From: an uncultured bacterium
Lineage (GTDB): Bacteria; Cyanobacteriota; Vampirovibrionia; Gastranaerophilales; Gastranaerophilaceae
Length of the DNA stretch: 64,000 nt
Assembly (NCBI GenBank): GCA_949282195.1
Contig: CASDOW010000002.1
Coordinates: 86,049-150,048 of the forward strand
Reading direction: 5' to 3'
Under the pieces are notes generated by a model. That model saw only the letters and a program-made list of their open reading frames with translations. It made no database searches and was not told the origin of the DNA. This document shows positions 1-64,000 of this stretch, in pieces (within the stretch, counting starts at the first letter, position 1; every line of letters starts with the position of its first letter). The position numbers and the translations under genes were made by a program.

Positions 1-703
1 CGTTGTTTAATTTTTCCATTGTTTTTTCGTCAATTAATTCATCGTCGGATGAAGAAAATTCAATTTCATAAAAGCCTTTTTTATCTACCTCATCTAAAAT
101 TTGTTCAATTTTATTAACAAATTCCATGCTCTCATCCGGTAAATATTGTGAGCCTTGGTTGTTTAAATCTTTAGTTGCATTTTTAACTGAAATCCCATGG
201 GAACTTGTGATATATTCTGCACCCACTAAATCCAATTTGAAAGCCAAAAAAGAAGCGAGCCAGATAGGTATGGTTCTGCGATTAACAGGCGTCAGCGTTC
301 TTATATTAAGCGCCGCTTGAATTCTTGCAATAATATCTAAATATGTTTTTGAATTATATCTGACTTCGCAGCCGACAAGTTTTACATGTTCATCATTAGG
401 ATATTTTTCTTTTAAAACCAATGCTTTAGCTAAAGTTGCAAGAGTCATCCCGATTGTATTAATCGGAAAACGAGTATCATGAGGATAAATTATATTTTGA
501 GGCCCTCTAATACCTGCTGTCGAAACAAGAGCTTCCTTTTTATATCCTTGAAACCAATTTCTTAAATTTAGCTTTTCAACATATTCTTTTGTTAATTTAA
601 AAGTAAATTTGTTTTTATTGCTATAATCAAAAATCTTATCTTCTTTAATATATTGAGGTGTATTTCTTTCAACACTCTCCATTAACATTTTTTCTAAATT
701 CAT
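1..703 (-). CDS. Phosphohexomutase (phosphoglucomutase/phosphomannomutase family), C-terminus outside window
   Basis: The frame is open from an ATG at 703 to the window edge, giving about 234 residues of an incomplete protein. The segment STAGIRGPQN followed by YPHDTRFPIN resembles the N-terminal substrate loop of alpha-D-phosphohexomutases. TSSHGISVKN, further on, sits where the family carries its phosphoserine loop (usually T-A-S-H-N), so the serine is the likely phosphorylated residue. Such enzymes interconvert hexose 1- and 6-phosphates in the cytoplasm for glycogen and envelope sugar synthesis. An AAGGA site lies 5 bases upstream of the ATG. Substrate preference cannot be told because the sugar-specificity and phosphate-binding domains lie outside the window. 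Confidence 0.7.
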   Translation of the reverse strand, partial: MNLEKMLMESVERNTPQYIKEDKIFDYSNKNKFTFKLTKEYVEKLNLRNWFQGYKKEALVSTAGIRGPQNIIYPHDTRFPINTIGMTLATLAKALVLKEKYPNDEHVKLVGCEVRYNSKTYLDIIARIQAALNIRTLTPVNRRTIPIWLASFLAFKLDLVGAEYITSSHGISVKNATKDLNNQGSQYLPDESMEFVNKIEQILDEVDKKGFYEIEFSSSDDELIDEKTMEKLNN

Positions 704-758
704 ATGTCCTTACTCTCTCTCAAAATTCCATATGTATAAATTTTAACACAAAGATAAA

Positions 759-3260
759 TTATTTATCTTTTTTTACATCATTAGAAGCAATACCAACTTT
801 TTGGGTTAATGATTTTTTACCTGTCAATTTCTTAAATGTCCTGCTCCACCAGCCTATAAAGCCTTTTTTGCTCATTTGTTCATTTTCATATTTTATAATA
901 TCGTCTTTAGATTTCATTTTGCGGAACGGTTGACAAATTGATTTTCTTACAAAAAATTCATTAGTAGTTTCTGTTGCACCTGCAATCAATGTAGCGTCTA
1001 ACAGACTTCTGTTAAGCGGAAATCTAAACACAGAATTAAACACATTCATCAAAGTACCGTTTATAATGAAGTTTGATATTTTATGAGCAAGTCTTTCGTT
1101 GCGTTCTTCTTTTGCAGCCTCAACGTCCTTACCTTCAGATTCGATTAACACTTTATTTGTATAATCATTTACAAAGAAATAGGTAGAAATCGCCGTTACC
1201 ATTGTACGAGAAAGATTTGCCAACTCCCCTGTTTCAGATGATGATTCAAAAGCTCTTGTGTTTCTTTTAATATAATCCAGAATTTTTTCATTACTCCAGC
1301 TTTTTCTGGAAACCAAATCATAAACAGCAACTAATTCTTTTTTAACTTCATTCAAACTAAAGTTATCGTTGCGAGCTTTTAAAGCAGCAAAAGCAGCTTC
1401 AGATTCCTTGAAAATCGTCTTATCCATGAGCATTTCAACTAACATAGCAGGAGCACTCAAAATTTGATAAATAGTTTTAAATACCTTAGTAAAACCGTTA
1501 TAAAGCCCCGGAAGAGCGGGAAGATCTTTTCTGTTATGAATTAACAGTTTATCAGTATCACCTATTCTTTCAATCCCATCAGGCAATACAGTCTTAGATT
1601 CAAGAGCTGCCTGTTTTAATTTTGTGATATTTTCTAAAAATTCATCCAAAATTGGTGCAATTTCAATGCCTTTTTTTGTTTTCCTTAATTCAATGACTTT
1701 ATTTTTCAATTCATCAAGCTCAAAAGAAGAATTATATTTTAAAAATTTCTCTTTAAATTTCGTCTCAAGAGAAAACATTTGCATTCTGCGTTTATATTTC
1801 TTATCCATATTGCTTATTGCTGTTTCCAAATGGTCAGGTAATGATGTTTCATTTCTTAAAGCGTTAATTATGGCACTTTTTGTAACACCATTTTCATACA
1901 ATTTCTTTCTTTCAATTTTTATGCCAATTTGACCTTTTAAACTTCGGCTTATAACATAAAAAGCACAGCAGCCCAATACTGCATATCCAAAAATTTGAGA
2001 TAAACTAAATTTCTTCTTCTTGGAATTATTTCCGTTTTCAGATACTGCCTCCTTGGCAGTTGATTTAACCAAACTGTTCATCGAAGCAAAAGTACCGTCT
2101 TTTGAAGCAAATTGAATAAAAAGATTATCCTGATTAGAGTTTATTCCTGTAAAGTTAAGTTTTTTAGTGTCTTTATCAGATGCAATATTAGGATTAGAAG
2201 TTAAATTTTGTTGTTTTTCGGCTTCTTTTTTAGCGTTTTTCAATTTTCTTTTTTGGGCAATTTTTTTAGCCTGTTCAGGGGTAAGAGGATGCAATGGAGT
2301 TCTGCTGAATATTCTTGAGCCAACTTCTGAAATCAATGAACTTAGCGCAATTACAACAGCATTAATTATAATACTTTTCTTTACTATTTTATCTAGTGCG
2401 CCCAAAGTCACAAATGTAGTTCCTGCACTTAGGAACATTCTTGTTATTTCTTGTTTTAAACGAGAATGATGAGCTTTTTTGGCTTCATCTTTATCGTCTT
2501 TTTGAAGCATTGAGATATTATAAAAATCGTTTGCAGAATATAGCGCGCTAACCATTGATGTAGCTAACCTATTTAGAGTTCTTTCATCTCTGGTGCTATA
2601 GCCTTTATAAAGTTTATTTACATCTAAAGCAACATAATCCTTGAAATGTTCTCTGCAATTTGCTAATGAAAATTTTTGCCCCCCTACTGCTGTCATGGGA
2701 TTATTTTCTTTAGAAACCATATTAAAATAATTTGAAATTTTTTCATTACTTGATAATGAAGTAAATTTATCTAAAATATCAGTACAGAGTTTTTGATTAG
2801 CTAAAATTTCAGAAATTCTTAATCGTTTTGTTTGTATAGGAGTTGCGCCAATCTTTTTTAATACCGCATTTGCGGCACGAACAGGCAATTCAAAAATCGG
2901 AAAAGTAAGCGTATAATACAAATCTGACGCCAAAGCCTGGTTTGTTATTTTAAGCATATCAGGGATAACAATTTTGCCTGAAGCATCTTTTGCCACAAAT
3001 CCGGCTTTATACAAAACATTAGTAAAAAATTTATCACTTCCAAGCACTTGATCAATTGCTTCTACAACCTTTTGTGCATTAGTTAATGTAATATTTTTTT
3101 TTGTTTTATCTATAACTCTACTAAATGTATCATCTACACTGCCCGTAAATTTAATATCTCTGCCTTGGTTTAATGGGGTGGAGCGTCTATCCGCTTTGGC
3201 TTTATTTGCATTGCGGAATTTATCAGCAGAAATAAATTGTTTATTAAATTTTAAATCCAT
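759..3260 (-). CDS. Large lineage-specific membrane protein with an internal duplication
   Basis: I do not recognise a characterised family. The 833-residue protein has an N-terminal region rich in polar residues with RDIKFTG near residue 37, and a second copy of that kind of motif (KLNFTG) in a linker near residue 370. Hydrophobic segments occur near residues 280-310 and 425-445, with further weakly hydrophobic stretches near the C-terminus. Residues about 230-330 and 680-780 look like two copies of one unit: each begins L-x-x-L-x-x-x-M-V-[ST]-A, then N-D-[FY] and a D-x-x-x-A-K patch, and ends in a hydrophobic stretch plus a basic region. The ATG at 3260 is preferred over a TTG two codons upstream. 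It may be a membrane scaffold or secreted factor; the function is unknown. Confidence 0.75.
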   Translation of the reverse strand: MDLKFNKQFISADKFRNANKAKADRRSTPLNQGRDIKFTGSVDDTFSRVIDKTKKNITLTNAQKVVEAIDQVLGSDKFFTNVLYKAGFVAKDASGKIVIPDMLKITNQALASDLYYTLTFPIFELPVRAANAVLKKIGATPIQTKRLRISEILANQKLCTDILDKFTSLSSNEKISNYFNMVSKENNPMTAVGGQKFSLANCREHFKDYVALDVNKLYKGYSTRDERTLNRLATSMVSALYSANDFYNISMLQKDDKDEAKKAHHSRLKQEITRMFLSAGTTFVTLGALDKIVKKSIIINAVVIALSSLISEVGSRIFSRTPLHPLTPEQAKKIAQKRKLKNAKKEAEKQQNLTSNPNIASDKDTKKLNFTGINSNQDNLFIQFASKDGTFASMNSLVKSTAKEAVSENGNNSKKKKFSLSQIFGYAVLGCCAFYVISRSLKGQIGIKIERKKLYENGVTKSAIINALRNETSLPDHLETAISNMDKKYKRRMQMFSLETKFKEKFLKYNSSFELDELKNKVIELRKTKKGIEIAPILDEFLENITKLKQAALESKTVLPDGIERIGDTDKLLIHNRKDLPALPGLYNGFTKVFKTIYQILSAPAMLVEMLMDKTIFKESEAAFAALKARNDNFSLNEVKKELVAVYDLVSRKSWSNEKILDYIKRNTRAFESSSETGELANLSRTMVTAISTYFFVNDYTNKVLIESEGKDVEAAKEERNERLAHKISNFIINGTLMNVFNSVFRFPLNRSLLDATLIAGATETTNEFFVRKSICQPFRKMKSKDDIIKYENEQMSKKGFIGWWSRTFKKLTGKKSLTQKVGIASNDVKKDK

Positions 3261-3382
3261 TACCAATATTTAAAAAATAATACTTCTATTATTTTTCCCC
3301 ATAGTCATACACTAACACAACAAAACATCTGAATATAATTTTTTGCCTAAAATTTTAAGTTTTTTATATTTTTGTTAATAAT

Positions 3383-3411
3383 TTGTATTATATTAAAAAA
3401 TAAATTATCTT
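3383..3411 (+). promoter_or_regulatory. Promoter for the kinase-efflux operon, probably leaderless
   Basis: TTGTAT at 3383-3388 and TATCTT at 3406-3411 are 17 bases apart. Only six bases separate the -10 element from the ATG at 3418, and no Shine-Dalgarno site is visible, so transcription would start at or next to the start codon. Confidence 0.4.
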
Positions 3412-3417
3412 TTTATT

Positions 3418-4965
3418 ATGGATAAGTTGGGTAAAATATTAATTGTAGACGATGAACAAATGGTCACAAAAACAGTTGTTATGCTTTTGGGTCTGGAAGG
3501 CTTTAGCAATGCAATACCTTTTAATAACCCTAAAGACGCCCTTAGTTATCTTGAAAACAACGAAGTCGATTTAATTTTAAGCGATTTTATAATGCCTCAA
3601 ATGAATGGTATTGATTTTCTTGAGCAAGCAAAAAAAATCCAGCCTGAAGTTGCAACAATACTATTAACAGGCTACGCCGATAAAGAAAACGCAATCAGAG
3701 CAATAAATGAAATAGGAATATTTAAATATATTGAAAAACCTTGGGATAACAACAACCTCATTATAAATATCAAAAATGCACTAACTCAAACAAGACTCAA
3801 AAAAGAACTGAATAAAAAAGTTGAAGAGCTTGAAAAACTAAACGCAAAACTTGAAAATTATTCAAAAAATCTGGAACAAATAGTTAGAGAAAGAACTTTG
3901 GAGCTTTCTCAAGCTAACTCAAAATTAAGCGCAATAATTACAAATTGCGCAGACGGTATTATACTTTTTGATAACGACCTTAGGATAACGGATTTAAATA
4001 CAGCAGCAGTTGAGCTTTTTGGTCAAAATAAAAAAGATTTAATCTCAAAAAATCTTTTTGAACTTGTGGTAAGCGAGAAAAAACAATTTAATAAAACCAA
4101 CTTAAAACCCCATGAAAACCTTTTTTTAAGAAATTATTACCTTATAAACTACAAAAAAGATATAAAAATTCCTGTTGAAATAAGTATAGCAACAGTAAAC
4201 GACGACAAAATAAACTTTTATGTTGCAGTAATCAGAGATGTTACTTATCAAAAAGAAACAGAGCGCTTAAGAGATGATTTTATTGCCACTTTGACCCATG
4301 ACTTAAGAACACCCCTATTGGCAACCATTTCAGGATTAGATTTTATTTTGGATAAATCTTTGGGTGATATCACAGACAAACAAACAAATCTTTTTCTTGC
4401 TATGAAAAAAAGCTCGGAAGACATGCTCGGTCTTGTGAATGCACTTTTAGAAGTATACAGATATGAAGCAGGAAAAACATACCTATATAAAACAAAGTTT
4501 GACATAGTCAAACTTGCTAACGAATGTAAAGACGAATTAACCCCGCTTGCAAAAAAATCCAATATAGATTTTAAAATCAAAACAAACGATAATGAAATTT
4601 TTGTCAATGCGGATAAAAATGAAATCAGAAGAGTATTAGCCAATCTTATGGGAAACGCTATCAAGCACTCCCAAACAGACGGAGTTGTTACAATTAATAT
4701 CGAAAAAAACAACAAAGATTTAAAAACAGAAGTAATTGACAACGGTATCGGCTTATCCAAGGATGATTGCAATAAATTATTCAACAGATTTTCTCAAGGT
4801 ACAAACCAAAAACGCTCAAGCTCAACAGGTCTTGGTTTATACCTTTCAAGACAAATTATAGAAGCACACAATGGAAAAATATACGTTGAATCGAAGCTGA
4901 ACAAAGGCTCAAAATTCACATTTGAACTAAAAAACTCAATAAACGATTGTAAGGTAATTTTATGA
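3418..4965 (+). CDS. Hybrid sensor: receiver-PAS-histidine kinase
   Basis: The 515-residue protein has, in order, a receiver domain (acidic pair D11-D12, phosphoacceptor D56, K107), a coiled coil at about 120-170, a PAS domain at about 170-280, a HisKA domain with H294 in THDLRTP, and an ATPase domain with N413, DNGIGL near 441 and GLGLYLS near 471. No membrane segment is visible, so it is a cytoplasmic kinase that can itself receive a phosphoryl group. Its stop overlaps the start of the NarL-type regulator by four bases (ATGA), which makes that regulator the likely partner. The signal is unknown. It heads a run of genes that ends in an efflux-like pair. Confidence 0.9.
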   Translation: MDKLGKILIVDDEQMVTKTVVMLLGLEGFSNAIPFNNPKDALSYLENNEVDLILSDFIMPQMNGIDFLEQAKKIQPEVATILLTGYADKENAIRAINEIGIFKYIEKPWDNNNLIINIKNALTQTRLKKELNKKVEELEKLNAKLENYSKNLEQIVRERTLELSQANSKLSAIITNCADGIILFDNDLRITDLNTAAVELFGQNKKDLISKNLFELVVSEKKQFNKTNLKPHENLFLRNYYLINYKKDIKIPVEISIATVNDDKINFYVAVIRDVTYQKETERLRDDFIATLTHDLRTPLLATISGLDFILDKSLGDITDKQTNLFLAMKKSSEDMLGLVNALLEVYRYEAGKTYLYKTKFDIVKLANECKDELTPLAKKSNIDFKIKTNDNEIFVNADKNEIRRVLANLMGNAIKHSQTDGVVTINIEKNNKDLKTEVIDNGIGLSKDDCNKLFNRFSQGTNQKRSSSTGLGLYLSRQIIEAHNGKIYVESKLNKGSKFTFELKNSINDCKVIL

Positions 4966-5639
4966 CAGAGAAAAAAATAAATATACTACTAGTTGAAGAC
5001 CATGAATTTACAAGACTGGGACTTTCGATGAAACTTGAAAACATGCCTGATTATAACCTTGTCGCTCAAGCAACCGACGGACAGGAAGGTATTATAATGG
5101 CACAAAAATATAATCCTGATGTCATATTAATGGATATAGGTCTTCCAAAAATGGACGGTATTACCGCCACAAAAAAAATTAAAGAAGAACTAAAACTTGA
5201 TTGCGCTGTTTTAATGTTCACCTCAAGAGATAGTAAGGATGATATTTTTGCAGCTTTTAAAGCAGGAGCGGACGGTTATATTATGAAAGGCTCAAGCTCG
5301 GAAAACCTTTTCAATGCAATCAATGCAGTTGCAGTACACGCAGCTTGGATAGATTCACAAATTGCAAGAGTAGTTCTATCAAGTATACAAAATGAAGACA
5401 ATTTACAATCCGAAGAAACAAAAACTCAAAAAGAAGCCAATAAAAAATACGGATTAACTAAAAAAGAGCTTGAGGTTCTTGCTTTAATAGTAGACGGACT
5501 ATCAAACCAAGAAATCTCAGAAAAACTTGTTGTTTCAATATCTACAACAAAAGCACATGTACACAATATATTACAAAAACTATACCTTTCAGACAGAACA
5601 AAAGCAGCAATTGTTGCCCTTAAAGAAGGTTTAGTGTAA
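4962..5639 (+). CDS. NarL/FixJ-type response regulator
   Basis: The 225-residue protein has an N-terminal receiver domain (E12-D13 pair, phosphoacceptor D58 in VILMDIGLPKMDG) and a C-terminal LuxR-type helix-turn-helix. The latter begins YGLTKKELEVLALIVDG and continues NQEISEKLVVSISTTKAHV, the usual GerE fold signature. It is translationally coupled to the upstream kinase by a four-base overlap, so the two probably form a phosphorelay controlling transcription. The following gene starts directly after its stop codon, suggesting one transcript and possible autoregulation of the operon. Confidence 0.93.
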   Translation: MTEKKINILLVEDHEFTRLGLSMKLENMPDYNLVAQATDGQEGIIMAQKYNPDVILMDIGLPKMDGITATKKIKEELKLDCAVLMFTSRDSKDDIFAAFKAGADGYIMKGSSSENLFNAINAVAVHAAWIDSQIARVVLSSIQNEDNLQSEETKTQKEANKKYGLTKKELEVLALIVDGLSNQEISEKLVVSISTTKAHVHNILQKLYLSDRTKAAIVALKEGLV

Positions 5640-6605
5640 ATGTCAAAAAAAATTAAAGTCGCTTTAATTGTTACATTTTGCACTATTTTTTGTTTGCCTT
5701 GTTATTCTTTTGATTTTAAAAAATATCTTCCTTTTAAGAAAAAACAACCCGAACAAAAACAAAGAATGGTTGAAACAAAACAAGAATGGGAAATAGAGGC
5801 TAAGAATGTGCCCTTATCAGAAAGAGAAGAAAAAAGCTATCAAGACCCCAAAAGCACAAAAAAATATTATCAGCCCACACCAAAATATATCTTTGAAAAA
5901 TACAATTACCCTCAAGGCACAAGACAAATAAATATAGAAGATGTAAAGAAAAACCTATATTCATATCCATATATTGTGGCTGACGTTAATTGTCATTATG
6001 TTGCATATCCAAGGTATTATTTTTCTCCTGATATAAACCAAATCTCATCAAATTTTTATGTGGAAAAACTGGATACATCCAAAACAAAAACAAGAAGAAT
6101 TTTAGATTACAATCATAATCAACTTGAAAGAAGAGCAATTATTCAAGCAGGTACAAAAGAAGTTTATCCTAATTTATTTAACGGATTAACATTAGTTGAT
6201 TGGAGTGCTGATGGAAAAAAACTGTTAATAAAAGAACAAATAGGCTCAACCTTAAACGGTATATATAAAACATATTTATATATACATTTTTTAGGAAACG
6301 AAAACCAAGAAAGCTATACAATAAAACTGCTCGATTTGGATGATACAATTAAAAATTATTATCTTGATTGGAAAAATATACAACTGATTAAATACAGATA
6401 TGATATCGAACCACTTGGCTTTAGCGCTGATAACGACAATTTAATTATAGTTTTAAGCTACATCTACAATAAAGAAAATCAAAAAATATTCTTAGGCGCT
6501 TGGAGCTATAATTGCCTAACTCACGAAATTATTTTATTATCCAAAACAAATACTGTATATGAAATAAGTGCAAACGGGCTAATACTAAAAAGAAGTTATG
6601 ATTAA
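5640..6605 (+). CDS. Exported protein of unknown function
   Basis: The 321-residue protein begins with a Sec-type signal peptide (basic N-terminus, hydrophobic core, likely cleavage after CYS near residue 24), then a Lys/Gln-rich linker to about residue 80. The C-terminal part contains spaced W-S-A-D-G-K and F-S-A-D-N-D segments that recall the blades of TolB-like beta propellers, but too few are visible to assign the fold. The start codon abuts the regulator's stop. Its place between a two-component pair and an efflux-like pair suggests a periplasmic role in the same system. No family name can be given. Confidence 0.75.
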   Translation: MSKKIKVALIVTFCTIFCLPCYSFDFKKYLPFKKKQPEQKQRMVETKQEWEIEAKNVPLSEREEKSYQDPKSTKKYYQPTPKYIFEKYNYPQGTRQINIEDVKKNLYSYPYIVADVNCHYVAYPRYYFSPDINQISSNFYVEKLDTSKTKTRRILDYNHNQLERRAIIQAGTKEVYPNLFNGLTLVDWSADGKKLLIKEQIGSTLNGIYKTYLYIHFLGNENQESYTIKLLDLDDTIKNYYLDWKNIQLIKYRYDIEPLGFSADNDNLIIVLSYIYNKENQKIFLGAWSYNCLTHEIILLSKTNTVYEISANGLILKRSYD

Positions 6606-6653
6606 CCTAAAACGATAATTAATTTTAATTGCAATAGGCAATAAAATTAAAAT

Positions 6654-7697
6654 ATGAATTTTATCAGAATTATTCTTCTAACGCTTGCACTGTTATGTTT
6701 TGGCGGATGTAATTATAATAATGAAATTAAAAACATAAGCTATATAAAAATCCCTAAAACCGCTAATTGCAACTATATGGAATTTTACGGCAATATAAAA
6801 TCGCAAAAAATTGCCGATTTAAGCTTTGAAAGTGAAGGCAAAATCATTTTCATTCCCTACATGCAAGGGGATTTTATCAAAAAAGGACAAGTTATAGCCC
6901 GCTTGGACGGAGAACTGTATAAAATTAAAAAGAGAGAACAAATTGCACTTTTGAATAATGCTTCAATAAAAGAGGATCGCTCTAAAATATATTATAAAAG
7001 AATGACAACCCTGCACAACTCAGGCGCAATTTCTGATAACGACTGGGAAGAAGCATATTTTAACTACAAAAGCAGTATTCAAGATGTCAAAGCGCAAAAA
7101 GAAAAACTCAGCTATTTAAATAAACAAATAAGCTACAATATGATAACTGCACCATATGACTGCTATATAGCTGAAAAATATAAAGACTCAGGCTCTTTTG
7201 CTTCAATTGGTGAACCTATTGTGAGAGTTATTGCAACAGGCGATACACAAATTGAGATAATGGTTGATTCAAATATTGTCAACAAATTAAAACTAAATGA
7301 AAAAATAACAGCAAAATTTAATAATCAAAACTACTTTGGCTTTATAAAACATATTTCCCCTTCCAGCTTAAAAGACGGAGGATATATAGTCAAAATTCTT
7401 TTAGATAAAAATTATAAAGATTTAAAAAACGGCATGACCATTAGCGTATTTATCCCTCAAAAAGAAAAATACAGTGCAAAAATACCGCTTACAAGCATTG
7501 TTTTTGAAGACAGTGAAAAATGGGTTTATAAAATAACGGATATAAAAAATAATATCGGCACAATCAAAAAAGAAAAAGTAATCATAGGCGCTATCAACAA
7601 CAATGAAGCACAAATCGTATCAGGAATAAATGCAAACGACATTATAATTGCAAAAGATACAGATAAAATAAAACCTAATTCAAAAGTGAGATTGTAA
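6654..7697 (+). CDS. Lipoprotein periplasmic adaptor (membrane fusion protein, RND/HlyD type)
   Basis: The 347-residue protein has a lipoprotein signal ending in LCFGGC (acylated C19). A biotinyl-lipoyl half motif follows (FESEGKIIFIPYMQGDFIKKGQVIARLDGELY), then a short alpha-helical hairpin at about 95-150 and the returning lipoyl half with DSGSFASIGEPIVRVIATGD. After that come the beta-barrel and membrane-proximal domains. This is the layout of AcrA/MexA-type adaptors, which link an inner-membrane pump to an outer-membrane channel. The next gene, starting immediately after its stop, encodes RND porter-like domains, the expected partner, although that protein lacks the transport helices. No outer-membrane channel gene is nearby. 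Confidence 0.85.
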   Translation: MNFIRIILLTLALLCFGGCNYNNEIKNISYIKIPKTANCNYMEFYGNIKSQKIADLSFESEGKIIFIPYMQGDFIKKGQVIARLDGELYKIKKREQIALLNNASIKEDRSKIYYKRMTTLHNSGAISDNDWEEAYFNYKSSIQDVKAQKEKLSYLNKQISYNMITAPYDCYIAEKYKDSGSFASIGEPIVRVIATGDTQIEIMVDSNIVNKLKLNEKITAKFNNQNYFGFIKHISPSSLKDGGYIVKILLDKNYKDLKNGMTISVFIPQKEKYSAKIPLTSIVFEDSEKWVYKITDIKNNIGTIKKEKVIIGAINNNEAQIVSGINANDIIIAKDTDKIKPNSKVRL

Positions 7698-9281
7698 ATG
7701 AAAAAATTTTTGATAATTTTTTCTTGTGTTATTATTTTTTCTATTATTTATGTAGTAGAAAATTTTGAAAAAAATAAAAATAACTATGAAATTAAAATAA
7801 TAGCAAAAATAGGCAATCTAAAAGCAAAAGAGATTGATGCACAAGTTGCGGAAGAAATAAAAGATAAAATCTCAAACCTTGAAATGGTTAAAGATGTCTA
7901 CATTTTTTCTTATGACGGATATTGTAATATATATTGCAAGTTAAATCCAACAATTATATTTAAACAAACAGCAATAGACATGGTAAAAACAAGGCTGACG
8001 CAAGCTTTGTATAATGTTGACAAAAGAATAAACATATTTTTTGACGATAACAACTCAATTAAATATGATACTTTTATAACTATAAGTACAAATAAAGACT
8101 ATAAAAACCTAAAAGCTCTGACAGACAGCGCCCATGATAAGCTTTTAGATTATAAAATAGCTTCAAAAATAATTAAAATGGGCGAACAAAAAACAACAAT
8201 TTTTGTAAATTACAAAACAGACAACTTAAGAAAATACAATCTTTCAATTAGCGACTTATCCGACTTAATCAATAACAATAATATATATCAAAACTCAAGT
8301 ACAGAAACAACAAAAGATAGTTCATTTCCAATATATAGCAACGCAAGCATAAAAAACATAAAAGATATAGAAAAAATAAGAGTTTATTATAAAAATAGTC
8401 AATTTTCAAACAACCTCGGTGATATTTTTGAAGTTAAAGAAACAACCACAACACCTCCTGAAAGCCTAATATTTTATGATGACAAAAAGACTCAAATCCT
8501 TGCATTAAGAAAAAAAGAAGGATTATTGAGAATAATTTATGATATAAAATTGGCATTTTATTTAAAAGAATTAAAAAAACAAAACGAAGATATAAAAGTT
8601 ATAAAAACCAATACACTGGACACAATCGATGTTTACACGCAAAAAACAAACAGCATATATAAAACAGAACAACTTTATGAAAAAATATCATCATATCATA
8701 ATATAAGAAATATAATATATCTAATTGGAATAAACAGCCCTAAAATCAACAATGATACGGATTTTTTCGAACAAGAATTTAACAAAATAACAATCTTGTG
8801 TCCCAAATATGAAACAAGAAGAATAAAAGCAATACTAAACGAGCTTAATATCGATTATGCAACCAAAGAGAAAAAAGAATATTGCGACAAAAACCTTGAA
8901 AATCTGTATTTAAAAATATCAGAATATAAAAAAGAAAAAAATATAATCAATTCAACCACAGATAAAAAATTATCAATTAATTATAATATAAACGACAAAG
9001 CTCTAAATGCATATAAAATGGATAAAAAAGAAATAGTCAATTCGCTTCAAGGATACTACAAAGGGCTTGAATGTTCCAATTTTTGGCAAGGCAGCTCCAA
9101 CACTAAAATAATATTAAAAAATAATGACAACACAGATACAATTTACGTATATTCAAAAAACTACAAAACGCTTTTTGATATAGCCAATTTTACACAAAAA
9201 GAAATAGAAGAAAATTTCTATAAAATTTCAAGAAAAAATGCACAATACTGTTCAATTGTAAAATTCAAAAACCCTTCTTAA
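7698..9281 (+). CDS. RND porter-domain protein lacking the transmembrane pump
   Basis: The protein is 527 residues, about half the length of AcrB-type pumps (about 1,040). One membrane helix lies at residues 4-20. Residues about 28-320 follow the order of AcrB periplasmic loop 1: a PN1-like segment with ISNLEMVKDVYIFS, a PN2-like segment with NLRKYNLSISDLSDLINNNN, and the returning strand with NNLGDIFEV and the loop-ending helix. Without any hydrophobic block, residues about 330-527 resemble loop 2: an EKISSYHNIRNIIYLIG segment, then NDKALNAYKMDKKEIVNSLQG and LFDIANF. Helices 2-12, which carry the proton relay, are absent. The reading frame is intact and coupled to the adaptor gene, so it looks like a retained protein rather than debris. 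It cannot act as a proton-driven pump on its own. Confidence 0.7.
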   Translation: MKKFLIIFSCVIIFSIIYVVENFEKNKNNYEIKIIAKIGNLKAKEIDAQVAEEIKDKISNLEMVKDVYIFSYDGYCNIYCKLNPTIIFKQTAIDMVKTRLTQALYNVDKRINIFFDDNNSIKYDTFITISTNKDYKNLKALTDSAHDKLLDYKIASKIIKMGEQKTTIFVNYKTDNLRKYNLSISDLSDLINNNNIYQNSSTETTKDSSFPIYSNASIKNIKDIEKIRVYYKNSQFSNNLGDIFEVKETTTTPPESLIFYDDKKTQILALRKKEGLLRIIYDIKLAFYLKELKKQNEDIKVIKTNTLDTIDVYTQKTNSIYKTEQLYEKISSYHNIRNIIYLIGINSPKINNDTDFFEQEFNKITILCPKYETRRIKAILNELNIDYATKEKKEYCDKNLENLYLKISEYKKEKNIINSTTDKKLSINYNINDKALNAYKMDKKEIVNSLQGYYKGLECSNFWQGSSNTKIILKNNDNTDTIYVYSKNYKTLFDIANFTQKEIEENFYKISRKNAQYCSIVKFKNPS

Positions 9282-9293
9282 TTCAAGAAGGGT
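9271..9293 (+). terminator. Hairpin at the end of the efflux-like operon
   Basis: ACCCTTCTT and AAGAAGGGT form a nine-base stem around a five-base loop that includes the stop codon. No strong T-run follows, so it may be a weak terminator or an mRNA 3'-end stabiliser. Confidence 0.5.
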
Positions 9294-9356
9294 CTACTCC
9301 AAATCCGCCATTATCTCTCTCTATATATAAATCTGTTAAGATTAAACTCTTTTTTA

Positions 9357-9578
9357 TTATCTTGCTATTCTGAAGTTAATCATTGCTTTGTGGTTAACTG
9401 CGATTAATTCCATTGAATTCCAGAATTCGTTTGGTTGAATAGCTGATTTAGTGTTGTCTAGGTTTACAGTTACTTTTGATGAATAAAGTTCTGCTAATTT
9501 TTTATCGAAATCTTCAGTAATTTTCAGTTTTTGTTTATTTCTTTACAAAACTTTACATAAATTTTTTACCAAATTCAT
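9357..9578 (-). pseudogene. Small reading frame interrupted by an in-frame stop
   Basis: Starting from an ATG at 9578, 15 bases after the enolase stop, the frame encodes MNLVKNLCKVL, then TAA at 9543-9545. It stays open in the same frame for 61 more codons to TAA at 9357-9359. The downstream part has protein-like composition (for example LAELYSSKVTVNLDNTKSA and NEFWNSMELIAVNHKAM) and codon use like the surrounding genes. No ATG or GTG lies near its beginning. It could be a decayed gene, a gene with a sequencing error in codon 12, or a protein started at a rare codon such as ATT. I do not recognise the family. Confidence 0.4.
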
Positions 9579-9595
9579 CTTTGATTTTATAGCAT

Positions 9596-10873
9596 TTAGG
9601 AGTGCTTTGAAAAAAATTCTCTACCAAGATACTTGGCACTGCAGCCTAAAACACTTTCGATATATAAAAGCCTATTATATTTCATTGTTCTTTCGCTTCG
9701 AGACAGAGAACCCGTTTTAATAAAACCCGAATTTAATCCAACTGCTAAATCTGAAATAAATGTGCTTTCTGTTTCACCTGAACGATGAGAAATGATTGTT
9801 TTATAATTATTTCTTTTAGCTAAATCCACACACTCAAGGGTTTTAGTTAATGTACCTATTTGATTTAGTTTTATTAAAATTGAATTTGCTGCATTATTTT
9901 CAATTCCGTTTTTTAATAACTCAGAATTTGTCACAAAAAAATCGTCACCAACAAGCATAACTTTTTTATTTAAAATTTGCGTTAATTTTATCCAAGATAA
10001 AAAATCATCTTGCGCTAAACCGTCTTCAATTGAAACAATAGGGTAATTTTCACATAAATCTTTTAAATAATCTATCATTTCATCGCTTGTTAGGCTTTTA
10101 TTTTCAAAGTTGTATTTTCCGTCTTTATAAAATTCGCTCGCTGCAACATCAAGCGCAATTTTAATATTATCTGTTGAATATCCTGCTTCAAAAATGGCGT
10201 CTAAAATTATTTCCAAGGCTTCTTTATTGCTTTTCAATTGAGGTGCAAATCCGCCTTCATCACCAACATTTGTTGATAAATTTTTGCTTTTTAAAATATT
10301 TTTTAAAGCATTAAACACTTCAAGAGAAATTCTTATTGCTTCAGAAAAACTCGCAACACCATAAGGTACAATCATAAATTCTTGAAAATCAAGCTCATTA
10401 TTAGCATGTGCTCCGCCATTTAAAATATTAATAAAAGGAATGGGCATAGTTAGGGAATTAATTCCGCCTAAATATTGAAATAATTCAAGATTAAAAGCTT
10501 TGCTTGCAGCAGCACAAACTGCCAAAGACACAGCTAAAACAGAATTAGCTCCAAGATTGGAAAGATTTTTTGTATTATCTATTTCAAGCATAATATTATC
10601 AATCTCAAACTGATTAAAAGGGGATTTATTAATTAACATTGGAGCAATAACATTATTAACATTATCAACCGCTTTTAGTACACTTTTTGAATACAAAAAA
10701 TCAGGATTATTATCCCTTAATTCTAAGGCTTCATTAATTCCAACCGAAGCCCCCGAAGGAACCGATTGAATTGCTTTTATTCCGTTATTCAGTTCTACAC
10801 GCGCGCAAACCGTAGGAACTGCACGCGAATCAATAATTTGCCAAGCTTTTATATCTTTAATTAAAATTGCCAT
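9596..10873 (-). CDS. eno: Enolase
   Basis: The 425-residue enzyme interconverts 2-phosphoglycerate and phosphoenolpyruvate in glycolysis. Visible active-site elements are NGGAHANNELDFQEFM, GDEGGFAP, IALDVAASE (metal Asp), SIEDGLAQDD (metal Glu), LVGDDFF (metal Asp), LIKLNQIGT (catalytic Lys) and SHRSGETE. The length is normal. The otherwise nearly invariant N-terminal DSRGNPTVEV reads DSRAVPTVCARV, and the usual IKTGAPCRSER reads IKTGSLSRSER, so it is a divergent enolase that keeps the catalytic residues I can identify. It follows flgC by 51 bases on the same strand and may share the flagellar transcript. Confidence 0.93.
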   Translation of the reverse strand: MAILIKDIKAWQIIDSRAVPTVCARVELNNGIKAIQSVPSGASVGINEALELRDNNPDFLYSKSVLKAVDNVNNVIAPMLINKSPFNQFEIDNIMLEIDNTKNLSNLGANSVLAVSLAVCAAASKAFNLELFQYLGGINSLTMPIPFINILNGGAHANNELDFQEFMIVPYGVASFSEAIRISLEVFNALKNILKSKNLSTNVGDEGGFAPQLKSNKEALEIILDAIFEAGYSTDNIKIALDVAASEFYKDGKYNFENKSLTSDEMIDYLKDLCENYPIVSIEDGLAQDDFLSWIKLTQILNKKVMLVGDDFFVTNSELLKNGIENNAANSILIKLNQIGTLTKTLECVDLAKRNNYKTIISHRSGETESTFISDLAVGLNSGFIKTGSLSRSERTMKYNRLLYIESVLGCSAKYLGREFFSKHS

Positions 10874-10924
10874 AAGAACATCTTATGGCAATTTAATAAA
10901 AATTTAATTACACTATAGACTAAA

Positions 10925-11353
10925 CTATTTACCGATTTCCAAAGAAGCAACTGCCATTGCTTTTGATATGGTCATCACGCCCAAAGACGCTTCATAAGCA
11001 CGCTGCGCAATAGTTGCATCTGCAATATCAACCATAGCATTAGTGTTTGATGTTCTTATATATCCGTTTTCATCTGCATCAGGGTGCCCCGGCTTATATA
11101 TTTTAGCTCCCGGAGTAGGATCTTCAACTATACCGTCAAAATTTACACCCCCAAGGTTAGAAGAAGCAGCACCCATGCCCATTGAAGACAATACCGTTGC
11201 AAAACTTTGGTCTTGATTAGATGAAATCAATGGAATTTTTCTTGTATAGTTTGGGGTGTCAATATTTGCGATATTTTTAGCAGCTATTTCAACACGTTTT
11301 CCATGGACAGCCAAGCCCTCGCGCCCTATTTGAAATGCATTCATTAAACCCAT
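10925..11353 (-). CDS. flgC: Flagellar basal-body rod protein FlgC
   Basis: The 142-residue protein has the FlgC N-terminus (AFQIGREGLAVHGKRVEIAA with the rod-family KNIANIDTPNY), a central KPGHPDADENGYIRTSN segment that is highly typical of FlgC, and the C-terminal ADATIAQRAYEASLGVM helix. FlgC is part of the proximal rod that joins the MS ring to the distal rod. It follows flgB by 12 bases in the four-gene rod cluster. Confidence 0.92.
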   Translation of the reverse strand: MGLMNAFQIGREGLAVHGKRVEIAAKNIANIDTPNYTRKIPLISSNQDQSFATVLSSMGMGAASSNLGGVNFDGIVEDPTPGAKIYKPGHPDADENGYIRTSNTNAMVDIADATIAQRAYEASLGVMTISKAMAVASLEIGK

Positions 11354-11365
11354 AATCTAATCTCC

Positions 11366-11728
11366 TTAACCGTTAGCTGAAACATTCATAGCGGTTTTAA
11401 TTTCTGTAATTGTGCTGGACAATTGACGAACAGCAACATTATAAAGCAGATAATTTTCCTGCATTAAAGATAGTTCGTCTTCAGTGCTTATGTTTTCGCT
11501 TTGAGAATTAAAGCTTGCAATAGGCGCTGAACCATATTTATCAATTAATTTGCTCTCAAGATTAGAAGAAACTCCGCTATTTAAATATTGAGAAAAATCA
11601 ACGTCTTTTCTTCTGTAACCTTTTGTATGCATATTGGCAATATTATCAGACAAGCACTCTTGTCTTTGAGAAACCAAATCAAGCATTTGCTGTGGTTTAT
11701 TTAATAAATTTAAAGGTAATAATCCCAT
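11366..11728 (-). CDS. flgB: Flagellar basal-body rod protein FlgB
   Basis: The 120-residue protein carries the rod-protein N-terminal motif CLSDNIANMHTKGYRRKDVDF and a C-terminal helix with ELSLMQENYLLYNVAVRQL, as expected for FlgB, a proximal rod subunit exported by the flagellar type III apparatus. It lies directly upstream of flgC, the usual order. It is slightly shorter than typical FlgB because the central loop is compact. Confidence 0.88.
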   Translation of the reverse strand: MGLLPLNLLNKPQQMLDLVSQRQECLSDNIANMHTKGYRRKDVDFSQYLNSGVSSNLESKLIDKYGSAPIASFNSQSENISTEDELSLMQENYLLYNVAVRQLSSTITEIKTAMNVSANG

Positions 11729-11746
11729 AATTTAATTCCTTATGCA

Positions 11747-12463
11747 TTATTCTGTAATATTAATAGCTTGTTGATACATCTGGTCAACCGCCTTCATTAA
11801 TGATGTTGTCGCAAGGATTGAAGCGTTAATTCTTGATACCATGTATACTTCAGATAAAACATCCAAATTAGAACGCTCTACCCCGTATTGTTTTATTCCC
11901 TTATGATCCTCAATTAATTTCATAGCGCCGGCATTTTCTGTTGCTATAAATTCATTACCCCCAACATCTTTTAAACCTTCAGGGTTTTGAAATTGCACAA
12001 CAGGAATTGTACCTGAATATTCAGGCTCATCTTGCAATCTTTTATATGTAAAAACATCTCCGTTTTCTTTTATTTCTATCTTTTCAGCCGTAGAATCGAT
12101 AATTATTCCCGAACCGACTAAATCGCCTGTTTTTGTAATTAAATAACCGTCTTTATTTACTGTAAAAGCACCGTCCCTTGTATATCTTATTTCCCCTTGA
12201 GGAGTTGTAACAGGAATATACCCGGGACATTGAAGAGCGATATCAAGAGGGTTGTTTGTTATTAAATATTCACCTGTTCTTGTATCAGTTCTTTCAACGC
12301 CATGGACAGAACCGTCTGCATCAATCACATCCTCAAATCTGACTGCTTTATATCCGTTAGTTTGAATATTTGCAATATTTTGGGTAGCATAAGCCAATCT
12401 GTCAAATTCAACAGTTAAATTAGTGGAAGCTTTTCTTACCATACCTTGTAGATTATAAGCCAT
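11747..12463 (-). CDS. flgG: Flagellar rod/hook-basal body protein, FlgG-like
   Basis: The 238-residue protein shows the FlgE/F/G layout: an N-terminal helix with TQNIANIQTNGYKAVRFEDV, a central beta region with NPLDIALQCPGYIPV and IRYTRDGAFTVNKDGYLIT, and a C-terminal YGVERSNLDVLSEVYMV helix. FlgG forms the distal rod. It is shorter than the usual roughly 260 residues and lies 10 bases after a second protein of the same family. Which of the two is FlgG and which FlgF is uncertain. Confidence 0.7.
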   Translation of the reverse strand: MAYNLQGMVRKASTNLTVEFDRLAYATQNIANIQTNGYKAVRFEDVIDADGSVHGVERTDTRTGEYLITNNPLDIALQCPGYIPVTTPQGEIRYTRDGAFTVNKDGYLITKTGDLVGSGIIIDSTAEKIEIKENGDVFTYKRLQDEPEYSGTIPVVQFQNPEGLKDVGGNEFIATENAGAMKLIEDHKGIKQYGVERSNLDVLSEVYMVSRINASILATTSLMKAVDQMYQQAINITE

Positions 12464-12473
12464 ATATTACCCT

Positions 12474-13172
12474 TTATACTTGTCCTAGTCTTGAAATTGC
12501 GGTTGATAATTTTGAATTTTGCATACGAAACATTTGCCTATTTGCTTCAAAACTTCTTTTATAATTAGCCATTTCAATATATTCTTTTTCTAATGATACA
12601 TTGGAAGCTTCAACATAACCTTGTCTGACGCAATTTGAATTAATTCTCTCGCCTTCAGAAGAAACAACGCCAATAGTTCCTGCGGTTAATAGCCCTCTTT
12701 TTTCATTATCAAAAACACCGACTTTGCCGTCTAAACCAATTGTAATTTTACTGATATCATCAGGAACAACAGGCAGAACAATCGGAAAACCCGTTGAAGA
12801 TAGAACTTTTTGGTTTGTTTGAGTTAATAATTCACCTTGCTTATTAATTTGAAATCTGCCGTCACGAGTTAATTCAACGCTTCCGTCTGAATTTAAGACT
12901 TGAAAATAGCCTTTATCTGATAACGCTAAATCAAGAGGTCTTTGAGTCATAACCAATCTGCCTGCTTGCGTATCAACACTGTGTGACAATGCGCCGACAC
13001 CCATATATTCAGCAAAAGAAGAAATAACCGCTTCTTTTCTTTGATAACCAATTTTATCAAAACCGACAACATTTTCACCGAATATACCCATAACATCCAT
13101 TTCTAATTGCATAGCATTAATGGATTGAGCAATTCCTGATGCATCAAAGTTTATTCCTGCAGCCAGTTTCAT
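12474..13172 (-). CDS. Flagellar rod protein of the FlgF/FlgG family, divergent N-terminus
   Basis: The 232-residue protein has the family's central signature (RPLDLALSDKGYFQVL, VELTRDGRFQINKQGELLT) and the C-terminal GYVEASNVSLEKEYIEMANY helix that packs the rod. The N-terminal motif that normally reads N-N-[IL]-A-N-x-x-T-x-G-[FY] is altered to GENVVGFDKIGYQRKE, so the packing end is unusual. It is the first gene of the rod cluster and has an AAGGAG site about 7 bases upstream of its ATG. It is probably the proximal FlgF counterpart. Confidence 0.7.
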   Translation of the reverse strand: MKLAAGINFDASGIAQSINAMQLEMDVMGIFGENVVGFDKIGYQRKEAVISSFAEYMGVGALSHSVDTQAGRLVMTQRPLDLALSDKGYFQVLNSDGSVELTRDGRFQINKQGELLTQTNQKVLSSTGFPIVLPVVPDDISKITIGLDGKVGVFDNEKRGLLTAGTIGVVSSEGERINSNCVRQGYVEASNVSLEKEYIEMANYKRSFEANRQMFRMQNSKLSTAISRLGQV

Positions 13173-13290
13173 TGTGTACTCCTTTTTTATAGGTTAACGA
13201 CCTTTTAGATTGAAACTTCATAGAAAACAAGAAAAATACTCTATATATATTAGAGATAAGAATTTTTTTATTAAAGTCAACAGCATTTTA

Positions 13291-13319
13291 TTGAATAATG
13301 TTAAAAAATAAAATATAAT
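13291..13319 (+). promoter_or_regulatory. Sigma70-type promoter, probably leaderless
   Basis: TTGAAT at 13291-13296 and TATAAT at 13314-13319 have a 17-base spacer. The ATG of the TPR gene is only six bases beyond the -10 element and has no Shine-Dalgarno site, so the message probably begins at the start codon. Confidence 0.6.
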
Positions 13320-13325
13320 AAACCT

Positions 13326-14993
13326 ATGGAAGAAAATAAAGAAAAAATTGAATTAATTAAAAAATCCTTTGAACTTAAACACATAAAAAAATACAAAGAA
13401 GCATTGGAGTTATTATATAAAGCGCTTGAATATGACGACGTTAAGCAAGATAATGTCGAATTACTTTCGCAAATCGGAGATTTACATATAAAATTAAAAA
13501 ACTATGATAGAGCACTTGATGAATTTCAAAAAGCACTTGCCATAAATAAACGCCACCAATACAGTATACAAAAATGTTATGACATTTATTATGAAACAAA
13601 TAAATTAAATAAAGCACTAAATATTGCTCAAAAAATGTGTGAAGAAAATAAAACTCCGCACAGCTATTACAATTATTTTAAAGTATTAATCAAACTCGAT
13701 AAAGCACAAGATGCAATTGAAGTTTTCAATTCATTACCCGATGAAATAAAATTAGATTCAGACATTTTATATTTAATATCTACAATAAGCAGCGGTGTAA
13801 AAAAGAAAATCCTGCTTGAAAGAATTCTTTCAATAAATGCGTACAATGTTAATGCAAATCTTGATTTAGCGGCAATTGAATTTGAAAGCGGAAATTATTC
13901 AAAAGTAATTCAATATTGCTTAAATATAGAAGAAGACAACCCAATGGCACTGTATTATTTAGCAATGGTTGAAAGCAAAAATAAAAACTATACAAAGGCA
14001 ATTGATTTATTTACAAATGCCATAAAAATAGATAATGACACCCATGATTTTTATTATGACCTTGCAAAAGCATATTGCGACATAGCTTGGTTTGACGAAG
14101 CATTATGCTCGCTAAAAAAATCAATTAATCTTGATTTAGCAAGAAACAACAATAATAACTTGGATGAAAAATATTTTCTTATAGGTTGGATTTTAATTAA
14201 ACAAAATAAACTACAAAAAGCACTTTTAAATTTAAACTTAGTAGACAAATCATCTAAAATGTATGAAAGCGCGCAAATACTAATTCAAATCATAAACTTA
14301 AAATCTATGAACCTTTCATCCGCCAAAAAACGTCTTGAAGAATATTACGAAAAAGACAAAGATAACACAATTCTTCTCGATACTTTGGCTAATGTATATA
14401 AGGAATTAAAACTATACAAACAAGCAATTAAAATCTATTCGGACGCGCTGAAAATAAATCCTAATTCAATATACTACACACTTGAAATCATTGATTTATT
14501 GATTGACGAAAAAGAATATGATAAAGCAATTGAAATGATTGAAAAATTTAGCGAAAAATATCAAAATTGCGCTAATATATATAATTCACTGGCAAGAGTT
14601 TATTACCGATTACATGATTTAGATAATGCACTTAACGCAATCAATAAATACTTGGAATTAGACAACAATAACTCTGAAGCTTTTTATTTCAGAGGTTTAA
14701 TATTAAACGATTTAGCTCAATATGAAGATGCGAGAAGCTCAATTTATAACGCAATAAAGCTAAATCCGAATATAGCTAAATACTATAGCCAAATGGCAAG
14801 AAGCTATCAAAATTTAAAAGAATATAAAAATGCGCTCTTATATTCAAAAGAAGCTGTTGAAATTGACCCCAATGAAATCAACTACAAAAAACAAGCTTAC
14901 GAAATATCTTTATTAATTGGCGACAAAAGCCAAATTGAGATGTATAAAAACCAGCTCGAAAGAAGCGAAAAGATTTTAAAAATGAACAGATAA
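13326..14993 (+). CDS. Tetratricopeptide-repeat protein
   Basis: The 555-residue protein is almost wholly built of TPR-like helical pairs. About a dozen are visible, with the usual W/Y-A-x-A spacing, for example YDRALDEFQKALAINKRH, YTKAIDLFTNAIKIDND, YKQAIKIYSDALKINPNS and LDNALNAINKYLELDNNN. There is no signal peptide or membrane segment, so it is a cytoplasmic scaffold that binds other proteins. The partner is unknown. It is divergent from the flagellar rod cluster, which hints at but does not show a motility link. Confidence 0.88.
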   Translation: MEENKEKIELIKKSFELKHIKKYKEALELLYKALEYDDVKQDNVELLSQIGDLHIKLKNYDRALDEFQKALAINKRHQYSIQKCYDIYYETNKLNKALNIAQKMCEENKTPHSYYNYFKVLIKLDKAQDAIEVFNSLPDEIKLDSDILYLISTISSGVKKKILLERILSINAYNVNANLDLAAIEFESGNYSKVIQYCLNIEEDNPMALYYLAMVESKNKNYTKAIDLFTNAIKIDNDTHDFYYDLAKAYCDIAWFDEALCSLKKSINLDLARNNNNNLDEKYFLIGWILIKQNKLQKALLNLNLVDKSSKMYESAQILIQIINLKSMNLSSAKKRLEEYYEKDKDNTILLDTLANVYKELKLYKQAIKIYSDALKINPNSIYYTLEIIDLLIDEKEYDKAIEMIEKFSEKYQNCANIYNSLARVYYRLHDLDNALNAINKYLELDNNNSEAFYFRGLILNDLAQYEDARSSIYNAIKLNPNIAKYYSQMARSYQNLKEYKNALLYSKEAVEIDPNEINYKKQAYEISLLIGDKSQIEMYKNQLERSEKILKMNR

Positions 14994-15235
14994 ATTAAGG
15001 TAAAAAAAGGGAGGTTATCAAAACCCCCATTTCCCCATTAAAAATTTTCTTCTCAATCTATTAACATATTCAACTATAATATTATTTTAAACTAAAAAAA
15101 CCCTATTTGGCAAATTAGTTAACCATATTATAATTCTACACTTGTAATATCTGTCAATCATCCTTTATATAGCGGATTTTAGCCTTTTAAAAAAAGTTTA
15201 CAATTTTAACAATAAAACTAATTTTTATAAAAAAA

Positions 15236-15263
15236 TTGAAAAAATTAACCGAATTATTATAAA
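15236..15263 (+). promoter_or_regulatory. Promoter in the 14994-15269 intergenic stretch
   Basis: TTGAAA at 15236-15241 and TATAAA at 15258-15263 are 16 bases apart, and the next ATG lies six bases after the -10 element without a Shine-Dalgarno site. I see nothing else convincing in the 276-base gap, apart from AT-rich DNA and a weak G-run/C-run pairing just after the TPR gene. Confidence 0.4.
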
Positions 15264-15269
15264 AAAGTC

Positions 15270-16205
15270 ATGACAAATTTTAACCCAATAAATAATAATT
15301 TTAATATACACCAAAATTTTGCAGCTCAAAAAGCGGGTATTGTTCAAAATAATCAAAATCAACAAATAACACAGTTCGGACAAAATCAAACACCTTTACA
15401 AACACAACAGCAAACACCTGAAATCAATCCTAATTTATTAATTAATTATGAAGCTGTAAAAATGACAAACGAACAGGTTTTAAAATACCTTTTAAGCATG
15501 CTTGATATGCCCTCTTCAATAGATAAATTTATCTCAAATCTTAATAACCCAAAAAATCAAGATAAAATTGCCAAACTTTTAGTTGAAAATCTTTTAAATA
15601 TTAAAGGCTTAAACGAATTTCTAAATCAAAATTCAACAAATGCAATAAATAAACTCTTAAATGTCATAACAACAACCCTAAAACAAGGCAGAGAAGATAT
15701 ATCACAATTAAAAGAAATGCTGAATATATTAACATCAATTCAACAATCAAGCACACTCAATACAAATACCTTAAAAGAACTTCTGCTTTTATATATACCC
15801 TTAAATATTCCTGTTTTTGATAAACAAAATGAATTAAAAAACATAGAAGATGAAGAATTAAAAATAATAAAATCATCAACGCTGTCAATAATGCTTGAAA
15901 CAATAAATTTTTCAAATGTTCTTTGCTCAATTAATTCAAATGACACTCAAATATTTTTAGATGTTTATTCAGGAGAATTTTTCCCGTTTGAAAAATTCAA
16001 AAAAATAACGGACCTATTGGCGCAAAACGCCAATCTAAACTTGTCTTTTGATTTTAAAATTATCAAATCAAGCACAAAAGAAAACTTAATTCAAAACTTT
16101 AAAGTTAATTCTAAAGGAAACATTCCTCTTAACGTTCTGCTTTTAGCACATATGATAATAAAAACGATATTTAAATTAGACAATGATTATAATTTAGCTA
16201 TTTAA
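15270..16205 (+). CDS. Gln/Asn-rich protein, possibly FliK-like hook-length control protein
   Basis: The 311-residue protein has an Asn/Gln-rich disordered N-terminus (residues 1-55), a helical middle with repeated Leu and Asn, and a folded C-terminal part. There LLLYIPLNIPVFDK, a SIMLETINFSNVLCSIN segment and TQIFLDVYSGEF could correspond to the C-terminal domain of FliK-type proteins, which follow the same order of a disordered region then a small beta/alpha domain. The nearby flagellar rod genes support that reading. The match is by eye only and could be wrong. Its 3' end overlaps the convergent AsmA-like gene by eight bases. Confidence 0.45.
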   Translation: MTNFNPINNNFNIHQNFAAQKAGIVQNNQNQQITQFGQNQTPLQTQQQTPEINPNLLINYEAVKMTNEQVLKYLLSMLDMPSSIDKFISNLNNPKNQDKIAKLLVENLLNIKGLNEFLNQNSTNAINKLLNVITTTLKQGREDISQLKEMLNILTSIQQSSTLNTNTLKELLLLYIPLNIPVFDKQNELKNIEDEELKIIKSSTLSIMLETINFSNVLCSINSNDTQIFLDVYSGEFFPFEKFKKITDLLAQNANLNLSFDFKIIKSSTKENLIQNFKVNSKGNIPLNVLLLAHMIIKTIFKLDNDYNLAI

Positions 16206-18972
16206 TTTTTTTCAAGCTTGAAATAAAGTTATTATGCTCAACATCACCCTCAACTTGAGTTAAGAATACTTCACTGTCTTTTCTGCCAACAGCAATAGGA
16301 GGTAAATCGATTAATTCTGAAGCATAATAATTTGCGTCATTTCTGGTATTCATTTTAACTTTATTTGCAAGCCTGTTTAAAGATAAATTACGGAAAAATC
16401 CAAATGCCGTCTTTTTGTCGGAAGAAAATCTTGTATAAATCCTTAAAGACGCGTCATGGCGCTCCATGTCAAATCTTCCCCTAATCAAGGCAGATAAAGT
16501 ATCAGAATACGATTTAATATTCATCATAGTTACAACATTATCTTTTAAATGCAATTCACCGGTAATTTTATCAAATTTGCCCTCAGGAATAGAAACAATA
16601 TCCATTATTACTCCGGGGCTAATCATAACAATCGGATTTCTAAATACTGATGCAATTTTTAAAAGATACTCAACCAACCCGATTTTTCCAATTGTGCCAC
16701 TATTAACAATGAACTGGATTTTACCGTTCAATTTAAGCGACTTATCGCTATTAATGTCAATTAGTCCTGACGCTTTTCCTGTAATTTCTTTGTCTAAATT
16801 CAAAAGCACTTTTGCCATTAAATTCGAATCAACATCTTTAACTCCAAGTTTAATAGAATATAAAAGATTAACCAAATCGCAGTTTATATATAATGAAGAA
16901 AAACCTTCAGCTATATCAAACCTGTTTGATTTAACAATTAATATACCTTTTTCATCAAGAGTTAAATTTGCCTTAACATTAGAAAATTCAAGCTCTTTAT
17001 ACTTTCCTTTGTTTACGATAAAATTTGCATCTTTAATTCTTATTAAATTTGTATCAAACATGTAATTATCATCCGCAATTTCATCCGGATTTTCGCTTTG
17101 TACTTCTTTTATTGATGCTTGAGTTTTTGCGCCGTTATTAAAAGAGGCCATAACTCTTTCAATATCTATATTATCCAATTCTAGAGCAAGATTATTAATA
17201 GTAAAAGGAGGTTTTAATTCATTTTTGATTTTGCCTTTAAAAATAAAGGGAATTCTTTTAAATCTGCCGTCTGAATATACCCAAATATTGTCATCGGTCG
17301 TTTTTAAAACTGCATTTTTTACCCACATTCTTTGATAAGGTAAAAATGTTTTACTGATTTTCATATCTGCATCTAAATATGGAATATCATTTTTAAATGC
17401 AATATGCATATTTCCAATCATAGTGCCTTTTACAAATGTTTTTTGCTTTGTAAATATATTTAAAAATTCGCAAGGAATTTCTCTATCAAACCTAAAACCA
17501 AGATTATCTATCTTGCCATTAAGCGCCATTTTGCCGTCTAAAATAACAATAGGTTTTAATTTAACACCGCGTTTTATATCAGAGGCAATATAATAGTTTA
17601 TATTTCTGATTTCAAGATTATTGTTTTCAATATGAAAATCGCCCTTAACAGCTCTATCATAATCAGACAAAGCAGATTTTGTATCTTTTAGTCCAAAGTT
17701 AACCTTTTTTGGAATTTTTGCAAGCCAAGTTATATCCATTATATTGTTTTTAGATTTATAAACTATTGCAGTTTTAAAAGGCTGAGATGTAAATAAAACA
17801 GTGTTATTAATTAACTTAGCAAGATAATCTTTAAAAAATTCATTAGTAACAACAGTATCTACAATCAAATTAGAATCAAATGTTTTATAATAATCTTTAA
17901 TATCACCAAAAATTTTAACGGTATTTAATTTATTTTTACCATAATAACCAATAAAATCTTTGAAGCTGATTTTATCTTTACTAATTACAATTTTACCTTT
18001 TTGAATGTTTATCGGTAAATTTGCCAAATCTTTTATTGAAGCCTTAGCATTAGTTACATTGATATATCCTGATAAATCAGAATTATTTTTCATATTAACA
18101 TCAAAAGAAACATATCCCGAAGGATTAACCAAAGGAGCTAAAAGCTTATCTCCGCCGGCAATTACAACATCAGAGTTGATTATATTAAAGACATCTTTGA
18201 GAAAAAATCTTTTAGACTTAGCATTCAAATTTAAAGTTAAATCCTTCAATAAAAACTCGGAATTTACAAGCAAATCAGACTTGTTTAACAACACTTTTAA
18301 ATTCTGAGTTTGAATTTTATCCTGATAGATTTTTACTTCGTCAACAGACGAACTAACAACATGTAAATATTCTTTATTTCCCTTAAAAACATCCAAGGAC
18401 AAATTAAAAACAAGATTTTTGCAACAATTATCTTCTTCAATTGAAATATCCCTTGAATAAACATCAATCAAGGCATTATTTTGCTTATATGAAACTTCTA
18501 ATTCAGAGAGTTTTATATCGGAATTATAAATATCAATCCTAAAATCAGACGGCTTTTGTTCTTCTTTCTGTTCAAATTTAGGCAAATTTTCAAGCAATTT
18601 GTCTGCCATTATTATTAGAGAATTTGCTTTAAGATAGTTTAATCTAATTTCTTTTTTTAAAATTTTATTATAAGAAATTGAAGCTGAAAAATCATCTAAG
18701 CTTAACAATATTTCGTTATTCTTTGTTAATAAAAATGTATCTACACTGCAATCAAAAACAGGTTTTAAACTTGTTTTAATCTTTGGATTCTCAATAATGA
18801 GCTCCATTTTTAAAATGTCATGGGTAATTTTTTGAATTGATTTAATTGCTATTTTAGAAGTCAATAATTGCGGCAAAATATATAAATAAGAAGATATTAA
18901 AAGCACAAAAAATGCAACCACTGAACTTATAAGGATTAATATTGGCTTTTTATTAAAAAATATTTTTCTCAT
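16198..18972 (-). CDS. AsmA/TamB-like envelope protein
   Basis: The 924-residue protein has one N-terminal membrane helix (residues about 11-33) and a long periplasmic region of repeating amphipathic beta strands (LNYLKANSLIIMADKLLENL, IKLSELEVSYKQN and many like them). A C-terminal AsmA-like part follows, containing GKASGLIDINSDKSLKLNG, GKFDKITGELHLKDNVVTM and SALIRGRFDMERHDASLRIY. Proteins of this type form long grooves that move phospholipids between the inner and outer membranes. This supports a diderm envelope. It is divergent from the WG-repeat gene, only 43 bases away. Confidence 0.75.
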   Translation of the reverse strand: MRKIFFNKKPILILISSVVAFFVLLISSYLYILPQLLTSKIAIKSIQKITHDILKMELIIENPKIKTSLKPVFDCSVDTFLLTKNNEILLSLDDFSASISYNKILKKEIRLNYLKANSLIIMADKLLENLPKFEQKEEQKPSDFRIDIYNSDIKLSELEVSYKQNNALIDVYSRDISIEEDNCCKNLVFNLSLDVFKGNKEYLHVVSSSVDEVKIYQDKIQTQNLKVLLNKSDLLVNSEFLLKDLTLNLNAKSKRFFLKDVFNIINSDVVIAGGDKLLAPLVNPSGYVSFDVNMKNNSDLSGYINVTNAKASIKDLANLPINIQKGKIVISKDKISFKDFIGYYGKNKLNTVKIFGDIKDYYKTFDSNLIVDTVVTNEFFKDYLAKLINNTVLFTSQPFKTAIVYKSKNNIMDITWLAKIPKKVNFGLKDTKSALSDYDRAVKGDFHIENNNLEIRNINYYIASDIKRGVKLKPIVILDGKMALNGKIDNLGFRFDREIPCEFLNIFTKQKTFVKGTMIGNMHIAFKNDIPYLDADMKISKTFLPYQRMWVKNAVLKTTDDNIWVYSDGRFKRIPFIFKGKIKNELKPPFTINNLALELDNIDIERVMASFNNGAKTQASIKEVQSENPDEIADDNYMFDTNLIRIKDANFIVNKGKYKELEFSNVKANLTLDEKGILIVKSNRFDIAEGFSSLYINCDLVNLLYSIKLGVKDVDSNLMAKVLLNLDKEITGKASGLIDINSDKSLKLNGKIQFIVNSGTIGKIGLVEYLLKIASVFRNPIVMISPGVIMDIVSIPEGKFDKITGELHLKDNVVTMMNIKSYSDTLSALIRGRFDMERHDASLRIYTRFSSDKKTAFGFFRNLSLNRLANKVKMNTRNDANYYASELIDLPPIAVGRKDSEVFLTQVEGDVEHNNFISSLKKIK

Positions 18973-19015
18973 ACGAAATAATTATAACATAATCAATTTA
19001 TGATATTATATTCAT

Positions 19016-19891
19016 ATGAAAAAAATATTAATATTGGTATCATTAATTTTATTTTGCACATCTGCACATGCTCAAGATAATGCAGTTCAAACATACAGCG
19101 AAGAAAATAAATTTGGGCTAATTAAAAATGAGCAAAAAATTACAGAAGCAAAATATAATAAGCTAATTCGACTAAAAGACAGCTCATGGTTATTTTTATA
19201 TAAAAATAAATTTGGCATCATGGATAATGACGGAAATATTTTAGTTGAGCCAAAATTTACACAAGCCCAAAGATACGTCGGCAGATTTGCAAAACTGGGT
19301 TCAAAAGGATTATATTGTTTGTTTGATGAAAATGCAAATTTAATTATTCCGCAAGAATACAGTGCAATCGAAATACTTTACGGAAAAATGTTTTTAGTTG
19401 AAAAAAACTACAAATACGGCTTAATTAGTTTTAACGGCGATATTATACTTGCACCAATTGCGGATGATATCTATATGCCAAGACCCAATATTTTAAAAAT
19501 ATCATATGACGGTGTGTGGCATGAAATTGAACAAAAATCCAGAGATACAATAGAACTTCCAAAAGACATATCCGAAATCAGTCAAGATAGTGAAAACTTC
19601 ACTGTCAAACAAATTATTGACCAGCCAATTACAAGTGCCGGTTATGGAGTCGTTAGTGCAAGCGATTATTTAATTAAAGTATTTTCATCAATTTCACCTG
19701 CTTACGAACAAACGATAGATGAATTAATATTAAACCATGGGGCTGATACTGCAACAATATTAATGAAATCTTCTTGGCTTGTTAAATTCCCGTTTGTTTA
19801 CGGTAAAAATTATTTTAAAAATCTGACAGCACCAAACAATGGTCCTTTAGCAGATGTTAAAGCTAATTTAAAAAACAAAATGAGCAATTAA
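19016..19891 (+). CDS. Exported WG-repeat protein
   Basis: The 291-residue protein has a clear signal peptide ending AHA before Q20, then several WG-type repeats of about 30 residues: NKFGLIKNEQKITEAKYNKL, NKFGIMDNDGNILVEPKFTQ, and later YKYGLISFNGDIILAPIADD. The C-terminal third (about 200-291) has no repeats and a different composition. WG-repeat proteins are usually extracytoplasmic binding modules, and no partner can be named. TATTAT lies six bases before the ATG. The stop codon overlaps the convergent neighbour by four bases. Confidence 0.75.
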   Translation: MKKILILVSLILFCTSAHAQDNAVQTYSEENKFGLIKNEQKITEAKYNKLIRLKDSSWLFLYKNKFGIMDNDGNILVEPKFTQAQRYVGRFAKLGSKGLYCLFDENANLIIPQEYSAIEILYGKMFLVEKNYKYGLISFNGDIILAPIADDIYMPRPNILKISYDGVWHEIEQKSRDTIELPKDISEISQDSENFTVKQIIDQPITSAGYGVVSASDYLIKVFSSISPAYEQTIDELILNHGADTATILMKSSWLVKFPFVYGKNYFKNLTAPNNGPLADVKANLKNKMSN

Positions 19892-21366
19892 CCCATTAAG
19901 CCATTTTCAAAATCAAGAAACAAATTCCTTATAATTGGGTCATCAATAGCATCAATGCCTTTGGTTTTATATAGCTCGATATATTCAGAAGCTTTCTTGT
20001 GAGCTAAACTAAATTCTTCTGTGCCTGCTTCACTCCAATAACTTTTTCTATATTTAGCTAAAATAACCTGTTCTTTAGGCGGCAATTCTTCATCAGGAAG
20101 ATTCTTTGCGATAATGGAAGAAACATAGCCATCTTGTTTTGCTAAATCAGAAGCAACAAATCTAGTCATAGGACAAAGCGACCAAATAATTTTCATTCTC
20201 AATCTTTGAATTGGAGAATTCAATTCATCCCTAACTAATCTGTCAGCTTTCGCAGCTTCTTTTCTTTGTGCTTGCAAAAGCGAATTTTCAAATTGTTTTT
20301 TATCAACAAAAGCCTTTGTTTTTTCGTCTCGTAAATTAATAAAAACACATTTTGAATCATCTTTAAAGATATATTCAGGAATTATATCTAATTCACCATT
20401 TAAAATAGCTTCATCTAAATCAGTTTTTCTTATATTCAAATTTTTTGCAAGTTTTGAAGTAGAAACAATATTTGGATTACTACCTCTTAATATCGATAAA
20501 ACGTATTCAGAATTTGAATATGGCATAATATCAACAAGAGCCCTAATTTTATCCCCTTGAGGAGTTTGAACTCTTTCATAAATACCCGGTAGTTGTTTTG
20601 TTCTTAAAAGCTCAGCCAAATGGTTAGCACTTGAATAACCAAGCTTGCTAAGATAAGTTACAGGTACATAAATCGGCTCCATATTGCCATTAACACTTTC
20701 ATTTTTATAATATTTTTTAGATGGAACAGGATTTAATCTGGCATGTTGAACCAATGTTGATTTATTTATTTCATCAGTTAAATCAAAAACATAAGAATCA
20801 AGGCTTTCACCTTCTTTGTATTCGGCTTCAAGTGGCCTTAGGGAATTATCTTTTAAAAATTGAATTAAAGTTCCGCGAGATATGTTATATTCAAATTCTA
20901 ACTGCTTGTAATTTCTGCAATTTGGCATTTTTTCTTGGACAAATGAAAGAAAATTTGCATTTTGAGGTGACTGTGTATCAATAAAAGCACTTGATAACAA
21001 AGTTCTTGGTATCAAATCGAAATCAAACTTCTCGCCACGCAACCATTTTACAACCGGCAAATAAGATTCTAGCCCCATAGTTTTTGCTAAACCGGACACA
21101 TCTTTAATAGTCGGATCATCTTTTGCCTGTTGCTCTCTTGTTTTCTTTGGAATATCAGGGTTATACAAAAAAGCCATTTTTGGGTTTGTTTGGCTTCTTT
21201 TTTTATACATTTCCAAATCTTCTTCTCGGTTTCTGGCTTTTGTTTCAGCATTTCCGGTAAAAATAAAGCTATCGGATTTTAAATTAGGCAAAGACACAAA
21301 CTGATTAAATGCTTTTGGAGCATTTTTTTTAACTGTTGGATTTTGTAAAATTAAATTTATTTTCAT
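19888..21366 (-). CDS. Lineage-specific protein with N-terminal F-x-G motif
   Basis: The 492-residue protein starts MKINLILQNPTVKKNAPKA and carries SFIFTGNAETKA near residue 38. The rest is charged and mostly helical, with no membrane segment; a region near residue 125 (NCRNYKQLEFEYNISRGTLI) looks like a helix-turn-helix, and VSTSKLAKNLNIRKTDLDEA looks like another. The frame is open 24 codons further upstream, but that stretch is the translated terminator hairpin of the ribosomal operon, so the ATG at 21366 is taken as the start. A DNA-binding role is possible from the helix-turn-helix-like segments. No known family is recognised. Confidence 0.65.
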   Translation of the reverse strand: MKINLILQNPTVKKNAPKAFNQFVSLPNLKSDSFIFTGNAETKARNREEDLEMYKKRSQTNPKMAFLYNPDIPKKTREQQAKDDPTIKDVSGLAKTMGLESYLPVVKWLRGEKFDFDLIPRTLLSSAFIDTQSPQNANFLSFVQEKMPNCRNYKQLEFEYNISRGTLIQFLKDNSLRPLEAEYKEGESLDSYVFDLTDEINKSTLVQHARLNPVPSKKYYKNESVNGNMEPIYVPVTYLSKLGYSSANHLAELLRTKQLPGIYERVQTPQGDKIRALVDIMPYSNSEYVLSILRGSNPNIVSTSKLAKNLNIRKTDLDEAILNGELDIIPEYIFKDDSKCVFINLRDEKTKAFVDKKQFENSLLQAQRKEAAKADRLVRDELNSPIQRLRMKIIWSLCPMTRFVASDLAKQDGYVSSIIAKNLPDEELPPKEQVILAKYRKSYWSEAGTEEFSLAHKKASEYIELYKTKGIDAIDDPIIRNLFLDFENGLMG

Positions 21367-21404
21367 AACATCATATATAAAACAAATGGAGAAAAAAAAT
21401 TGCC

Positions 21405-21439
21405 AAAAAAAAATGATTGGATAAAAACATCCAATCATT
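21405..21439 (-). terminator. Intrinsic terminator of the ribosomal protein operon
   Basis: On the minus strand an 11-base stem (21412-21422 with 21429-21439, loop of six) is followed by a run of nine T. It starts 17 bases after the rplR stop, so the operon ends here instead of continuing into rpsE. Confidence 0.85.
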
Positions 21440-21455
21440 TTTATATTTTTTTGAA

Positions 21456-21818
21456 CTAGAATTGCAAACCGGCTTCTCTTGCAGCATCTGCTAAAGCTGC
21501 AACTCTACCATGGAACAAGAAACCGCCTCTATCAAATACAACGCCTTCAATACCTTTAGCAAGCGCCTTTTTAGCAACATCAGCGCCAACAACTTTAGCA
21601 GCTTCGATATTACCGCCGTGTTTTAAGCCAAGTTCTTTAACTTTTGATGAAGATGAGCAAATTGTAACACCTTTAACATCATCAATAACTTGAGCATAAA
21701 TATGTTTTGTAGAACGATATACTGCCAAACGAGGCCATTGAGCATCTCCAGAAATTTTAAGACGTACTCTTTGGTGTCTTTTTCTTGCTTGTTCTTTTCT
21801 GTTAATTGTTTTAATCAT
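21456..21818 (-). CDS. rplR: Ribosomal protein L18 (uL18)
   Basis: The 120-residue protein has the L18 pattern: [38 protein letters not shown], and the C-terminal [29 protein letters not shown]18 binds 5S rRNA with L5 in the central protuberance of the large subunit. It lies 71 bases after rplF and is the last gene of the operon; rpsE, rpmD, rplO and secY do not follow. Confidence 0.96.
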
Positions 21819-21889
21819 TTTTCTTTCCTTTCACCAAAACCGAGTCCTCAAAAAAGGTCGATTTATATTGGCAATAATTTATTTAACGA

Positions 21890-22429
21890 CTATTTTTTAC
21901 CTGCTTTACCAACTTTTCTTGCGATATATTCGCCTTCATATTTAACACCCTTACCTTTATATACTTCAGGCGGACGTTTAGAACGAATTAAAGCAGCTAT
22001 ATCGCCAACCATTTGTTTGTTTGAACCTGATACAGTGATTTTTGTATTAGCTTCAACAGAAATTGTAATACCTTGTGGAGGTTCAACAATAACAGGGTGT
22101 GAATAACCTAATGAAAGGTTGATTGCACTTCCTTGCATTGCTGCACGGTAACCTACACCAACGATTTCCAATTTCTTTTCAAACGGAGTTTTAACACCAG
22201 TAACGGCATTAAAAATTAAAGTTCTAAATAAACCATGTAAGCTTCTTGATTTTCTATCTTCAGCTTTTCTGTTAACAACAATTTCTTTGTCGTTAATTAC
22301 AACTTCGATTTCAGAAGGAATTTCAACACATTCTGTGCCTTTAGGGCCTTTTGCGCTTAATTTTGAACCTTCTAATTTTACTTCAACCCCATCAGGAATT
22401 GAGATTGGTAATTTGCCTATTCTTGACAT
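21890..22429 (-). CDS. rplF: Ribosomal protein L6 (uL6)
   Basis: The 179-residue protein starts MSRIGKLPISIPDGVEVKLE and ends with the conserved RSKRPPEVYKGKGVKYEGE and a basic tail, the typical two-domain L6. It binds 23S rRNA near the sarcin-ricin loop. A GAGAAAG Shine-Dalgarno-like stretch precedes the ATG. A 227-base GC-rich spacer separates it from rpsH, which is long for this operon. Confidence 0.96.
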   Translation of the reverse strand: MSRIGKLPISIPDGVEVKLEGSKLSAKGPKGTECVEIPSEIEVVINDKEIVVNRKAEDRKSRSLHGLFRTLIFNAVTGVKTPFEKKLEIVGVGYRAAMQGSAINLSLGYSHPVIVEPPQGITISVEANTKITVSGSNKQMVGDIAALIRSKRPPEVYKGKGVKYEGEYIARKVGKAGKK

Positions 22430-22439
22430 TTTTCTTTCT

Positions 22440-22650
22440 CCTTTTGCTTAACTAGCGGGAACGCATCGTATTGTAACGATTTAACCCTTATACTTTACTT
22501 TTTTTGCTATTCACATTGTTCACTATATAAAGTAAACTTGCTTTGGTCTTCGTGCTTTGCGCCAAGCTCAACGCTTGCCGCATGGCGCTATCGCACACTT
22601 CTGCCTTTTTCGTTTTCATTGGGCGCAGTCGCGCCACAATTCAAACTTCA
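22440..22650 (-). repeat. GC-rich palindromic insert between rpsH and rplF
   Basis: This spacer is much richer in G and C than its surroundings. A nested hairpin at 22559-22588 pairs GCGCCA with TGGCGC and, inside it, CAAGC with GCTTG. A second perfect hairpin at 22622-22635 pairs GGCGC with GCGCC around AGTC, just after the rpsH stop. No reading frame of note is present. It may be a REP/MITE-type repeat or a structured RNA element. Confidence 0.5.
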
Positions 22651-22656
22651 AAAGGT

Positions 22657-23052
22657 TTACCATACATAGCAAAGAACTTCGCCGCCAAGTTTATTTGTAC
22701 GAGCAGCTTTCTCGGTCATCAAACCTTTAGAAGTTGAAATAACCGCAATTCCCATACCGTCAAATACTCTTGGCATATTTTTTGCTTTTGAATATACTCT
22801 TAAGCCCGGTTTAGAAACTCTTTGTAACCCTGTGATAACACCTTGTCCGTTGTTATATTTAAGAGTAACTGTAAGATTTTTAAAACCGTCTTTTTCTTCA
22901 ACAACATAACCTTCAACGTAACCTTCTTCTTTAAGTACTTTAACTAATTGTTCTTTAAGGTTTGATGACGGCATAGAAACTGTTTCGTGTTTAACCATGT
23001 TTGCATTTCTGATACGTGTTAAAGCATCAGCGATTGGATCATTGATTGTCAT
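22657..23052 (-). CDS. rpsH: Ribosomal protein S8 (uS8)
   Basis: The 131-residue protein begins MTINDPIADALTRIRNANMV and ends GIAVISTSKGLMTEKAARTN plus GGEVLCYVW, both diagnostic of S8. It is a primary binder of the 16S rRNA central domain and the usual translational repressor of the spc operon. A promoter and a terminator lie just upstream, so its transcript may start separately from rpsN. Confidence 0.97.
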   Translation of the reverse strand: MTINDPIADALTRIRNANMVKHETVSMPSSNLKEQLVKVLKEEGYVEGYVVEEKDGFKNLTVTLKYNNGQGVITGLQRVSKPGLRVYSKAKNMPRVFDGMGIAVISTSKGLMTEKAARTNKLGGEVLCYVW

Positions 23053-23108
23053 TTGTTTTTCCTTTCTACTTGCAAGAACAAGTCTTGTAGTTTAGTGTAA
23101 GCCTAAAT

Positions 23109-23137
23109 ATCATATTTTAAACATAAATTTTATGCAA
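23109..23137 (-). promoter_or_regulatory. Internal promoter upstream of rpsH
   Basis: On the minus strand TTGCAT (23137-23132) and TATGAT (23114-23109) are separated by 17 bases. It lies after an intrinsic terminator and 57 bases before the rpsH start, as expected for a promoter that restarts transcription of rpsH-rplF-rplR. Confidence 0.6.
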
Positions 23138-23165
23138 ATAAAATATTAAATTATATTAACATAAC

Positions 23166-23197
23166 AAAAGAACATATCCACAGGGATATGTTCTTTT
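23166..23197 (-). terminator. Internal terminator between rpsN and rpsH
   Basis: A perfect 14-base stem (23166-23179 with 23184-23197) around a four-base loop ends in TTTT and an AT-rich stretch on the minus strand, 14 bases past the rpsN stop. It could also reduce rather than block read-through. Confidence 0.75.
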
Positions 23198-23210
23198 AAC
23201 TTTTATTTTA

Positions 23211-23417
23211 CTACCAAGAAGCTTTGGTTACACCCGGCAATAAACCTTGGTGAGCCATTTTTCTAAGGCAGATTCTGCAGATACCAAAATCACGATGAAA
23301 ACCGTGAGGTCTGCCGCAAATTGAACAACGGTTATGAAGTCTAACTCTTGGGTATTTGCCCTTAGCAGCTAAAGCTTCACGTTTGTGTTCTTTGTCTATC
23401 ATTGCTTTTTTAGCCAT
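23211..23417 (-). CDS. rpsN: Ribosomal protein S14, zinc-binding type
   Basis: The 68-residue protein has the zinc-ribbon form of S14, with [20 protein letters not shown] giving two CxxC pairs, then the conserved [18 protein letters not shown] end. It binds the 3' domain of 16S rRNA. It is a few residues longer at the N-terminus than the common 61-residue form. It follows rplE by 24 bases. Confidence 0.95.
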
Positions 23418-23441
23418 TTCTAAAATTATCTCCTATATTTA

Positions 23442-23996
23442 TTATTTATTTTTAAAAGGCATACCTAAGTGTCTTAACAAACTTCTTGCTTCATCATCAG
23501 TTCTTGCTGTTGTGATGATTGAAACATTCATACCCTTAACAATATCAACTTCTTCATAATGAATTTCAGGGAATAATGATTGTTCTTTTAAACCAAAAGT
23601 GTAATTTCCGCGTCCGTCAAAACTTTTTGGGCTAACACCTCTAAAGTCACGAATACGAGGAAGCACAACACAAACTAATTTTTGGAAGAAATCATACATT
23701 CTTTCGCCTCTAAGAGTAACCATTGCACCAACAGGCATTCCTTCTCTTAGTTTGTATGAAGCAATTGATTTTTTAGCCTTTGTTGATAAAGCTTTTTGAC
23801 CTGCAATTTTTGTTAATTGATTTACAATTGTTTCAGCAAGCTTAGAATTGTGAGAAGCTTCACCAACACCCATGTTTAGAACAATCTTAGACATTTTAGG
23901 AATTTGCATATCATTAGAATATGAAAATTCTTCTTTTAATTTTGCTCTAACTTCGTTATTGTAACGGTCTTTTAAATTACCGGTGCTTTTAGACAT
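23442..23996 (-). CDS. rplE: Ribosomal protein L5 (uL5)
   Basis: The 184-residue protein has L5 signatures: [51 protein letters not shown] and the C-terminal [17 protein letters not shown]5 contacts 5S rRNA and the P-site tRNA. It lies 79 bases after rplX in the normal gene order. Confidence 0.97.
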
Positions 23997-24075
23997 TTTC
24001 TTTTCCTTTTACTTAGCCTTTGAAATCCTGCTATCTATAAGCCTGTCGGATTTCAATGCCCCACAATCACGTGGT

Positions 24076-24426
24076 CTACACATCAATTGTTTCGCCGCAT
24101 TTAGCACAAACGCGAACTTTTTTACCGTCTTTTACAACTTTTTTAACTCTTGTTGCTTTTTCACAAGACGGGCAGCAAATCATAACTTTTGAAGCATTCA
24201 AAGGTTTAGCAATTTTGTTTAAACCACCTTGAACACCAGCCATAGGATTTGCTTTTTGGGCTTTAGTTACAACATTCACACCGTCAACTAAAACAGTTCC
24301 TTTAGCTAAGTCAACTTCTTTTACGTTACCTTGTTTTCCTTTATCTTTACCGGAAACAACAATAACACGGTCGCCAACTTTGGTATGAAGTTTTTTATTT
24401 GCCAAATTTTTGTCATTTTTAGCCAT
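24076..24426 (-). CDS. rplX: Ribosomal protein L24 (uL24) with a C-terminal zinc-ribbon-like tail
   Basis: The 116-residue protein has the KOW motif (VGDRVIVVSGKDKGKQGNVK) and a middle segment (GLNKIAKPLNASKVMICCPS) expected for L24, which starts large-subunit assembly on 23S rRNA. The last 35 residues contain two CxxC pairs (CPSC and CAKC) that would form a zinc ribbon, as seen in some bacterial L24 proteins. Confidence 0.95.
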   Translation of the reverse strand: MAKNDKNLANKKLHTKVGDRVIVVSGKDKGKQGNVKEVDLAKGTVLVDGVNVVTKAQKANPMAGVQGGLNKIAKPLNASKVMICCPSCEKATRVKKVVKDGKKVRVCAKCGETIDV

Positions 24427-24449
24427 TTTACTTATTTCCTATTACTTTA

Positions 24450-24818
24450 TTATATTACTTCCGGAGCTAGAGAAATAATTTTCATGAAATTCTTTTCTCT
24501 AAGTTCTCTTGCAACAGGTCCAAATACACGTGTGCCACGAGGAGCACCGTCTTTTGCTATAATAACAGCGGCATTATCATCAAAACGAATAACAGATCCG
24601 TCATTGCGTTTAATATCATGTTTTGTTCTAACGACAACTGCAGTTACAACATCAGATTTTTTTACGGGCATATTGGGAGTTGCGTCTTTAACGGCAGCGA
24701 TAATTGTATCGCCAACGCTTGCATATTTTTTATTACTTGAACCCATAACACGGATGCAAAGAAGTTCTTTAGCACCTGTATTATCAGCAACTTGTAATCT
24801 GGTTTCTTGTTGTATCAT
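24450..24818 (-). CDS. rplN: Ribosomal protein L14 (uL14)
   Basis: The 122-residue protein begins [20 protein letters not shown] and ends [20 protein letters not shown], the standard L14 sequence. It contacts helix 14 of 16S rRNA across the subunit interface and is the docking site of the silencing factor RsfS. It lies 23 bases before rplX in the expected order. Confidence 0.97.
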
Positions 24819-24842
24819 ATCTTGTTACCTTACTTATTTTAA

Positions 24843-25088
24843 CTACTTAGCAACGCTTACAACTTTATCTAAAGTCCAACGGATAGAACCTGAAAGAGGT
24901 TTAGATTCAACAATTGTAACAACATCGCCTACACGACATTGATTTTCAGCATCACGAACTTTGAAGTTCTTTGTGAAAGTCATTGTTTTTTTGTATTTCT
25001 TGTGAGCTTTGTGTTCAGCAACTTCAACAACAATTGCTTTATCCATTTTGTCGCTCACAACAGTACCTTGTTTTACTTTTTTAGGCAT
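24843..25088 (-). CDS. rpsQ: Ribosomal protein S17 (uS17)
   Basis: The 81-residue protein contains GTVVSDKMDKAIVVEVAEHK and VGDVVTIVESKPLSGSIRWT, the S17 core. It binds 16S rRNA in the small-subunit body. It is a compact form of normal length, 12 bases after rpmC. Confidence 0.95.
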   Translation of the reverse strand: MPKKVKQGTVVSDKMDKAIVVEVAEHKAHKKYKKTMTFTKNFKVRDAENQCRVGDVVTIVESKPLSGSIRWTLDKVVSVAK

Positions 25089-25100
25089 TTGATTATTTCC

Positions 25101-25298
25101 TTATGCTTGTTGTTCTTTTTGTCTTAAAATAGTCTTCGCACGTGCAATTTCTCTTTTTTTATTTTTGATAGATGCAGTGTTTTCCAACTGTTTTAATTTA
25201 TTGTGTCCCATTTTTAAAGTAAATAATTCTTTTTTTGATTCAAGAATTAAATCCTTTAATTCATCTATTGTTTTTTCTTTTATTTCTTGAAGTTTCAT
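25101..25298 (-). CDS. rpmC: Ribosomal protein L29 (uL29)
   Basis: The 65-residue helical protein matches L29, with MKLQEIKEKTIDELKDLILE, KELFTLKMGHNKLKQLENT and a basic RAKTILRQKEQ end. L29 sits near the polypeptide exit tunnel, where trigger factor and SRP dock next to L23. It follows rplP by seven bases. Confidence 0.94.
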   Translation of the reverse strand: MKLQEIKEKTIDELKDLILESKKELFTLKMGHNKLKQLENTASIKNKKREIARAKTILRQKEQQA

Positions 25299-25305
25299 TT
25301 AGTAC

Positions 25306-25710
25306 CTACTTTTCTACTACTCTTAATTTGATTGGCAATTTTTGAGCAGCTAAGTTTAGTGCTTCAATAGCATCTTCTTTAATATCGAATGCTACTTCGA
25401 ATAAAATTCTGCCGGGTTTAACAACTGCAACCCAATATTCAGGATTACCTTTACCTTTACCCATACGAGTTTCAGCAGGTTTTGCAGTAATTGGTTTATC
25501 CGGAAAAATTTTAATCCAAACATTACCGCCACGTTTAATTTTTCTTGTTATAACACGACGAGCAGCTTCGATTTGTCTTGAAGTAATCCAGGCAGGTTCA
25601 AGCGCTTGCAAACCGTATTGACCAAACTCAAGATTGCAACCTCTTGTTTCTGTTCCTTTCATATTGCCTTTCATTTTTTTACGAAACTTTGTCTTTTTAG
25701 GCATTAACAT
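25306..25710 (-). CDS. rplP: Ribosomal protein L16 (uL16)
   Basis: The 134-residue protein begins [19 protein letters not shown] and includes [40 protein letters not shown] and [13 protein letters not shown], all standard L16 segments. It shapes the A-site side of the peptidyl transferase centre. It lies 30 bases after rpsC. Confidence 0.97.
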
Positions 25711-25740
25711 TTTTATATTTCTCCTAGTTTATTACTTAAG

Positions 25741-26490
25741 TTATGCTTGCTCAGCTGCAGGAGCTTCTTGTTGTTCACCACGTTTAGAACGTCTTTGAAA
25801 ACGACCGTTTTCTTTTGCAGCAGGTTTTTTAACTTTAATGTTTTGATCAGCTTTTTCGCCGGGTAATAAATCACCTTTAAATACCCAAACTTTAACGCCG
25901 ATTTTACCCATTATAGTATCAGCTTCCGCAAAACCGTATTGAACATCAGCTCTAAGAGTTTGAAGAGGAATTCTTCCTTCTTTTGCCCATTCTGATCTTG
26001 CGATTTCAGCGCCGCCTAAACGACCTGATACCATAACTTTGATACCTTGAACACCTGCACGCATTGTTCTTTGCATTGCTTGTTTCATAGCACGTCTGAA
26101 TGCAACACGTTTTTCCAATTGAAGTGCAATGTTTTCAGCAACCAATTGAGCGTCAACATCAACTCTTGCAACTTCTACAACGTCAATTGTTACAGTGTGA
26201 GTTTTAATAAGTTTTTGAACTGCAGCTCTTAACTCATCAATGCCTTGACCGCCACGACCTACAACAATACCAGGTTTAGCAGTTACAACAGTAACATTTA
26301 CGTTATTAGCTTTTCTTGCAATATTTATTCTTGATACGCCCGCAGTATAAAGTTTTTTCTTGATAAATTTTCTTATTACTGCGTCTTGTGCAATATTAAG
26401 TGCATATTGACCTTTTTTTGCAAACCATGTAGAAACCCATGGTTCAATAATACCTACTCTAAATCCGGTTGGATGTGTTTTTTGTCCCAT
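25741..26490 (-). CDS. rpsC: Ribosomal protein S3 (uS3)
   Basis: The 249-residue protein starts [20 protein letters not shown], has the KH-domain motif [20 protein letters not shown], and the conserved [20 protein letters not shown] and [21 protein letters not shown]3 lies at the mRNA entry channel. A Lys/Arg/Glu-rich tail of about 40 residues extends the C-terminus. Its GGAG ribosome-binding site overlaps the residual end of the rplV frame. Confidence 0.97.
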
Positions 26491-26499
26491 GTCTTTCTC

Positions 26500-26810
26500 C
26501 TAGTCCTTTGCTACTTTCACTGTTAAATGAGATGTTCTTTTTAATCTCGTCTAACACGTCTGTATGTAGGAGCCTCATCAGCATAAATTTCAGAAATTTT
26601 AAGCACATCAGCTGTTGCCCCAAATTTTTCGGAAGCATTTGCAATAGCAGCATTTAAGTTTTTTTCAACTATGCGGGCTGCAAAATAAGGCATGAACTTA
26701 AGCATTCTTTGAGCTTCAGTTGCTTTTTTGCCACGAATTAGATTAATCACTCTGCGGATTTTTCTAACCGTCATTTTAATATCTGTTTGTTTTGATATAG
26801 CTTCTTGCAT
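26500..26810 (-). pseudogene. rplV: Ribosomal protein L22 (uL22), frameshifted near the C-terminus
   Basis: The frame from the ATG at 26810 matches L22 through DEAPTYRRVRRD and then stops at 26541-26543, giving 89 residues instead of about 110. The expected end is still present in another frame: 26500-26544 encodes LKRTSHLTVKVAKD and a TAG stop. L22 normally joins these parts with an Arg-rich stretch of about ten residues. Only five bases remain in its place, so about 25 bases are missing and the frame shifts. L22 lines the exit tunnel and is essential, so either the sequence has an assembly or sequencing deletion here, a shortened L22 is used, or a complete copy exists elsewhere. Confidence 0.8.
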
Positions 26811-26841
26811 TTTATTATTTCCTTAAAGTTATTTCTAATAA

Positions 26842-27120
26842 TTATTTCTTCTTGGCTGTCTTATCAGCGGCATGACCTCTGTAAGTTCTTGTTAGTGCAA
26901 ATTCACCTAATTTATGACCAACCATTTGTTCAGTTACATAAACCGGCACGTGAGTTTTACCGTTGTGAACTGCAATTGTGTGACCTAACATGTCAGGCAC
27001 AATCATAGAAGCTCTTGACCAAGTTTTGATAACTTTCTTTTCGTTTTTTTCATTCATTGCATTAATCTTTTTTTGTAAAGATTCATGAACGTATGGACCT
27101 TTTTTTAATGAACGAGCCAT
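26842..27120 (-). CDS. rpsS: Ribosomal protein S19 (uS19)
   Basis: The 92-residue protein begins [20 protein letters not shown] and includes [20 protein letters not shown] and [20 protein letters not shown], the standard S19 sequence. It lies in the small-subunit head near the A-site finger of the large subunit and forms a complex with S13. It is followed by rplV after 31 bases. Confidence 0.97.
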
Positions 27121-27137
27121 CTATTTATGTTCTCCTT

Positions 27138-27965
27138 TTATTTTTTTCTTCTTCTTACTATCAACTTACTTGAAGCTTTCTTAGGATTACGAGTCTTGTA
27201 ACCAAGAGCCGGTTTGCCCCAAGGAGTTTTCGGATTACCACCGGGACCTGTTTTACCTTCACCACCACCATGAGGGTGATCAACAGGGTTCATAGTAACA
27301 CCACGTACTGTTGGTTTAATACCTAAGTAACGAGTTCTTCCGGCTTTACCGGTTGATAGGTTTTTATATTCAGAGTTACCTAAAACGCCGATTGTTGCAT
27401 AACAATCTTTTCTTACCATTCTCATTTCTGAAGAAGGAAGTTTTAAAGTAACGTAATTACCTTCTTTTGCCATAACTTGAGCGGAATTACCGGCACTTCT
27501 TGCCATTTTACCGCCTCTTCCCGGTCTTAATTCAATATTATGAACTAAAGCACCAAGAGGAATAGAATCAAGAGGAAGCGCATTACCCACTGAAATTTCA
27601 ACTTCGGGACCAGAACAGATTTTTGCCCCTACTTGTAAACCTTCCGGACATAAAATGTATCTTTTTTCGCCATCGGCATAGTTTACTAAACAAATTCTAA
27701 CATTTCTGTTAGGATCATATTCAATTGTCATAACAGTGCCTACTACGCCGATTTTATCTCTTTTAAAATCAACTACACGATAAGCTCTTTTATGACCGCC
27801 ACCAATGTGTCTTGTGGTAATTCTTCCGGTATTATTTCTACCGCCTGTTTTAGTTAAAGATTTAACTAAAGATTTTTCAGGAGTAGATGTTGTGATTTCT
27901 GAATAATCCGGTCTTGTCATACCCCTTTGACCAGGTGAAGTTGGATTAATTTTTCTAGTTGCCAT
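27138..27965 (-). CDS. rplB: Ribosomal protein L2 (uL2)
   Basis: The 275-residue protein is full length and contains [36 protein letters not shown] and the universally conserved [19 protein letters not shown] with the histidine used near the peptidyl transferase centre. It lies between rplW and rpsS in the standard order. Confidence 0.98.
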
Positions 27966-27969
27966 AATC

Positions 27970-28186
27970 TTATACTCCTGTCAATTCTTCGATAGGATCG
28001 CCAACTATTGTAACAATAGCTTTCTTTCCTGATTGTGTTCTACCAAATTTCATGCCCATTCTTTTTTGATGAGAAGGCATATAAACCGTTCTAACTTTCT
28101 TAACTTTGCGGTTTGGATAAGCCAGTGATGATAGGCTTTTTAATTACTTCGTATAATCTTTCTTTGTTGGTATTAGTGTTTGCCAT
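27970..28186 (-). pseudogene. rplW: Ribosomal protein L23 (uL23), internal deletion and frameshift
   Basis: The position between rplD and rplB is where rplW belongs. The ATG at 28186 overlaps the rplD stop by one base and opens MANTNTNKERLYEVIKKPII, a normal L23 N-terminus, but the frame ends after 28 codons at 28100-28102. Another frame, to the stop at 27970-27972, encodes AYPNRKVKKVRTVYMPSHQK, RMGMKFGRTQSGKKAIVTIV and [10 protein letters not shown], a normal L23 C-terminal half. About 25-30 residues of the middle are missing. L23 is the exit-tunnel docking protein for trigger factor and SRP and is essential, so this is either an assembly deletion or a truly broken copy. Confidence 0.8.
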
Positions 28187-28836
28187 TATTTTGCCAACCT
28201 TTCAGTGATTGAATTGATTGCAGCTTCAGTTGCAATAATTGTATCTGCATCAACCAAATCTTTAACATTTAAATTAGACGGTAATAATAATTTAACGCTT
28301 GGAATATTTCTTGCTGATAATACAAGATTTTTGTTTTCATCAGCAGTTAAATCTGCGATAATTAAAATCTTACCTTGTGCATTTAAATCTTTTAAAACTT
28401 TTGCCATAACTTTTGTTTTAGGTTCTGAAATTTCAGAAAAATCTTTAACAACTTTTATGATATCAAGTTTTGCGCTTAGCGCTGATTTTAATGCTAATTT
28501 ACGAGCTTTTTGAGGAAGAGCTGTTTCATAGCTTCTTGGTTTTGGTCCAAAAATAACGCCGCCGCCTCTAAATAACGGGCTTCTTAATGAACCTGCACGA
28601 GCTCTGCCTGTACCTTTTTGTTTCCAAGGTTTTTTACCACCACCAGAAACTTCTGCTCTTGTTTTTGCACATGCTAAACCTGCTCTTGCATTGTTTAATT
28701 GTCTTTTAAGAGCTAAGTACATAACATGCATGTTTGGTTCAACACCAAATACAGAACCTTCTAAACTCATTTGTCCAAGTTCTGAACCTTGTGTTGATAA
28801 TATTTTAACTGTTTTATTTTCGATATTTTTTGTCAT
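28186..28836 (-). CDS. rplD: Ribosomal protein L4 (uL4)
   Basis: The 216-residue protein contains the L4 loop sequence KKPWKQKGTGRARAGSLRSP and FGPKPRSYETALPQKARKLA. L4 extends into the exit tunnel and binds domain I of 23S rRNA; in many bacteria it represses its own operon. It starts nine bases after the rplC stop. Confidence 0.97.
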   Translation of the reverse strand: MTKNIENKTVKILSTQGSELGQMSLEGSVFGVEPNMHVMYLALKRQLNNARAGLACAKTRAEVSGGGKKPWKQKGTGRARAGSLRSPLFRGGGVIFGPKPRSYETALPQKARKLALKSALSAKLDIIKVVKDFSEISEPKTKVMAKVLKDLNAQGKILIIADLTADENKNLVLSARNIPSVKLLLPSNLNVKDLVDADTIIATEAAINSITERLAK

Positions 28837-28845
28837 TATGCACCT

Positions 28846-29481
28846 CTAATTCCATTTAGCTCTGGTAGGTTTTACTGTAACCAATTTACCTTCAGGGCCA
28901 GGAATTGCACCCTTGATTAATAGTAAGTTTTTGTCTGCAATAACTTTAGCTAGAGTTAATTTCTTAACTGTAACTCTTTCGTTACCCATATTACCAGCCA
29001 TTCTCTTACCTTTAACAACGCGGCTTGGAGTTGTACCAGCGCCGATTGAACCCGGAGCTCTGTGGTTTTTAGAACCGTGACCCATAGGTCCTCTTGAGAA
29101 GTTGTGTCTTTTTACAGTACCTTGGAAACCTTTACCGATTGAGCGACCTGTAACATCAACTTTCTCTACATTGTCTAAAACTTCTAAAGAAATTTTTTGA
29201 CCAACTTCAAATTTTGATGCGTCTTCTACTCTGAATTCTTGTAAATGTCTGAAGTTTTCAAGATTATTTTTCTTAAAATGACCAATTTGTGCTTTTGTTA
29301 AGTGTTTTTCTTTAGCAGCAACTACACCAACTTGAATAGCTTCATAGCCGTCAGTTTCTGTAGTTTTTACTTGAGTTACAACAGCTTCTTCAACAGCAAC
29401 AACGGTAACAGGGATGCATAACCCTGCTTCGTCATAAATTTGTGTCATTCCAAGTTTTTTTCCAATAACACCTAATGTCAT
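28846..29481 (-). CDS. rplC: Ribosomal protein L3 (uL3)
   Basis: The 211-residue protein begins MTLGVIGKKLGMTQIYDEAG and has the conserved GKGFQGTVKRHNFSRGPMGH and MGNERVTVKKLTLAKV segments. L3 starts 50S assembly and reaches towards the peptidyl transferase centre. It is separated from rpsJ by 138 AT-rich bases in which I see no further gene. Confidence 0.97.
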   Translation of the reverse strand: MTLGVIGKKLGMTQIYDEAGLCIPVTVVAVEEAVVTQVKTTETDGYEAIQVGVVAAKEKHLTKAQIGHFKKNNLENFRHLQEFRVEDASKFEVGQKISLEVLDNVEKVDVTGRSIGKGFQGTVKRHNFSRGPMGHGSKNHRAPGSIGAGTTPSRVVKGKRMAGNMGNERVTVKKLTLAKVIADKNLLLIKGAIPGPEGKLVTVKPTRAKWN

Positions 29482-29619
29482 GTTAAACCTTTCTGTTGTG
29501 AGAGCTACTTTTGAAAGTTTTTCTCTTGTTGTACTTACTTGCTTTGTTTGTTTTGCAAACTCTGCTTTTTACATAGATCACATTAATATTCAATTGTCAT
29601 GTGTCTTTAAATGAAGTAA

Positions 29620-29937
29620 TTATAGTTTTACTTCGATATCAACTCCTGAAGGAAGATCCATTCTTGATAATTCTTCAGTTGTTTGTTGAGTTGGTTCATA
29701 AATGTCGATAATTCTTTTATGAGTTCTCATTTCGAAATGTTCACGAGATTTTTTATCAACGTGAGGCGAACGAAGAACACAATATACTCTACGTTTTGTA
29801 GGAGTAGGAATAGGACCGGATACAGATGCACCTGTTCTTTTCGCAGTTTCTACAATTTTTTGAGCAGAACTATCAATCAATTGATGGTCGTATGCTTTTA
29901 AACATACTCTGATTCTTTGTCTGTTTGCTGTGCTCAT
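29620..29937 (-). CDS. rpsJ: Ribosomal protein S10 (uS10/NusE)
   Basis: The 105-residue protein has [40 protein letters not shown] and [20 protein letters not shown], the standard S10 sequence. It acts in the small-subunit head and as the NusE antitermination factor. It is the first gene of the operon. The elongation-factor genes that often precede it are not present upstream. Confidence 0.97.
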
Positions 29938-29987
29938 TTTACCTTTATTACCTTTACTATGTAGTCTAATACAATATGGTACATTTT

Positions 29988-30016
29988 AGCGTATAACAAA
30001 CAAAATCGCTCGTCAA
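29988..30016 (-). promoter_or_regulatory. Promoter of the S10 operon
   Basis: On the minus strand TTGACG (30016-30011) and TACGCT (29993-29988) have a 17-base spacer and give a leader of about 45 bases before rpsJ. The -35 is strong and the -10 weak. Confidence 0.4.
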
Positions 30017-30086
30017 CAAGTTTTTTGAAATTGTTTGTTACATAACTTTAAAAACTCTAAAAATTTTTTTTTGCACAAAATTAAAA

Positions 30087-31145
30087 TTAAATTTTGTAAC
30101 CTTGAACAAATTTTTTAGGTAAATATTCACCAATTGTTGTAACTAAAATTTCATTTTCAAGATTTAAAATTAAAAGAGTATCGCCTGATGCGTGTTTTTG
30201 TCTAATTCTACCCAGAGTTTTTATTGATACAACACCGTCTTTAATTTCAGAATTATTATATTCATCACCAAAATAACAAACTGCTTTTATTTCAAGATTT
30301 CCGTCAGTCTTTTGCATAGCTTCTGCGCAAGCATGCTCTAAAGGTTCAACAAACCACCTTTTTGTCCAATCAAGCTTTTTAAATGTCATTATTTCGTCCC
30401 CAAAAAAGACAGACGCTATAATATTTTGCCCTGAAATTTTAACTAAATTATTATTTTTATATGCTTCATATGTTTTAAAAAGAATATTTTTAATTATATT
30501 TTTATCAATTTTAAATTTTAACAAAGATTTTTGAGCTAAAGGGGTAGTTTTTATATCTTTATTTTCTGAATAAATACTCGAGGTTTTAACTATTCTATAT
30601 GGCAATAAATCAACCAATTTTGTAGCTGAAATTTTTAAAATTCTGTCTTCTTTTCGAACAAAAGAAAAAATCATTGTATCTTCATCAAAACATCTGTTTG
30701 TATTAAGCCAAGACAAACAATCTTCACAAGGAACGATAAAATCATAATAATCATTTATGTCGATATTAGATGACATACACATATATTTAATTTTAAAATC
30801 AAATCCGCTTTGAGGATTTTTCATATATGAAACAAGGGCGTAATTATAAGCGCTTAAAATGGCAGACCTTTCACCGCACACAGATGAAATATCGTTTCTT
30901 GTGTTATTAAAATTTGTTCCAAGACTCCATTTGTTTTTATTAGTGCAGACATAAGTTGCAAAGCCTCTATTAGTAACATTACCCACTTTGACATTTGTTT
31001 TTGCTAATTTATGAGCTTCCAGAAGTTTATTATAAATTTCTATTTTTTCTTCCAAAGACAAATCTATCCCGTAATCAGATATAACGGGAATTTTTTCAAT
31101 ATCGACTTCTGAAATTGTTTCAAGGGAAATTTTTTCTTCTGCCAT
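30087..31145 (-). CDS. Tandem cytidine deaminase-like protein
   Basis: The 352-residue protein has two deaminase-fold units. The first shows the zinc site of tetrameric cytidine deaminases: C90-G-E92 in SSVCGERSAILSAYN and P-C140-E-D-C143, so it is likely catalytic. The second (about 215-345) contains EPLEHACAEAMQKT with C273 and E275, but no matching P-C-x-x-C, and is probably inactive. A catalytic plus degenerate pair is known in E. coli Cdd, although spacing and flanks here differ and the length is greater. The substrate could be cytidine, another base or a nucleic acid. It lies alone upstream of the ribosomal operon promoter. Confidence 0.65.
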   Translation of the reverse strand: MAEEKISLETISEVDIEKIPVISDYGIDLSLEEKIEIYNKLLEAHKLAKTNVKVGNVTNRGFATYVCTNKNKWSLGTNFNNTRNDISSVCGERSAILSAYNYALVSYMKNPQSGFDFKIKYMCMSSNIDINDYYDFIVPCEDCLSWLNTNRCFDEDTMIFSFVRKEDRILKISATKLVDLLPYRIVKTSSIYSENKDIKTTPLAQKSLLKFKIDKNIIKNILFKTYEAYKNNNLVKISGQNIIASVFFGDEIMTFKKLDWTKRWFVEPLEHACAEAMQKTDGNLEIKAVCYFGDEYNNSEIKDGVVSIKTLGRIRQKHASGDTLLILNLENEILVTTIGEYLPKKFVQGYKI

Positions 31146-31203
31146 TGTTAATACATCTACACTTATCCTATACCTATTAAAACCGCTAAAAATATTTTTT
31201 GCA

Positions 31204-31241
31204 AGAAAAAATTAAATCCACTTTCAAAAATGAAGTGGATT
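31204..31241 (-). terminator. Terminator downstream of the chrA genes
   Basis: AATCCACTT (31215-31223) pairs with AAGTGGATT (31233-31241), and on the minus strand an AT-rich stretch with TTTTTT follows. It is the nearest terminator for transcripts coming from chrA. Confidence 0.55.
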
Positions 31242-31569
31242 ACCCTTAGTCTAGTAGTTAACCTAATTAAAACTTTTTTCGTTGTTAATAATCTAAAATT
31301 CATTCCGTATACTCAACCTTAATTAAGCCATCACTCCTTTCAAAAGTGTTTAAATTGAACTCCTTGACTATATTTACATTCTAGTAGGGCAAGATTTTGC
31401 ATGCAATAAAAATGTTTGTTAAAAAATTTTTACAATGGTTGTATTTAAAGAATATTAAACGAAAATTCGTGTTTACAAACTTAATATTGAAATTTTTTAT
31501 TGACAAAAGCTTAAGCAAAGAAAAAATAAAGCCTAAACCATGCCAAAAAGCTCAAAATTCAATAATAGC
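31242..31569 (-). other. Intergenic stretch without a convincing gene
   Basis: These 328 bases lie between the chrA stop and a terminator. Small reading frames on both strands are Lys- or Phe-rich, lack good start contexts, or run through the terminator stem. I see no promoter or RNA motif that I can support. Confidence 0.4.
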
Positions 31570-32127
31570 CTATTTAAGAAAATAAACACAAACACCAAAA
31601 ATTCCCGCAATTGCCATATAAATTATCGGATCTCTTTTTAACTTAAAAGTCAATAAAAATAAGAAAACAACAAGCGCAAAACCCAGATAATCAACCTTTG
31701 AAAAATCCAGCTTGCTATTTAAAATTAAATTATAAAATAATTTCGCTCCAACACTTGTTATTAAAGCACAAGACGTCGGACGCAAAACATACAAAATCGA
31801 TTTTACATATTTATTTTCACTAAATTTTCGATACAGACGAAATACTTGACTTGTAATGATTATCATTGGCAAAATTAAACCAAAGCTTGAAATAAACGCT
31901 CCTAAAAGCCCTAATGTCTGATAACCTGCAAAAGTAGCCATATTAAGCCCTATTGGCCCCGGAGTAATACCTGAAATTGCAATCAATTGAACCAGTTGTT
32001 CATGAGAAAACCAATTATAAGTATCAGCCATTAAATACAAAAAAGGCAAAGACGCATATCCGCCGCCATAAGTAAATAAGCCCACTTTTAAAAATTCAAA
32101 AAACAAGAGAAAATATGTACTATGCAT
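31570..32127 (-). CDS. chrA: Chromate transporter family protein, second half
   Basis: The 185-residue membrane protein has the CHR signature in its N-terminal part (FEFLKVGLFTYGGGYASLPF and ISGITPGPIGLNMATFAGYQ) and about six hydrophobic helices. It is a short-chain CHR protein; two such halves, encoded side by side, together correspond to the two domains of full-length ChrA. It overlaps the first half by eight bases. Family members export chromate or other anions; the substrate here is unknown. Confidence 0.85.
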   Translation of the reverse strand: MHSTYFLLFFEFLKVGLFTYGGGYASLPFLYLMADTYNWFSHEQLVQLIAISGITPGPIGLNMATFAGYQTLGLLGAFISSFGLILPMIIITSQVFRLYRKFSENKYVKSILYVLRPTSCALITSVGAKLFYNLILNSKLDFSKVDYLGFALVVFLFLLTFKLKRDPIIYMAIAGIFGVCVYFLK

Positions 32128-32674
32128 TATTACCCCTCTTGTCTTTTACAATTTGAAAAATTACCCCTAAAAATATTGAACCTATAATCAAATAAGCAGG
32201 ATTAACCTTTAATATAGCCAAAATCAAAATAAATACAAACCAAAAAGCACTAAATAAATCAACAATGCTTTTTGACCACATTTCTTTTAAAGCAAGATAA
32301 ATCAAAACAATAACAGATAAATTCACACCCCAAAAAAGGCTTTCAATAAAAGGTATGGCTAAAATTTTATTCAATAAATGGGCTATAATTACAATTGAAA
32401 CAAAAGGAGAAAAGCTCATGCCAATTATTGCAGCCAGAGCGCCTTTAATTTTTGCCAATTTATAGCCAACCAAAATCGACATATTAGCAGCAATAATCCC
32501 CGGTAAACACTGACTTACGCAATAATAATCACATAATTCATCTTCATTTAACCAATTTCTTTTTTCAATTAGCTCACTTTTCATAATGGGAATAATCACA
32601 TAACCCCCGCCAAGAAGAATTATGCCGATTTTTAAAAAAACTTTAAATACATCAAAAAAAGAAATTTTTTTCAT
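32120..32674 (-). CDS. chrA: Chromate transporter family protein, first half
   Basis: The 184-residue membrane protein has FLKIGIILLGGGYVIIPIMK, EKRNWLNEDELCDYYCVSQC and LPGIIAANMSILVGYKLAKI, the CHR domain in its N-terminal form. With the overlapping downstream gene it makes the usual paired short-chain ChrA transporter in the inner membrane. It follows the glycosyltransferase gene by 10 bases. Confidence 0.85.
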   Translation of the reverse strand: MKKISFFDVFKVFLKIGIILLGGGYVIIPIMKSELIEKRNWLNEDELCDYYCVSQCLPGIIAANMSILVGYKLAKIKGALAAIIGMSFSPFVSIVIIAHLLNKILAIPFIESLFWGVNLSVIVLIYLALKEMWSKSIVDLFSAFWFVFILILAILKVNPAYLIIGSIFLGVIFQIVKDKRGNNA

Positions 32675-32684
32675 AACGATAATT

Positions 32685-33587
32685 TTATCTTAAACAAAGG
32701 AAATATTTAATCAAAAAAGATAAGTAATTCTGAGAGGTGATTATAGACTCATAAATTTTAAAATATCTTTTAAATTTCACATCTTTTGTATCTAAAATAT
32801 TAAATTCATTTTCGTAATTTTTTATTAACTTATATACTGAATATTTTTTATAAATATTTTTAAAATCTAAATAATGCCAAATTAAACACCTCAAAACAAT
32901 GTTTTTAAAATCATCAGTCCTTTTTTCAAACACGCCATTCTTAATTAAAAGTTCTTTTAATTCTTTTGAAGCATAAAATATATTTTCAAGCTCTCTTTTT
33001 TTTGACAGGGAATTTTTTCTTATTCTATGAAAAACAAGACAATCATCAAGATAAACAATTTTATTTGATAAAAAATAAACCCCGTAAGAAAATAAAAAAT
33101 CTTCTGAAGAATTAAAAGATGAAAATTTTAAATCATATTTTTCAATAAGTTCTTTTTTAACTAATTTATCCCATGCCCAGCCTTGAGGATAAGGAAAATT
33201 ATTATGAATTTTTCCCTTTGTTTTCGGGTTTTTCTTAAATTCTCTTGAAACACAAATTGCACAATCCGAGCTATTTTGAACAATCTTTTTATGCATTTTT
33301 AACAAAAAATCTCTGTCAAAAATATCATCACCGTCCAAAAACAAAATATAATCTCCGACAGCCTTTTTTAGCGCAAAATTTCTTATAACACCGGCGCCTT
33401 TATGTTCTTTTTGATACAAAGTAATTTGAGGATATTTTTCAAGAATTTTAACCGAATTGTCATCAGACCCGTCATCAACAACAATTAATTCAAAATCTTT
33501 AAATGACTGATTTAAGATTGAATTAATTGTATCTTCGATATAATTTTTCAAATTGTAAACAGGAATTATTATTGAAATTTTAGGCAT
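32685..33587 (-). CDS. Family 2 glycosyltransferase
   Basis: The 300-residue enzyme begins MPKISIIIPVYNLKNYIEDT and has the GT-A nucleotide-sugar site (LIVVDDGSDDNSV), the KGAGVIRNFALKKAVGDY segment and the metal-binding FLDGDD. It transfers a sugar from a nucleotide donor, probably to a cell-surface polysaccharide or lipid carrier. No polysaccharide cluster surrounds it, so the acceptor cannot be guessed. It starts two bases after the upstream gene ends. Confidence 0.9.
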   Translation of the reverse strand: MPKISIIIPVYNLKNYIEDTINSILNQSFKDFELIVVDDGSDDNSVKILEKYPQITLYQKEHKGAGVIRNFALKKAVGDYILFLDGDDIFDRDFLLKMHKKIVQNSSDCAICVSREFKKNPKTKGKIHNNFPYPQGWAWDKLVKKELIEKYDLKFSSFNSSEDFLFSYGVYFLSNKIVYLDDCLVFHRIRKNSLSKKRELENIFYASKELKELLIKNGVFEKRTDDFKNIVLRCLIWHYLDFKNIYKKYSVYKLIKNYENEFNILDTKDVKFKRYFKIYESIITSQNYLSFLIKYFLCLR

Positions 33588-33589
33588 AA

Positions 33590-34207
33590 TTAAAACTTAA
33601 GCGCATTAATAAAACCTTGTGCTATTGTAGGATTAAACGCTTTTTTATCCACAATTGTAACAATTAGTTTGCTTGAGGGTTCTTTTGCTTTTTCATTTGT
33701 TGTTGAATAACAAGCAATTATTCCAACAACATTTTTAAAAGGAACATTTTTTACTTTTGCACTAAATTTTATAAAAGGAATTGTTTTATTTTTTGCAATA
33801 TAGCTTCCTCTTTGGATAACCTGAAATTCCTCAAAAGTAATAAATGAATCCTTTAATTTATTCAAAAGGTCATTAATCTTTGTGTCAATTTCTCTTGTTT
33901 GAAAATCTTTTGGTGAAATTGTTTTTTCATTTTTTAAATCATAAATTGTAATTTTTTGACCTGTGGGCAAATATTTAGCACTGATTTTTTTATAGCCCAA
34001 TATATTAAAACTTCGCGATAATTGATAATCGCCTGAAACATTTGAAAAATCTGCATAATTTTTTTCTGTTTTAATAAATTCTTCCCTTGGGGGGTTTTGA
34101 TAATCATTTATTGAATTTTTAACATACGTATATCCGCCAAGCGCAAAAAAAGCAACTATAACAGCTATAAAAATAATTTTTTTAAATATACTTTTTAAAC
34201 AACCCAT
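33590..34207 (-). CDS. Membrane-anchored protein of unknown function
   Basis: The 205-residue protein has one N-terminal helix (about residues 9-29: IIFIAVIVAFFALGGYTYVK) and an extracytoplasmic domain of alternating strands, including a DFSNVSGDYQLSRSFNILGY segment. The last part repeats Ile/Val-rich strands ending GFINALKF. I do not recognise a family. Its stop is two bases from the glycosyltransferase start, so the two are probably co-transcribed. Confidence 0.7.
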   Translation of the reverse strand: MGCLKSIFKKIIFIAVIVAFFALGGYTYVKNSINDYQNPPREEFIKTEKNYADFSNVSGDYQLSRSFNILGYKKISAKYLPTGQKITIYDLKNEKTISPKDFQTREIDTKINDLLNKLKDSFITFEEFQVIQRGSYIAKNKTIPFIKFSAKVKNVPFKNVVGIIACYSTTNEKAKEPSSKLIVTIVDKKAFNPTIAQGFINALKF

Positions 34208-34225
34208 AATTAACCTCGCTCAATA

Positions 34226-34298
34226 AGCCGATAGTGGGACTCGAACCCACGACCTGCGCATTACGAATGCGACGCTCTACCATCTGAGCTATATCGGC
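34226..34298 (-). tRNA. tRNA-Thr (anticodon CGT)
   Basis: The 73-base cloverleaf has acceptor stem GCCGATA/TATCGGC, D stem GCTC/GAGC, an anticodon loop TTCGTAA giving CGT, and a T arm GTGGG-TTCGAGT-CCCAC. The top pair of the anticodon stem (27-43) is mismatched, as it is in E. coli thrW. No 3' CCA is encoded. Confidence 0.95.
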
Positions 34299-34323
34299 AC
34301 AAAAATATAATACCATAAATAAA

Positions 34324-34352
34324 TTGACAAAGTAAGAAATTTAATCTATATT
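34324..34352 (+). promoter_or_regulatory. Strong sigma70 promoter of thiGH
   Basis: A perfect TTGACA at 34324-34329 and TATATT at 34347-34352 have a 17-base spacer. Transcription should begin near 34359 and produce a leader of about 90 bases. Confidence 0.75.
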
Positions 34353-34358
34353 TAAAGT

Positions 34359-34447
34359 ATATATATTGCGCGAAACGCAAACAAAGGGGCGCACCACCAA
34401 AAAGGTACGATTAAACCCTGGTTTGCGTTTTTATTTTGGAGAATATT
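34359..34447 (+). promoter_or_regulatory. Structured leader of thiGH, candidate riboswitch or attenuator
   Basis: The leader holds a small hairpin TTGCG-CGAAA-CGCAA at 34366-34380. The right arm of that hairpin can instead pair, as AAACGCAAAC (34373-34382), with GTTTGCGTTT at 34421-34430, a ten-base stem followed by a T-rich run (TTTTTATTTT). The enclosed 38 bases include GGGG and ACC that can pair with CCC and GGT. Two mutually exclusive stems, one of which looks like a terminator, are the usual layout of a transcriptional switch. The conserved core of the TPP riboswitch (CTGAGA and the distal loop) is not present, so the ligand is unknown. Confidence 0.5.
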
Positions 34448-35206
34448 ATGAGAGATGTATTGAAAATAGGAAAATACGAGTTTAATTCAAGATTTATCTT
34501 GGGTTCGGGAAAATATAACACAAAACTCATTAAATCAGCAATCGAAGACGCTGAAGCCGAAATTATTACAATGTCTTTAAGAAGAATAAACACCGATTGC
34601 GACAACATTCTTGATTATATTCCCGAAAACATTAAAATTCTTCCTAATACATCAGGAGCAAGAAACTCCGATGAAGCGCTAAGAATTGCTCTTTTAGCGA
34701 GAGAATTATCAGGGGCGGATATGATTAAAATTGAAGTTATAAAAGATTCGAAATATCTTCTGCCCGATAACTACGAAACAACCTTGGCTGTTGAAAAGTT
34801 AGCAAATGAGGGGTTTATCGCGCTTCCTTATATGTATCCTGATTTAAATTTTGCAAGAGATATGAAAAACGCAGGCGCTCAAGCTATTATGCCCTTAGCT
34901 TCTCCGATTGGAACAAACAAAGGGTTATCAACCAAAGAGTTTATTAAAATTTTAATTGAAGAAATTGATTTACCCATAATTGTGGATGCAGGAATAGGCA
35001 AACCCCACCAAGCAGCTGAGGCAATGGAATTGGGAGTAGATGCAATTATGGCAAATACTGCTATTGCAACATCAGGTGATATTAATTTAATGGCGAAAGC
35101 CTTTAAACACGCAATTATAGCAGGAAGATTGGCATATTTAGCTAAAATGGGCGAGGTAAAAGACACAGCACAAGCCTCAAGCCCTCTAACAGGTTTTTTG
35201 GAATAA
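34448..35206 (+). CDS. thiG: Thiazole synthase
   Basis: The 252-residue enzyme forms the thiazole phosphate of thiamin from deoxyxylulose phosphate, dehydroglycine and ThiS thiocarboxylate. Typical segments are KIGKYEFNSRFILGSGKY, LPNTSGARNSDEAL and IVDAGIGKPHQAAEAMELG with VDAIMANTAIA. The Schiff-base lysine is within MIKIEVIKD. The ATG at 34448 is chosen because GGAG lies seven bases upstream; an in-frame TTG four codons earlier has no such site. thiH follows after four bases. No thiS or thiC gene is nearby. Confidence 0.95.
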   Translation: MRDVLKIGKYEFNSRFILGSGKYNTKLIKSAIEDAEAEIITMSLRRINTDCDNILDYIPENIKILPNTSGARNSDEALRIALLARELSGADMIKIEVIKDSKYLLPDNYETTLAVEKLANEGFIALPYMYPDLNFARDMKNAGAQAIMPLASPIGTNKGLSTKEFIKILIEEIDLPIIVDAGIGKPHQAAEAMELGVDAIMANTAIATSGDINLMAKAFKHAIIAGRLAYLAKMGEVKDTAQASSPLTGFLE

Positions 35207-35210
35207 AATT

Positions 35211-36362
35211 ATGATAAATGAAATTGAAAAATATTTTCCTGATATGGAAGTAATAAATTCCGATATTGAAGAAAAAATTCACTCTGCTTTAGATAAAGCA
35301 AACTTTGAAAAATACACAAAAGAGGATGTCATCAAAGCACTAAATAAAGAAACTCTCGATATTGATGACTTTTGCGCGTTATTATCTAATCCTGCCAAAG
35401 ATTTAATTGAAGAAATAGCCAAAAGAGCAAAAAAGGAAAGAGAAAGATACTTTGGAAAAAATGTCTATTTTTTCACACCGTTATATATTTCAAACTATTG
35501 CGAAAATCAATGTGTTTATTGCGGATTTAACTGCAAAAATAATATAAAAAGAGCTAAATTAGGTTTTGATGAAATTGAAAAAGAATTAATCGAAATTAAA
35601 AAATCGGGCCTTGAAGAAATTCTTATTCTAACCGGTGAATCAAGAACAAAATCAGATGTTCAATATATTGGTCAATCCATTCAATTAGCCAAAAAATATT
35701 TTAAAAATATAGGAATAGAAATTTATCCTCTTAATACTGATGAATACAATTATCTTCATAAAATGGGTGCTGATTATGTAACAGTATTTCAAGAAACTTA
35801 TGACAAAACTACTTATGAAAAAAAACACCTAAAAGGACATAAAAGAATTTATCCTTATAGGCTTAATTCTCAAGAAAGAGCAATTTTAGGAGGTATCAGA
35901 GGTGTGGCTTTTGGTGCGCTATTGGGGCTTTTTGACTATAAAAAAGATACATTAGCGACAGCTTGTCATATGTATTATTTACAAAAAAAATATCCGCATG
36001 CTGAAATTTCCGTTTCAATTCCAAGGCTTCGCCCGACAGTTATAGATAATTCAATTAACCCGAACGAAGTTAAAGAACTGGAATTATTGCAAATAATGTG
36101 TGCCTATAGAATTTTTATGCCTTTTATTAACATGACAATTTCAACAAGAGAAAGAGCAGATTTTAGAAATAACGCCGTTCAAATTGCCGCAACAAAAATC
36201 TCTGCAGGTGTTTCAACAGGAATCGGCGAGCACACAAAAAAAGAAAAAGACGGCGATAATCAATTTGAAATAGCAGATTCAAGAAGTGTTGATGAAATTT
36301 ATAAAACCCTTGAAAATTTAGGTATGCAGCCTATTATGAATGATTATATTTATGTGGGTTAA
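35211..36362 (+). CDS. thiH: Tyrosine lyase ThiH (2-iminoacetate synthase)
   Basis: The 383-residue radical-SAM enzyme has the cluster motif CENQCVYCGF (CxxxCxxC) at about residue 101 and the ThiH segments GADYVTVFQETYD, HLKGHKRIYPYRL and RLRPTVIDNSINP. It cleaves tyrosine to dehydroglycine for ThiG, so this lineage makes the thiazole part anaerobically and not through the ThiO oxidase. It is co-transcribed with thiG after a four-base gap. Confidence 0.96.
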   Translation: MINEIEKYFPDMEVINSDIEEKIHSALDKANFEKYTKEDVIKALNKETLDIDDFCALLSNPAKDLIEEIAKRAKKERERYFGKNVYFFTPLYISNYCENQCVYCGFNCKNNIKRAKLGFDEIEKELIEIKKSGLEEILILTGESRTKSDVQYIGQSIQLAKKYFKNIGIEIYPLNTDEYNYLHKMGADYVTVFQETYDKTTYEKKHLKGHKRIYPYRLNSQERAILGGIRGVAFGALLGLFDYKKDTLATACHMYYLQKKYPHAEISVSIPRLRPTVIDNSINPNEVKELELLQIMCAYRIFMPFINMTISTRERADFRNNAVQIAATKISAGVSTGIGEHTKKEKDGDNQFEIADSRSVDEIYKTLENLGMQPIMNDYIYVG

Positions 36363-36411
36363 TAAATTTAAAATTACTAAATAGAAAACATGATTTTAAC
36401 CGTAAACAAAA

Positions 36412-37308
36412 CTATCTGCTATGAGGATGAGTTGTGTTATACACATCTTTCAATCTTTGAATGGAAACATGTGTATAAATTTGAGTGTTTTTAATGCTTG
36501 AATGACCCAAAAGTTCTTGCACAACTCTTAAATCGGCGCCATTTTCAAGAAGTTTTGTTGCAAAACTATGTCTAAAAATATGGGGAGTAACACGCTTTGT
36601 AAAATGAATATTATCTAGGCAATTCTTAAGAGCTTTTCTGATGCTTTGGTTTTGCAATCTGTAACCATTATAATTAATAAACAAAGGGCTTTGAGGTGTT
36701 TTTTCTTTTTTACAAATTAAATCAGAAACATTTTCTATATAATTAATTAAAGCCTCTTTGGTTTTATTAGGTATTAAAACAATTCTTTCTTTTGCACCCT
36801 TACCAAAAACCCTGATTTCATTTTGTTCAAGATTAAGATTTTCATAATTAAGACCCGATAATTCAGAAATTCGCATGCCTGAAACCCACAACAATTCAAA
36901 AATAATTCTGTTTCTATATCCGGCAGGGGTATCTATTTTTATTCCTCTTAAAATATTATCAACCTCATCCTCATATAAAAAATCAGGTAAAGTTTTGTTT
37001 TGTTTTGGAATCGGAATATTATCCACAGGATTATATTCAATTAATTCCTCTTGATATAAAAACTTATAAAAAGCTCTAATTGAAGCAATTTTTCTCGCTA
37101 TTGTCGTTTTTGTATAATTAATTTGCGAAATAAAATAAAGATATTCACTAAATTTTTTAGGTTCAATTTCTAGCGGATTTTCATTTCCTATCCACAACAA
37201 AAAAGTGTAAACATCAGCACAATAAGCCCTTATAGTGTGAGAAGAAAAATTCTTTTCACTTTTTAAATATATTTTAAAATCCTCTAAATATTCTTTATTT
37301 TCAGACAT
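36412..37308 (-). CDS. XerC/XerD-type tyrosine recombinase
   Basis: The roughly 298-residue protein has the N-terminal core-binding domain and the C-terminal catalytic domain with R in GMRISELSG, K in FGKGAKERIV, the HIFRHSFATKLLENGADLRV box, the LLGHSS histidine and the nucleophile Y in TQIYTHVS. The overall layout is that of XerC/D, which resolves chromosome dimers at dif with FtsK. No integron or phage genes adjoin it. The ATG at 37308 is preferred because the protein then begins MSENKEYL; another ATG lies seven codons upstream. Confidence 0.88.
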   Translation of the reverse strand: MSENKEYLEDFKIYLKSEKNFSSHTIRAYCADVYTFLLWIGNENPLEIEPKKFSEYLYFISQINYTKTTIARKIASIRAFYKFLYQEELIEYNPVDNIPIPKQNKTLPDFLYEDEVDNILRGIKIDTPAGYRNRIIFELLWVSGMRISELSGLNYENLNLEQNEIRVFGKGAKERIVLIPNKTKEALINYIENVSDLICKKEKTPQSPLFINYNGYRLQNQSIRKALKNCLDNIHFTKRVTPHIFRHSFATKLLENGADLRVVQELLGHSSIKNTQIYTHVSIQRLKDVYNTTHPHSR

Positions 37309-37457
37309 AGTTAAAATAATTATACACATTTTATCAAAAAAAATTAAATATTTTTTTGTATGTAAAAATGTAAAGAAAAATTATATTATTATATAAAATA
37401 TTTCCCCTTTGTTATATTATTTTTTTGGATATCCCCAAGATGAGGAATTAGTTTATT

Positions 37458-38105
37458 TTGCAAAACAATTTCGACAGCCTTGATAATTTAGAATTGAGAG
37501 TACAAAAGTCTTCTGTTGTACAACAGAGGGCAGGGCTTGTTGCTGTTTATATGTACAAACAATTCATAGAATTTCATCAAGCAACGCTAAATACTAACGA
37601 TATGTTTACTAAAATTCTGGAAAATTTAGCAGAAGTTTTAGAATATCTTAAACAATCACTTAACATAAGAAATGTGCCCACGCAAAATGTTACATGCACT
37701 ATTGACTCCACCAAAACCCTTGCAATAGTTAACATCTTATGGCACAAAATCAGCTTTACTTGCAGATTTAATATCTCCCCGAAAGCGCTTCCAAGAAAAG
37801 ACGGAAACCCCATGTTTTGCGGAAGAATATTTGCAATAAACGGAGATTTCACAAGACTAATCAAAGAAGAAGATGACTATGAAAAACAAATGGATATTTT
37901 ATTAGCTAATGAAATAGCATCTTTATATGTTCCGGCTGAAAAAAACCAAGGAACTATCATGACAATAAGACACAAAGACAACCAAGAATTATATATAAGC
38001 CAACTTGATGCACCAAGAGAATTTCTTTTAAAAGTAATTGAAATAGTATGTGCAGGCGGAGAATTTCATAAACAAAACACTAAAAAAACAGGCTTTTTGT
38101 TTTAA
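37458..38105 (+). CDS. Conserved-looking protein of unknown function, TTG start
   Basis: The 215-residue protein shows no known domain to me. The N-terminal half is helical (DSLDNLELRVQKSSVVQQRA, LYKQFIEFHQ-like), and the second half has strands and the segment ISPKALPRKDGNPMFCGRIF. The start is a TTG at 37458 with GAGGA eleven bases upstream; an ATG just before leads at once to a stop. It ends in an efficient terminator. The clean codon use and position suggest a real cytoplasmic protein. Confidence 0.65.
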   Translation: MQNNFDSLDNLELRVQKSSVVQQRAGLVAVYMYKQFIEFHQATLNTNDMFTKILENLAEVLEYLKQSLNIRNVPTQNVTCTIDSTKTLAIVNILWHKISFTCRFNISPKALPRKDGNPMFCGRIFAINGDFTRLIKEEDDYEKQMDILLANEIASLYVPAEKNQGTIMTIRHKDNQELYISQLDAPREFLLKVIEIVCAGGEFHKQNTKKTGFLF

Positions 38106-38116
38106 GCCTGTTTTTA
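38085..38116 (+). terminator. Bidirectional terminator
   Basis: An 11-base stem (38085-38095 with 38104-38114) around an eight-base loop is flanked by runs of A and T, so it can work on both strands. It overlaps the stop of the upstream plus-strand gene and lies downstream of the minus-strand small gene. Confidence 0.8.
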
Positions 38117-38126
38117 TATACATCAA

Positions 38127-38147
38127 GGCCAAGGGAGGACCTTGGCC
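38127..38147. other. Second hairpin between convergent genes
   Basis: GGCCAAGG at 38127-38134 pairs with CCTTGGCC at 38140-38147 around GAGGA. It lacks a T-run on the minus side and is GC-rich. It may help stabilise the end of the 53-residue gene's transcript. Confidence 0.5.
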
Positions 38148-38156
38148 ATATTTGTT

Positions 38157-38318
38157 TTACGCTTCAGCTGCACGCGCTAGGACTATTTTTTTCATCAATC
38201 TTTCAAAAAAGCTCATTGTGGGTTTTTCGATAATTCTTGCCAACATTCGGATTTCTTGTTCATATTGTAAGCTTACCGGGTTATATTCACATAAATCCAA
38301 ATCTTTTTCGTAATCCAT
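38157..38318 (-). CDS. Small 53-residue protein
   Basis: The frame encodes MDYEKDLDLCEYNPVSLQYE and continues with EIRMLARIIEKPTMSFFERL, ending KKIVLARAAEA. AAGGA lies eight bases upstream of the ATG, and hairpins follow the stop, so the unit looks like a complete small gene. The sequence is amphipathic and helical; no family is recognised and no membrane segment is present. Confidence 0.6.
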   Translation of the reverse strand: MDYEKDLDLCEYNPVSLQYEQEIRMLARIIEKPTMSFFERLMKKIVLARAAEA

Positions 38319-38436
38319 TTTATCATCCTTATTTAACTAACCTTACATGATATATAACGACATAGAAATTGACATTCTTTAGTAATTTATTTAATTGTTT
38401 ACAATTGTTAATAATTTTTTAATGTAAAATTTATAT

Positions 38437-38913
38437 ATGAAAATAAAAGTAGCAAGTTTAAACGAAACAAAAAAATTAGCTCAGGCTTTTGCCTCTTTAA
38501 TAAATGAAAAAGGCATGTTTATAACTCTAACAGGCGATATTGGAGCAGGTAAAACGCAATTCATCAGATACATCCTTGAATGTCTTAATGTCAAAGACAA
38601 AGTAACAAGCCCGAGCTTTGTCATTTTAAACGAATACAAGAGTTCTCTTTGCCCAATTTATCATTTTGATTTATACAGACTGGAAGAAAAAGGGCTTAAA
38701 TCAATAGTTTCAGAACTAAGAGAATACTCAAAAGAAGGCAATCTAACCTTCATTGAATGGGCAGAATTTGCACACGATGAAATTCCCAACGACGCATTTA
38801 AAATCAATGTTTACTATGATGAAGATGATGTTGATATAAGGTGGTTTGAATTTATTGAAAACAATAATAACAAAAGATTTATAGAAGAATTATCAAAAAA
38901 GGTTACAAAATGA
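38437..38913 (+). CDS. tsaE: tRNA threonylcarbamoyladenosine biosynthesis ATPase TsaE
   Basis: The 158-residue protein has the Walker A motif GDIGAGKT near residue 33, TSPSF (the switch-like segment), the HFDLYR motif and FIEWAEF, all typical of TsaE. With TsaB and TsaD it promotes formation of t6A at position 37 of tRNAs reading ANN codons. The stop overlaps the tsaB start by four bases. TAAAAT lies six bases before the ATG with no Shine-Dalgarno site. Confidence 0.94.
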   Translation: MKIKVASLNETKKLAQAFASLINEKGMFITLTGDIGAGKTQFIRYILECLNVKDKVTSPSFVILNEYKSSLCPIYHFDLYRLEEKGLKSIVSELREYSKEGNLTFIEWAEFAHDEIPNDAFKINVYYDEDDVDIRWFEFIENNNNKRFIEELSKKVTK

Positions 38914-39515
38914 ATATTTTAGCAATTTGTTCGGCACTAAACAATTCTTATCTCGGCTTAAAAACTAAAGACAAAATTCAAAGCAAAATAATCAAAAGCG
39001 ATGAAAATTATCATAGTCTTTATTTAATATCCGAAATTCAAAAAATCTTAAAAGAAAATTCGCTAACATCTAAAAACATCGATATGATATGTGTAAATTG
39101 CGGCCCCGGAAGCTTCACAGGAATTAGAGTAGCGCTGACTATTGCTAAAGTTATGGCAGGAGAGCTTGATGTTCCTTTAATTCCTCTAAATACAGCCGAA
39201 ATCTTGCTTAATACATACAACAAAAAATATCTTATTATGGATGCAAGACGAGATATGTATTTTATCGGCACAAAAGATGATATAAAGCTTGTTTACAAAG
39301 ACAAAATTAATATCAATGATAATGAAGAAATTTTATGCGACAAAAGAAGTCTTGCAATTTTTCCCAATGCAGCCTGCTATGAAAATGAGGAATTAGATAT
39401 TTCTAAAACAATGATTGAAATTGCACAACAAAAATACATAAATTCAAACAATAAAGAAGAATTTAATTATCTTTTGACTAAAGCAAATTATATTCAAACA
39501 CCACCTGTATTTTAA
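38910..39515 (+). CDS. tsaB: tRNA threonylcarbamoyladenosine biosynthesis protein TsaB
   Basis: The 201-residue protein has the TsaB segments NYHSLYLISEIQKIL and CVNCGPGSFTGIRVALTIAK, and the DARRDMYFIG strand. It is the ASKHA-fold partner that bridges TsaD and TsaE in t6A synthesis. It overlaps tsaE by four bases. The protein is short at its C-terminus relative to the E. coli form, as is common. Confidence 0.92.
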   Translation: MNILAICSALNNSYLGLKTKDKIQSKIIKSDENYHSLYLISEIQKILKENSLTSKNIDMICVNCGPGSFTGIRVALTIAKVMAGELDVPLIPLNTAEILLNTYNKKYLIMDARRDMYFIGTKDDIKLVYKDKININDNEEILCDKRSLAIFPNAACYENEELDISKTMIEIAQQKYINSNNKEEFNYLLTKANYIQTPPVF

Positions 39516-39752
39516 TTAATCGCAATCACAATCTTTAACGTCTGAATTTAGCGACCACAATAATGCTGCAAGCCACCCGAAAAATGTCCAACCTAAAAAT
39601 GTTGTCATTATTGTAATTGCAAGAATATTATTGTGTTTTCTGACAAACGCAACTATAACAGGGATAAAATATATAGCCAACGATATAAACAACCAAGTTG
39701 CACAGAACAAAAGAGCCATAAAAGTAAATATATATACGTATGCCATTTCCAT
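39516..39752 (-). CDS. Small membrane protein, superinfection immunity family-like
   Basis: The 78-residue protein has two hydrophobic helices, with SLAIYFIPVIVAFVRKHNN and LGWTFFGWLAALLWSLN, which match the pattern of the T4 Imm-like superinfection immunity family (Y-F-x-P-x-x-x-A-F-x-R, then G-W-T-x-x-G-W). Phage members block entry of DNA from a second phage, but most chromosomal members are of unknown function. A GAGG site precedes the ATG. Its stop abuts the convergent tsaB. Confidence 0.75.
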   Translation of the reverse strand: MEMAYVYIFTFMALLFCATWLFISLAIYFIPVIVAFVRKHNNILAITIMTTFLGWTFFGWLAALLWSLNSDVKDCDCD

Positions 39753-39815
39753 ATTGCTACCTCTAATATTTTGTATGTATTATTATAAGCAGTTTTTTAT
39801 CTTATTTCAACATGC

Positions 39816-40871
39816 CTACATATCTAATTGTCCGACAATACCTTGTAAAAATATCGGCATAGGCATTCCGGGCTTATGTAACACCTTGAAACAAGATAAT
39901 TTATTAGGGTTAAATTCATTTGCCGCATCCACACAAGTTGTTTGATTAGTTATACCCAAAGAACTGTCACTTGGATCTCTAACAGGGCAAATATCAAAAG
40001 CATTTGAACCTTCCGTTGAAATACACTGAGCGCACATATTATCTGTTGTACATTGTGCATACATTCTTTTAGAATATCTTGCGCATTGTTTTTTAGTGAA
40101 AAAACCTTCGCCGCCATAGGCACCGCAATCAGCATCCAAAAGGGATTGAGCGGAAGCAACCATTTCTGCCGGACCTTCTTCATTAGTTGCATTAGGTCTA
40201 TAAACATCGTATGTTATTATGTCTTTGTCTTCCCAGAAATTTTTATTAACAGCGCCTTTTTCCATATTAAATCCTTTATAACAATATGGACTTGCACCGT
40301 CGTCAATTGTCATATCTAAAATTGTTCCGTCTGAACCATACATTTGTTGATTTTCACAATTAATTGTCTGAATTTCGCCGCTAAGGTCGCCTCCTTGATA
40401 TATTCTTATGGGAAACCTATCGGCCCACAGTTTATTCAAACCCTTCTCGCCGTCAATATCTACGACAATATTTTTAAATTTATATTCGCAACCCGCGCAA
40501 ACAGGCTGCCTCCAAGGATTTGTCAGACCTTGAATAGTTATTTTATTTGGCAGAGTTATATTGACTTTTTTAGCATTCAAGGTATCGTCTGCTTCAAATT
40601 CGCAATCATATTCCACTGTAGTTAAAGTATCTGCCAATTGCATGCAATACCAGTCATATCCTGTTGCATCATAAGAAGGATTAATAATATCCCCTTTATT
40701 TGTCATAATCGCAGAATTTGCAGCAGAAAGATTTTTCAAAAATGCATAAATAAAAATTTTATTTTTTTGCACACTCGGATTATATACACTAATTCCAATA
40801 ACGGAAATTACAATAATAAACATTAAGGCTATTACTAATTCAGCCAGAGTCCAGCCTGATTTTTTCTTCAT
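39816..40871 (-). CDS. Type IV pilin-like/pseudopilin protein, Cys-rich
   Basis: The 351-residue protein has a type III prepilin signal, MKKKSGWTLAELVIALMFII, with processing expected after G6. It is followed by a hydrophobic helix and then a large extracellular region rich in cysteine pairs. A segment RFPIRIYQGGDLSGEIQTIN and LLDADCGAYGGEGFF are shared with the next gene upstream. It is longer than ordinary pilins and lacks a pilus-assembly neighbourhood, so it may be a surface pseudopilin or minor pilin. Confidence 0.75.
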   Translation of the reverse strand: MKKKSGWTLAELVIALMFIIVISVIGISVYNPSVQKNKIFIYAFLKNLSAANSAIMTNKGDIINPSYDATGYDWYCMQLADTLTTVEYDCEFEADDTLNAKKVNITLPNKITIQGLTNPWRQPVCAGCEYKFKNIVVDIDGEKGLNKLWADRFPIRIYQGGDLSGEIQTINCENQQMYGSDGTILDMTIDDGASPYCYKGFNMEKGAVNKNFWEDKDIITYDVYRPNATNEEGPAEMVASAQSLLDADCGAYGGEGFFTKKQCARYSKRMYAQCTTDNMCAQCISTEGSNAFDICPVRDPSDSSLGITNQTTCVDAANEFNPNKLSCFKVLHKPGMPMPIFLQGIVGQLDM

Positions 40872-40943
40872 TTTTAAACCCTCTATAAGATATAACGAGT
40901 TTAACCAATTAATAAAAAATAATCATCATTTATATAGGCTATA

Positions 40944-41768
40944 TCATTTTTTAGAAGGCTCAATCCCGCAAGGTTCATCATTATAGCAAGTTTTTAGCCA
41001 ATAATATCTGCCGTCGCAGTATCCGTCCCAAGCAAGCATTTCACCGCCATAGGCACTGCAATCAGCTCTTAAAAAAGAAACTCCTCGGCTTAAATATCTG
41101 GTTTTCCCTTCATCAGCGCCAACTTGATATACGTCATAGCGAAAAGGAGTATCGAATGCCAAAAAATTAACTCCGCTGCCGCCTATACAAAGGGGAGAAC
41201 TTGTCAAACCATAAGCCTTTTCATCGTCTTTTGAGCAATTTATGGGAGTAATCATGCCGCCTAAGTAGCCGTCTGAATATATCCTTAGAGGAAATCTATC
41301 AATTCCTATTGTATTTGAGCTTTTTCTTCTTGTATCAACATCAATGAAAAAATCTTTAACATACGTGCCATCAAGTTTATAGGGCGGTTTTTCAAGTCCG
41401 TAAATTTCAATTTTTTTCTTTTTTATAACAAAATTTTTCTTATATGAAACTTTATCATCTGTACAATCGTAAATCACTTGAGAAGAAGCTTGGGCTAATT
41501 TTTCACACAATACATCGGAAGCAAAATTTTGTTCATAATCAAAAACTTTTTTATTTTCATTATAAATTTTAGTTATTTCATCTTGAAAAAAATTAAGCAA
41601 ATACATTGCCTTATTGTTGATATTTCTTTGTGTGGGATTACAAAATTTAAAAAATAAAAACAACATTAAAGCAATAAATCCGCCTACAAGCGCAAATTTT
41701 ATAAAAACAACAGTCTGTTGAGTTATATCTTTATCAAGCCCATTTTTTCGATTAGAGTACTTAGACAT
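40944..41768 (-). CDS. Paralogue of the pilin-like protein without the prepilin motif
   Basis: The 274-residue protein has a hydrophobic helix at about 25-42 but no G-x-x-x-x-E processing motif before it. Its outer region matches that of the neighbouring pilin-like protein: IGIDRFPLRIYSDGYLGGMI, TPINCS and LRADCSAYGGEMLAW are collinear with it, including the cysteines. It begins inside the end of the DUF3326 gene, a 46-base overlap. It may have diverged after tandem duplication and serve as a stem or partner subunit. Confidence 0.7.
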   Translation of the reverse strand: MSKYSNRKNGLDKDITQQTVVFIKFALVGGFIALMLFLFFKFCNPTQRNINNKAMYLLNFFQDEITKIYNENKKVFDYEQNFASDVLCEKLAQASSQVIYDCTDDKVSYKKNFVIKKKKIEIYGLEKPPYKLDGTYVKDFFIDVDTRRKSSNTIGIDRFPLRIYSDGYLGGMITPINCSKDDEKAYGLTSSPLCIGGSGVNFLAFDTPFRYDVYQVGADEGKTRYLSRGVSFLRADCSAYGGEMLAWDGYCDGRYYWLKTCYNDEPCGIEPSKK

Positions 41769-42712
41769 TCTTCGTAACTTTCAAATTCCATATACGGTGT
41801 AATGTTTAATTTATCTTTAGTAACATCTAAAGTAGTCTTATTCTTAACGGTAATTATTTTAACATTATTTTTAACACATGATAATACTGCACTTGACCCA
41901 AGAGCACCATAAGGAACAATCAAATATTGAACATCTTTATAGTTTACACCATTATTAAAATCAGCCACCAAAGGAGCAATAGAAAGCCCTTGCATGACAC
42001 AAGGAAGATATGTTGAACTGATTAATTCAGATGAAACCTTTGGATTTTCAATTTTTTCCGATATATCAATATCCAAAAAAGCAGGTGCATGGGCAGAAGG
42101 TATTAAGAAATTTTTTGTAATTAAATGTGATATAACAGCCTCAATTCCGCCAATAGGGTCAATTCCCTGCGCATTTGAATAATTTTCATCTTCGGAATCT
42201 TCGCTAAAATAGCAAACAATTGCAACAGCTTCAGCACCTTTTTTAATTAGTTTTTCCGCGCAAATTATAAGCTCATCAGGATTTTTTATGCTTCCGTATG
42301 AAATATTGTTTTCAATCTCAAGTTCAACTCCTATCGGTTTTTTAGTGTATTCAATTGCTATTGTATCAATTCCTTGAACCATTTTTAGCGCAGATAAGGT
42401 ATTAAGATGAACATTTAAAACATTTTTTGGAATTGCACAATCGAATATTATCCCGATTTTATTTGTTTCATAAGGCTTTTTAGGAACTATTGCAATTTTG
42501 CCTTCAAAAAAACTGTCAAACAAATGTCCCTCTAAATAACTCATATCATAATTAATGGCACTAAATATACCGCCATTAACCGCATTAGGGTTTATAATAA
42601 GATGAAAATATTTTGCAAACTCCCTTGCCAAATATCCAAAATCGCCGGCATATCCACCTATATCAGCACCAATTCCCGTTGGAACAGATATCGCAATTAT
42701 TGGTTTATTCAT
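41723..42712 (-). CDS. DUF3326 family protein
   Basis: The 329-residue protein begins MNKPIIAISVPTGIGADIGG and continues YAGDFGYLAREFAKYFHLII, NPNAVNGGIFSAINYDMSYL and EGHLFDSFF, the N-terminus of DUF3326 proteins known mainly from cyanobacteria and some other phyla. A SAHAPAFLDIDI segment and a nearby VPYGALGSSAVL are also typical. No function is known. It follows holB by two bases, so it is in the holA-holB transcript. Confidence 0.85.
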   Translation of the reverse strand: MNKPIIAISVPTGIGADIGGYAGDFGYLAREFAKYFHLIINPNAVNGGIFSAINYDMSYLEGHLFDSFFEGKIAIVPKKPYETNKIGIIFDCAIPKNVLNVHLNTLSALKMVQGIDTIAIEYTKKPIGVELEIENNISYGSIKNPDELIICAEKLIKKGAEAVAIVCYFSEDSEDENYSNAQGIDPIGGIEAVISHLITKNFLIPSAHAPAFLDIDISEKIENPKVSSELISSTYLPCVMQGLSIAPLVADFNNGVNYKDVQYLIVPYGALGSSAVLSCVKNNVKIITVKNKTTLDVTKDKLNITPYMEFESYEECLSTLIEKMGLIKI

Positions 42713-42714
42713 GA

Positions 42715-43659
42715 TTAATATCCCCTTGCAATTTTTAAAAACATAGTATCAAATATAATTTTTTCTTGCATATTTGCTCTTTTATATTTGATTGCTTCAT
42801 TTACAATTTTTATATCATTATTAATCTTTAAAACTAAAGTTGAATTTGAAATATTTTGTTTCAATAAATCCGCTAGATATTCAAGAATTTCATTCAATAC
42901 CTTTTCTGTTTCAAAATTATTATCCTTTATATATTTTTGAAAACTGTCTGATAAATCAAAACAATTTTGGTAATTAATATTAGGATAAGCTGATATCATA
43001 TTTAAAATATTAGAATAACTTACATAATTTTTCTCGCCGCTCAATTTAAAAACCTGACATCTTGACACAATAGTCGCAAGAATATCTTCTCTTGATTTTG
43101 TCAAAAAAACAAAAGTTGTTCTTTTCGGCGGTTCTTCGATTGACTTTAATAAAGCATTTAAAGTTGCAGGGTTAAAAGTTTGATAATTCAATGGTTCAAT
43201 TGAATAATTAATATCCTTGCTATATGAAAGCATTTTAAAACCGCTCAGCTCATTTTCATCATATATTTTTTCTCTTGAAGAAAAGAAAATAAAAAACCTG
43301 TGATAATCAGACGACAAGCTAAGACTTTTTTCTATTTCTGCCGCTTGTTTAACTGAAATTACGGATTTTGTTTCGTCGTTTTCGCCTTTAAAATGAATTT
43401 GAGAAACATTATTAACACAAGGATGACTATGCGATTTTATCCAACGACAATTAATGCAATCGCAATTAATATCTCCTTCTTTTTGACAATTTAAAATTCT
43501 TGCAAGCTCAAGCGCAAAAAGATACTGGTTTTCAGTGTCTGCTCCCTCAAAAATTAACGCCTGCGGAAAATCTCTTTTATTTTCTTTAACCAAAGAAAGC
43601 AAATTTGAAAAATAATTAAAAGCAAACGGAAATTTATTACTAAAATAACTATAAAGCAC
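42715..43659 (-). CDS. holB: DNA polymerase III delta' subunit
   Basis: The protein of about 314 residues has the clamp-loader AAA+ layout with a zinc-binding cluster (CQKEGDINCDCINCRW) and the late motifs ALLKSIEEPPKRTTFVFL and IVSRCQVFKLSG, with SRC as in delta'. No Walker A lysine is evident, as expected for delta'. The GTG at 43659 directly follows the holA stop and is five bases from a GGGAG site, so it is chosen over an ATG within holA. It loads the sliding clamp during replication. Confidence 0.82.
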   Translation of the reverse strand: MLYSYFSNKFPFAFNYFSNLLSLVKENKRDFPQALIFEGADTENQYLFALELARILNCQKEGDINCDCINCRWIKSHSHPCVNNVSQIHFKGENDETKSVISVKQAAEIEKSLSLSSDYHRFFIFFSSREKIYDENELSGFKMLSYSKDINYSIEPLNYQTFNPATLNALLKSIEEPPKRTTFVFLTKSREDILATIVSRCQVFKLSGEKNYVSYSNILNMISAYPNINYQNCFDLSDSFQKYIKDNNFETEKVLNEILEYLADLLKQNISNSTLVLKINNDIKIVNEAIKYKRANMQEKIIFDTMFLKIARGY

Positions 43660-43660
43660 C

Positions 43661-44641
43661 TTAATCTCCCACAAAAGCCATTTCATATGCACATAAAGGA
43701 TCTTTTAATGTACCTGTTTTTAATTTATATTCAGCATCAGATAAATTTATTTTCAATCTGATTAATTCATCAAGAGAAACTTTGGATAATTTTTGAATAT
43801 TTTTTTTCACAATAAATTCACTTTGATTTAATTTAACAGCTAAATCAAAAGTTGACATCATTTTTGAATATATTTTTATTTTCAAAAGATTAGCAAAAAC
43901 AGTCTGAATAAAAGCCAAGGATACAAGGTAATGCTCTTTTTGAGTTATATCAAAAATTAAACTCAAAGCATCCGTATATTTTTTTTCCAATATTAAATCA
44001 ACAAGATTAAATATATCGCAATTGACAGATACTACATTTTTTATCATTTCAGACGTAATTATATTATCGGGGTATGCATATAATTTTAGCTTTTCAAGCT
44101 GGACAGAAATATCCCTCAAGGATGTCCCAACCGTTTGAACCAATAATGATGCCTCGTCTTGATTAATTTTTAATTCTAATTCTGAAGCCATTTTTTTAAC
44201 TATCGGAATTAATTTATATTCTTCATAAGATTTGTAAGAAGGAAATTCCTGAGGTTTTGTCAATTTGAGAATTTCTTTATATAATTTTTTTCTTGAATCA
44301 GGTTTCTTTTTATCTCCTCTTGGAGTAGGACAAACTAAAACAAAATGAACTCTATCTGATATATTATTCAAAGCACTGATGAGCTCTTGATTTTGTTTAT
44401 CGTCGAGTTTTTCTTTTGATTTAGATTCAAGAAAATATTTTTGACATTTAATCACTACAACAATATCGCCAAACATCATGGCATTTGTTCTTAGAAGCTC
44501 TGAAAACAAAGAAAAAGAAGGATTGTCAACAAGCCTGTAATTAAGCTCATTGACATCTCCTTTTAAAACTTCATCTTTTATTTTGTTTACGGCTTTTTCG
44601 ATTAAATAATCTTCATCGCCCCACAAAAAATCTATTGGCAT
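43661..44641 (-). CDS. holA: DNA polymerase III delta subunit
   Basis: The 326-residue protein begins MPIDFLWGDEDYLIEKAVNK and follows the HolA order: an N-terminal ATPase-like domain without Walker motifs, a LNYRLVDN and MMFGDIVVVIKCQKYF region that contacts the clamp, and a helical C-terminal collar with HYLVSLAFIQTVFANLLKIK. It is the clamp-opening subunit. It lies five bases after the ROK gene and ends at holB. Confidence 0.85.
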   Translation of the reverse strand: MPIDFLWGDEDYLIEKAVNKIKDEVLKGDVNELNYRLVDNPSFSLFSELLRTNAMMFGDIVVVIKCQKYFLESKSKEKLDDKQNQELISALNNISDRVHFVLVCPTPRGDKKKPDSRKKLYKEILKLTKPQEFPSYKSYEEYKLIPIVKKMASELELKINQDEASLLVQTVGTSLRDISVQLEKLKLYAYPDNIITSEMIKNVVSVNCDIFNLVDLILEKKYTDALSLIFDITQKEHYLVSLAFIQTVFANLLKIKIYSKMMSTFDLAVKLNQSEFIVKKNIQKLSKVSLDELIRLKINLSDAEYKLKTGTLKDPLCAYEMAFVGD

Positions 44642-44646
44642 ATTTT

Positions 44647-45600
44647 CTAGCTGTTAATTAATAAACTTGCACCAATTACCCCTGCTGCGTTTGCAAGTTG
44701 CGCCGGAACGACTTGTAAAGAAGCAGCCTGAATTGGCATTGCTCTATCTTGGATAGTTTTTCTGATTGGCTCTAATAAAATTTCACCTGCATCAGCTACA
44801 CCGCCGCCTATTATTATCTTTTCAGGATTTAAAAGATTAACAACAGAGGCTAATCCGATGCCGATAATTTTTCCAATTTGCTTGAATATTTGAATAGAAA
44901 CAGTATCACCTTGAAGTGCAGCTTGCGCAACAATATAAGGAGTAATTATTCCGTCTGTCGCCATTTCTTTATATTTTGCAGATTTACCGCCGCTAATATA
45001 TTCTTTTGCCATAGTAACTATTGCAGGCCCTGAAGCAAAGGCTTCAAAACAGCCATAATCACCACAACCACACAAAGGTCCGCCATTCATTTCCATTTTA
45101 ATGTGCCCGATTTCACCGGCAGCATTTGCTGCACCTCTAACTAATTTACCGTTTAAAATTATTCCTGAACCAATTCCTGTTCCTACTGTAATGCAAATTA
45201 AATTTTCGCAACCTTTACCCGCTCCAAAGTTTAATTCACCCAAAGCGGCACAGCGAACATCGTTGTCCAATCTTGTCGGAATAGAAAATTCATCTTCAAT
45301 CATTTTTGCAAGAGGAATATTAACCCAACCGGGGATATTAGGAAGATTTTTAACAATACCTTCTTTATAATCAATTTGCCCCGGCAAACCAAACCCGATA
45401 GCTTCAATTGTTTTATTGGTTTGGTTTGATTCTTGCATTATATCTTTAATTGCTTGTTTTATATTATTAACACCTGCTTCATAGCCCATTTCGGCTCTTG
45501 TTGGAACAGTGTTTGAATATGCAATTTTGCCGTCTAAATCAACAAGGGCAATTTTAACATTTGTACCGCCTACATCAACCCCTATTCTATACTTTTTCAT
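44647..45600 (-). CDS. ROK-family sugar kinase, probable glucokinase
   Basis: The 317-residue enzyme begins MKKYRIGVDVGGTNVKIALV with the phosphate-binding loop, has LDNDVRCAALGELNFGAGKG, and the ROK zinc site ECGCGDYGCFE-like CGCGDYGCFEAFASG followed by the IVNLLNPEKIIIGGG segment. ROK kinases phosphorylate glucose or related hexoses; glucokinase is the most frequent activity for this length. The ATG at 45600 is preferred because AGGAGG lies just upstream. An upstream ATG 15 codons earlier has no such site. Confidence 0.88.
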   Translation of the reverse strand: MKKYRIGVDVGGTNVKIALVDLDGKIAYSNTVPTRAEMGYEAGVNNIKQAIKDIMQESNQTNKTIEAIGFGLPGQIDYKEGIVKNLPNIPGWVNIPLAKMIEDEFSIPTRLDNDVRCAALGELNFGAGKGCENLICITVGTGIGSGIILNGKLVRGAANAAGEIGHIKMEMNGGPLCGCGDYGCFEAFASGPAIVTMAKEYISGGKSAKYKEMATDGIITPYIVAQAALQGDTVSIQIFKQIGKIIGIGLASVVNLLNPEKIIIGGGVADAGEILLEPIRKTIQDRAMPIQAASLQVVPAQLANAAGVIGASLLINS

Positions 45601-45654
45601 TTTTCCTCCTATAAAATCAATATAAAAAAATTTTACCACAGACAAAAAGAATGG

Positions 45655-46521
45655 TTAAAGTAAATCTTCTAAATAATCCTTAATTTCAACACCGATTTTT
45701 TTCAACTCTAAATAATCAGATGAAATACTATAATCTTTATCTGATGAAATAATAATCAAATTTGTAACATCATATACTTCATTATCAATATCAAAAAAAG
45801 TTTTATAATAAATTTTGTTTGAAGTTTTACCGCTGAAAAGTTTTAGGTAGTCAAACTTTTGTTTATACTTTTCTAAAAGATTTAGTACAAATTTGTTTTT
45901 TTTATTAAAAATATCTCGACTGGAAGGCATATTAGAAACAAAAATGCCATTTTTTTTCAAAGATTTTTTTATTAATTCTAAATACTCAACACCGCAAAAT
46001 CTTTCATCTATTCCTTCGTCAGACGCAACATCAACAACTATTAAATCGTATTTTCTTTTTGTTGTTTTTAAATATATCAAAGCATCTTGAAGATAAAAGT
46101 TCATTTTATCGGATATTTTAAAATCAAAATATTTCTCGGCTATAGGAAAAATATTTTCTTCAATATCAACAATATCAATTCTTTTTAATTTTAAAAATAT
46201 TTTTTCATACTGATTGATGATTATTCCCGAACCAAAACCAATAAGCAAGATGTCCTTTATGTTTTTATTCATCAAACAAGGAATTAAAAAATAATTTATA
46301 TAGGGCAAATTTCCTTTATAAAATTTTGAATTAATATAACCGGCCTGATAAGTATCTTTATATTTTAAAAATTTGCCTATTTCATTTTCAACAACAGAAA
46401 TACTATGAAAATCAGACTGCTTTTCAAAAAGAACTTTTTCAACTATATCGATTGAATTAATTTTATCTAAAAGTTCATTATCGGGTTTATTTATTGATAA
46501 ATCTTCAGGAATTATTGTCAT
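45655..46521 (-). CDS. Spermidine synthase-like methyltransferase-fold protein
   Basis: The 288-residue protein has the Rossmann core of spermidine synthases: an N-terminal strand region ending NLPYINYFLIPCL, the glycine loop LLIGFGSGIIINQYEK, an acidic strand RIDIVDIEE, a conserved YFDFKISDKMNFYLQDALIY (matching the Y-x-x-x-x-D-A pattern), and DLIVVDVASDEGI. The G-G-G-D-G loop is altered to G-F-G-S-G, so it may not make spermidine. It could be a relative acting on another substrate. It is followed by 55 bases before the ROK gene. Confidence 0.7.
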   Translation of the reverse strand: MTIIPEDLSINKPDNELLDKINSIDIVEKVLFEKQSDFHSISVVENEIGKFLKYKDTYQAGYINSKFYKGNLPYINYFLIPCLMNKNIKDILLIGFGSGIIINQYEKIFLKLKRIDIVDIEENIFPIAEKYFDFKISDKMNFYLQDALIYLKTTKRKYDLIVVDVASDEGIDERFCGVEYLELIKKSLKKNGIFVSNMPSSRDIFNKKNKFVLNLLEKYKQKFDYLKLFSGKTSNKIYYKTFFDIDNEVYDVTNLIIISSDKDYSISSDYLELKKIGVEIKDYLEDLL

Positions 46522-46610
46522 AGATAATTAATAACACAAACTTAAAACAAATAACAAAACTATTTTTTACACGTTTTATATATATAAAATCAGTATTAAA
46601 AGGTACAAAT

Positions 46611-47369
46611 ATGAACAATATAAATTCAATAACTACAAGCAATTACAATAATATTTATTTTGGCAAAAATAAAAAAAGAACAAATAACCAAAACAACAAT
46701 ATTAATACATCTCAAAAAAATAAAACAATAATTAAATCGCTGGTTGGCTTAGCTTTAATTTCAACTGCTACAGTTGCATTAATTAAATCAGGAAAATTAA
46801 ACAACAAAAGCAAAAAAATTATCAATTCAAATACAACCAAAACAACAGCCTCAGCAACAATGAATAAAAAAATTACATCCTTAAAAGATTTGATTTTTAA
46901 GAACGGAACAGCTCAAGACAAAAACGGACAACCTTTTTCAGGCACAGTTGAACACATAGATTTAAACGGCAATAAATTTGAATTGACATTTAAAAACGGG
47001 GTAATCAAAAAAAGCATAAAAGAAGGCGAAGAAGGTTTTACAAAAACATACAGAAAAAATTTAATAACAACTGAATTTAACAATGGAGCAAAAAAAGAAG
47101 TAGATAGAAGAGGAAAATCATTACTTGAAATCAGAACCGATAACTTTGAAAACATATATCACAGCGAAAAAATATACAATGACTCAGGTGTGCTTATAAG
47201 ATACGCACCAATATATAAAGATGATTTACTTGCTAAACAATTAACAGCTGAAGAAGTTTCCGATAAAACTATAAATAAAAATGAAGGATTATTTACAAAT
47301 ATCCTAGGCAGAATAAAAGAAAGCTATAGAAGCAGATTTCCCAAAAAATCAAAGGTTATATTATTCTAA
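46611..47369 (+). CDS. Lineage-specific protein with F-G-K motif, membrane helix and a repeat-like segment
   Basis: The 252-residue protein begins MNNINSITTSNYNNIYFGKN and has a hydrophobic helix at about residues 44-60 (SLVGLALISTATVALIKSGK), then Lys/Thr-rich sequence. Residues about 95-190 recall MORN/YwqK-type repeats (DKNGQPFSGTVEHIDLNGNK, FELTFKNGVIKKS, with GFTKTYRKN following). AAAAGG lies before the ATG. It may be a membrane protein with an outer beta domain; the role is unknown. Confidence 0.65.
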   Translation: MNNINSITTSNYNNIYFGKNKKRTNNQNNNINTSQKNKTIIKSLVGLALISTATVALIKSGKLNNKSKKIINSNTTKTTASATMNKKITSLKDLIFKNGTAQDKNGQPFSGTVEHIDLNGNKFELTFKNGVIKKSIKEGEEGFTKTYRKNLITTEFNNGAKKEVDRRGKSLLEIRTDNFENIYHSEKIYNDSGVLIRYAPIYKDDLLAKQLTAEEVSDKTINKNEGLFTNILGRIKESYRSRFPKKSKVILF

Positions 47370-47383
47370 TATAACCTTTGATT
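47347..47383. terminator. Bidirectional terminator between convergent genes
   Basis: A 17-base stem (47347-47363 with 47367-47383) has a three-base loop that overlaps the plus-strand stop codon. A-rich and T-rich flanks allow termination on both strands. Confidence 0.85.
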
Positions 47384-47389
47384 TAATAT

Positions 47390-48001
47390 TTAAATATTTA
47401 AGTCTTTAATAATATCACCCAATCCGGCAAAGCTTTTAACTCTAAATTTTCTAATGCCTATAGATTTAATCAACTCATCATTATCTCTTTCGATATCCAC
47501 GCCGACTTTTGCTTCTGCATACACATTTGCAATATCTTTTCTATCTCCATATCTTTCCAATCCTTCTACCTTATATTGCCCGAAGTTTCCTAAGTTTTTC
47601 TTAACCATTTTTTGTGCTCTTAGCGCGTCATCTTTAGTGTAAACAAAAAATGAATAATAATTTTCATCAATAGGCTCAGATATAGGCAATCCTGAATTTC
47701 TTCTAAGCCAAGATAGGGAATATCTTAAATTATTTTGTTTCATAGCGATACTTGCTGCATAATATGAAGGTTTTTCCATGGCATAACTTGCTTTTGGTTT
47801 ATCCGTTTTTAAAAATTTTTTAACTCTCTCAAATAAAGTGGGTTCCTTAGTATCCGAAATATAATATTTAAATATACTATCAAATTCATCTCTACACTCA
47901 AGCTTATCTTCAGGATTAGAAAATGCTTTTTTTGGAATTTGAACTAAATTTATAGATTTAAATTTTGGAATATTTTGCAAAGTAATTGGTTTTATTCTCA
48001 T
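47390..48001 (-). CDS. Lineage-specific protein of unknown function
   Basis: The 203-residue protein begins MRIKPITLQNIPKFKSINLV, with a motif of the same kind as its neighbours near residue 14. The body is charged and mixed alpha/beta (SYYAASIAMKQNNLRYSLSW, then a KDDALRAQKMVKKNLGNFGQ helix). No family or membrane segment is seen. It lies 56 bases after the next gene on the same strand and may share its transcript. Confidence 0.65.
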   Translation of the reverse strand: MRIKPITLQNIPKFKSINLVQIPKKAFSNPEDKLECRDEFDSIFKYYISDTKEPTLFERVKKFLKTDKPKASYAMEKPSYYAASIAMKQNNLRYSLSWLRRNSGLPISEPIDENYYSFFVYTKDDALRAQKMVKKNLGNFGQYKVEGLERYGDRKDIANVYAEAKVGVDIERDNDELIKSIGIRKFRVKSFAGLGDIIKDLNI

Positions 48002-48057
48002 ATTTCCTCTTTCTTATTCTGATATTTATACATATAAAAATTTTAAGACCCGAATTT

Positions 48058-48846
48058 TTATATTACAACAACTTCAGGGTAATTTTCCTTCATATATTCG
48101 CCAAGTTTTACAATTTCATCTTTATTGTGTTCAAATGGCAACAACTTTAATCTTCCTATTGTAATATATCTATTTTCATCATCAGGAAAATCCATAGAAT
48201 CAAGATATAATCTTTTCGCTTTTTCCATGGCATTTTTCATATCAATACCGGACACAAGACACTTATATCTTGCAATTGCAGCTTCTTTTGAATCGGCAAA
48301 TCCAAGCCAAGGGTCAATCACAATATCGCAATCTTCTCTGTTCATATCAGTTAACACTAAAACATGCCCTAAAGGGATGTCCTTTTTATAAACTTCCTTA
48401 AAGGTGCTTCTTTTAATAACAGTTACTTCCAATGCCAATCTTGTATATTTGGAATTATAATATCCGTTTGCAGCTAATACCCCAATAGCAGCACAAACTT
48501 GCTCTTTGCAATTTCCTGTTTTATAAAAACGTGATGAATTAATGGTATCAACAAAAGGGGCAAATGTTTCTTTTTCGTTTTCATTCTTTTCAAAAATACT
48601 TGCGCTTTTTTCTTTAATTCTTATTGATTCAATTGAAGAAAAGATACGATTTGCAACCTTAAGTGCTTGCTCTCTATGCTTAGAGTTAGGTTTAGCGCAT
48701 GAATACCTTGAAAGAATATAACTGGAGCTAACCAAAGGAAAAGCTTCTTTTGTAGTTCTTAAAATTTTATCTGCTTCCTTTATAGGCTTTTTTCTTGCTT
48801 GAAACAAAGGTTGATAGGAGTAATTTTGTATAGTTGAAATATTCAT
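48058..48846 (-). CDS. Protein with possible Cys-His-Asp protease/transglutaminase-like core
   Basis: The 262-residue protein begins MNISTIQNYSYQPLFQARKK. Residues 111-119 read GNCKEQVCA with C113 at the start of a helix, H161 lies in PLGHVLVLTD and D178 in DIVIDPWLG. The order Cys-helix, His-strand, Asp-Pro-Trp is found in papain-like, transglutaminase-like and bacterial effector cysteine enzymes. The assignment is by motif spacing only. There is no secretion signal I can name apart from the N-terminal motif shared with neighbours. Confidence 0.6.
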   Translation of the reverse strand: MNISTIQNYSYQPLFQARKKPIKEADKILRTTKEAFPLVSSSYILSRYSCAKPNSKHREQALKVANRIFSSIESIRIKEKSASIFEKNENEKETFAPFVDTINSSRFYKTGNCKEQVCAAIGVLAANGYYNSKYTRLALEVTVIKRSTFKEVYKKDIPLGHVLVLTDMNREDCDIVIDPWLGFADSKEAAIARYKCLVSGIDMKNAMEKAKRLYLDSMDFPDDENRYITIGRLKLLPFEHNKDEIVKLGEYMKENYPEVVVI

Positions 48847-48860
48847 TTTAATCTCTTTAA

Positions 48861-49946
48861 CTACCTTGGCTTTCTGAGCACAACTTCAAGAAACATAGGG
48901 AAATCTTCAAGAGATAATTCATCGTCATCCATATCTCTTAGTTCAAATTCACCGTCACGAATTGCATAGATATTGTTCTTATTTGGTATTGCAATATTCT
49001 CAATTTTTACAACATTAAAACCAACTCTTTTAGCAAAATCAGCCATTTCATCAGGACGCATAGTGCCATAGTTTTCTTTTATTTCATATGCCCAGTTTTC
49101 AGGTGTGGCAAGCCATTTTCTGTGTCTTACAAATTCCGTTATAAGCCATCTTGGCATTATACAAGAATCCCCTTCCCATTCACACTGACCTTTTGCAGGA
49201 TAAAAATCCATACAAAAACGCTTTAATTTATCTAAAGTGCACAATTTAGTAATATCAGCCTTTCTTAACTCTTCTTCATCTTTGATAGGCGGATAGGTAC
49301 CGTCTTCTTCATTTGCATTACATATTCTTATTTTTTCCCAAGCATCAGACCCCGGAGTTGCAGGGTCTTTAATAATTAACACCCCGCCGGGTTTTAATGA
49401 ATCATATGCTTGCTGCATAAAATGCAAAATTGAAGCCTTTGAATAAGCTTCTTCATTATATTCATCACTGGCGTAGCTATACAATTCATGCATTATGCTC
49501 GAAGCAATAATTGCGTCTTTTTTCTCATTTTTATACGGAAGATTAAAAGCATTACCCACAACATATTTAGCAGTTTGATTATTTTGTTCATCTTTAGCTC
49601 TTGCAATTTCAAGCATTTCAGGAGATAAATCCAAACCAAAATATTTATAATCAGAAGGCAGAAATTCTCTTAAAGTTCTCGCTAAAGCACCGTCACAACA
49701 ACCAATATCGGCTATTTCAAGAGGTTGTTTTTTTCTTTTTTCATCAGTGTCAATTTTTCCTAAAGCACCCAAGAAAAATCTTATATTGTCATTTAACTTC
49801 ATTTTGTTATTCATTAAAGGAATATAAGTGTTTAAGTTGGGTTCTGATGTTCTTTGTGCCTCTTTTCCTTTAAAGGTTGCATTCTGTTGCCTTAGATTGA
49901 TATTTCTTCTACATGACACATATATATTAACAGGTGACAGTTTCAT
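48861..49946 (-). CDS. Class I SAM-dependent methyltransferase with lineage-type N-terminus
   Basis: The 361-residue protein begins MKLSPVNIYVSCRRNINLRQ and has QQNATFKG near residue 22, then a Rossmann methyltransferase domain: IADIGCCDGALARTLREFLP (SAM loop), YKYFGLDLSPEMLEIARAKD (acidic strand), VGNAFNLPYKNEKKDAIIAS and LKPGGVLIIKDP. The C-terminal 150 residues include several conserved-looking Trp and Cys residues (GQCEWEGDSCIMPRW). The substrate is unknown. It is the first of three minus-strand genes with the shared N-terminal motif. Confidence 0.8.
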   Translation of the reverse strand: MKLSPVNIYVSCRRNINLRQQNATFKGKEAQRTSEPNLNTYIPLMNNKMKLNDNIRFFLGALGKIDTDEKRKKQPLEIADIGCCDGALARTLREFLPSDYKYFGLDLSPEMLEIARAKDEQNNQTAKYVVGNAFNLPYKNEKKDAIIASSIMHELYSYASDEYNEEAYSKASILHFMQQAYDSLKPGGVLIIKDPATPGSDAWEKIRICNANEEDGTYPPIKDEEELRKADITKLCTLDKLKRFCMDFYPAKGQCEWEGDSCIMPRWLITEFVRHRKWLATPENWAYEIKENYGTMRPDEMADFAKRVGFNVVKIENIAIPNKNNIYAIRDGEFELRDMDDDELSLEDFPMFLEVVLRKPR

Positions 49947-50098
49947 TTAATTATCTCCAAGTTGTTCTTATATTTGCATTTCTACAAAGCAGCTGAATGT
50001 ATTTTTTTGCCAAACATAAATTTAAACCAATAAAAAATGATAATTTTTTTATTTATTTGTTTTTATAATATTATAAAGCAAAATAGGAGGAGAAATTA

Positions 50099-50308
50099 AT
50101 GAAACAATTAGGGACTATGAACTGCGCTAATTCATTTCACCCAAATTATGCAACCTTGCACGCTGTATATGAATTATCAAACGGAAAAACAATTGCAATG
50201 GATACTTCTAATTCTAAATTAAGCCAAGCTCCTAATGGCGACTTTCAAGTTACAACAACTTACAAAAGTGAAGACGAACTCGAAAGAATGTATAAATGTC
50301 AATTGTAA
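50099..50308 (+). CDS. Small 69-residue protein
   Basis: The protein begins MKQLGTMNCANSFHPNYATL and ends ELERMYKCQL. It has a strong AGGAGG site eight bases before its ATG, and codon use like the other genes. No membrane segment or known motif is seen. It is the last gene before the repeat-bearing accessory segment and may belong to it. Confidence 0.55.
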   Translation: MKQLGTMNCANSFHPNYATLHAVYELSNGKTIAMDTSNSKLSQAPNGDFQVTTTYKSEDELERMYKCQL

Positions 50309-50311
50309 AAG

Positions 50312-50360
50312 AACACATGGTTTGATTATTTGTTCCACATGGTTTGATTTTTTCGGCAAT
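50312..50360 (+). repeat. Repeat R1, copy 1
   Basis: A 49-base segment that recurs at 52168-52216 with three mismatches. Within it ACATGGTTTGATT occurs twice, the second time followed by TTTTCGGCAAT. It begins four bases after the stop of the 69-residue gene. Confidence 0.85.
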
Positions 50361-50469
50361 AAGAAGTCAATATCTTTTTAATATACTCTGATATTTTCTC
50401 AAACTTATTTACATTTTACAGTTTCTAATAATAAAATATTTATGTTATATTTCTTGTCAGGAGTAATAT

Positions 50470-51060
50470 ATGCAAAAAAAATATAAATATATAGATACGA
50501 ATTCTGTAGAATTGTGCAAAATGAGAGAAAATGCAAGAGCTTTGATGAGAAAGTACGATACAGTGGATTTTAACGATGAGCATCAAAAACGTCAAATCCT
50601 TGAACAATTATTCGGTTCAATAGGCTCTAATGTTGTAATTGATGAGAAATTTCACTGTGAATATGGGAAAAATATTTTTATAGGTAAGGATGTTATAATA
50701 GGACCTAATTGTACATTTATTGATAATGAAAAAATTATTATCGGAAACTGTATTATGTTTGCACCAAATATTCAAATTTATACTGCATATCATCCGGTTT
50801 TGCCGGAAGAACGCTATATTATTGAAAGAGCGGAAAATGATCCAATTTATTATAACACCTGTGCTGACCCTGTAGAGATAAAAGACGGGTCATGGATTGG
50901 CGGCGGTGTAATAATTCTGCCGGGAGTAACTATCGGTAAAAACAGTATAGTCGGCGCAGGAAGCGTGGTAAATAAATCTATTCCGGATGATTGCGTTGCG
51001 GTTGGCAACCCTTGCCGGGTTATAAAATACTTTGATGATATCAGAAGAGAAAATGTATAA
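50470..51060 (+). CDS. Maltose/galactoside O-acetyltransferase-like hexapeptide protein
   Basis: The 196-residue enzyme has the left-handed beta-helix of the Maa/LacA family: an N-terminal MRENARALMRKYDTVDFND helix, FHCEYGKNIFIGKDVIIGP, FAPNIQIYTAYHPVLPEERY with the catalytic His, and the GSWIGGGVIILPGVTIGKNS and GAGSVVNKSIPDDCVAVGNP turns. It transfers acetyl from acetyl-CoA to sugars. An AGGAG site lies upstream of the ATG. It overlaps the HAD gene by eight bases. Confidence 0.93.
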   Translation: MQKKYKYIDTNSVELCKMRENARALMRKYDTVDFNDEHQKRQILEQLFGSIGSNVVIDEKFHCEYGKNIFIGKDVIIGPNCTFIDNEKIIIGNCIMFAPNIQIYTAYHPVLPEERYIIERAENDPIYYNTCADPVEIKDGSWIGGGVIILPGVTIGKNSIVGAGSVVNKSIPDDCVAVGNPCRVIKYFDDIRRENV

Positions 51061-51667
51061 ACATATTGTTTTTGATGTTGACGGAACTTTGATAAATACT
51101 GAATATGCTGTTCTGCATTCCTTGCAGGACACATTAAAAGAAGTGCAAAATAAAAATTATAAAATTGAAGAATTAGAATTTGTACTGGGTATTACGGGCG
51201 AAGCGGCAATAAAGCAGCTTGGTATTACAAACATAACTGAAACAGTTGATTTATGGAATAATCATTTGAATAGCTATAAAAATTCTGTTTGTATTTTTGA
51301 CGGTATAAAAGATTTGCTGCAAAAACTTTCACCTGATTATAAATTAGGGATAGTAACATCTAAAACAAAAGCTGAATTTGACGAAGAAGTTACGCATTTC
51401 GGACTTAACAAATATTTTGAAATTATTATCTGTGCAGATGATACTAAAAAGCATAAGCCGAACCCCGAACCTCTCCTAAAATATATGGAACTTGCAAAAG
51501 TAAAGCCAGAAGAAACTCTTTATATCGGTGACAGTATTTATGATATGCAGTGTGCAAAATCATCCGGTGTTGATTTTGCCCTTGCAAAATGGGGAAACAG
51601 AAGACAAAATATTGAAGCAAAATATGCCCTTTTAAACCCGCTGGGTTTATTAAATTACCTGTCGTAG
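51053..51667 (+). CDS. HAD-superfamily phosphatase (phosphoglycolate phosphatase-like)
   Basis: The 204-residue protein has the HAD motifs IVFDVDGTLI (nucleophile Asp), GIVTSKT, the lysine in KKHKPNPEPL and YIGDSIYDM. It removes phosphate from small metabolites; the cap resembles that of Gph/PGP enzymes. The ATG at 51053 is preferred, with AGAAGAGA just upstream; earlier in-frame TTG and ATG codons lie deeper in the acetyltransferase gene. It overlaps that gene by eight bases, so the pair is one unit. Confidence 0.9.
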   Translation: MYKHIVFDVDGTLINTEYAVLHSLQDTLKEVQNKNYKIEELEFVLGITGEAAIKQLGITNITETVDLWNNHLNSYKNSVCIFDGIKDLLQKLSPDYKLGIVTSKTKAEFDEEVTHFGLNKYFEIIICADDTKKHKPNPEPLLKYMELAKVKPEETLYIGDSIYDMQCAKSSGVDFALAKWGNRRQNIEAKYALLNPLGLLNYLS

Positions 51668-51706
51668 ACATACTCGAAATAAAAAAATAACAAACTTTAT
51701 GACAAA

Positions 51707-51731
51707 TTTCCAACCTTTAGAAAAAACTTCC
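51707..51731 (+). repeat. Repeat R3, copy 1
   Basis: TTTCCAACCTT with an A-rich run and ACTTCC recurs at 51839-51863 and 52792-52816. This copy lies about 40 bases after the HAD stop. Confidence 0.65.
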
Positions 51732-51838
51732 TGCTAATGGATTTTCGGCTTTGTCGGTTGGGCATACCTACCCAACAAAATAAATTTTGTGTCTGTTTTG
51801 TATAAATTAAAAAAATTTTTCTCAAACTTGATAAAAAT

Positions 51839-51863
51839 TTTCCAACCTTAAACAAAAACTTCC
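51839..51863 (+). repeat. Repeat R3, copy 2
   Basis: The second copy of the 25-base unit, followed by GACTCCC. It starts the R3-R4-R2-R1 series. Confidence 0.65.
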
Positions 51864-51890
51864 GACTCCCCCTCCAAATGTCCTTGCGGG

Positions 51891-51920
51891 AAATAATCAA
51901 ACCATTCGTACAAGTTCAAA
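51891..51920 (+). repeat. Repeat R4, copy 1
   Basis: AAATAATCAAA followed by a CGTACAA segment recurs, with several mismatches, at 52883-52912. The first half is the reverse complement of the TTTGATTATTT element in R1. Confidence 0.6.
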
Positions 51921-52117
51921 TATATCTTAAACTTCCGCCACATAAGGGTTATAACCAAAAGTCGAGGGGTAGACTTCAACGGACACTTCGTGGACTTTTC
52001 AAGTAATTTGGTTTGATTATTTTCGGACACTTCCGGTAGGTTAAAACCTAAACACAAAGCCGCTTTACGGGGTAAAATCATTTTAACCGTACAGGATTGA
52101 AATGTCTGGTTTAATAC

Positions 52118-52159
52118 ATCAATGCGGAACAAAATTACAAAGATTTGCATAAATAAAAA
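52118..52159 (+). repeat. Repeat R2, copy 1
   Basis: A 42-base segment starting ATCAATGCGGAAC is exactly repeated at 53030-53071. Confidence 0.9.
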
Positions 52160-52167
52160 TGTAAAAA

Positions 52168-52216
52168 AACACATGGTTTGATTTCTTGTTCCACGTGGTT
52201 TGATTTTTTCGGCAAT
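52168..52216 (+). repeat. Repeat R1, copy 2
   Basis: The second copy of the 49-base repeat, 46 of 49 bases the same as at 50312-50360. It lies eight bases after R2. Confidence 0.85.
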
Positions 52217-52343
52217 ATAAAACATAAGTTCTTCTCAATTTCACTTATAACTTTTTCTCAATATCTGCATTAATTTATACTGATTCTAATTAGAGGTTTC
52301 GAGCTTTGTGTCGGTTTTGTATCAATTATGATATATTTAACTT

Positions 52344-52790
52344 ATGAAAATTAAAGAAATAACTATAAATAAAACGGATTATATGGATATTCTATTAATT
52401 GGCGATGAAGATAAAAAAATGATTAATAAATATCTTGAGCAATCTATCCTTTATGCATTATATGAGAATAATGTATTAACCTCTGTTTGTACCGTAGTAG
52501 AAATAGATGATGAAACTATTGAAATAAAAAATCTTGCAACCTATCCACAGTATCAAAATAAAGGCTATGCCACGGCATTGATTAATTTTGTATGTAATAA
52601 ATATAAAACAAAGTTTAAATATTTAATCCTTGGAACCGGAGAAAATAACAAAACATTGAATTTCTATAAAAAACATGGTTTTCAGGAAACTCACAAACTA
52701 AAAAACTTTTTTATTGATAACTACACACATCCAATTTTTGAAAATGGAAAACAGTTGGTAGATATGATTTATTTAAAAAAAATTTTATAA
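52344..52790 (+). CDS. GNAT-family N-acetyltransferase
   Basis: The 148-residue protein shows the acetyl-CoA site NLATYPQYQNKGYATALINF (the Q/R-x-x-G-x-G/A motif) and a C-terminal strand LILGTGENNKTLNFYKKHGF, typical of GNAT enzymes. The acceptor is unknown. No Shine-Dalgarno site is evident; TATATT lies six bases before the ATG. It is flanked on both sides by related repeats, which suggests it arrived as a unit. Confidence 0.88.
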   Translation: MKIKEITINKTDYMDILLIGDEDKKMINKYLEQSILYALYENNVLTSVCTVVEIDDETIEIKNLATYPQYQNKGYATALINFVCNKYKTKFKYLILGTGENNKTLNFYKKHGFQETHKLKNFFIDNYTHPIFENGKQLVDMIYLKKIL

Positions 52791-52791
52791 G

Positions 52792-52816
52792 TTTCCAACC
52801 TTAAGAAAAAACTTCC
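52792..52816 (+). repeat. Repeat R3, copy 3
   Basis: This copy starts one base after the GNAT stop and begins a second R3-R4-R2 series. Confidence 0.65.
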
Positions 52817-52882
52817 GACCTTGTTCAAAATTCTTAAACCTTATGATATTTTTCTGAAAATTTGCGGAACTGGACTATTCCG

Positions 52883-52912
52883 AAATAATCAAATTATCCG
52901 TACAACTCAAAA
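52883..52912 (+). repeat. Repeat R4, copy 2
   Basis: The diverged second copy keeps AAATAATCAAA and CGTACAA. It lies between R3 and R2, as in the first series. Confidence 0.6.
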
Positions 52913-53029
52913 ACGGTGCGTATTTCACTGAAATTCTGCAAATCTCAATCTATCCGTACAGTCCAGAAAAAGTCCAGTTTCCCAGTTTGATTTTTTTGGT
53001 AAACTTAATTTTTCCGACCCGGAAGTACA

Positions 53030-53071
53030 ATCAATGCGGAACAAAATTACAAAGATTTGCATAAATAAAAA
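53030..53071 (+). repeat. Repeat R2, copy 2
   Basis: An exact second copy of the 42-base repeat. It ends just before the terminator of the tRNA-Ser gene. Confidence 0.9.
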
Positions 53072-53094
53072 CCCTCTGAAACAGAGGGCTTTTA
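53068..53094. terminator. Bidirectional terminator near tRNA-Ser
   Basis: CCCTCTG and CAGAGGG form a seven-base stem around AAA. The minus strand then reads TTTTT and the plus strand CTTTTATTT, so it can end tRNA-Ser and GNAT transcripts. Confidence 0.75.
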
Positions 53095-53100
53095 TTTAAA

Positions 53101-53187
53101 CAGAGATGAAGGGATTCGAACCCTTGGCGGAGTCGCCCCCGCACAGTCGTTCCAGGACTGCACCTTAAACCACTCGGACACATCTCT
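53101..53187 (-). tRNA. tRNA-Ser (anticodon GGA)
   Basis: The 87-base class II tRNA has acceptor AGAGATG/CATCTCT, anticodon loop CTGGAAC giving GGA, a long variable arm with GCGGGGGC and GCC pairing, and a T arm AAGGG-TTCGAAT-CCCTT. No CCA is encoded. It borders the repeat-rich accessory segment, a common position for integrated DNA. Confidence 0.95.
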
Positions 53188-53228
53188 ATTGATTTTATAA
53201 TAACATAACAATTAACAATGTCTATATT

Positions 53229-54947
53229 TTAATGAAGTGTATCAATGTATATTCTATAAACTTTGCCTTCTTTTATCTTTTTAAATTCTTTTTTATTTTC
53301 TAAATCTTGAATATTTATTCTGGTTAAAATATAAACATTATTTTTCTTATTTTTCTTAACATATTTAACCATTTCTTTATAGTTATCTTTATTATTTGTA
53401 ACTATATATTTAATTTTCTTCTTAGGATTTAAAATTGAATATTTTGCACTAAATCCATAGGTTACAATTTTTGAATTTTTTTGTTCATTGATAAATTGAG
53501 CATATTGTTCCAATTCATCTTGAGCAAAACTTGTATAATAAGGTATTCCAAAATCACATGTAACATAAACAGCACAAAGCATTAAGGCTAAATGCCACAA
53601 GAAAATTCTAAACAATCCGCCTTTTTTAATCAAAGCTATAACTCTTAAAGAAATTAAGAAAATAACCAATAATAAAGGTCCTGCAAAAATTGTTGCATCG
53701 GTAACGTAAAATTCAATATTTTCAGGTAAAATCGGTTTATAGACAAATGCAAAAATTAAACCCAAAAACGATACTACAAGAAACATTATCGCATTTATAT
53801 AATTTGAAATTTTTAATTGTTTAGTAAGTTCATCTTCTTTAATTGCTTTATACCATAAATGTCCAACTATTAATGCGAGCGCAGGGAACATTGTCAAAAT
53901 ATAAGGCGGAAGCTTTGTGCTTGCACTTGAGAAAAATAAAAACACGCAAATTGCATAAATATAACAAAATGCCATAGCTTTTTTCTCGTCAGTATCAATA
54001 ACAAAAAATGCACCTATTGATTTTGTAAATCTTATTTTTCTAATCAATCTTTTAATATCTCTAATTACAATCACAATCAAATTAAATGTCCAAGGAATTA
54101 ACCCTGCCAAAATTATCGGAACATAGAATAAAAACGGTTGCTTTCTTCCCAAACCTTCAGAATTTAAAAGACGGGCAAAATGATGTTTTAAAATATACAT
54201 GTTAACCCATTCTTGACTATATGCCTGATAAATTAAAATATGCCAAGGAAGCGCAACCAACAATAAAATCAAAACCCCCGGCAAAATATATAAAGGTTTA
54301 AAAAGTTCTTTTAATTTTCTAAAGAATAGATAAGTAAAAAACACCACCATACAGGGAACCGCAATTCCAATAAAGCCTTTAGCTAAAATAGATAAAGCCA
54401 TAAACAAATAGCCAAAATACCAGCAGTATTTTTTATTTTCTTCTTTTTCAATAAACAAAGGTAAAACTGCGCTATATACAGCAGCTGCAGAAAATGCCAT
54501 GAAATTCAAATCTAAAATTGCAACATGGGTAAATACTAAAAACCAAGCACTTGCCAACAATACCGTTGCGGATAAGAAACCATACAATTTACTTTTTAAA
54601 AGTTTTTTTGCGAAAAAGTAAGTATAAAATACAATAAAACTACCAACCAAACCTGTCATAAATCTTGCGGCAAATATACTCTTATAACCAAAAAGTTTAA
54701 AAGATATTACATTAAGCCAAAAATACAGGGGCGGTTTTTCCAAAAACGGTTCAAAATTTAAAATAGGAGTCAGATATTCTTTTGTAAGATACATGTACCT
54801 GCTCATATTTACATATCTTGTTTCATCAATATCTATCAAAGGATATATTCCGATATTGGAAAATATGAACAAAATACATCCCAAAAGCAATAATAATAAA
54901 TAACATAACTCTCTATGTTCATCGTAAAATACTTTTAATTTATCCAT
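53229..54947 (-). CDS. ArnT/PMT-type glycosyltransferase (GT39/GT83)
   Basis: The 572-residue protein has about twelve membrane helices and the family's early periplasmic loop with YPLIDIDETRYVNMSRYMYL (catalytic acidic pair region) and NFEPFLEKPPLYFWLNVISF. The end is a soluble domain with KKNKKNNVYILTRINIQDL. Such enzymes use undecaprenyl-phosphate sugars to modify lipid A, other lipids or proteins. A GAGGA site precedes the ATG. It is the last gene of a hisG-mazG-arnT run. Confidence 0.85.
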   Translation of the reverse strand: MDKLKVFYDEHRELCYLLLLLLGCILFIFSNIGIYPLIDIDETRYVNMSRYMYLTKEYLTPILNFEPFLEKPPLYFWLNVISFKLFGYKSIFAARFMTGLVGSFIVFYTYFFAKKLLKSKLYGFLSATVLLASAWFLVFTHVAILDLNFMAFSAAAVYSAVLPLFIEKEENKKYCWYFGYLFMALSILAKGFIGIAVPCMVVFFTYLFFRKLKELFKPLYILPGVLILLLVALPWHILIYQAYSQEWVNMYILKHHFARLLNSEGLGRKQPFLFYVPIILAGLIPWTFNLIVIVIRDIKRLIRKIRFTKSIGAFFVIDTDEKKAMAFCYIYAICVFLFFSSASTKLPPYILTMFPALALIVGHLWYKAIKEDELTKQLKISNYINAIMFLVVSFLGLIFAFVYKPILPENIEFYVTDATIFAGPLLLVIFLISLRVIALIKKGGLFRIFLWHLALMLCAVYVTCDFGIPYYTSFAQDELEQYAQFINEQKNSKIVTYGFSAKYSILNPKKKIKYIVTNNKDNYKEMVKYVKKNKKNNVYILTRINIQDLENKKEFKKIKEGKVYRIYIDTLH

Positions 54948-54956
54948 TTTATCCTC

Positions 54957-55712
54957 TTATTTTGTTTCTTCTTTTGCTTTTTGCCAAAGCTCGTCATATT
55001 CTTCAAAGCTTAATTCACCTAAAGGTTTATTTGTTAGTTCTTCAAGCTTATTAAATCTTTTTATAAATTTACAATTTGCTTTAGCCAATGCTTCTTCAGG
55101 GTCAATTTTATTCCAACGTGCAATATTTACAAGCGAAAATAAAATATCGCCAAATTCATCAATTTTTTCTTCTTGAGTTTTTGCATTTTTAAATTCTTCG
55201 ATTTCGGAATTAAAACAATCCTCTAATTGTTGATAATTTTGCCACTCAAACCCTGCTCTAACCGCTTTTTTTGATATTTTCATCGCCTTCAATAATGAAG
55301 GTAGATATTTTGGAATACCGTCAAGAGTTCTTTTTCTTTCTTTTTTTTCTTCTTGTTTTAATTTTTCCCAATTTTCAAGAATTTTTTTAGTATCTGTTGT
55401 TTTATTTTCTCCAAAAACATGAGGATGTCTATGAATTAATTTATCATTCAACATTTTTGCAACATCTTGAATATTAAATTCATCGTTATCATCGGCTATT
55501 TGAGAATGTAATACAACCTGCAACAATACATCCCCCAGCTCTTCTTTAATATGATTAATATTGTTTTCGTCAATCGCTTCAACTGCTTCATAAGCTTCTT
55601 CAAGCATATTCTGCCTGATTGAGTAATGTGTTTGTTCTCTATCCCATTGGCAACCCTGAGGCGAGCGCAAAATTTTAACCGTTTCAATTAATTCATCTAA
55701 ATAATTTGTCAT
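54957..55712 (-). CDS. mazG: Nucleoside triphosphate pyrophosphohydrolase MazG
   Basis: The 251-residue protein has two MazG domains. The first shows CQWDREQTHYSIRQNMLEEA with the EEAYEAVEAI helix and KEELGDVLLQVVLHSQIA (metal Glu/Asp), and the second EKIDEFGDILFSLVNIARW. It hydrolyses NTPs to NMP and pyrophosphate and cleans nucleotide pools. Length and layout match the full MazG. It lies 13 bases after hisG. Confidence 0.95.
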   Translation of the reverse strand: MTNYLDELIETVKILRSPQGCQWDREQTHYSIRQNMLEEAYEAVEAIDENNINHIKEELGDVLLQVVLHSQIADDNDEFNIQDVAKMLNDKLIHRHPHVFGENKTTDTKKILENWEKLKQEEKKERKRTLDGIPKYLPSLLKAMKISKKAVRAGFEWQNYQQLEDCFNSEIEEFKNAKTQEEKIDEFGDILFSLVNIARWNKIDPEEALAKANCKFIKRFNKLEELTNKPLGELSFEEYDELWQKAKEETK

Positions 55713-55725
55713 TTTAAAATTCCAA

Positions 55726-56598
55726 TTATCTTACCATTTGATCAACACTTAAAATCAATATTCCTTCGCCGCCAATTTGTTTTAGATTATCTATTGCATC
55801 AAAAACTTTATCTTCATCAACTACAACGTGGATTACAACTTTATTGTTATTATCATGCAAAGGAATAACAGTAGGAGATGAAAGCCCCGGAAGAAAAGTC
55901 TTAACTTCTTCAAGTTTATCTTTTGGAATATGCACCATAAGATATTTTTTAGCTTTAGCGTCAAGAACAGAATCAATAGCCCTAATTAAAGAACGAAGTT
56001 TGATTTGTTTTTCAGGCTCTAAATCTTTTCTTGCGCATAAAACTGTACTTGATGACAAAATTTTATCAATAATTTTAAGTCTGTTTGATTTTAGTGTAGT
56101 TCCCGTTGAAGTAATATCAATAATCACATCACAAAACCCAAGAGAAGGGGTAATTTCAACAGCTCCCATAATCTCAGAAATTTTTGCATTTTTACCTAAT
56201 TTTTCAAAATATCTTTTTGCAATATTAGGGAACGAGGTTGCAACTCTCAAATCATCAGGCAATTTTGATACATCATCTATATTTAACTTTTCAGGTAATG
56301 CCACAACCATATCGCATTTACCAAAAGAAAACTCTTTAACAATATCTAAATCAATTTCTTTTTCAACTATTATATCTTTACCCGTAAAACCGATATCGGC
56401 AACTTTTGAGTCAAGGAAATTAGGAATATCGGCAGCCCTTACGAAAATAAGTTGAAATTTATTGTCCTTTGTGTCCAATTTTAAACATCTTTCATCTTTC
56501 AAATCAAGATTTAAACCTGCCTGATTTAAAAGCTCATATATTCTTTGCGACAATCTACCTTTATTTGGCAGTGCAATTTTCAAAATCTCGTTACCCAT
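55726..56598 (-). CDS. hisG: ATP phosphoribosyltransferase, long form
   Basis: The 290-residue enzyme begins MGNEILKIALPNKGRLSQRI and has ADIGFTGKDIIVE, the PRPP-binding DVIIDITSTGTTLKSNRLKI, and a C-terminal regulatory domain (GLSSPTVIPLHDNNNKVVIH), so it is the self-regulated hexameric type that does not need HisZ. It performs the first step of histidine synthesis. No other his gene is nearby. Confidence 0.96.
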   Translation of the reverse strand: MGNEILKIALPNKGRLSQRIYELLNQAGLNLDLKDERCLKLDTKDNKFQLIFVRAADIPNFLDSKVADIGFTGKDIIVEKEIDLDIVKEFSFGKCDMVVALPEKLNIDDVSKLPDDLRVATSFPNIAKRYFEKLGKNAKISEIMGAVEITPSLGFCDVIIDITSTGTTLKSNRLKIIDKILSSSTVLCARKDLEPEKQIKLRSLIRAIDSVLDAKAKKYLMVHIPKDKLEEVKTFLPGLSSPTVIPLHDNNNKVVIHVVVDEDKVFDAIDNLKQIGGEGILILSVDQMVR

Positions 56599-56714
56599 AT
56601 CTAACCTTTTTTATGTACATTTTTTATCTTAACATAAAGCACAATATTTGTTACTTTACTTAAAGTGTTTTTAATATAAAATTAACATATTCTAGTTAAT
56701 TATAGGGGAAACAA

Positions 56715-58037
56715 ATGGAACATTTACACGAACTTGTTGCAAATAATGCAATAGTTGTATCTGCTATAATTTTATTAATAGCTTATATTTTTATTGCATG
56801 GGAAAAAATTCCTAAAGTTGTAATTGCTCTTTTAGGCGGTTCACTAACTTTATTTTTAGGATTATTAGCAACAGAAAAAACACACGACAATCTGGCTGAA
56901 TATTTCGTATCTTTCATTGATTTTAACGTAATATTCTTGCTTGTTTCAATGATGATTATTGTGCATATTGCTTCAAAATCAGGCATGTTTACTTGGATGG
57001 CAAATGAAATTTTAAAAAGAACAAAAGGTAAACCAAAACTTGTGCTTGTGGCACTTGCAATTTTTACAGGCGTTACTTCAGCATTTTTAGATAATGTTAC
57101 AACAGTTATTTTGGTTCTTCCTATTACTTTTGCAGCCTGCAAATTGTTAGATATTAATCCTATTCCGTTTTTAATAACAGAAGTTTTCTGTTCAAACATC
57201 GGCGGAACGGCTACTTTAATCGGCGATCCTCCAAACATCATTATCGGCTCTGCCGCAGGATTTAGCTTCATGGATTTTGTTAGAGAATTAACAGGCATTG
57301 TTGCAATAATCATGGTTGTAGTTATTGCTATGCTAATTTTTATTTACAGAAAAGATTTAAAATCTTCACCTGAAAAAATGGAACTTGTTTCTAAAATAGA
57401 TAACTCTAATTCAATCACAGATATGAATTTAGCCATTAGAGCAGGTGTTGTATTATTGCTTGTTATCTTAGGCTTTATTTCACACGATTTAACACACATC
57501 CCAACATTCTTAATTGCAATGATTGGCGCTTCTGTATTGTTAATCTTTGAAAAACCTGCCGAAGTTTTAGTTGAAGTTGAATGGAATACAATTTTCTTCT
57601 TCGTTGGCTTATTTATAATTATTGGCGGTTTAGAAGCCTCAGGCGGTATTGCTCTAATGGCAAAATGGCTTCTTGAAGTAACTCAAGGTTCTCAAACTGC
57701 TACATCAATGATTATCTTATGGGCTTCAGGTATTTTATCAGGTATCATCGACAATATTCCATACACTGCTACAATGGCTCCTATGATAGCAGCAATTGAG
57801 CAAACTATGGGTCATGTCTATGCTCACCCTCTATGGTGGTCATTAGCACTTGGCGCATGCTTAGGCGGAAACATGACAATAATTGGTGCTGCAGCAAACG
57901 TTATTGTTTCAGAAAACGCTCACAAAGCAGGTTATCCGATATCATTTATGCAATTTTTAAAATATGGTATAATTGTAACCATGATTTCCTTAGCGTTATC
58001 AACAGTTTACATTTACTTTAGATATTTAGTACATTAA
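56715..58037 (+). CDS. Na+/H+ antiporter NhaD or ArsB-like permease
   Basis: The 440-residue membrane protein has about eleven helices and the NhaD/ArsB signatures [40 protein letters not shown] and [20 protein letters not shown], with discontinuous helices. It exchanges Na+ for H+ or moves an anion such as arsenite. No arsenic genes are present, so an ion exchanger is more likely. The ruvB start overlaps its stop by one base. Confidence 0.85.
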
Positions 58038-59107
58038 TGATTATCTCGGATAACAATAAAAATATTTCAAAAAAAGCACTCAAGAAGGAACACAATCCTG
58101 ACTTGAGTGCTTCTCTTATAAACAACGATGACGGATATGAAAAAAATATTCGCCCGCTTAATTTTGATGATTACATCGGTCAAAACTCCCTAAAAGAAAC
58201 TCTTAAAATTTCTATTGAAGCAGCAAAAAAAAGAAATACATTTTTAGATCACCTTTTATTTTACGGACCTCCGGGGCTCGGTAAAACAACACTTGCCGGA
58301 ATTATAGCAAACGAATTAAATGCTTCAATAAAAATAACCTCAGCTCCTTCAATTGAGCGCCCAAGAGATATTATAGGAATTTTAATGCAATTAAAAGAAG
58401 GAGATGTTTTATTCATTGATGAAATTCATCGCTTAAATAAAATAGCGGAAGAAATTTTATATCCTGCTATGGAAGATTTTTCAATTGACCTGACAACAGG
58501 GAAAAGCCAAAGCGTTAAAACAATGAGAATACCTATTCCAAAATTCACTCTTATTGGCGCAACAACAAAAGCAGGAGCATTGTCAGGCCCTTTAAGAGAT
58601 AGATTTGGAATAATTCATCGACTTGAATTTTACACAACAGAAGAACTGGCTAAAATTATCAAAAGAACAGCAAATATTTTAAATTTTGAAATAGATGAAA
58701 AAGGTGCTATGGCTATCGCCGAGCGCTCTCGCTGCACCCCTCGTATAGCCAACAGACTGGTTAAAAGAAGTGCTGATTGGGCAATAGTTAAAGGAAACGG
58801 AGTAATAACCGAAAAAATAGCAACTGACGCCTTATCAGCATTAGAAATTGATGAAATAGGTTTAGATATTACAGATAGAGCCTTACTTAATTTAATGATA
58901 AACTCTTTTGACGGCGGCCCTGTAGGAATTGAAACTCTAGCTGTTGCCTTAGGCGAAGATATAAGAACAATTGAAGATGTATATGAGCCTTATTTAATCC
59001 AAAAAGGCTTAATTTCAAGAACACCAAGAGGCAGAAAAGTCACAAGGTTAGCTTATAAACACCTTGGAATTAGGCAAAATTCTTCTCAAATGGGTCTTTT
59101 TGATTAA
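58037..59107 (+). CDS. ruvB: Holliday junction branch-migration ATPase RuvB
   Basis: The 356-residue AAA+ motor has [20 protein letters not shown], Walker [13 protein letters not shown], Walker [13 protein letters not shown], the sensor segment [20 protein letters not shown] with DRFG, and the C-terminal winged helix with [19 protein letters not shown]. It drives branch migration with RuvA. A 35-residue N-terminal extension is present. Its ATG overlaps the upstream stop by one base. Confidence 0.98.
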
Positions 59108-59141
59108 ACAAATTTAAAATTTTATAATTTTTGCGCAATTT

Positions 59142-59170
59142 TTGCCTTCAATTGCTGTTTATATTATATA
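59142..59170 (+). promoter_or_regulatory. Possible promoter of the HD-domain gene
   Basis: TTGCCT at 59142-59147 and TATATA at 59165-59170 have a 17-base spacer. An AAAAGG site follows before the ATG at 59194. Confidence 0.4.
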
Positions 59171-59193
59171 TAATCACAATAAAAGGTATTTAA

Positions 59194-62100
59194 ATGTCAT
59201 TTAAGGTAGATAATTTTAGCGAATATTTAATTAAAGCGAAAAACGGATTTAAAACAAATGCACAAGATAATTCCAATGCGCCAAAATCTCCACATTTAAA
59301 GAGTCATTTAACAAATTTAAAACAAAGTTCTAAAGATACATTTACCAATACCGCATCACAAAATGCAAAACAAGACATCGAAAAAGCCCTAGATGCAAAA
59401 AGCATTGATGAAGTTAAAGATATATTATTTTCTAAAAACCCAGAATTTACAAAGAAAAAGCTAGCGCTGTGCGCCGGTATATTAATCGCCTATGTTGGTA
59501 TTGCCGCAATCAGAAAACCCCATGCGCTAAAAGAAATCGTTTTTAATTTTATTGCATCAGCCAAAATGAAGAAAAATCAAATTCATTTTAATGAAGAAAA
59601 AATCTTTGACGGGCCGATTGACTTAAACAAAATGTATGAAAAAGCCAAAGAAAAAGTTAAAAACGTTACTTTAAACCTTGCTTTTGATGAAAAAACCGTA
59701 ACTGATGATAAATTAACAGAAACTTTGCGTTCTTTTGGCGCGGTTGAATTTGAAATACAAAGAGAAAAAGACAGATTAAAAAACAATCCTGCCCTAATGC
59801 ATTTATTCAACATCATGGCAGGTTTTACAAGCCCTAAAAACAAAAAAATGTTTAGTTATTTTGAATACTCACATATGAACAATACAATGGCAACCCCTGA
59901 TGAAATAGAAACATATTTTAAAGTAATCAAAAAAGGATTATCTCAAGATCAAAACCTGTTCATACCTATACTGCATAACGGCAAATTTAGAGAAGCTGTT
60001 GAAATAACAGGTTTATGCCAAGAAATACTGAAAAGATGCAAAATACCAAAAGGTTTTAGCGAAACTTGCATAACACGTACCGAATCTCTTAACAAAGAAA
60101 ATCAAGAAAAATTTCTAAACTTCATATCTTCACTCAAAAAGGGTACTGTATTAAACAACCCTTGGAGTCTAAGAAATCTGTTTTCATACAGTCAAGACGC
60201 AGATTATTTAAAAATGCAGAGAATATATGAAAATTTAAAAAGTAATATTGTAAATAAAATAGACCTGCAAGAACTTGAAAATTTTGCAAATTGCGAATTT
60301 AAAAAATCAACCGAACTTGTGAAAATCTTAAACGAAGCACCTGAAGAAGTTATCGACAAATTAAGAGGCTGGGAACTTTTAACATACGTTAATTTTAATG
60401 AATTTTACGGCGCTAAAAATATAAATCAACTTTCAATGCAGCAAAAGAAACTATTATTAAGACGCCTTATAAGTTCAAATTCTGACACCTTCTCGAACGG
60501 TAAAAAAATTGCGCCTGTTTTACCTTCAAACCAAAAAGAATACTGTACACTTTTAGACAGACTTGCAAAATCAATAGGTGTTGATACTAAACCATTAACA
60601 AAAGATGAATTAATGGCATTTAAAAAAGGTATTGATAACATTAAAGATTATATCCAAGGCATAGACTTCAATAATGTAACAATTGATATGGCTTTTACAA
60701 GAGCAGACTTTGTTAAACAAACTCAAGAAGTGCTTTCTAAATTATCAGAAGCTCAAAAAGCCGAAGTTATGGACTACTTTGGTTTTGAAATACAAAACGG
60801 CATTTTAAAAGGCTATCCGATTAATGTTAATAATGGCGAAAAGATGAAAGAAATTTCATCTCATGCCGCAAAAAAAGCCATTGAAAAATTAAGACCAATA
60901 GTTCAAAAATTCTCAACAAACAACCAAATTCAAATCAAGGGCGCAAGCAAAGAATTTAACGATTGTTTAAATCAAATTCTAAAAGGTTTACCTGAACTAA
61001 GAACCATAATAGGAAGAGTGCAACACGAAACCCATGCATTTACTTTAGATATTCATACATTTAAAGTTTTACAAGAAGTATGTACTAATCCAAAATTTAA
61101 AAATCTTTCAGCCGAAGACAAAAAAGTTTTAGAAATTGCATCCTTGCTTCATGACATAACCAAAACAGAGGGGCTAAGAGATGCAATGCATCCGATTGAA
61201 TCTGCGTTTGACGCATACTATATAATTCAAAAATTAAACTTACCTGAAAACCAACAATTAAAAATCTATGAATTAATCAGAACACATAACTGGCTGCAAC
61301 AGCTAAACAATCCTAAAAACAAAGATATAGTAGAAAATATCGCTCAAGATATTGCTTTCGACACAAGATTTTCAAATATTTTTGATATGGCTAAAATTCT
61401 TTGTGAAGCAGATTTAAAATCCGTTAAGAAAGACGCATCTTTCTTTAAGAATTATGAGAATGTGCTTGAACAAATGAGCGCCAAGGTCGACGGTTATGTC
61501 CAAAGTTTACACAACAGTCAAATCTTTCTTCCTCAAACAAGAATTCCAAAAGCATCAGAAATTAAAAACGGCATTATAAAATCTGCTAACGGTATACAAA
61601 ACACGGTTATCTATATGGATAAATTAGATGACGATTTGTCCAAATACGGTTTTGATGAAGGCACAACAAAATCCAACTGGACAGCCCTTGTTCACGCCCT
61701 TGAATACGATCAACAAATGAGTAAATTTAATACTTTTTCTATTGTTGATAATGAGGCATTATTATCAACATCATTTATCAATCCGAAGGAATATAAAGTA
61801 TTTAGAAATCAAGGTTTAATTTTAAATGTAAATACATCTGATATCCATGCAGGTTATAAAAGAGACTTTGGAACAGGATATTCTAAATCTATTGAACTGT
61901 TAAAGCAAGACTATTTATTCCATGGCAAAAGAAAAAATGTCGATCAGCTTGACGGCTGGAGAAAAGATAACGGCAGCGAATATAGAAACTTTATCCCCCA
62001 AAAAATTCAGCAAAAAGCAGGCTTAACCCCTGAAGAATATTATCAAAAATTATCACAAATTCAAGACTGCACTTCAATAACAGATATTGAAAAAGTGGAT

Positions 62101-62307
62101 AAAGATTTTGCCGAAGTGCTGCTTGATGTATTCAATGATATGCATAAAGGCAAAAGAAGAGGCGGAAGAAACTATAATGAAATATTGGTTTCAAGACCAA
62201 AAATCCAAGGTGTATTTGCTTATGATGAAGATTATGAAAAAATTCCCGCTTTCTTAAGAAAATTTGCTCAAGACAACAATTTACCGATTATTATTTTTGG
62301 AAAATAG
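59194..62307 (+). CDS. Large lineage-specific protein with HD metal-dependent phosphohydrolase domain
   Basis: The 1037-residue protein has a polar N-terminus, one hydrophobic helix near residues 89-106 (KLALCAGILIAYVGIAAIRK), a long helical region with repeated small motifs, and an HD domain at about 605-740. That domain shows H621 in DIHTFKVLQE, H653-D654 in ASLLHDITKT and H666 in DAMHPIES, then RTHNWLQQ and ILCEADLKS as further possible metal ligands. HD enzymes cleave phosphoesters such as cyclic nucleotides, (p)ppGpp or RNA 2',3'-phosphates. The C-terminal 300 residues, ending IIIFGK, are unfamiliar. The substrate is unknown. Confidence 0.7.
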   Translation: MSFKVDNFSEYLIKAKNGFKTNAQDNSNAPKSPHLKSHLTNLKQSSKDTFTNTASQNAKQDIEKALDAKSIDEVKDILFSKNPEFTKKKLALCAGILIAYVGIAAIRKPHALKEIVFNFIASAKMKKNQIHFNEEKIFDGPIDLNKMYEKAKEKVKNVTLNLAFDEKTVTDDKLTETLRSFGAVEFEIQREKDRLKNNPALMHLFNIMAGFTSPKNKKMFSYFEYSHMNNTMATPDEIETYFKVIKKGLSQDQNLFIPILHNGKFREAVEITGLCQEILKRCKIPKGFSETCITRTESLNKENQEKFLNFISSLKKGTVLNNPWSLRNLFSYSQDADYLKMQRIYENLKSNIVNKIDLQELENFANCEFKKSTELVKILNEAPEEVIDKLRGWELLTYVNFNEFYGAKNINQLSMQQKKLLLRRLISSNSDTFSNGKKIAPVLPSNQKEYCTLLDRLAKSIGVDTKPLTKDELMAFKKGIDNIKDYIQGIDFNNVTIDMAFTRADFVKQTQEVLSKLSEAQKAEVMDYFGFEIQNGILKGYPINVNNGEKMKEISSHAAKKAIEKLRPIVQKFSTNNQIQIKGASKEFNDCLNQILKGLPELRTIIGRVQHETHAFTLDIHTFKVLQEVCTNPKFKNLSAEDKKVLEIASLLHDITKTEGLRDAMHPIESAFDAYYIIQKLNLPENQQLKIYELIRTHNWLQQLNNPKNKDIVENIAQDIAFDTRFSNIFDMAKILCEADLKSVKKDASFFKNYENVLEQMSAKVDGYVQSLHNSQIFLPQTRIPKASEIKNGIIKSANGIQNTVIYMDKLDDDLSKYGFDEGTTKSNWTALVHALEYDQQMSKFNTFSIVDNEALLSTSFINPKEYKVFRNQGLILNVNTSDIHAGYKRDFGTGYSKSIELLKQDYLFHGKRKNVDQLDGWRKDNGSEYRNFIPQKIQQKAGLTPEEYYQKLSQIQDCTSITDIEKVDKDFAEVLLDVFNDMHKGKRRGGRNYNEILVSRPKIQGVFAYDEDYEKIPAFLRKFAQDNNLPIIIFGK

Positions 62308-62331
62308 ATAATTTTATGTTATAAGTTTGAT

Positions 62332-62360
62332 AAAAAAAGTGCCTTTTGCTTAAAAGGCAC
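62332..62360 (-). terminator. Terminator between convergent genes
   Basis: GTGCCTTTT (62339-62347) pairs with AAAAGGCAC (62352-62360) around GCTT. On the minus strand a run of seven T follows, so it ends the Cys-rich surface protein gene. Confidence 0.8.
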
Positions 62361-62388
62361 AATATCAAACACAAAAAATAACATAAAC

Positions 62389-64000
62389 TTAGTATTCTAT
62401 AGCTGTTACGCAGCGTACGGAAAAGGCATAGGTATAATTATTGCCATAGCCACTCCAACCCCATGAGCCACCTAGTAAATAACGAGCATGAACACTTTGC
62501 GCCCATACATGTGAGGGATAACAATCATCACCAACGGCGCCCCTACAATTGCTGTCATGATAATTACAATATGTTGCTGGATATCCAGAGTAGTGGTCGC
62601 ATAGCTGCGGTCCTGAAGCTCCTTCTGAAACCGTATAATTATACCAATTATTCATTTCAGAATAATTTGGCAATCTCCAGGTTCTGCCATCTGCAGTATA
62701 ATTTTTACATATTTCATTAGCTGCATACCAATTGCACACTGTTCTTGTGCAACCTGAGTAGCCGCCATTATTTGATGAATTTTTATTTTGACAGCCGCCG
62801 GAAGTTTGCCCTTTCCAGCAGCATTTTTCAGCATTACATTGAGTACCGACTGTCATGACTAGAACAGTTGAAGGTATAGGTAGACCATTATCACCCATAT
62901 TATATTTTGTTACATATAAATTATCCACAGGAACGGCATCTTCAACCACTTTAAAACATTTTTTATTATATGGATGTAGCTCATATCCGCTATCACATGC
63001 TAAACACTCGCTTGCTGTACAAGCAGAACAGTGAGTAAATTTTGATGAACAAGAAGCGCAGGTTGTCCCATTTTTATATTGACCTCTTGTACAATCTGAT
63101 ACTGTAGCAACACATCTAACTGAACCTGTTCCGCCACCATTTAAAGTTATACTTTTCCAGCTTGTACTAATCAGATAATACATATATGTAATTGTAAAAT
63201 TACCACTTGTAAAATTTTCTCTTGACCAAACATAACTAGGATTACAAGCTCTATTATATGCCCCGTAACAATCACTTTTACTATAACATCTTGCATAGTT
63301 ACCACTTGATGTGCCTGTATGACTGCATAATTGCAGCCCTTCAGAAGCCATGCCAAGAGTGTAGCTTCCAAATTCGATTAGTTCAGTTGTTGCAGGTAAT
63401 CTCCAATTTTCATCATTTAAAGTAAATCTAGCACAAATTTCTTGAGCAGCAGCTCTGTTACAAATTATTCTTGTACAGCCGTTATATCCTCCATTATTAG
63501 AATCACAATATGAAGCATTAGCAGTTGTCCCTTGCCAACAACATTTACCTGATTCACAAGCGTCTGCTGAACTTCCCGCTGTAAGCATTGTAACAGTGGA
63601 AGGAATTGGAAGCTTAGAATGATCACCCATATTATATTTAGTTACATAAAAATCATTAATTTTTAAAATTATATCTTCAATTGATTCACTGCATTTTCCG
63701 TCCACCAATTTTGTTCCGCCTTCACAAGCAGTACAAGCGTCAACAGTACATTCAGCACAATCTTTCCATTTTTCAGAACATTTTTTTCCAACTCCGTCAA
63801 CACAATATAGTCCGCTAGGGCATGGCGCACAAACATGGTTATTACCCAAAACCCCTTCTTCAATGACAGGAGCTGTATCACCGCTGCACTTAACCTGAAT
63901 GCCGTTATTACAAATATATCCTTCAGGACATTCTACACAACCTGTGCTATCACTATTTGGCCAATAACCTGCTTCACAATACTTACATTCTTTTCCGTTA
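62389..64000 (-). CDS. Cys-rich surface protein with two C-type lectin-like/FGE-like domains, N-terminus outside window
   Basis: The frame is open from the window edge (no start inside) to the stop at 62389, giving at least 537 residues. Cys-rich EGF/furin-like segments (CPEGYICNNGIQVKCSGD, CVDGVGKKCSEKWKDCAEC and CSSKFTHCSACTASECLACD) alternate with two homologous domains. These domains share VTKYNMGD, PIPSTV and NGGYSGCTR, then a WRLP and an SVRCV near their ends. That pattern is like DUF1566 and Fibrobacter-type paralogous domains, which have a C-type lectin fold. It is probably an adhesin or ligand-binding surface protein. Confidence 0.7.
   Translation of the reverse strand, partial: NGKECKYCEAGYWPNSDSTGCVECPEGYICNNGIQVKCSGDTAPVIEEGVLGNNHVCAPCPSGLYCVDGVGKKCSEKWKDCAECTVDACTACEGGTKLVDGKCSESIEDIILKINDFYVTKYNMGDHSKLPIPSTVTMLTAGSSADACESGKCCWQGTTANASYCDSNNGGYNGCTRIICNRAAAQEICARFTLNDENWRLPATTELIEFGSYTLGMASEGLQLCSHTGTSSGNYARCYSKSDCYGAYNRACNPSYVWSRENFTSGNFTITYMYYLISTSWKSITLNGGGTGSVRCVATVSDCTRGQYKNGTTCASCSSKFTHCSACTASECLACDSGYELHPYNKKCFKVVEDAVPVDNLYVTKYNMGDNGLPIPSTVLVMTVGTQCNAEKCCWKGQTSGGCQNKNSSNNGGYSGCTRTVCNWYAANEICKNYTADGRTWRLPNYSEMNNWYNYTVSEGASGPQLCDHYSGYPATYCNYHDSNCRGAVGDDCYPSHVWAQSVHARYLLGGSWGWSGYGNNYTYAFSVRCVTAIEY

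Follow-up and report, generated by a model that had tools for sequence, protein, structure and literature searches.

The open reading frame at 7698-9281 (+) of the window, the whole 64,000-nucleotide stretch of DNA analysed here, encodes a 527-residue membrane-less RND stub (sRND), which is an RND protein by descent and by predicted fold, and in which the membrane-embedded motor of an AcrB-type pump is missing. In current descriptions, RND pumps work through a proton-driven membrane domain. The stub keeps a single helix followed by the porter and funnel parts, and its gene lies directly behind that of a periplasmic adaptor. The reading proposed here, tentatively and as something short of probable, is that an AcrB-type pump has been reduced to one helix plus porter and funnel, and serves as a motor-less docking platform that seats the adaptor on a TolC-type channel. 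An earlier note on this DNA had described an intact frame for the porter domains of an RND pump, lacking the rest of the pump and placed beside an adaptor, and this description holds.

The host is a member of Candidatus Gastranaerophilales, an order related to cyanobacteria that NCBI assigns to Candidatus Melainabacteria. The genus of the window (g1) is represented by 28 genomes, its own included. Other genera are referred to as g26, g36, g37 and g39; g36 is termed related, and not sister, to g1.

Anatomy of the stub

The stub matches the Pfam family ACR_tran (PF00873) above its curated cut-off (41.1 bits against 28, E 6.7e-11), and the g26 short form reaches 81 bits. The AlphaFold model of the stub has a pLDDT of 82.8. 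In Foldseek searches with this model, AcrBper chains took ranks 1-16 among PDB entries (E from 1.3e-28 to 6.3e-26; TM-score by query 0.70-0.73), and AcrBper also filled the first 16 places with the second model; the unrelated fold that the earlier note had named as the outcome contradicting its reading did not appear.

All parts of the gene are on the + strand. The single N-terminal membrane helix, equivalent to TM1, is encoded by 7698-7769, as indicated by hydropathy and by a model helix at residues 2-23. It is followed by the PN1 subdomain (7788-8051), the first part of PN2 (8052-8186), the DN funnel/docking subdomain (8187-8456), the second part of PN2 (8457-8609), PC1 (8610-8855), the first part of PC2 (PC2a, 8856-8957), the DC funnel/docking subdomain (8958-9188) and a shortened end part of PC2 (9189-9278), and the gene ends before helices 8-12. 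These boundaries are our own approximate assignment, made from the model (for PN1, the order of its secondary structure) and from alignment with full-length relatives. Both periplasmic loops of RND pumps (PN1, PN2, DN and PC1, PC2, DC) are present, fused without helices 2-12 into a predicted AcrB porter fold in the manner of AcrBper.

Of the twelve membrane helices of an RND pump, helices 2-7 and 8-12 are absent. The short forms were compared as 33 aligned rows, made up of 25 genus members, four g26 proteins and four database proteins (P0008 being nearly identical to that of G112). All of them lack a block that, in the full-length g36 pump G062, comprises residues 331-545 and has hydrophobic segments spanning 331-544. 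They also lack nearly all sequence past about residue 838 of that pump, whose helices 8-12 start at about 849. Since the block of helices 2-7 is absent, the porter loops are fused where two domains meet, between residues 304 and 305 of the window protein (junction at 8607-8612). By hydropathy, the N-terminal segment is the sole hydrophobic one in 33/33 short rows; the frame of G296, from g26, leaves its contig at 553 residues, so that only the loss of helices 2-7 is visible there. A three-residue gap following the first helix is common to the short forms of g1 and g26. In RND pumps the proton-relay residues sit in helices 4 and 10, and the helices that would bear them are absent from the stub. 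Energised transport by a protein of this sequence, without helices 2-12, is not expected.

Around the gene, a terminator-like stem of 12 pairs covers the stub stop codon (9269-9295, listed for the - strand, a consensus match only). Promoter-like sites are close in number to expectation (43, against 35.0 with sd 6.0 in shuffled sequence), and an Rfam scan of window positions 3000-11500 gave no match. Downstream of the stub, three pieces of window 9342-9567 match C12:59171-59404 of the same genome with 93-100% identity, the latter copy being without about 60 bases relative to the window. Several congener contigs stop shortly past the stub gene, as would be expected if a repeat came next.

The partner adaptor

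The adaptor, a periplasmic membrane fusion protein of 347 aa and a predicted lipoprotein, is encoded at 6654-7697 (+) and matches TIGR01730 (RND_mfp) above its cut-off (164.2 bits against 94.9, E 3.5e-48). The codon of the predicted lipidated residue, Cys19, lies at 6708-6710 (+), the lipobox being recognised by pattern only. By eye, the lipobox cysteine is absent in 4/25 genus adaptors (G001, G004, G012 and G014) and present in the other 21; lipid anchoring of the adaptor is therefore not universal, which counts against the docking platform. Residues 116-127 (6999-7034, +) form an RLS motif (RMTTLHNSGAIS, pattern RxxxLxxxxxx[ST]), which is described in PMC3391258 as the adaptor contact with the TolC tip. 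The motif occurs as RxxxLxxxxxxS in 29/29 adaptors paired with short forms, and also in the 20 other adaptors examined, with T for S in one.

The adaptor gene is immediately 5' of the stub gene in 29/29 short loci of g1 and g26. In the window its stop codon abuts the stub ATG (0 bp), and in the 28 other short loci the distance from adaptor stop to stub start is -35 to +3 bp, with starts called by script. This spacing suggests translational coupling. The constant pairing and the kept motif speak for the docking platform, as does the near completeness of DN and DC in 25/25 genus members.

A further possibility is that the stub is a decoy, capturing adaptors or TolC-type channels and thereby limiting the activity of the real pump. 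Such a role would agree with the kept docking parts, the absent motor and the kept RLS motif of the adaptor, but every short locus examined has its own adaptor and there is no sign of shared parts, which makes it very unlikely.

Distribution and selection in the genus

An intact short stub of 408-558 aa follows the adaptor, at one locus, in 25/28 genus genomes, in the order RRHK - LuxR - UNK321 - adaptor - stub. The search for short homologues next to adaptor genes, as the earlier note had advised, thus bore out its reading, and the gene is not a deletion unique to this genome, though full-length versions exist in related genera. A sequencing or assembly artefact was ruled out, the same architecture being found in 25 genus genomes and in several protein-database clusters. 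In the remaining three genomes (G006, G013 and G015) neither the stub nor a close adaptor homologue was found; the flanking genes are still present in G006 and G013, and the contig of G015 ends just past them. A protein search with alignment A4 returned one distant 1,006-aa protein and no new short form, a silence that means little because the same search missed the g26 short forms it was built from.

Frames are unbroken in 25/25 genus loci and in the g26 loci, with that of G296 running off its contig. Among five close genomes out of the 25 genus members (10 pairs), the stub has a dN/dS of 0.067-0.106, and among four g26 genomes (6 pairs) one of 0.101-0.144; that of the full-length g36 pump is similar (0.042-0.122, 15 pairs, six genomes). 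All these ratios are rough, since dS frequently exceeds 1. They argue against neutral drift of the stub, but not against its slow loss. The stub is also fast evolving, with an identity of only 23-39% to 20/24 genus members.

DN (84-90 residues) and DC (73-102 residues) are retained in 25/25 genus members. PC2a is cut to 0-17 of 34 residues in 5/25 (G003, G009, G018, G012 and G007), and PC1 is shortened to 52-70 of 82 residues in the first four of these and lost in G007. The smallest stub, that of G007 (L057:748-1971, 408 aa), is without PC1 and most of PC2a and has no Pfam match. The 442-aa stub of G012 (L055:9014-10339), which has lost all of PC2a and part of PC1, matches ACR_tran at 0.0025, too weakly for Pfam recognition. 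Both retain DN and DC. Across the 25 genus members conservation is highest in DC (0.38) and DN (0.37) and lowest in PC2a (0.26); in ten full-length g36 pumps it is highest in PC2a (0.82) and lowest in PN2a (0.68), with DC at 0.72 and DN at 0.75. These subdomain values are taken as supporting evidence and no further, because DN shares the lowest conservation with PC2a (0.73 each) when the five closest genomes are compared. The funnel is therefore not under the strongest constraint at all depths of comparison, which counts against a docking platform.

It could be argued that stub and adaptor are a relic left by a pump that was inactivated, with a periplasmic part that still folds, is tolerated and erodes stepwise. 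This reading is unlikely. The size gradient from 558 to 408 aa, with most of PC2a lost in five stubs and PC1 in one, would follow from it, and so would the fast divergence and the loss of both genes in 3/28 genomes; the divergence, together with a G007 stub below Pfam recognition, weighs against the docking platform. A relic, however, fits poorly with a dN/dS of about 0.1, like that of the full-length g36 pump, with uninterrupted frames, with an RLS motif kept in all 29 adaptors and with the same cut in g1 and g26.

The neighbouring kinase/regulator block

The earlier note had also coupled the pair to the neighbouring kinase and regulator, a link that did not survive comparison between genomes. 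G006 and G013 have the block RRHK-LuxR-UNK321 but neither adaptor nor stub, and in 7/7 g26 genomes checked the homologue of UNK321, the third gene of the block, is on a contig other than that of the adaptor. Judged by gene order, the neighbouring kinase and regulator probably do not belong to the stub system. UNK321 itself (window 5640-6605) is a 321-aa secreted-looking protein with no Pfam or NCBIfam match; its homologues occur in 19/20 genomes tested, independently of adaptor and stub.

The same neighbourhood bears on the proposal that the stub is a periplasmic sensor or a sequestering protein, which binds a ligand in the old drug pocket. The predicted fold retains the porter subdomains, and AcrBper is stated in PMC8617272 to bind drugs without a membrane part. 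Against this, the Pfam matches of the kinase (receiver, PAS, HisKA and HATPase) include no membrane or periplasmic domain, the block persists where the stub is missing, the eroding parts are those of the pocket (PC2a and once PC1), and the TolC motif of the adaptor would be purposeless. A sensor or sequestering function is consequently regarded as quite unlikely.

Full-length relatives and number of origins

In g36, the RRHK - LuxR - UNK321 block is followed after a few genes by an adaptor and a full-length pump (L058, L060 and L105-L112), the block being partly outside the fetched stretch in some of these loci. The family search covered 15 g36 genomes, of which 14 have a frame of 1,012-1,044 aa, that of G196 among them having a stop inside the matched stretch; in the remaining genome, G335, the pump is divided between two contigs. 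A 300-aa tyrosine recombinase gene (Phage_integrase, 1.2e-45; L058:11085-11987) precedes the adaptor of a full-length g36 pump, and ORFs of similar size are found at its position in other g36 loci; in g1 it is absent between UNK321 and the adaptor.

The nine g26 genomes of the family search are mixed: five have short forms and three have full-length pumps (G052, G086 and G210), and in G284 the pump gene, cut by the contig end, has a full-length-like beginning. Four of the short stubs, those of G112, G246, G261 and G296, are 553-573 aa long. Homologues (47-61% identity) of the two genes 5' of the full-length locus of G210 occur in G052, in G086 and at the loci of these four short stubs, and the gene 3' of the G210 pump is also 3' of the stub in L061, L101 and L102. 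G229 has, at another locus with other neighbours (L145:6294-8838), an adaptor with an RLS motif, read by eye, and a divergent 506-aa RND-like protein that matches ACR_tran at 0.0093, under the cut-off. This is possibly a third reduction, and yet a tree in which the G229 adaptor is forced to group with its four counterparts from other short g26 loci is only slightly worse (p-AU 0.276).

The adaptor tree groups the g26 adaptors (100/99) and rejects a single clade of short-paired adaptors, with p-AU 1e-4 when 18/25 genus rows are included and again with p-AU 0.0067 when G229 is added (12/25 genus rows). The tree of the stub itself (14/25 genus rows) conflicts with this, as it unites all short forms (91/100) on long branches, which is a point against the docking platform; alternatives that set g26 alone (p-AU 0.342) or g1 with g36 (p-AU 0.153), groups that were named after that tree had been seen, are not rejected. 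From the adaptor trees and gene order, at least two reductions have apparently taken place, in conflict with the stub's own tree.

Other RND, TolC and transporter genes

The genome of the window has one ordinary 1,100-aa RND pump elsewhere, with its own adaptor and a TolC-type gene. At E <= 0.001, its other RND-type matches are this complete pump and SecD only, the latter with a weak ACR_tran match. The suggestion in the earlier note that another gene might supply the missing helices was rejected accordingly, as no gene consisting solely of those helices was found in the genome. Within the genus, a full-length RND frame of 1,069-1,112 aa is found in 26/28 genomes and is in pieces in the other two, and TolC-family (PF02321) genes occur in 28/28, in line with a docking platform.

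Three g26 stubs have, 22 bp 3' and on the same strand, a gene for a 535-aa protein of the sulphate permease family (PF00916, 1.1e-60), at L061 (11066-12673), L101 (10525-12132) and L102 (10097-11704). The full-length pump of G210 has such a gene behind it as well (L104:11889-13520). The family match comes with a STAS domain, which was tested for L061. As the gene follows short and full-length forms alike, a membrane partner is possible there. In 16 g1 loci, the nearest downstream ORF of >=100 aa is never on the stub strand within 300 bp.

It has to be considered, then, that the stub may be energised by another inner-membrane protein, either the full-length RND pump, in a mixed trimer, or the sulphate-permease-family transporter of g26. 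The AcrB-like pump of the same genome, the full-length frames across the genus and the permease genes close behind three stubs all make partners available. The full pump, however, has its own adaptor, is kept in G006, G013 and G015, which have neither stub nor adaptor, and does not match the stub by blastp at 1e-4, whereas g36 pumps do. The permease gene, for its part, is present alongside a motor at the G210 locus, and the g1 loci have no counterpart downstream on the same strand. An external source of energy is on these grounds rather unlikely.

A proposed motor-less docking platform

Among a passive porter, a sensor and an externally energised subunit, the three roles raised by the earlier note, the passive docking platform is favoured. 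In AcrB, according to PMC8277102, neighbouring protomers exchange hairpins of the funnel subdomains DN and DC, PN1 lies along the axis of the trimer, and the cleft through which substrates enter is made of PC1 and PC2. The stubs keep the region responsible for trimer formation and for seating the adaptor, they have always lost the motor, and some of them have lost part of the entry cleft; from this pattern we infer a docking platform. The current model proposes that the stub would trimerise through its retained DN/DC hairpins and PN1, that the adaptor ring would be seated on the funnel, and that a TolC-type channel encoded elsewhere in the genome would be recruited. The resulting assembly could be a passive or gated conduit from the periplasm to the outside, with no proton relay, since the relay sits in the lost helices.

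A wider claim, that repeated loss of the motor has produced a new tripartite class in which a natural counterpart of AcrBper, a lipoprotein adaptor and a TolC-type channel form an envelope-spanning conduit free of the proton motive force, is for now doubtful. The motor has been discarded, apparently more than once, and the porter, the funnel, the adaptor and its TolC motif are under purifying selection, which points to an assembly role that is separable from the transport role. Natural single-helix versions of the AcrB porter are suited to structural work on the docking of adaptor and channel. They also pose the question of what such an engine-less tripartite assembly lets through or gates.

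Comparison with known systems

The stub is homologous, in sequence and predicted fold, to RND pumps of the AcrB/MexB/OqxB/TriC/MexK type (PF00873), and their adaptor-pump gene order is the same as that of adaptor and stub. Direct full-length relatives of the stub are present in g26, g36, g37 and g39. In contrast to these pumps, the stub is half as long and has one helix only, hence no proton relay; because it is without helices 2-12 and their relay, it is not an RND pump by the features tested. Its partner is a regular member of the AcrA/MacA-type adaptors (TIGR01730) with an RLS motif, but, unlike these, it pairs with a motor-less protein. SecD/SecF and other variant proteins of the RND superfamily have part of the RND fold in common with the stub; in these proteins, however, the membrane helices are kept and the periplasmic part differs, which is the opposite reduction. 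No report of a natural membrane-less RND protein was found in the open-licence literature searched, nor among the titles listed there for Gastranaerophilales and efflux.

The closest known thing to the stub is, to our knowledge, man-made. AcrBper, in which the two periplasmic loops of AcrB were joined by design into a soluble protein (PDB 5EN5 series, 7B8R/S/T), has the same domain content, although the g1 stub, unlike AcrBper, lacks the end of PC2. AcrBper is artificial and soluble, whereas the stub is natural, anchored by one helix and paired with an adaptor.
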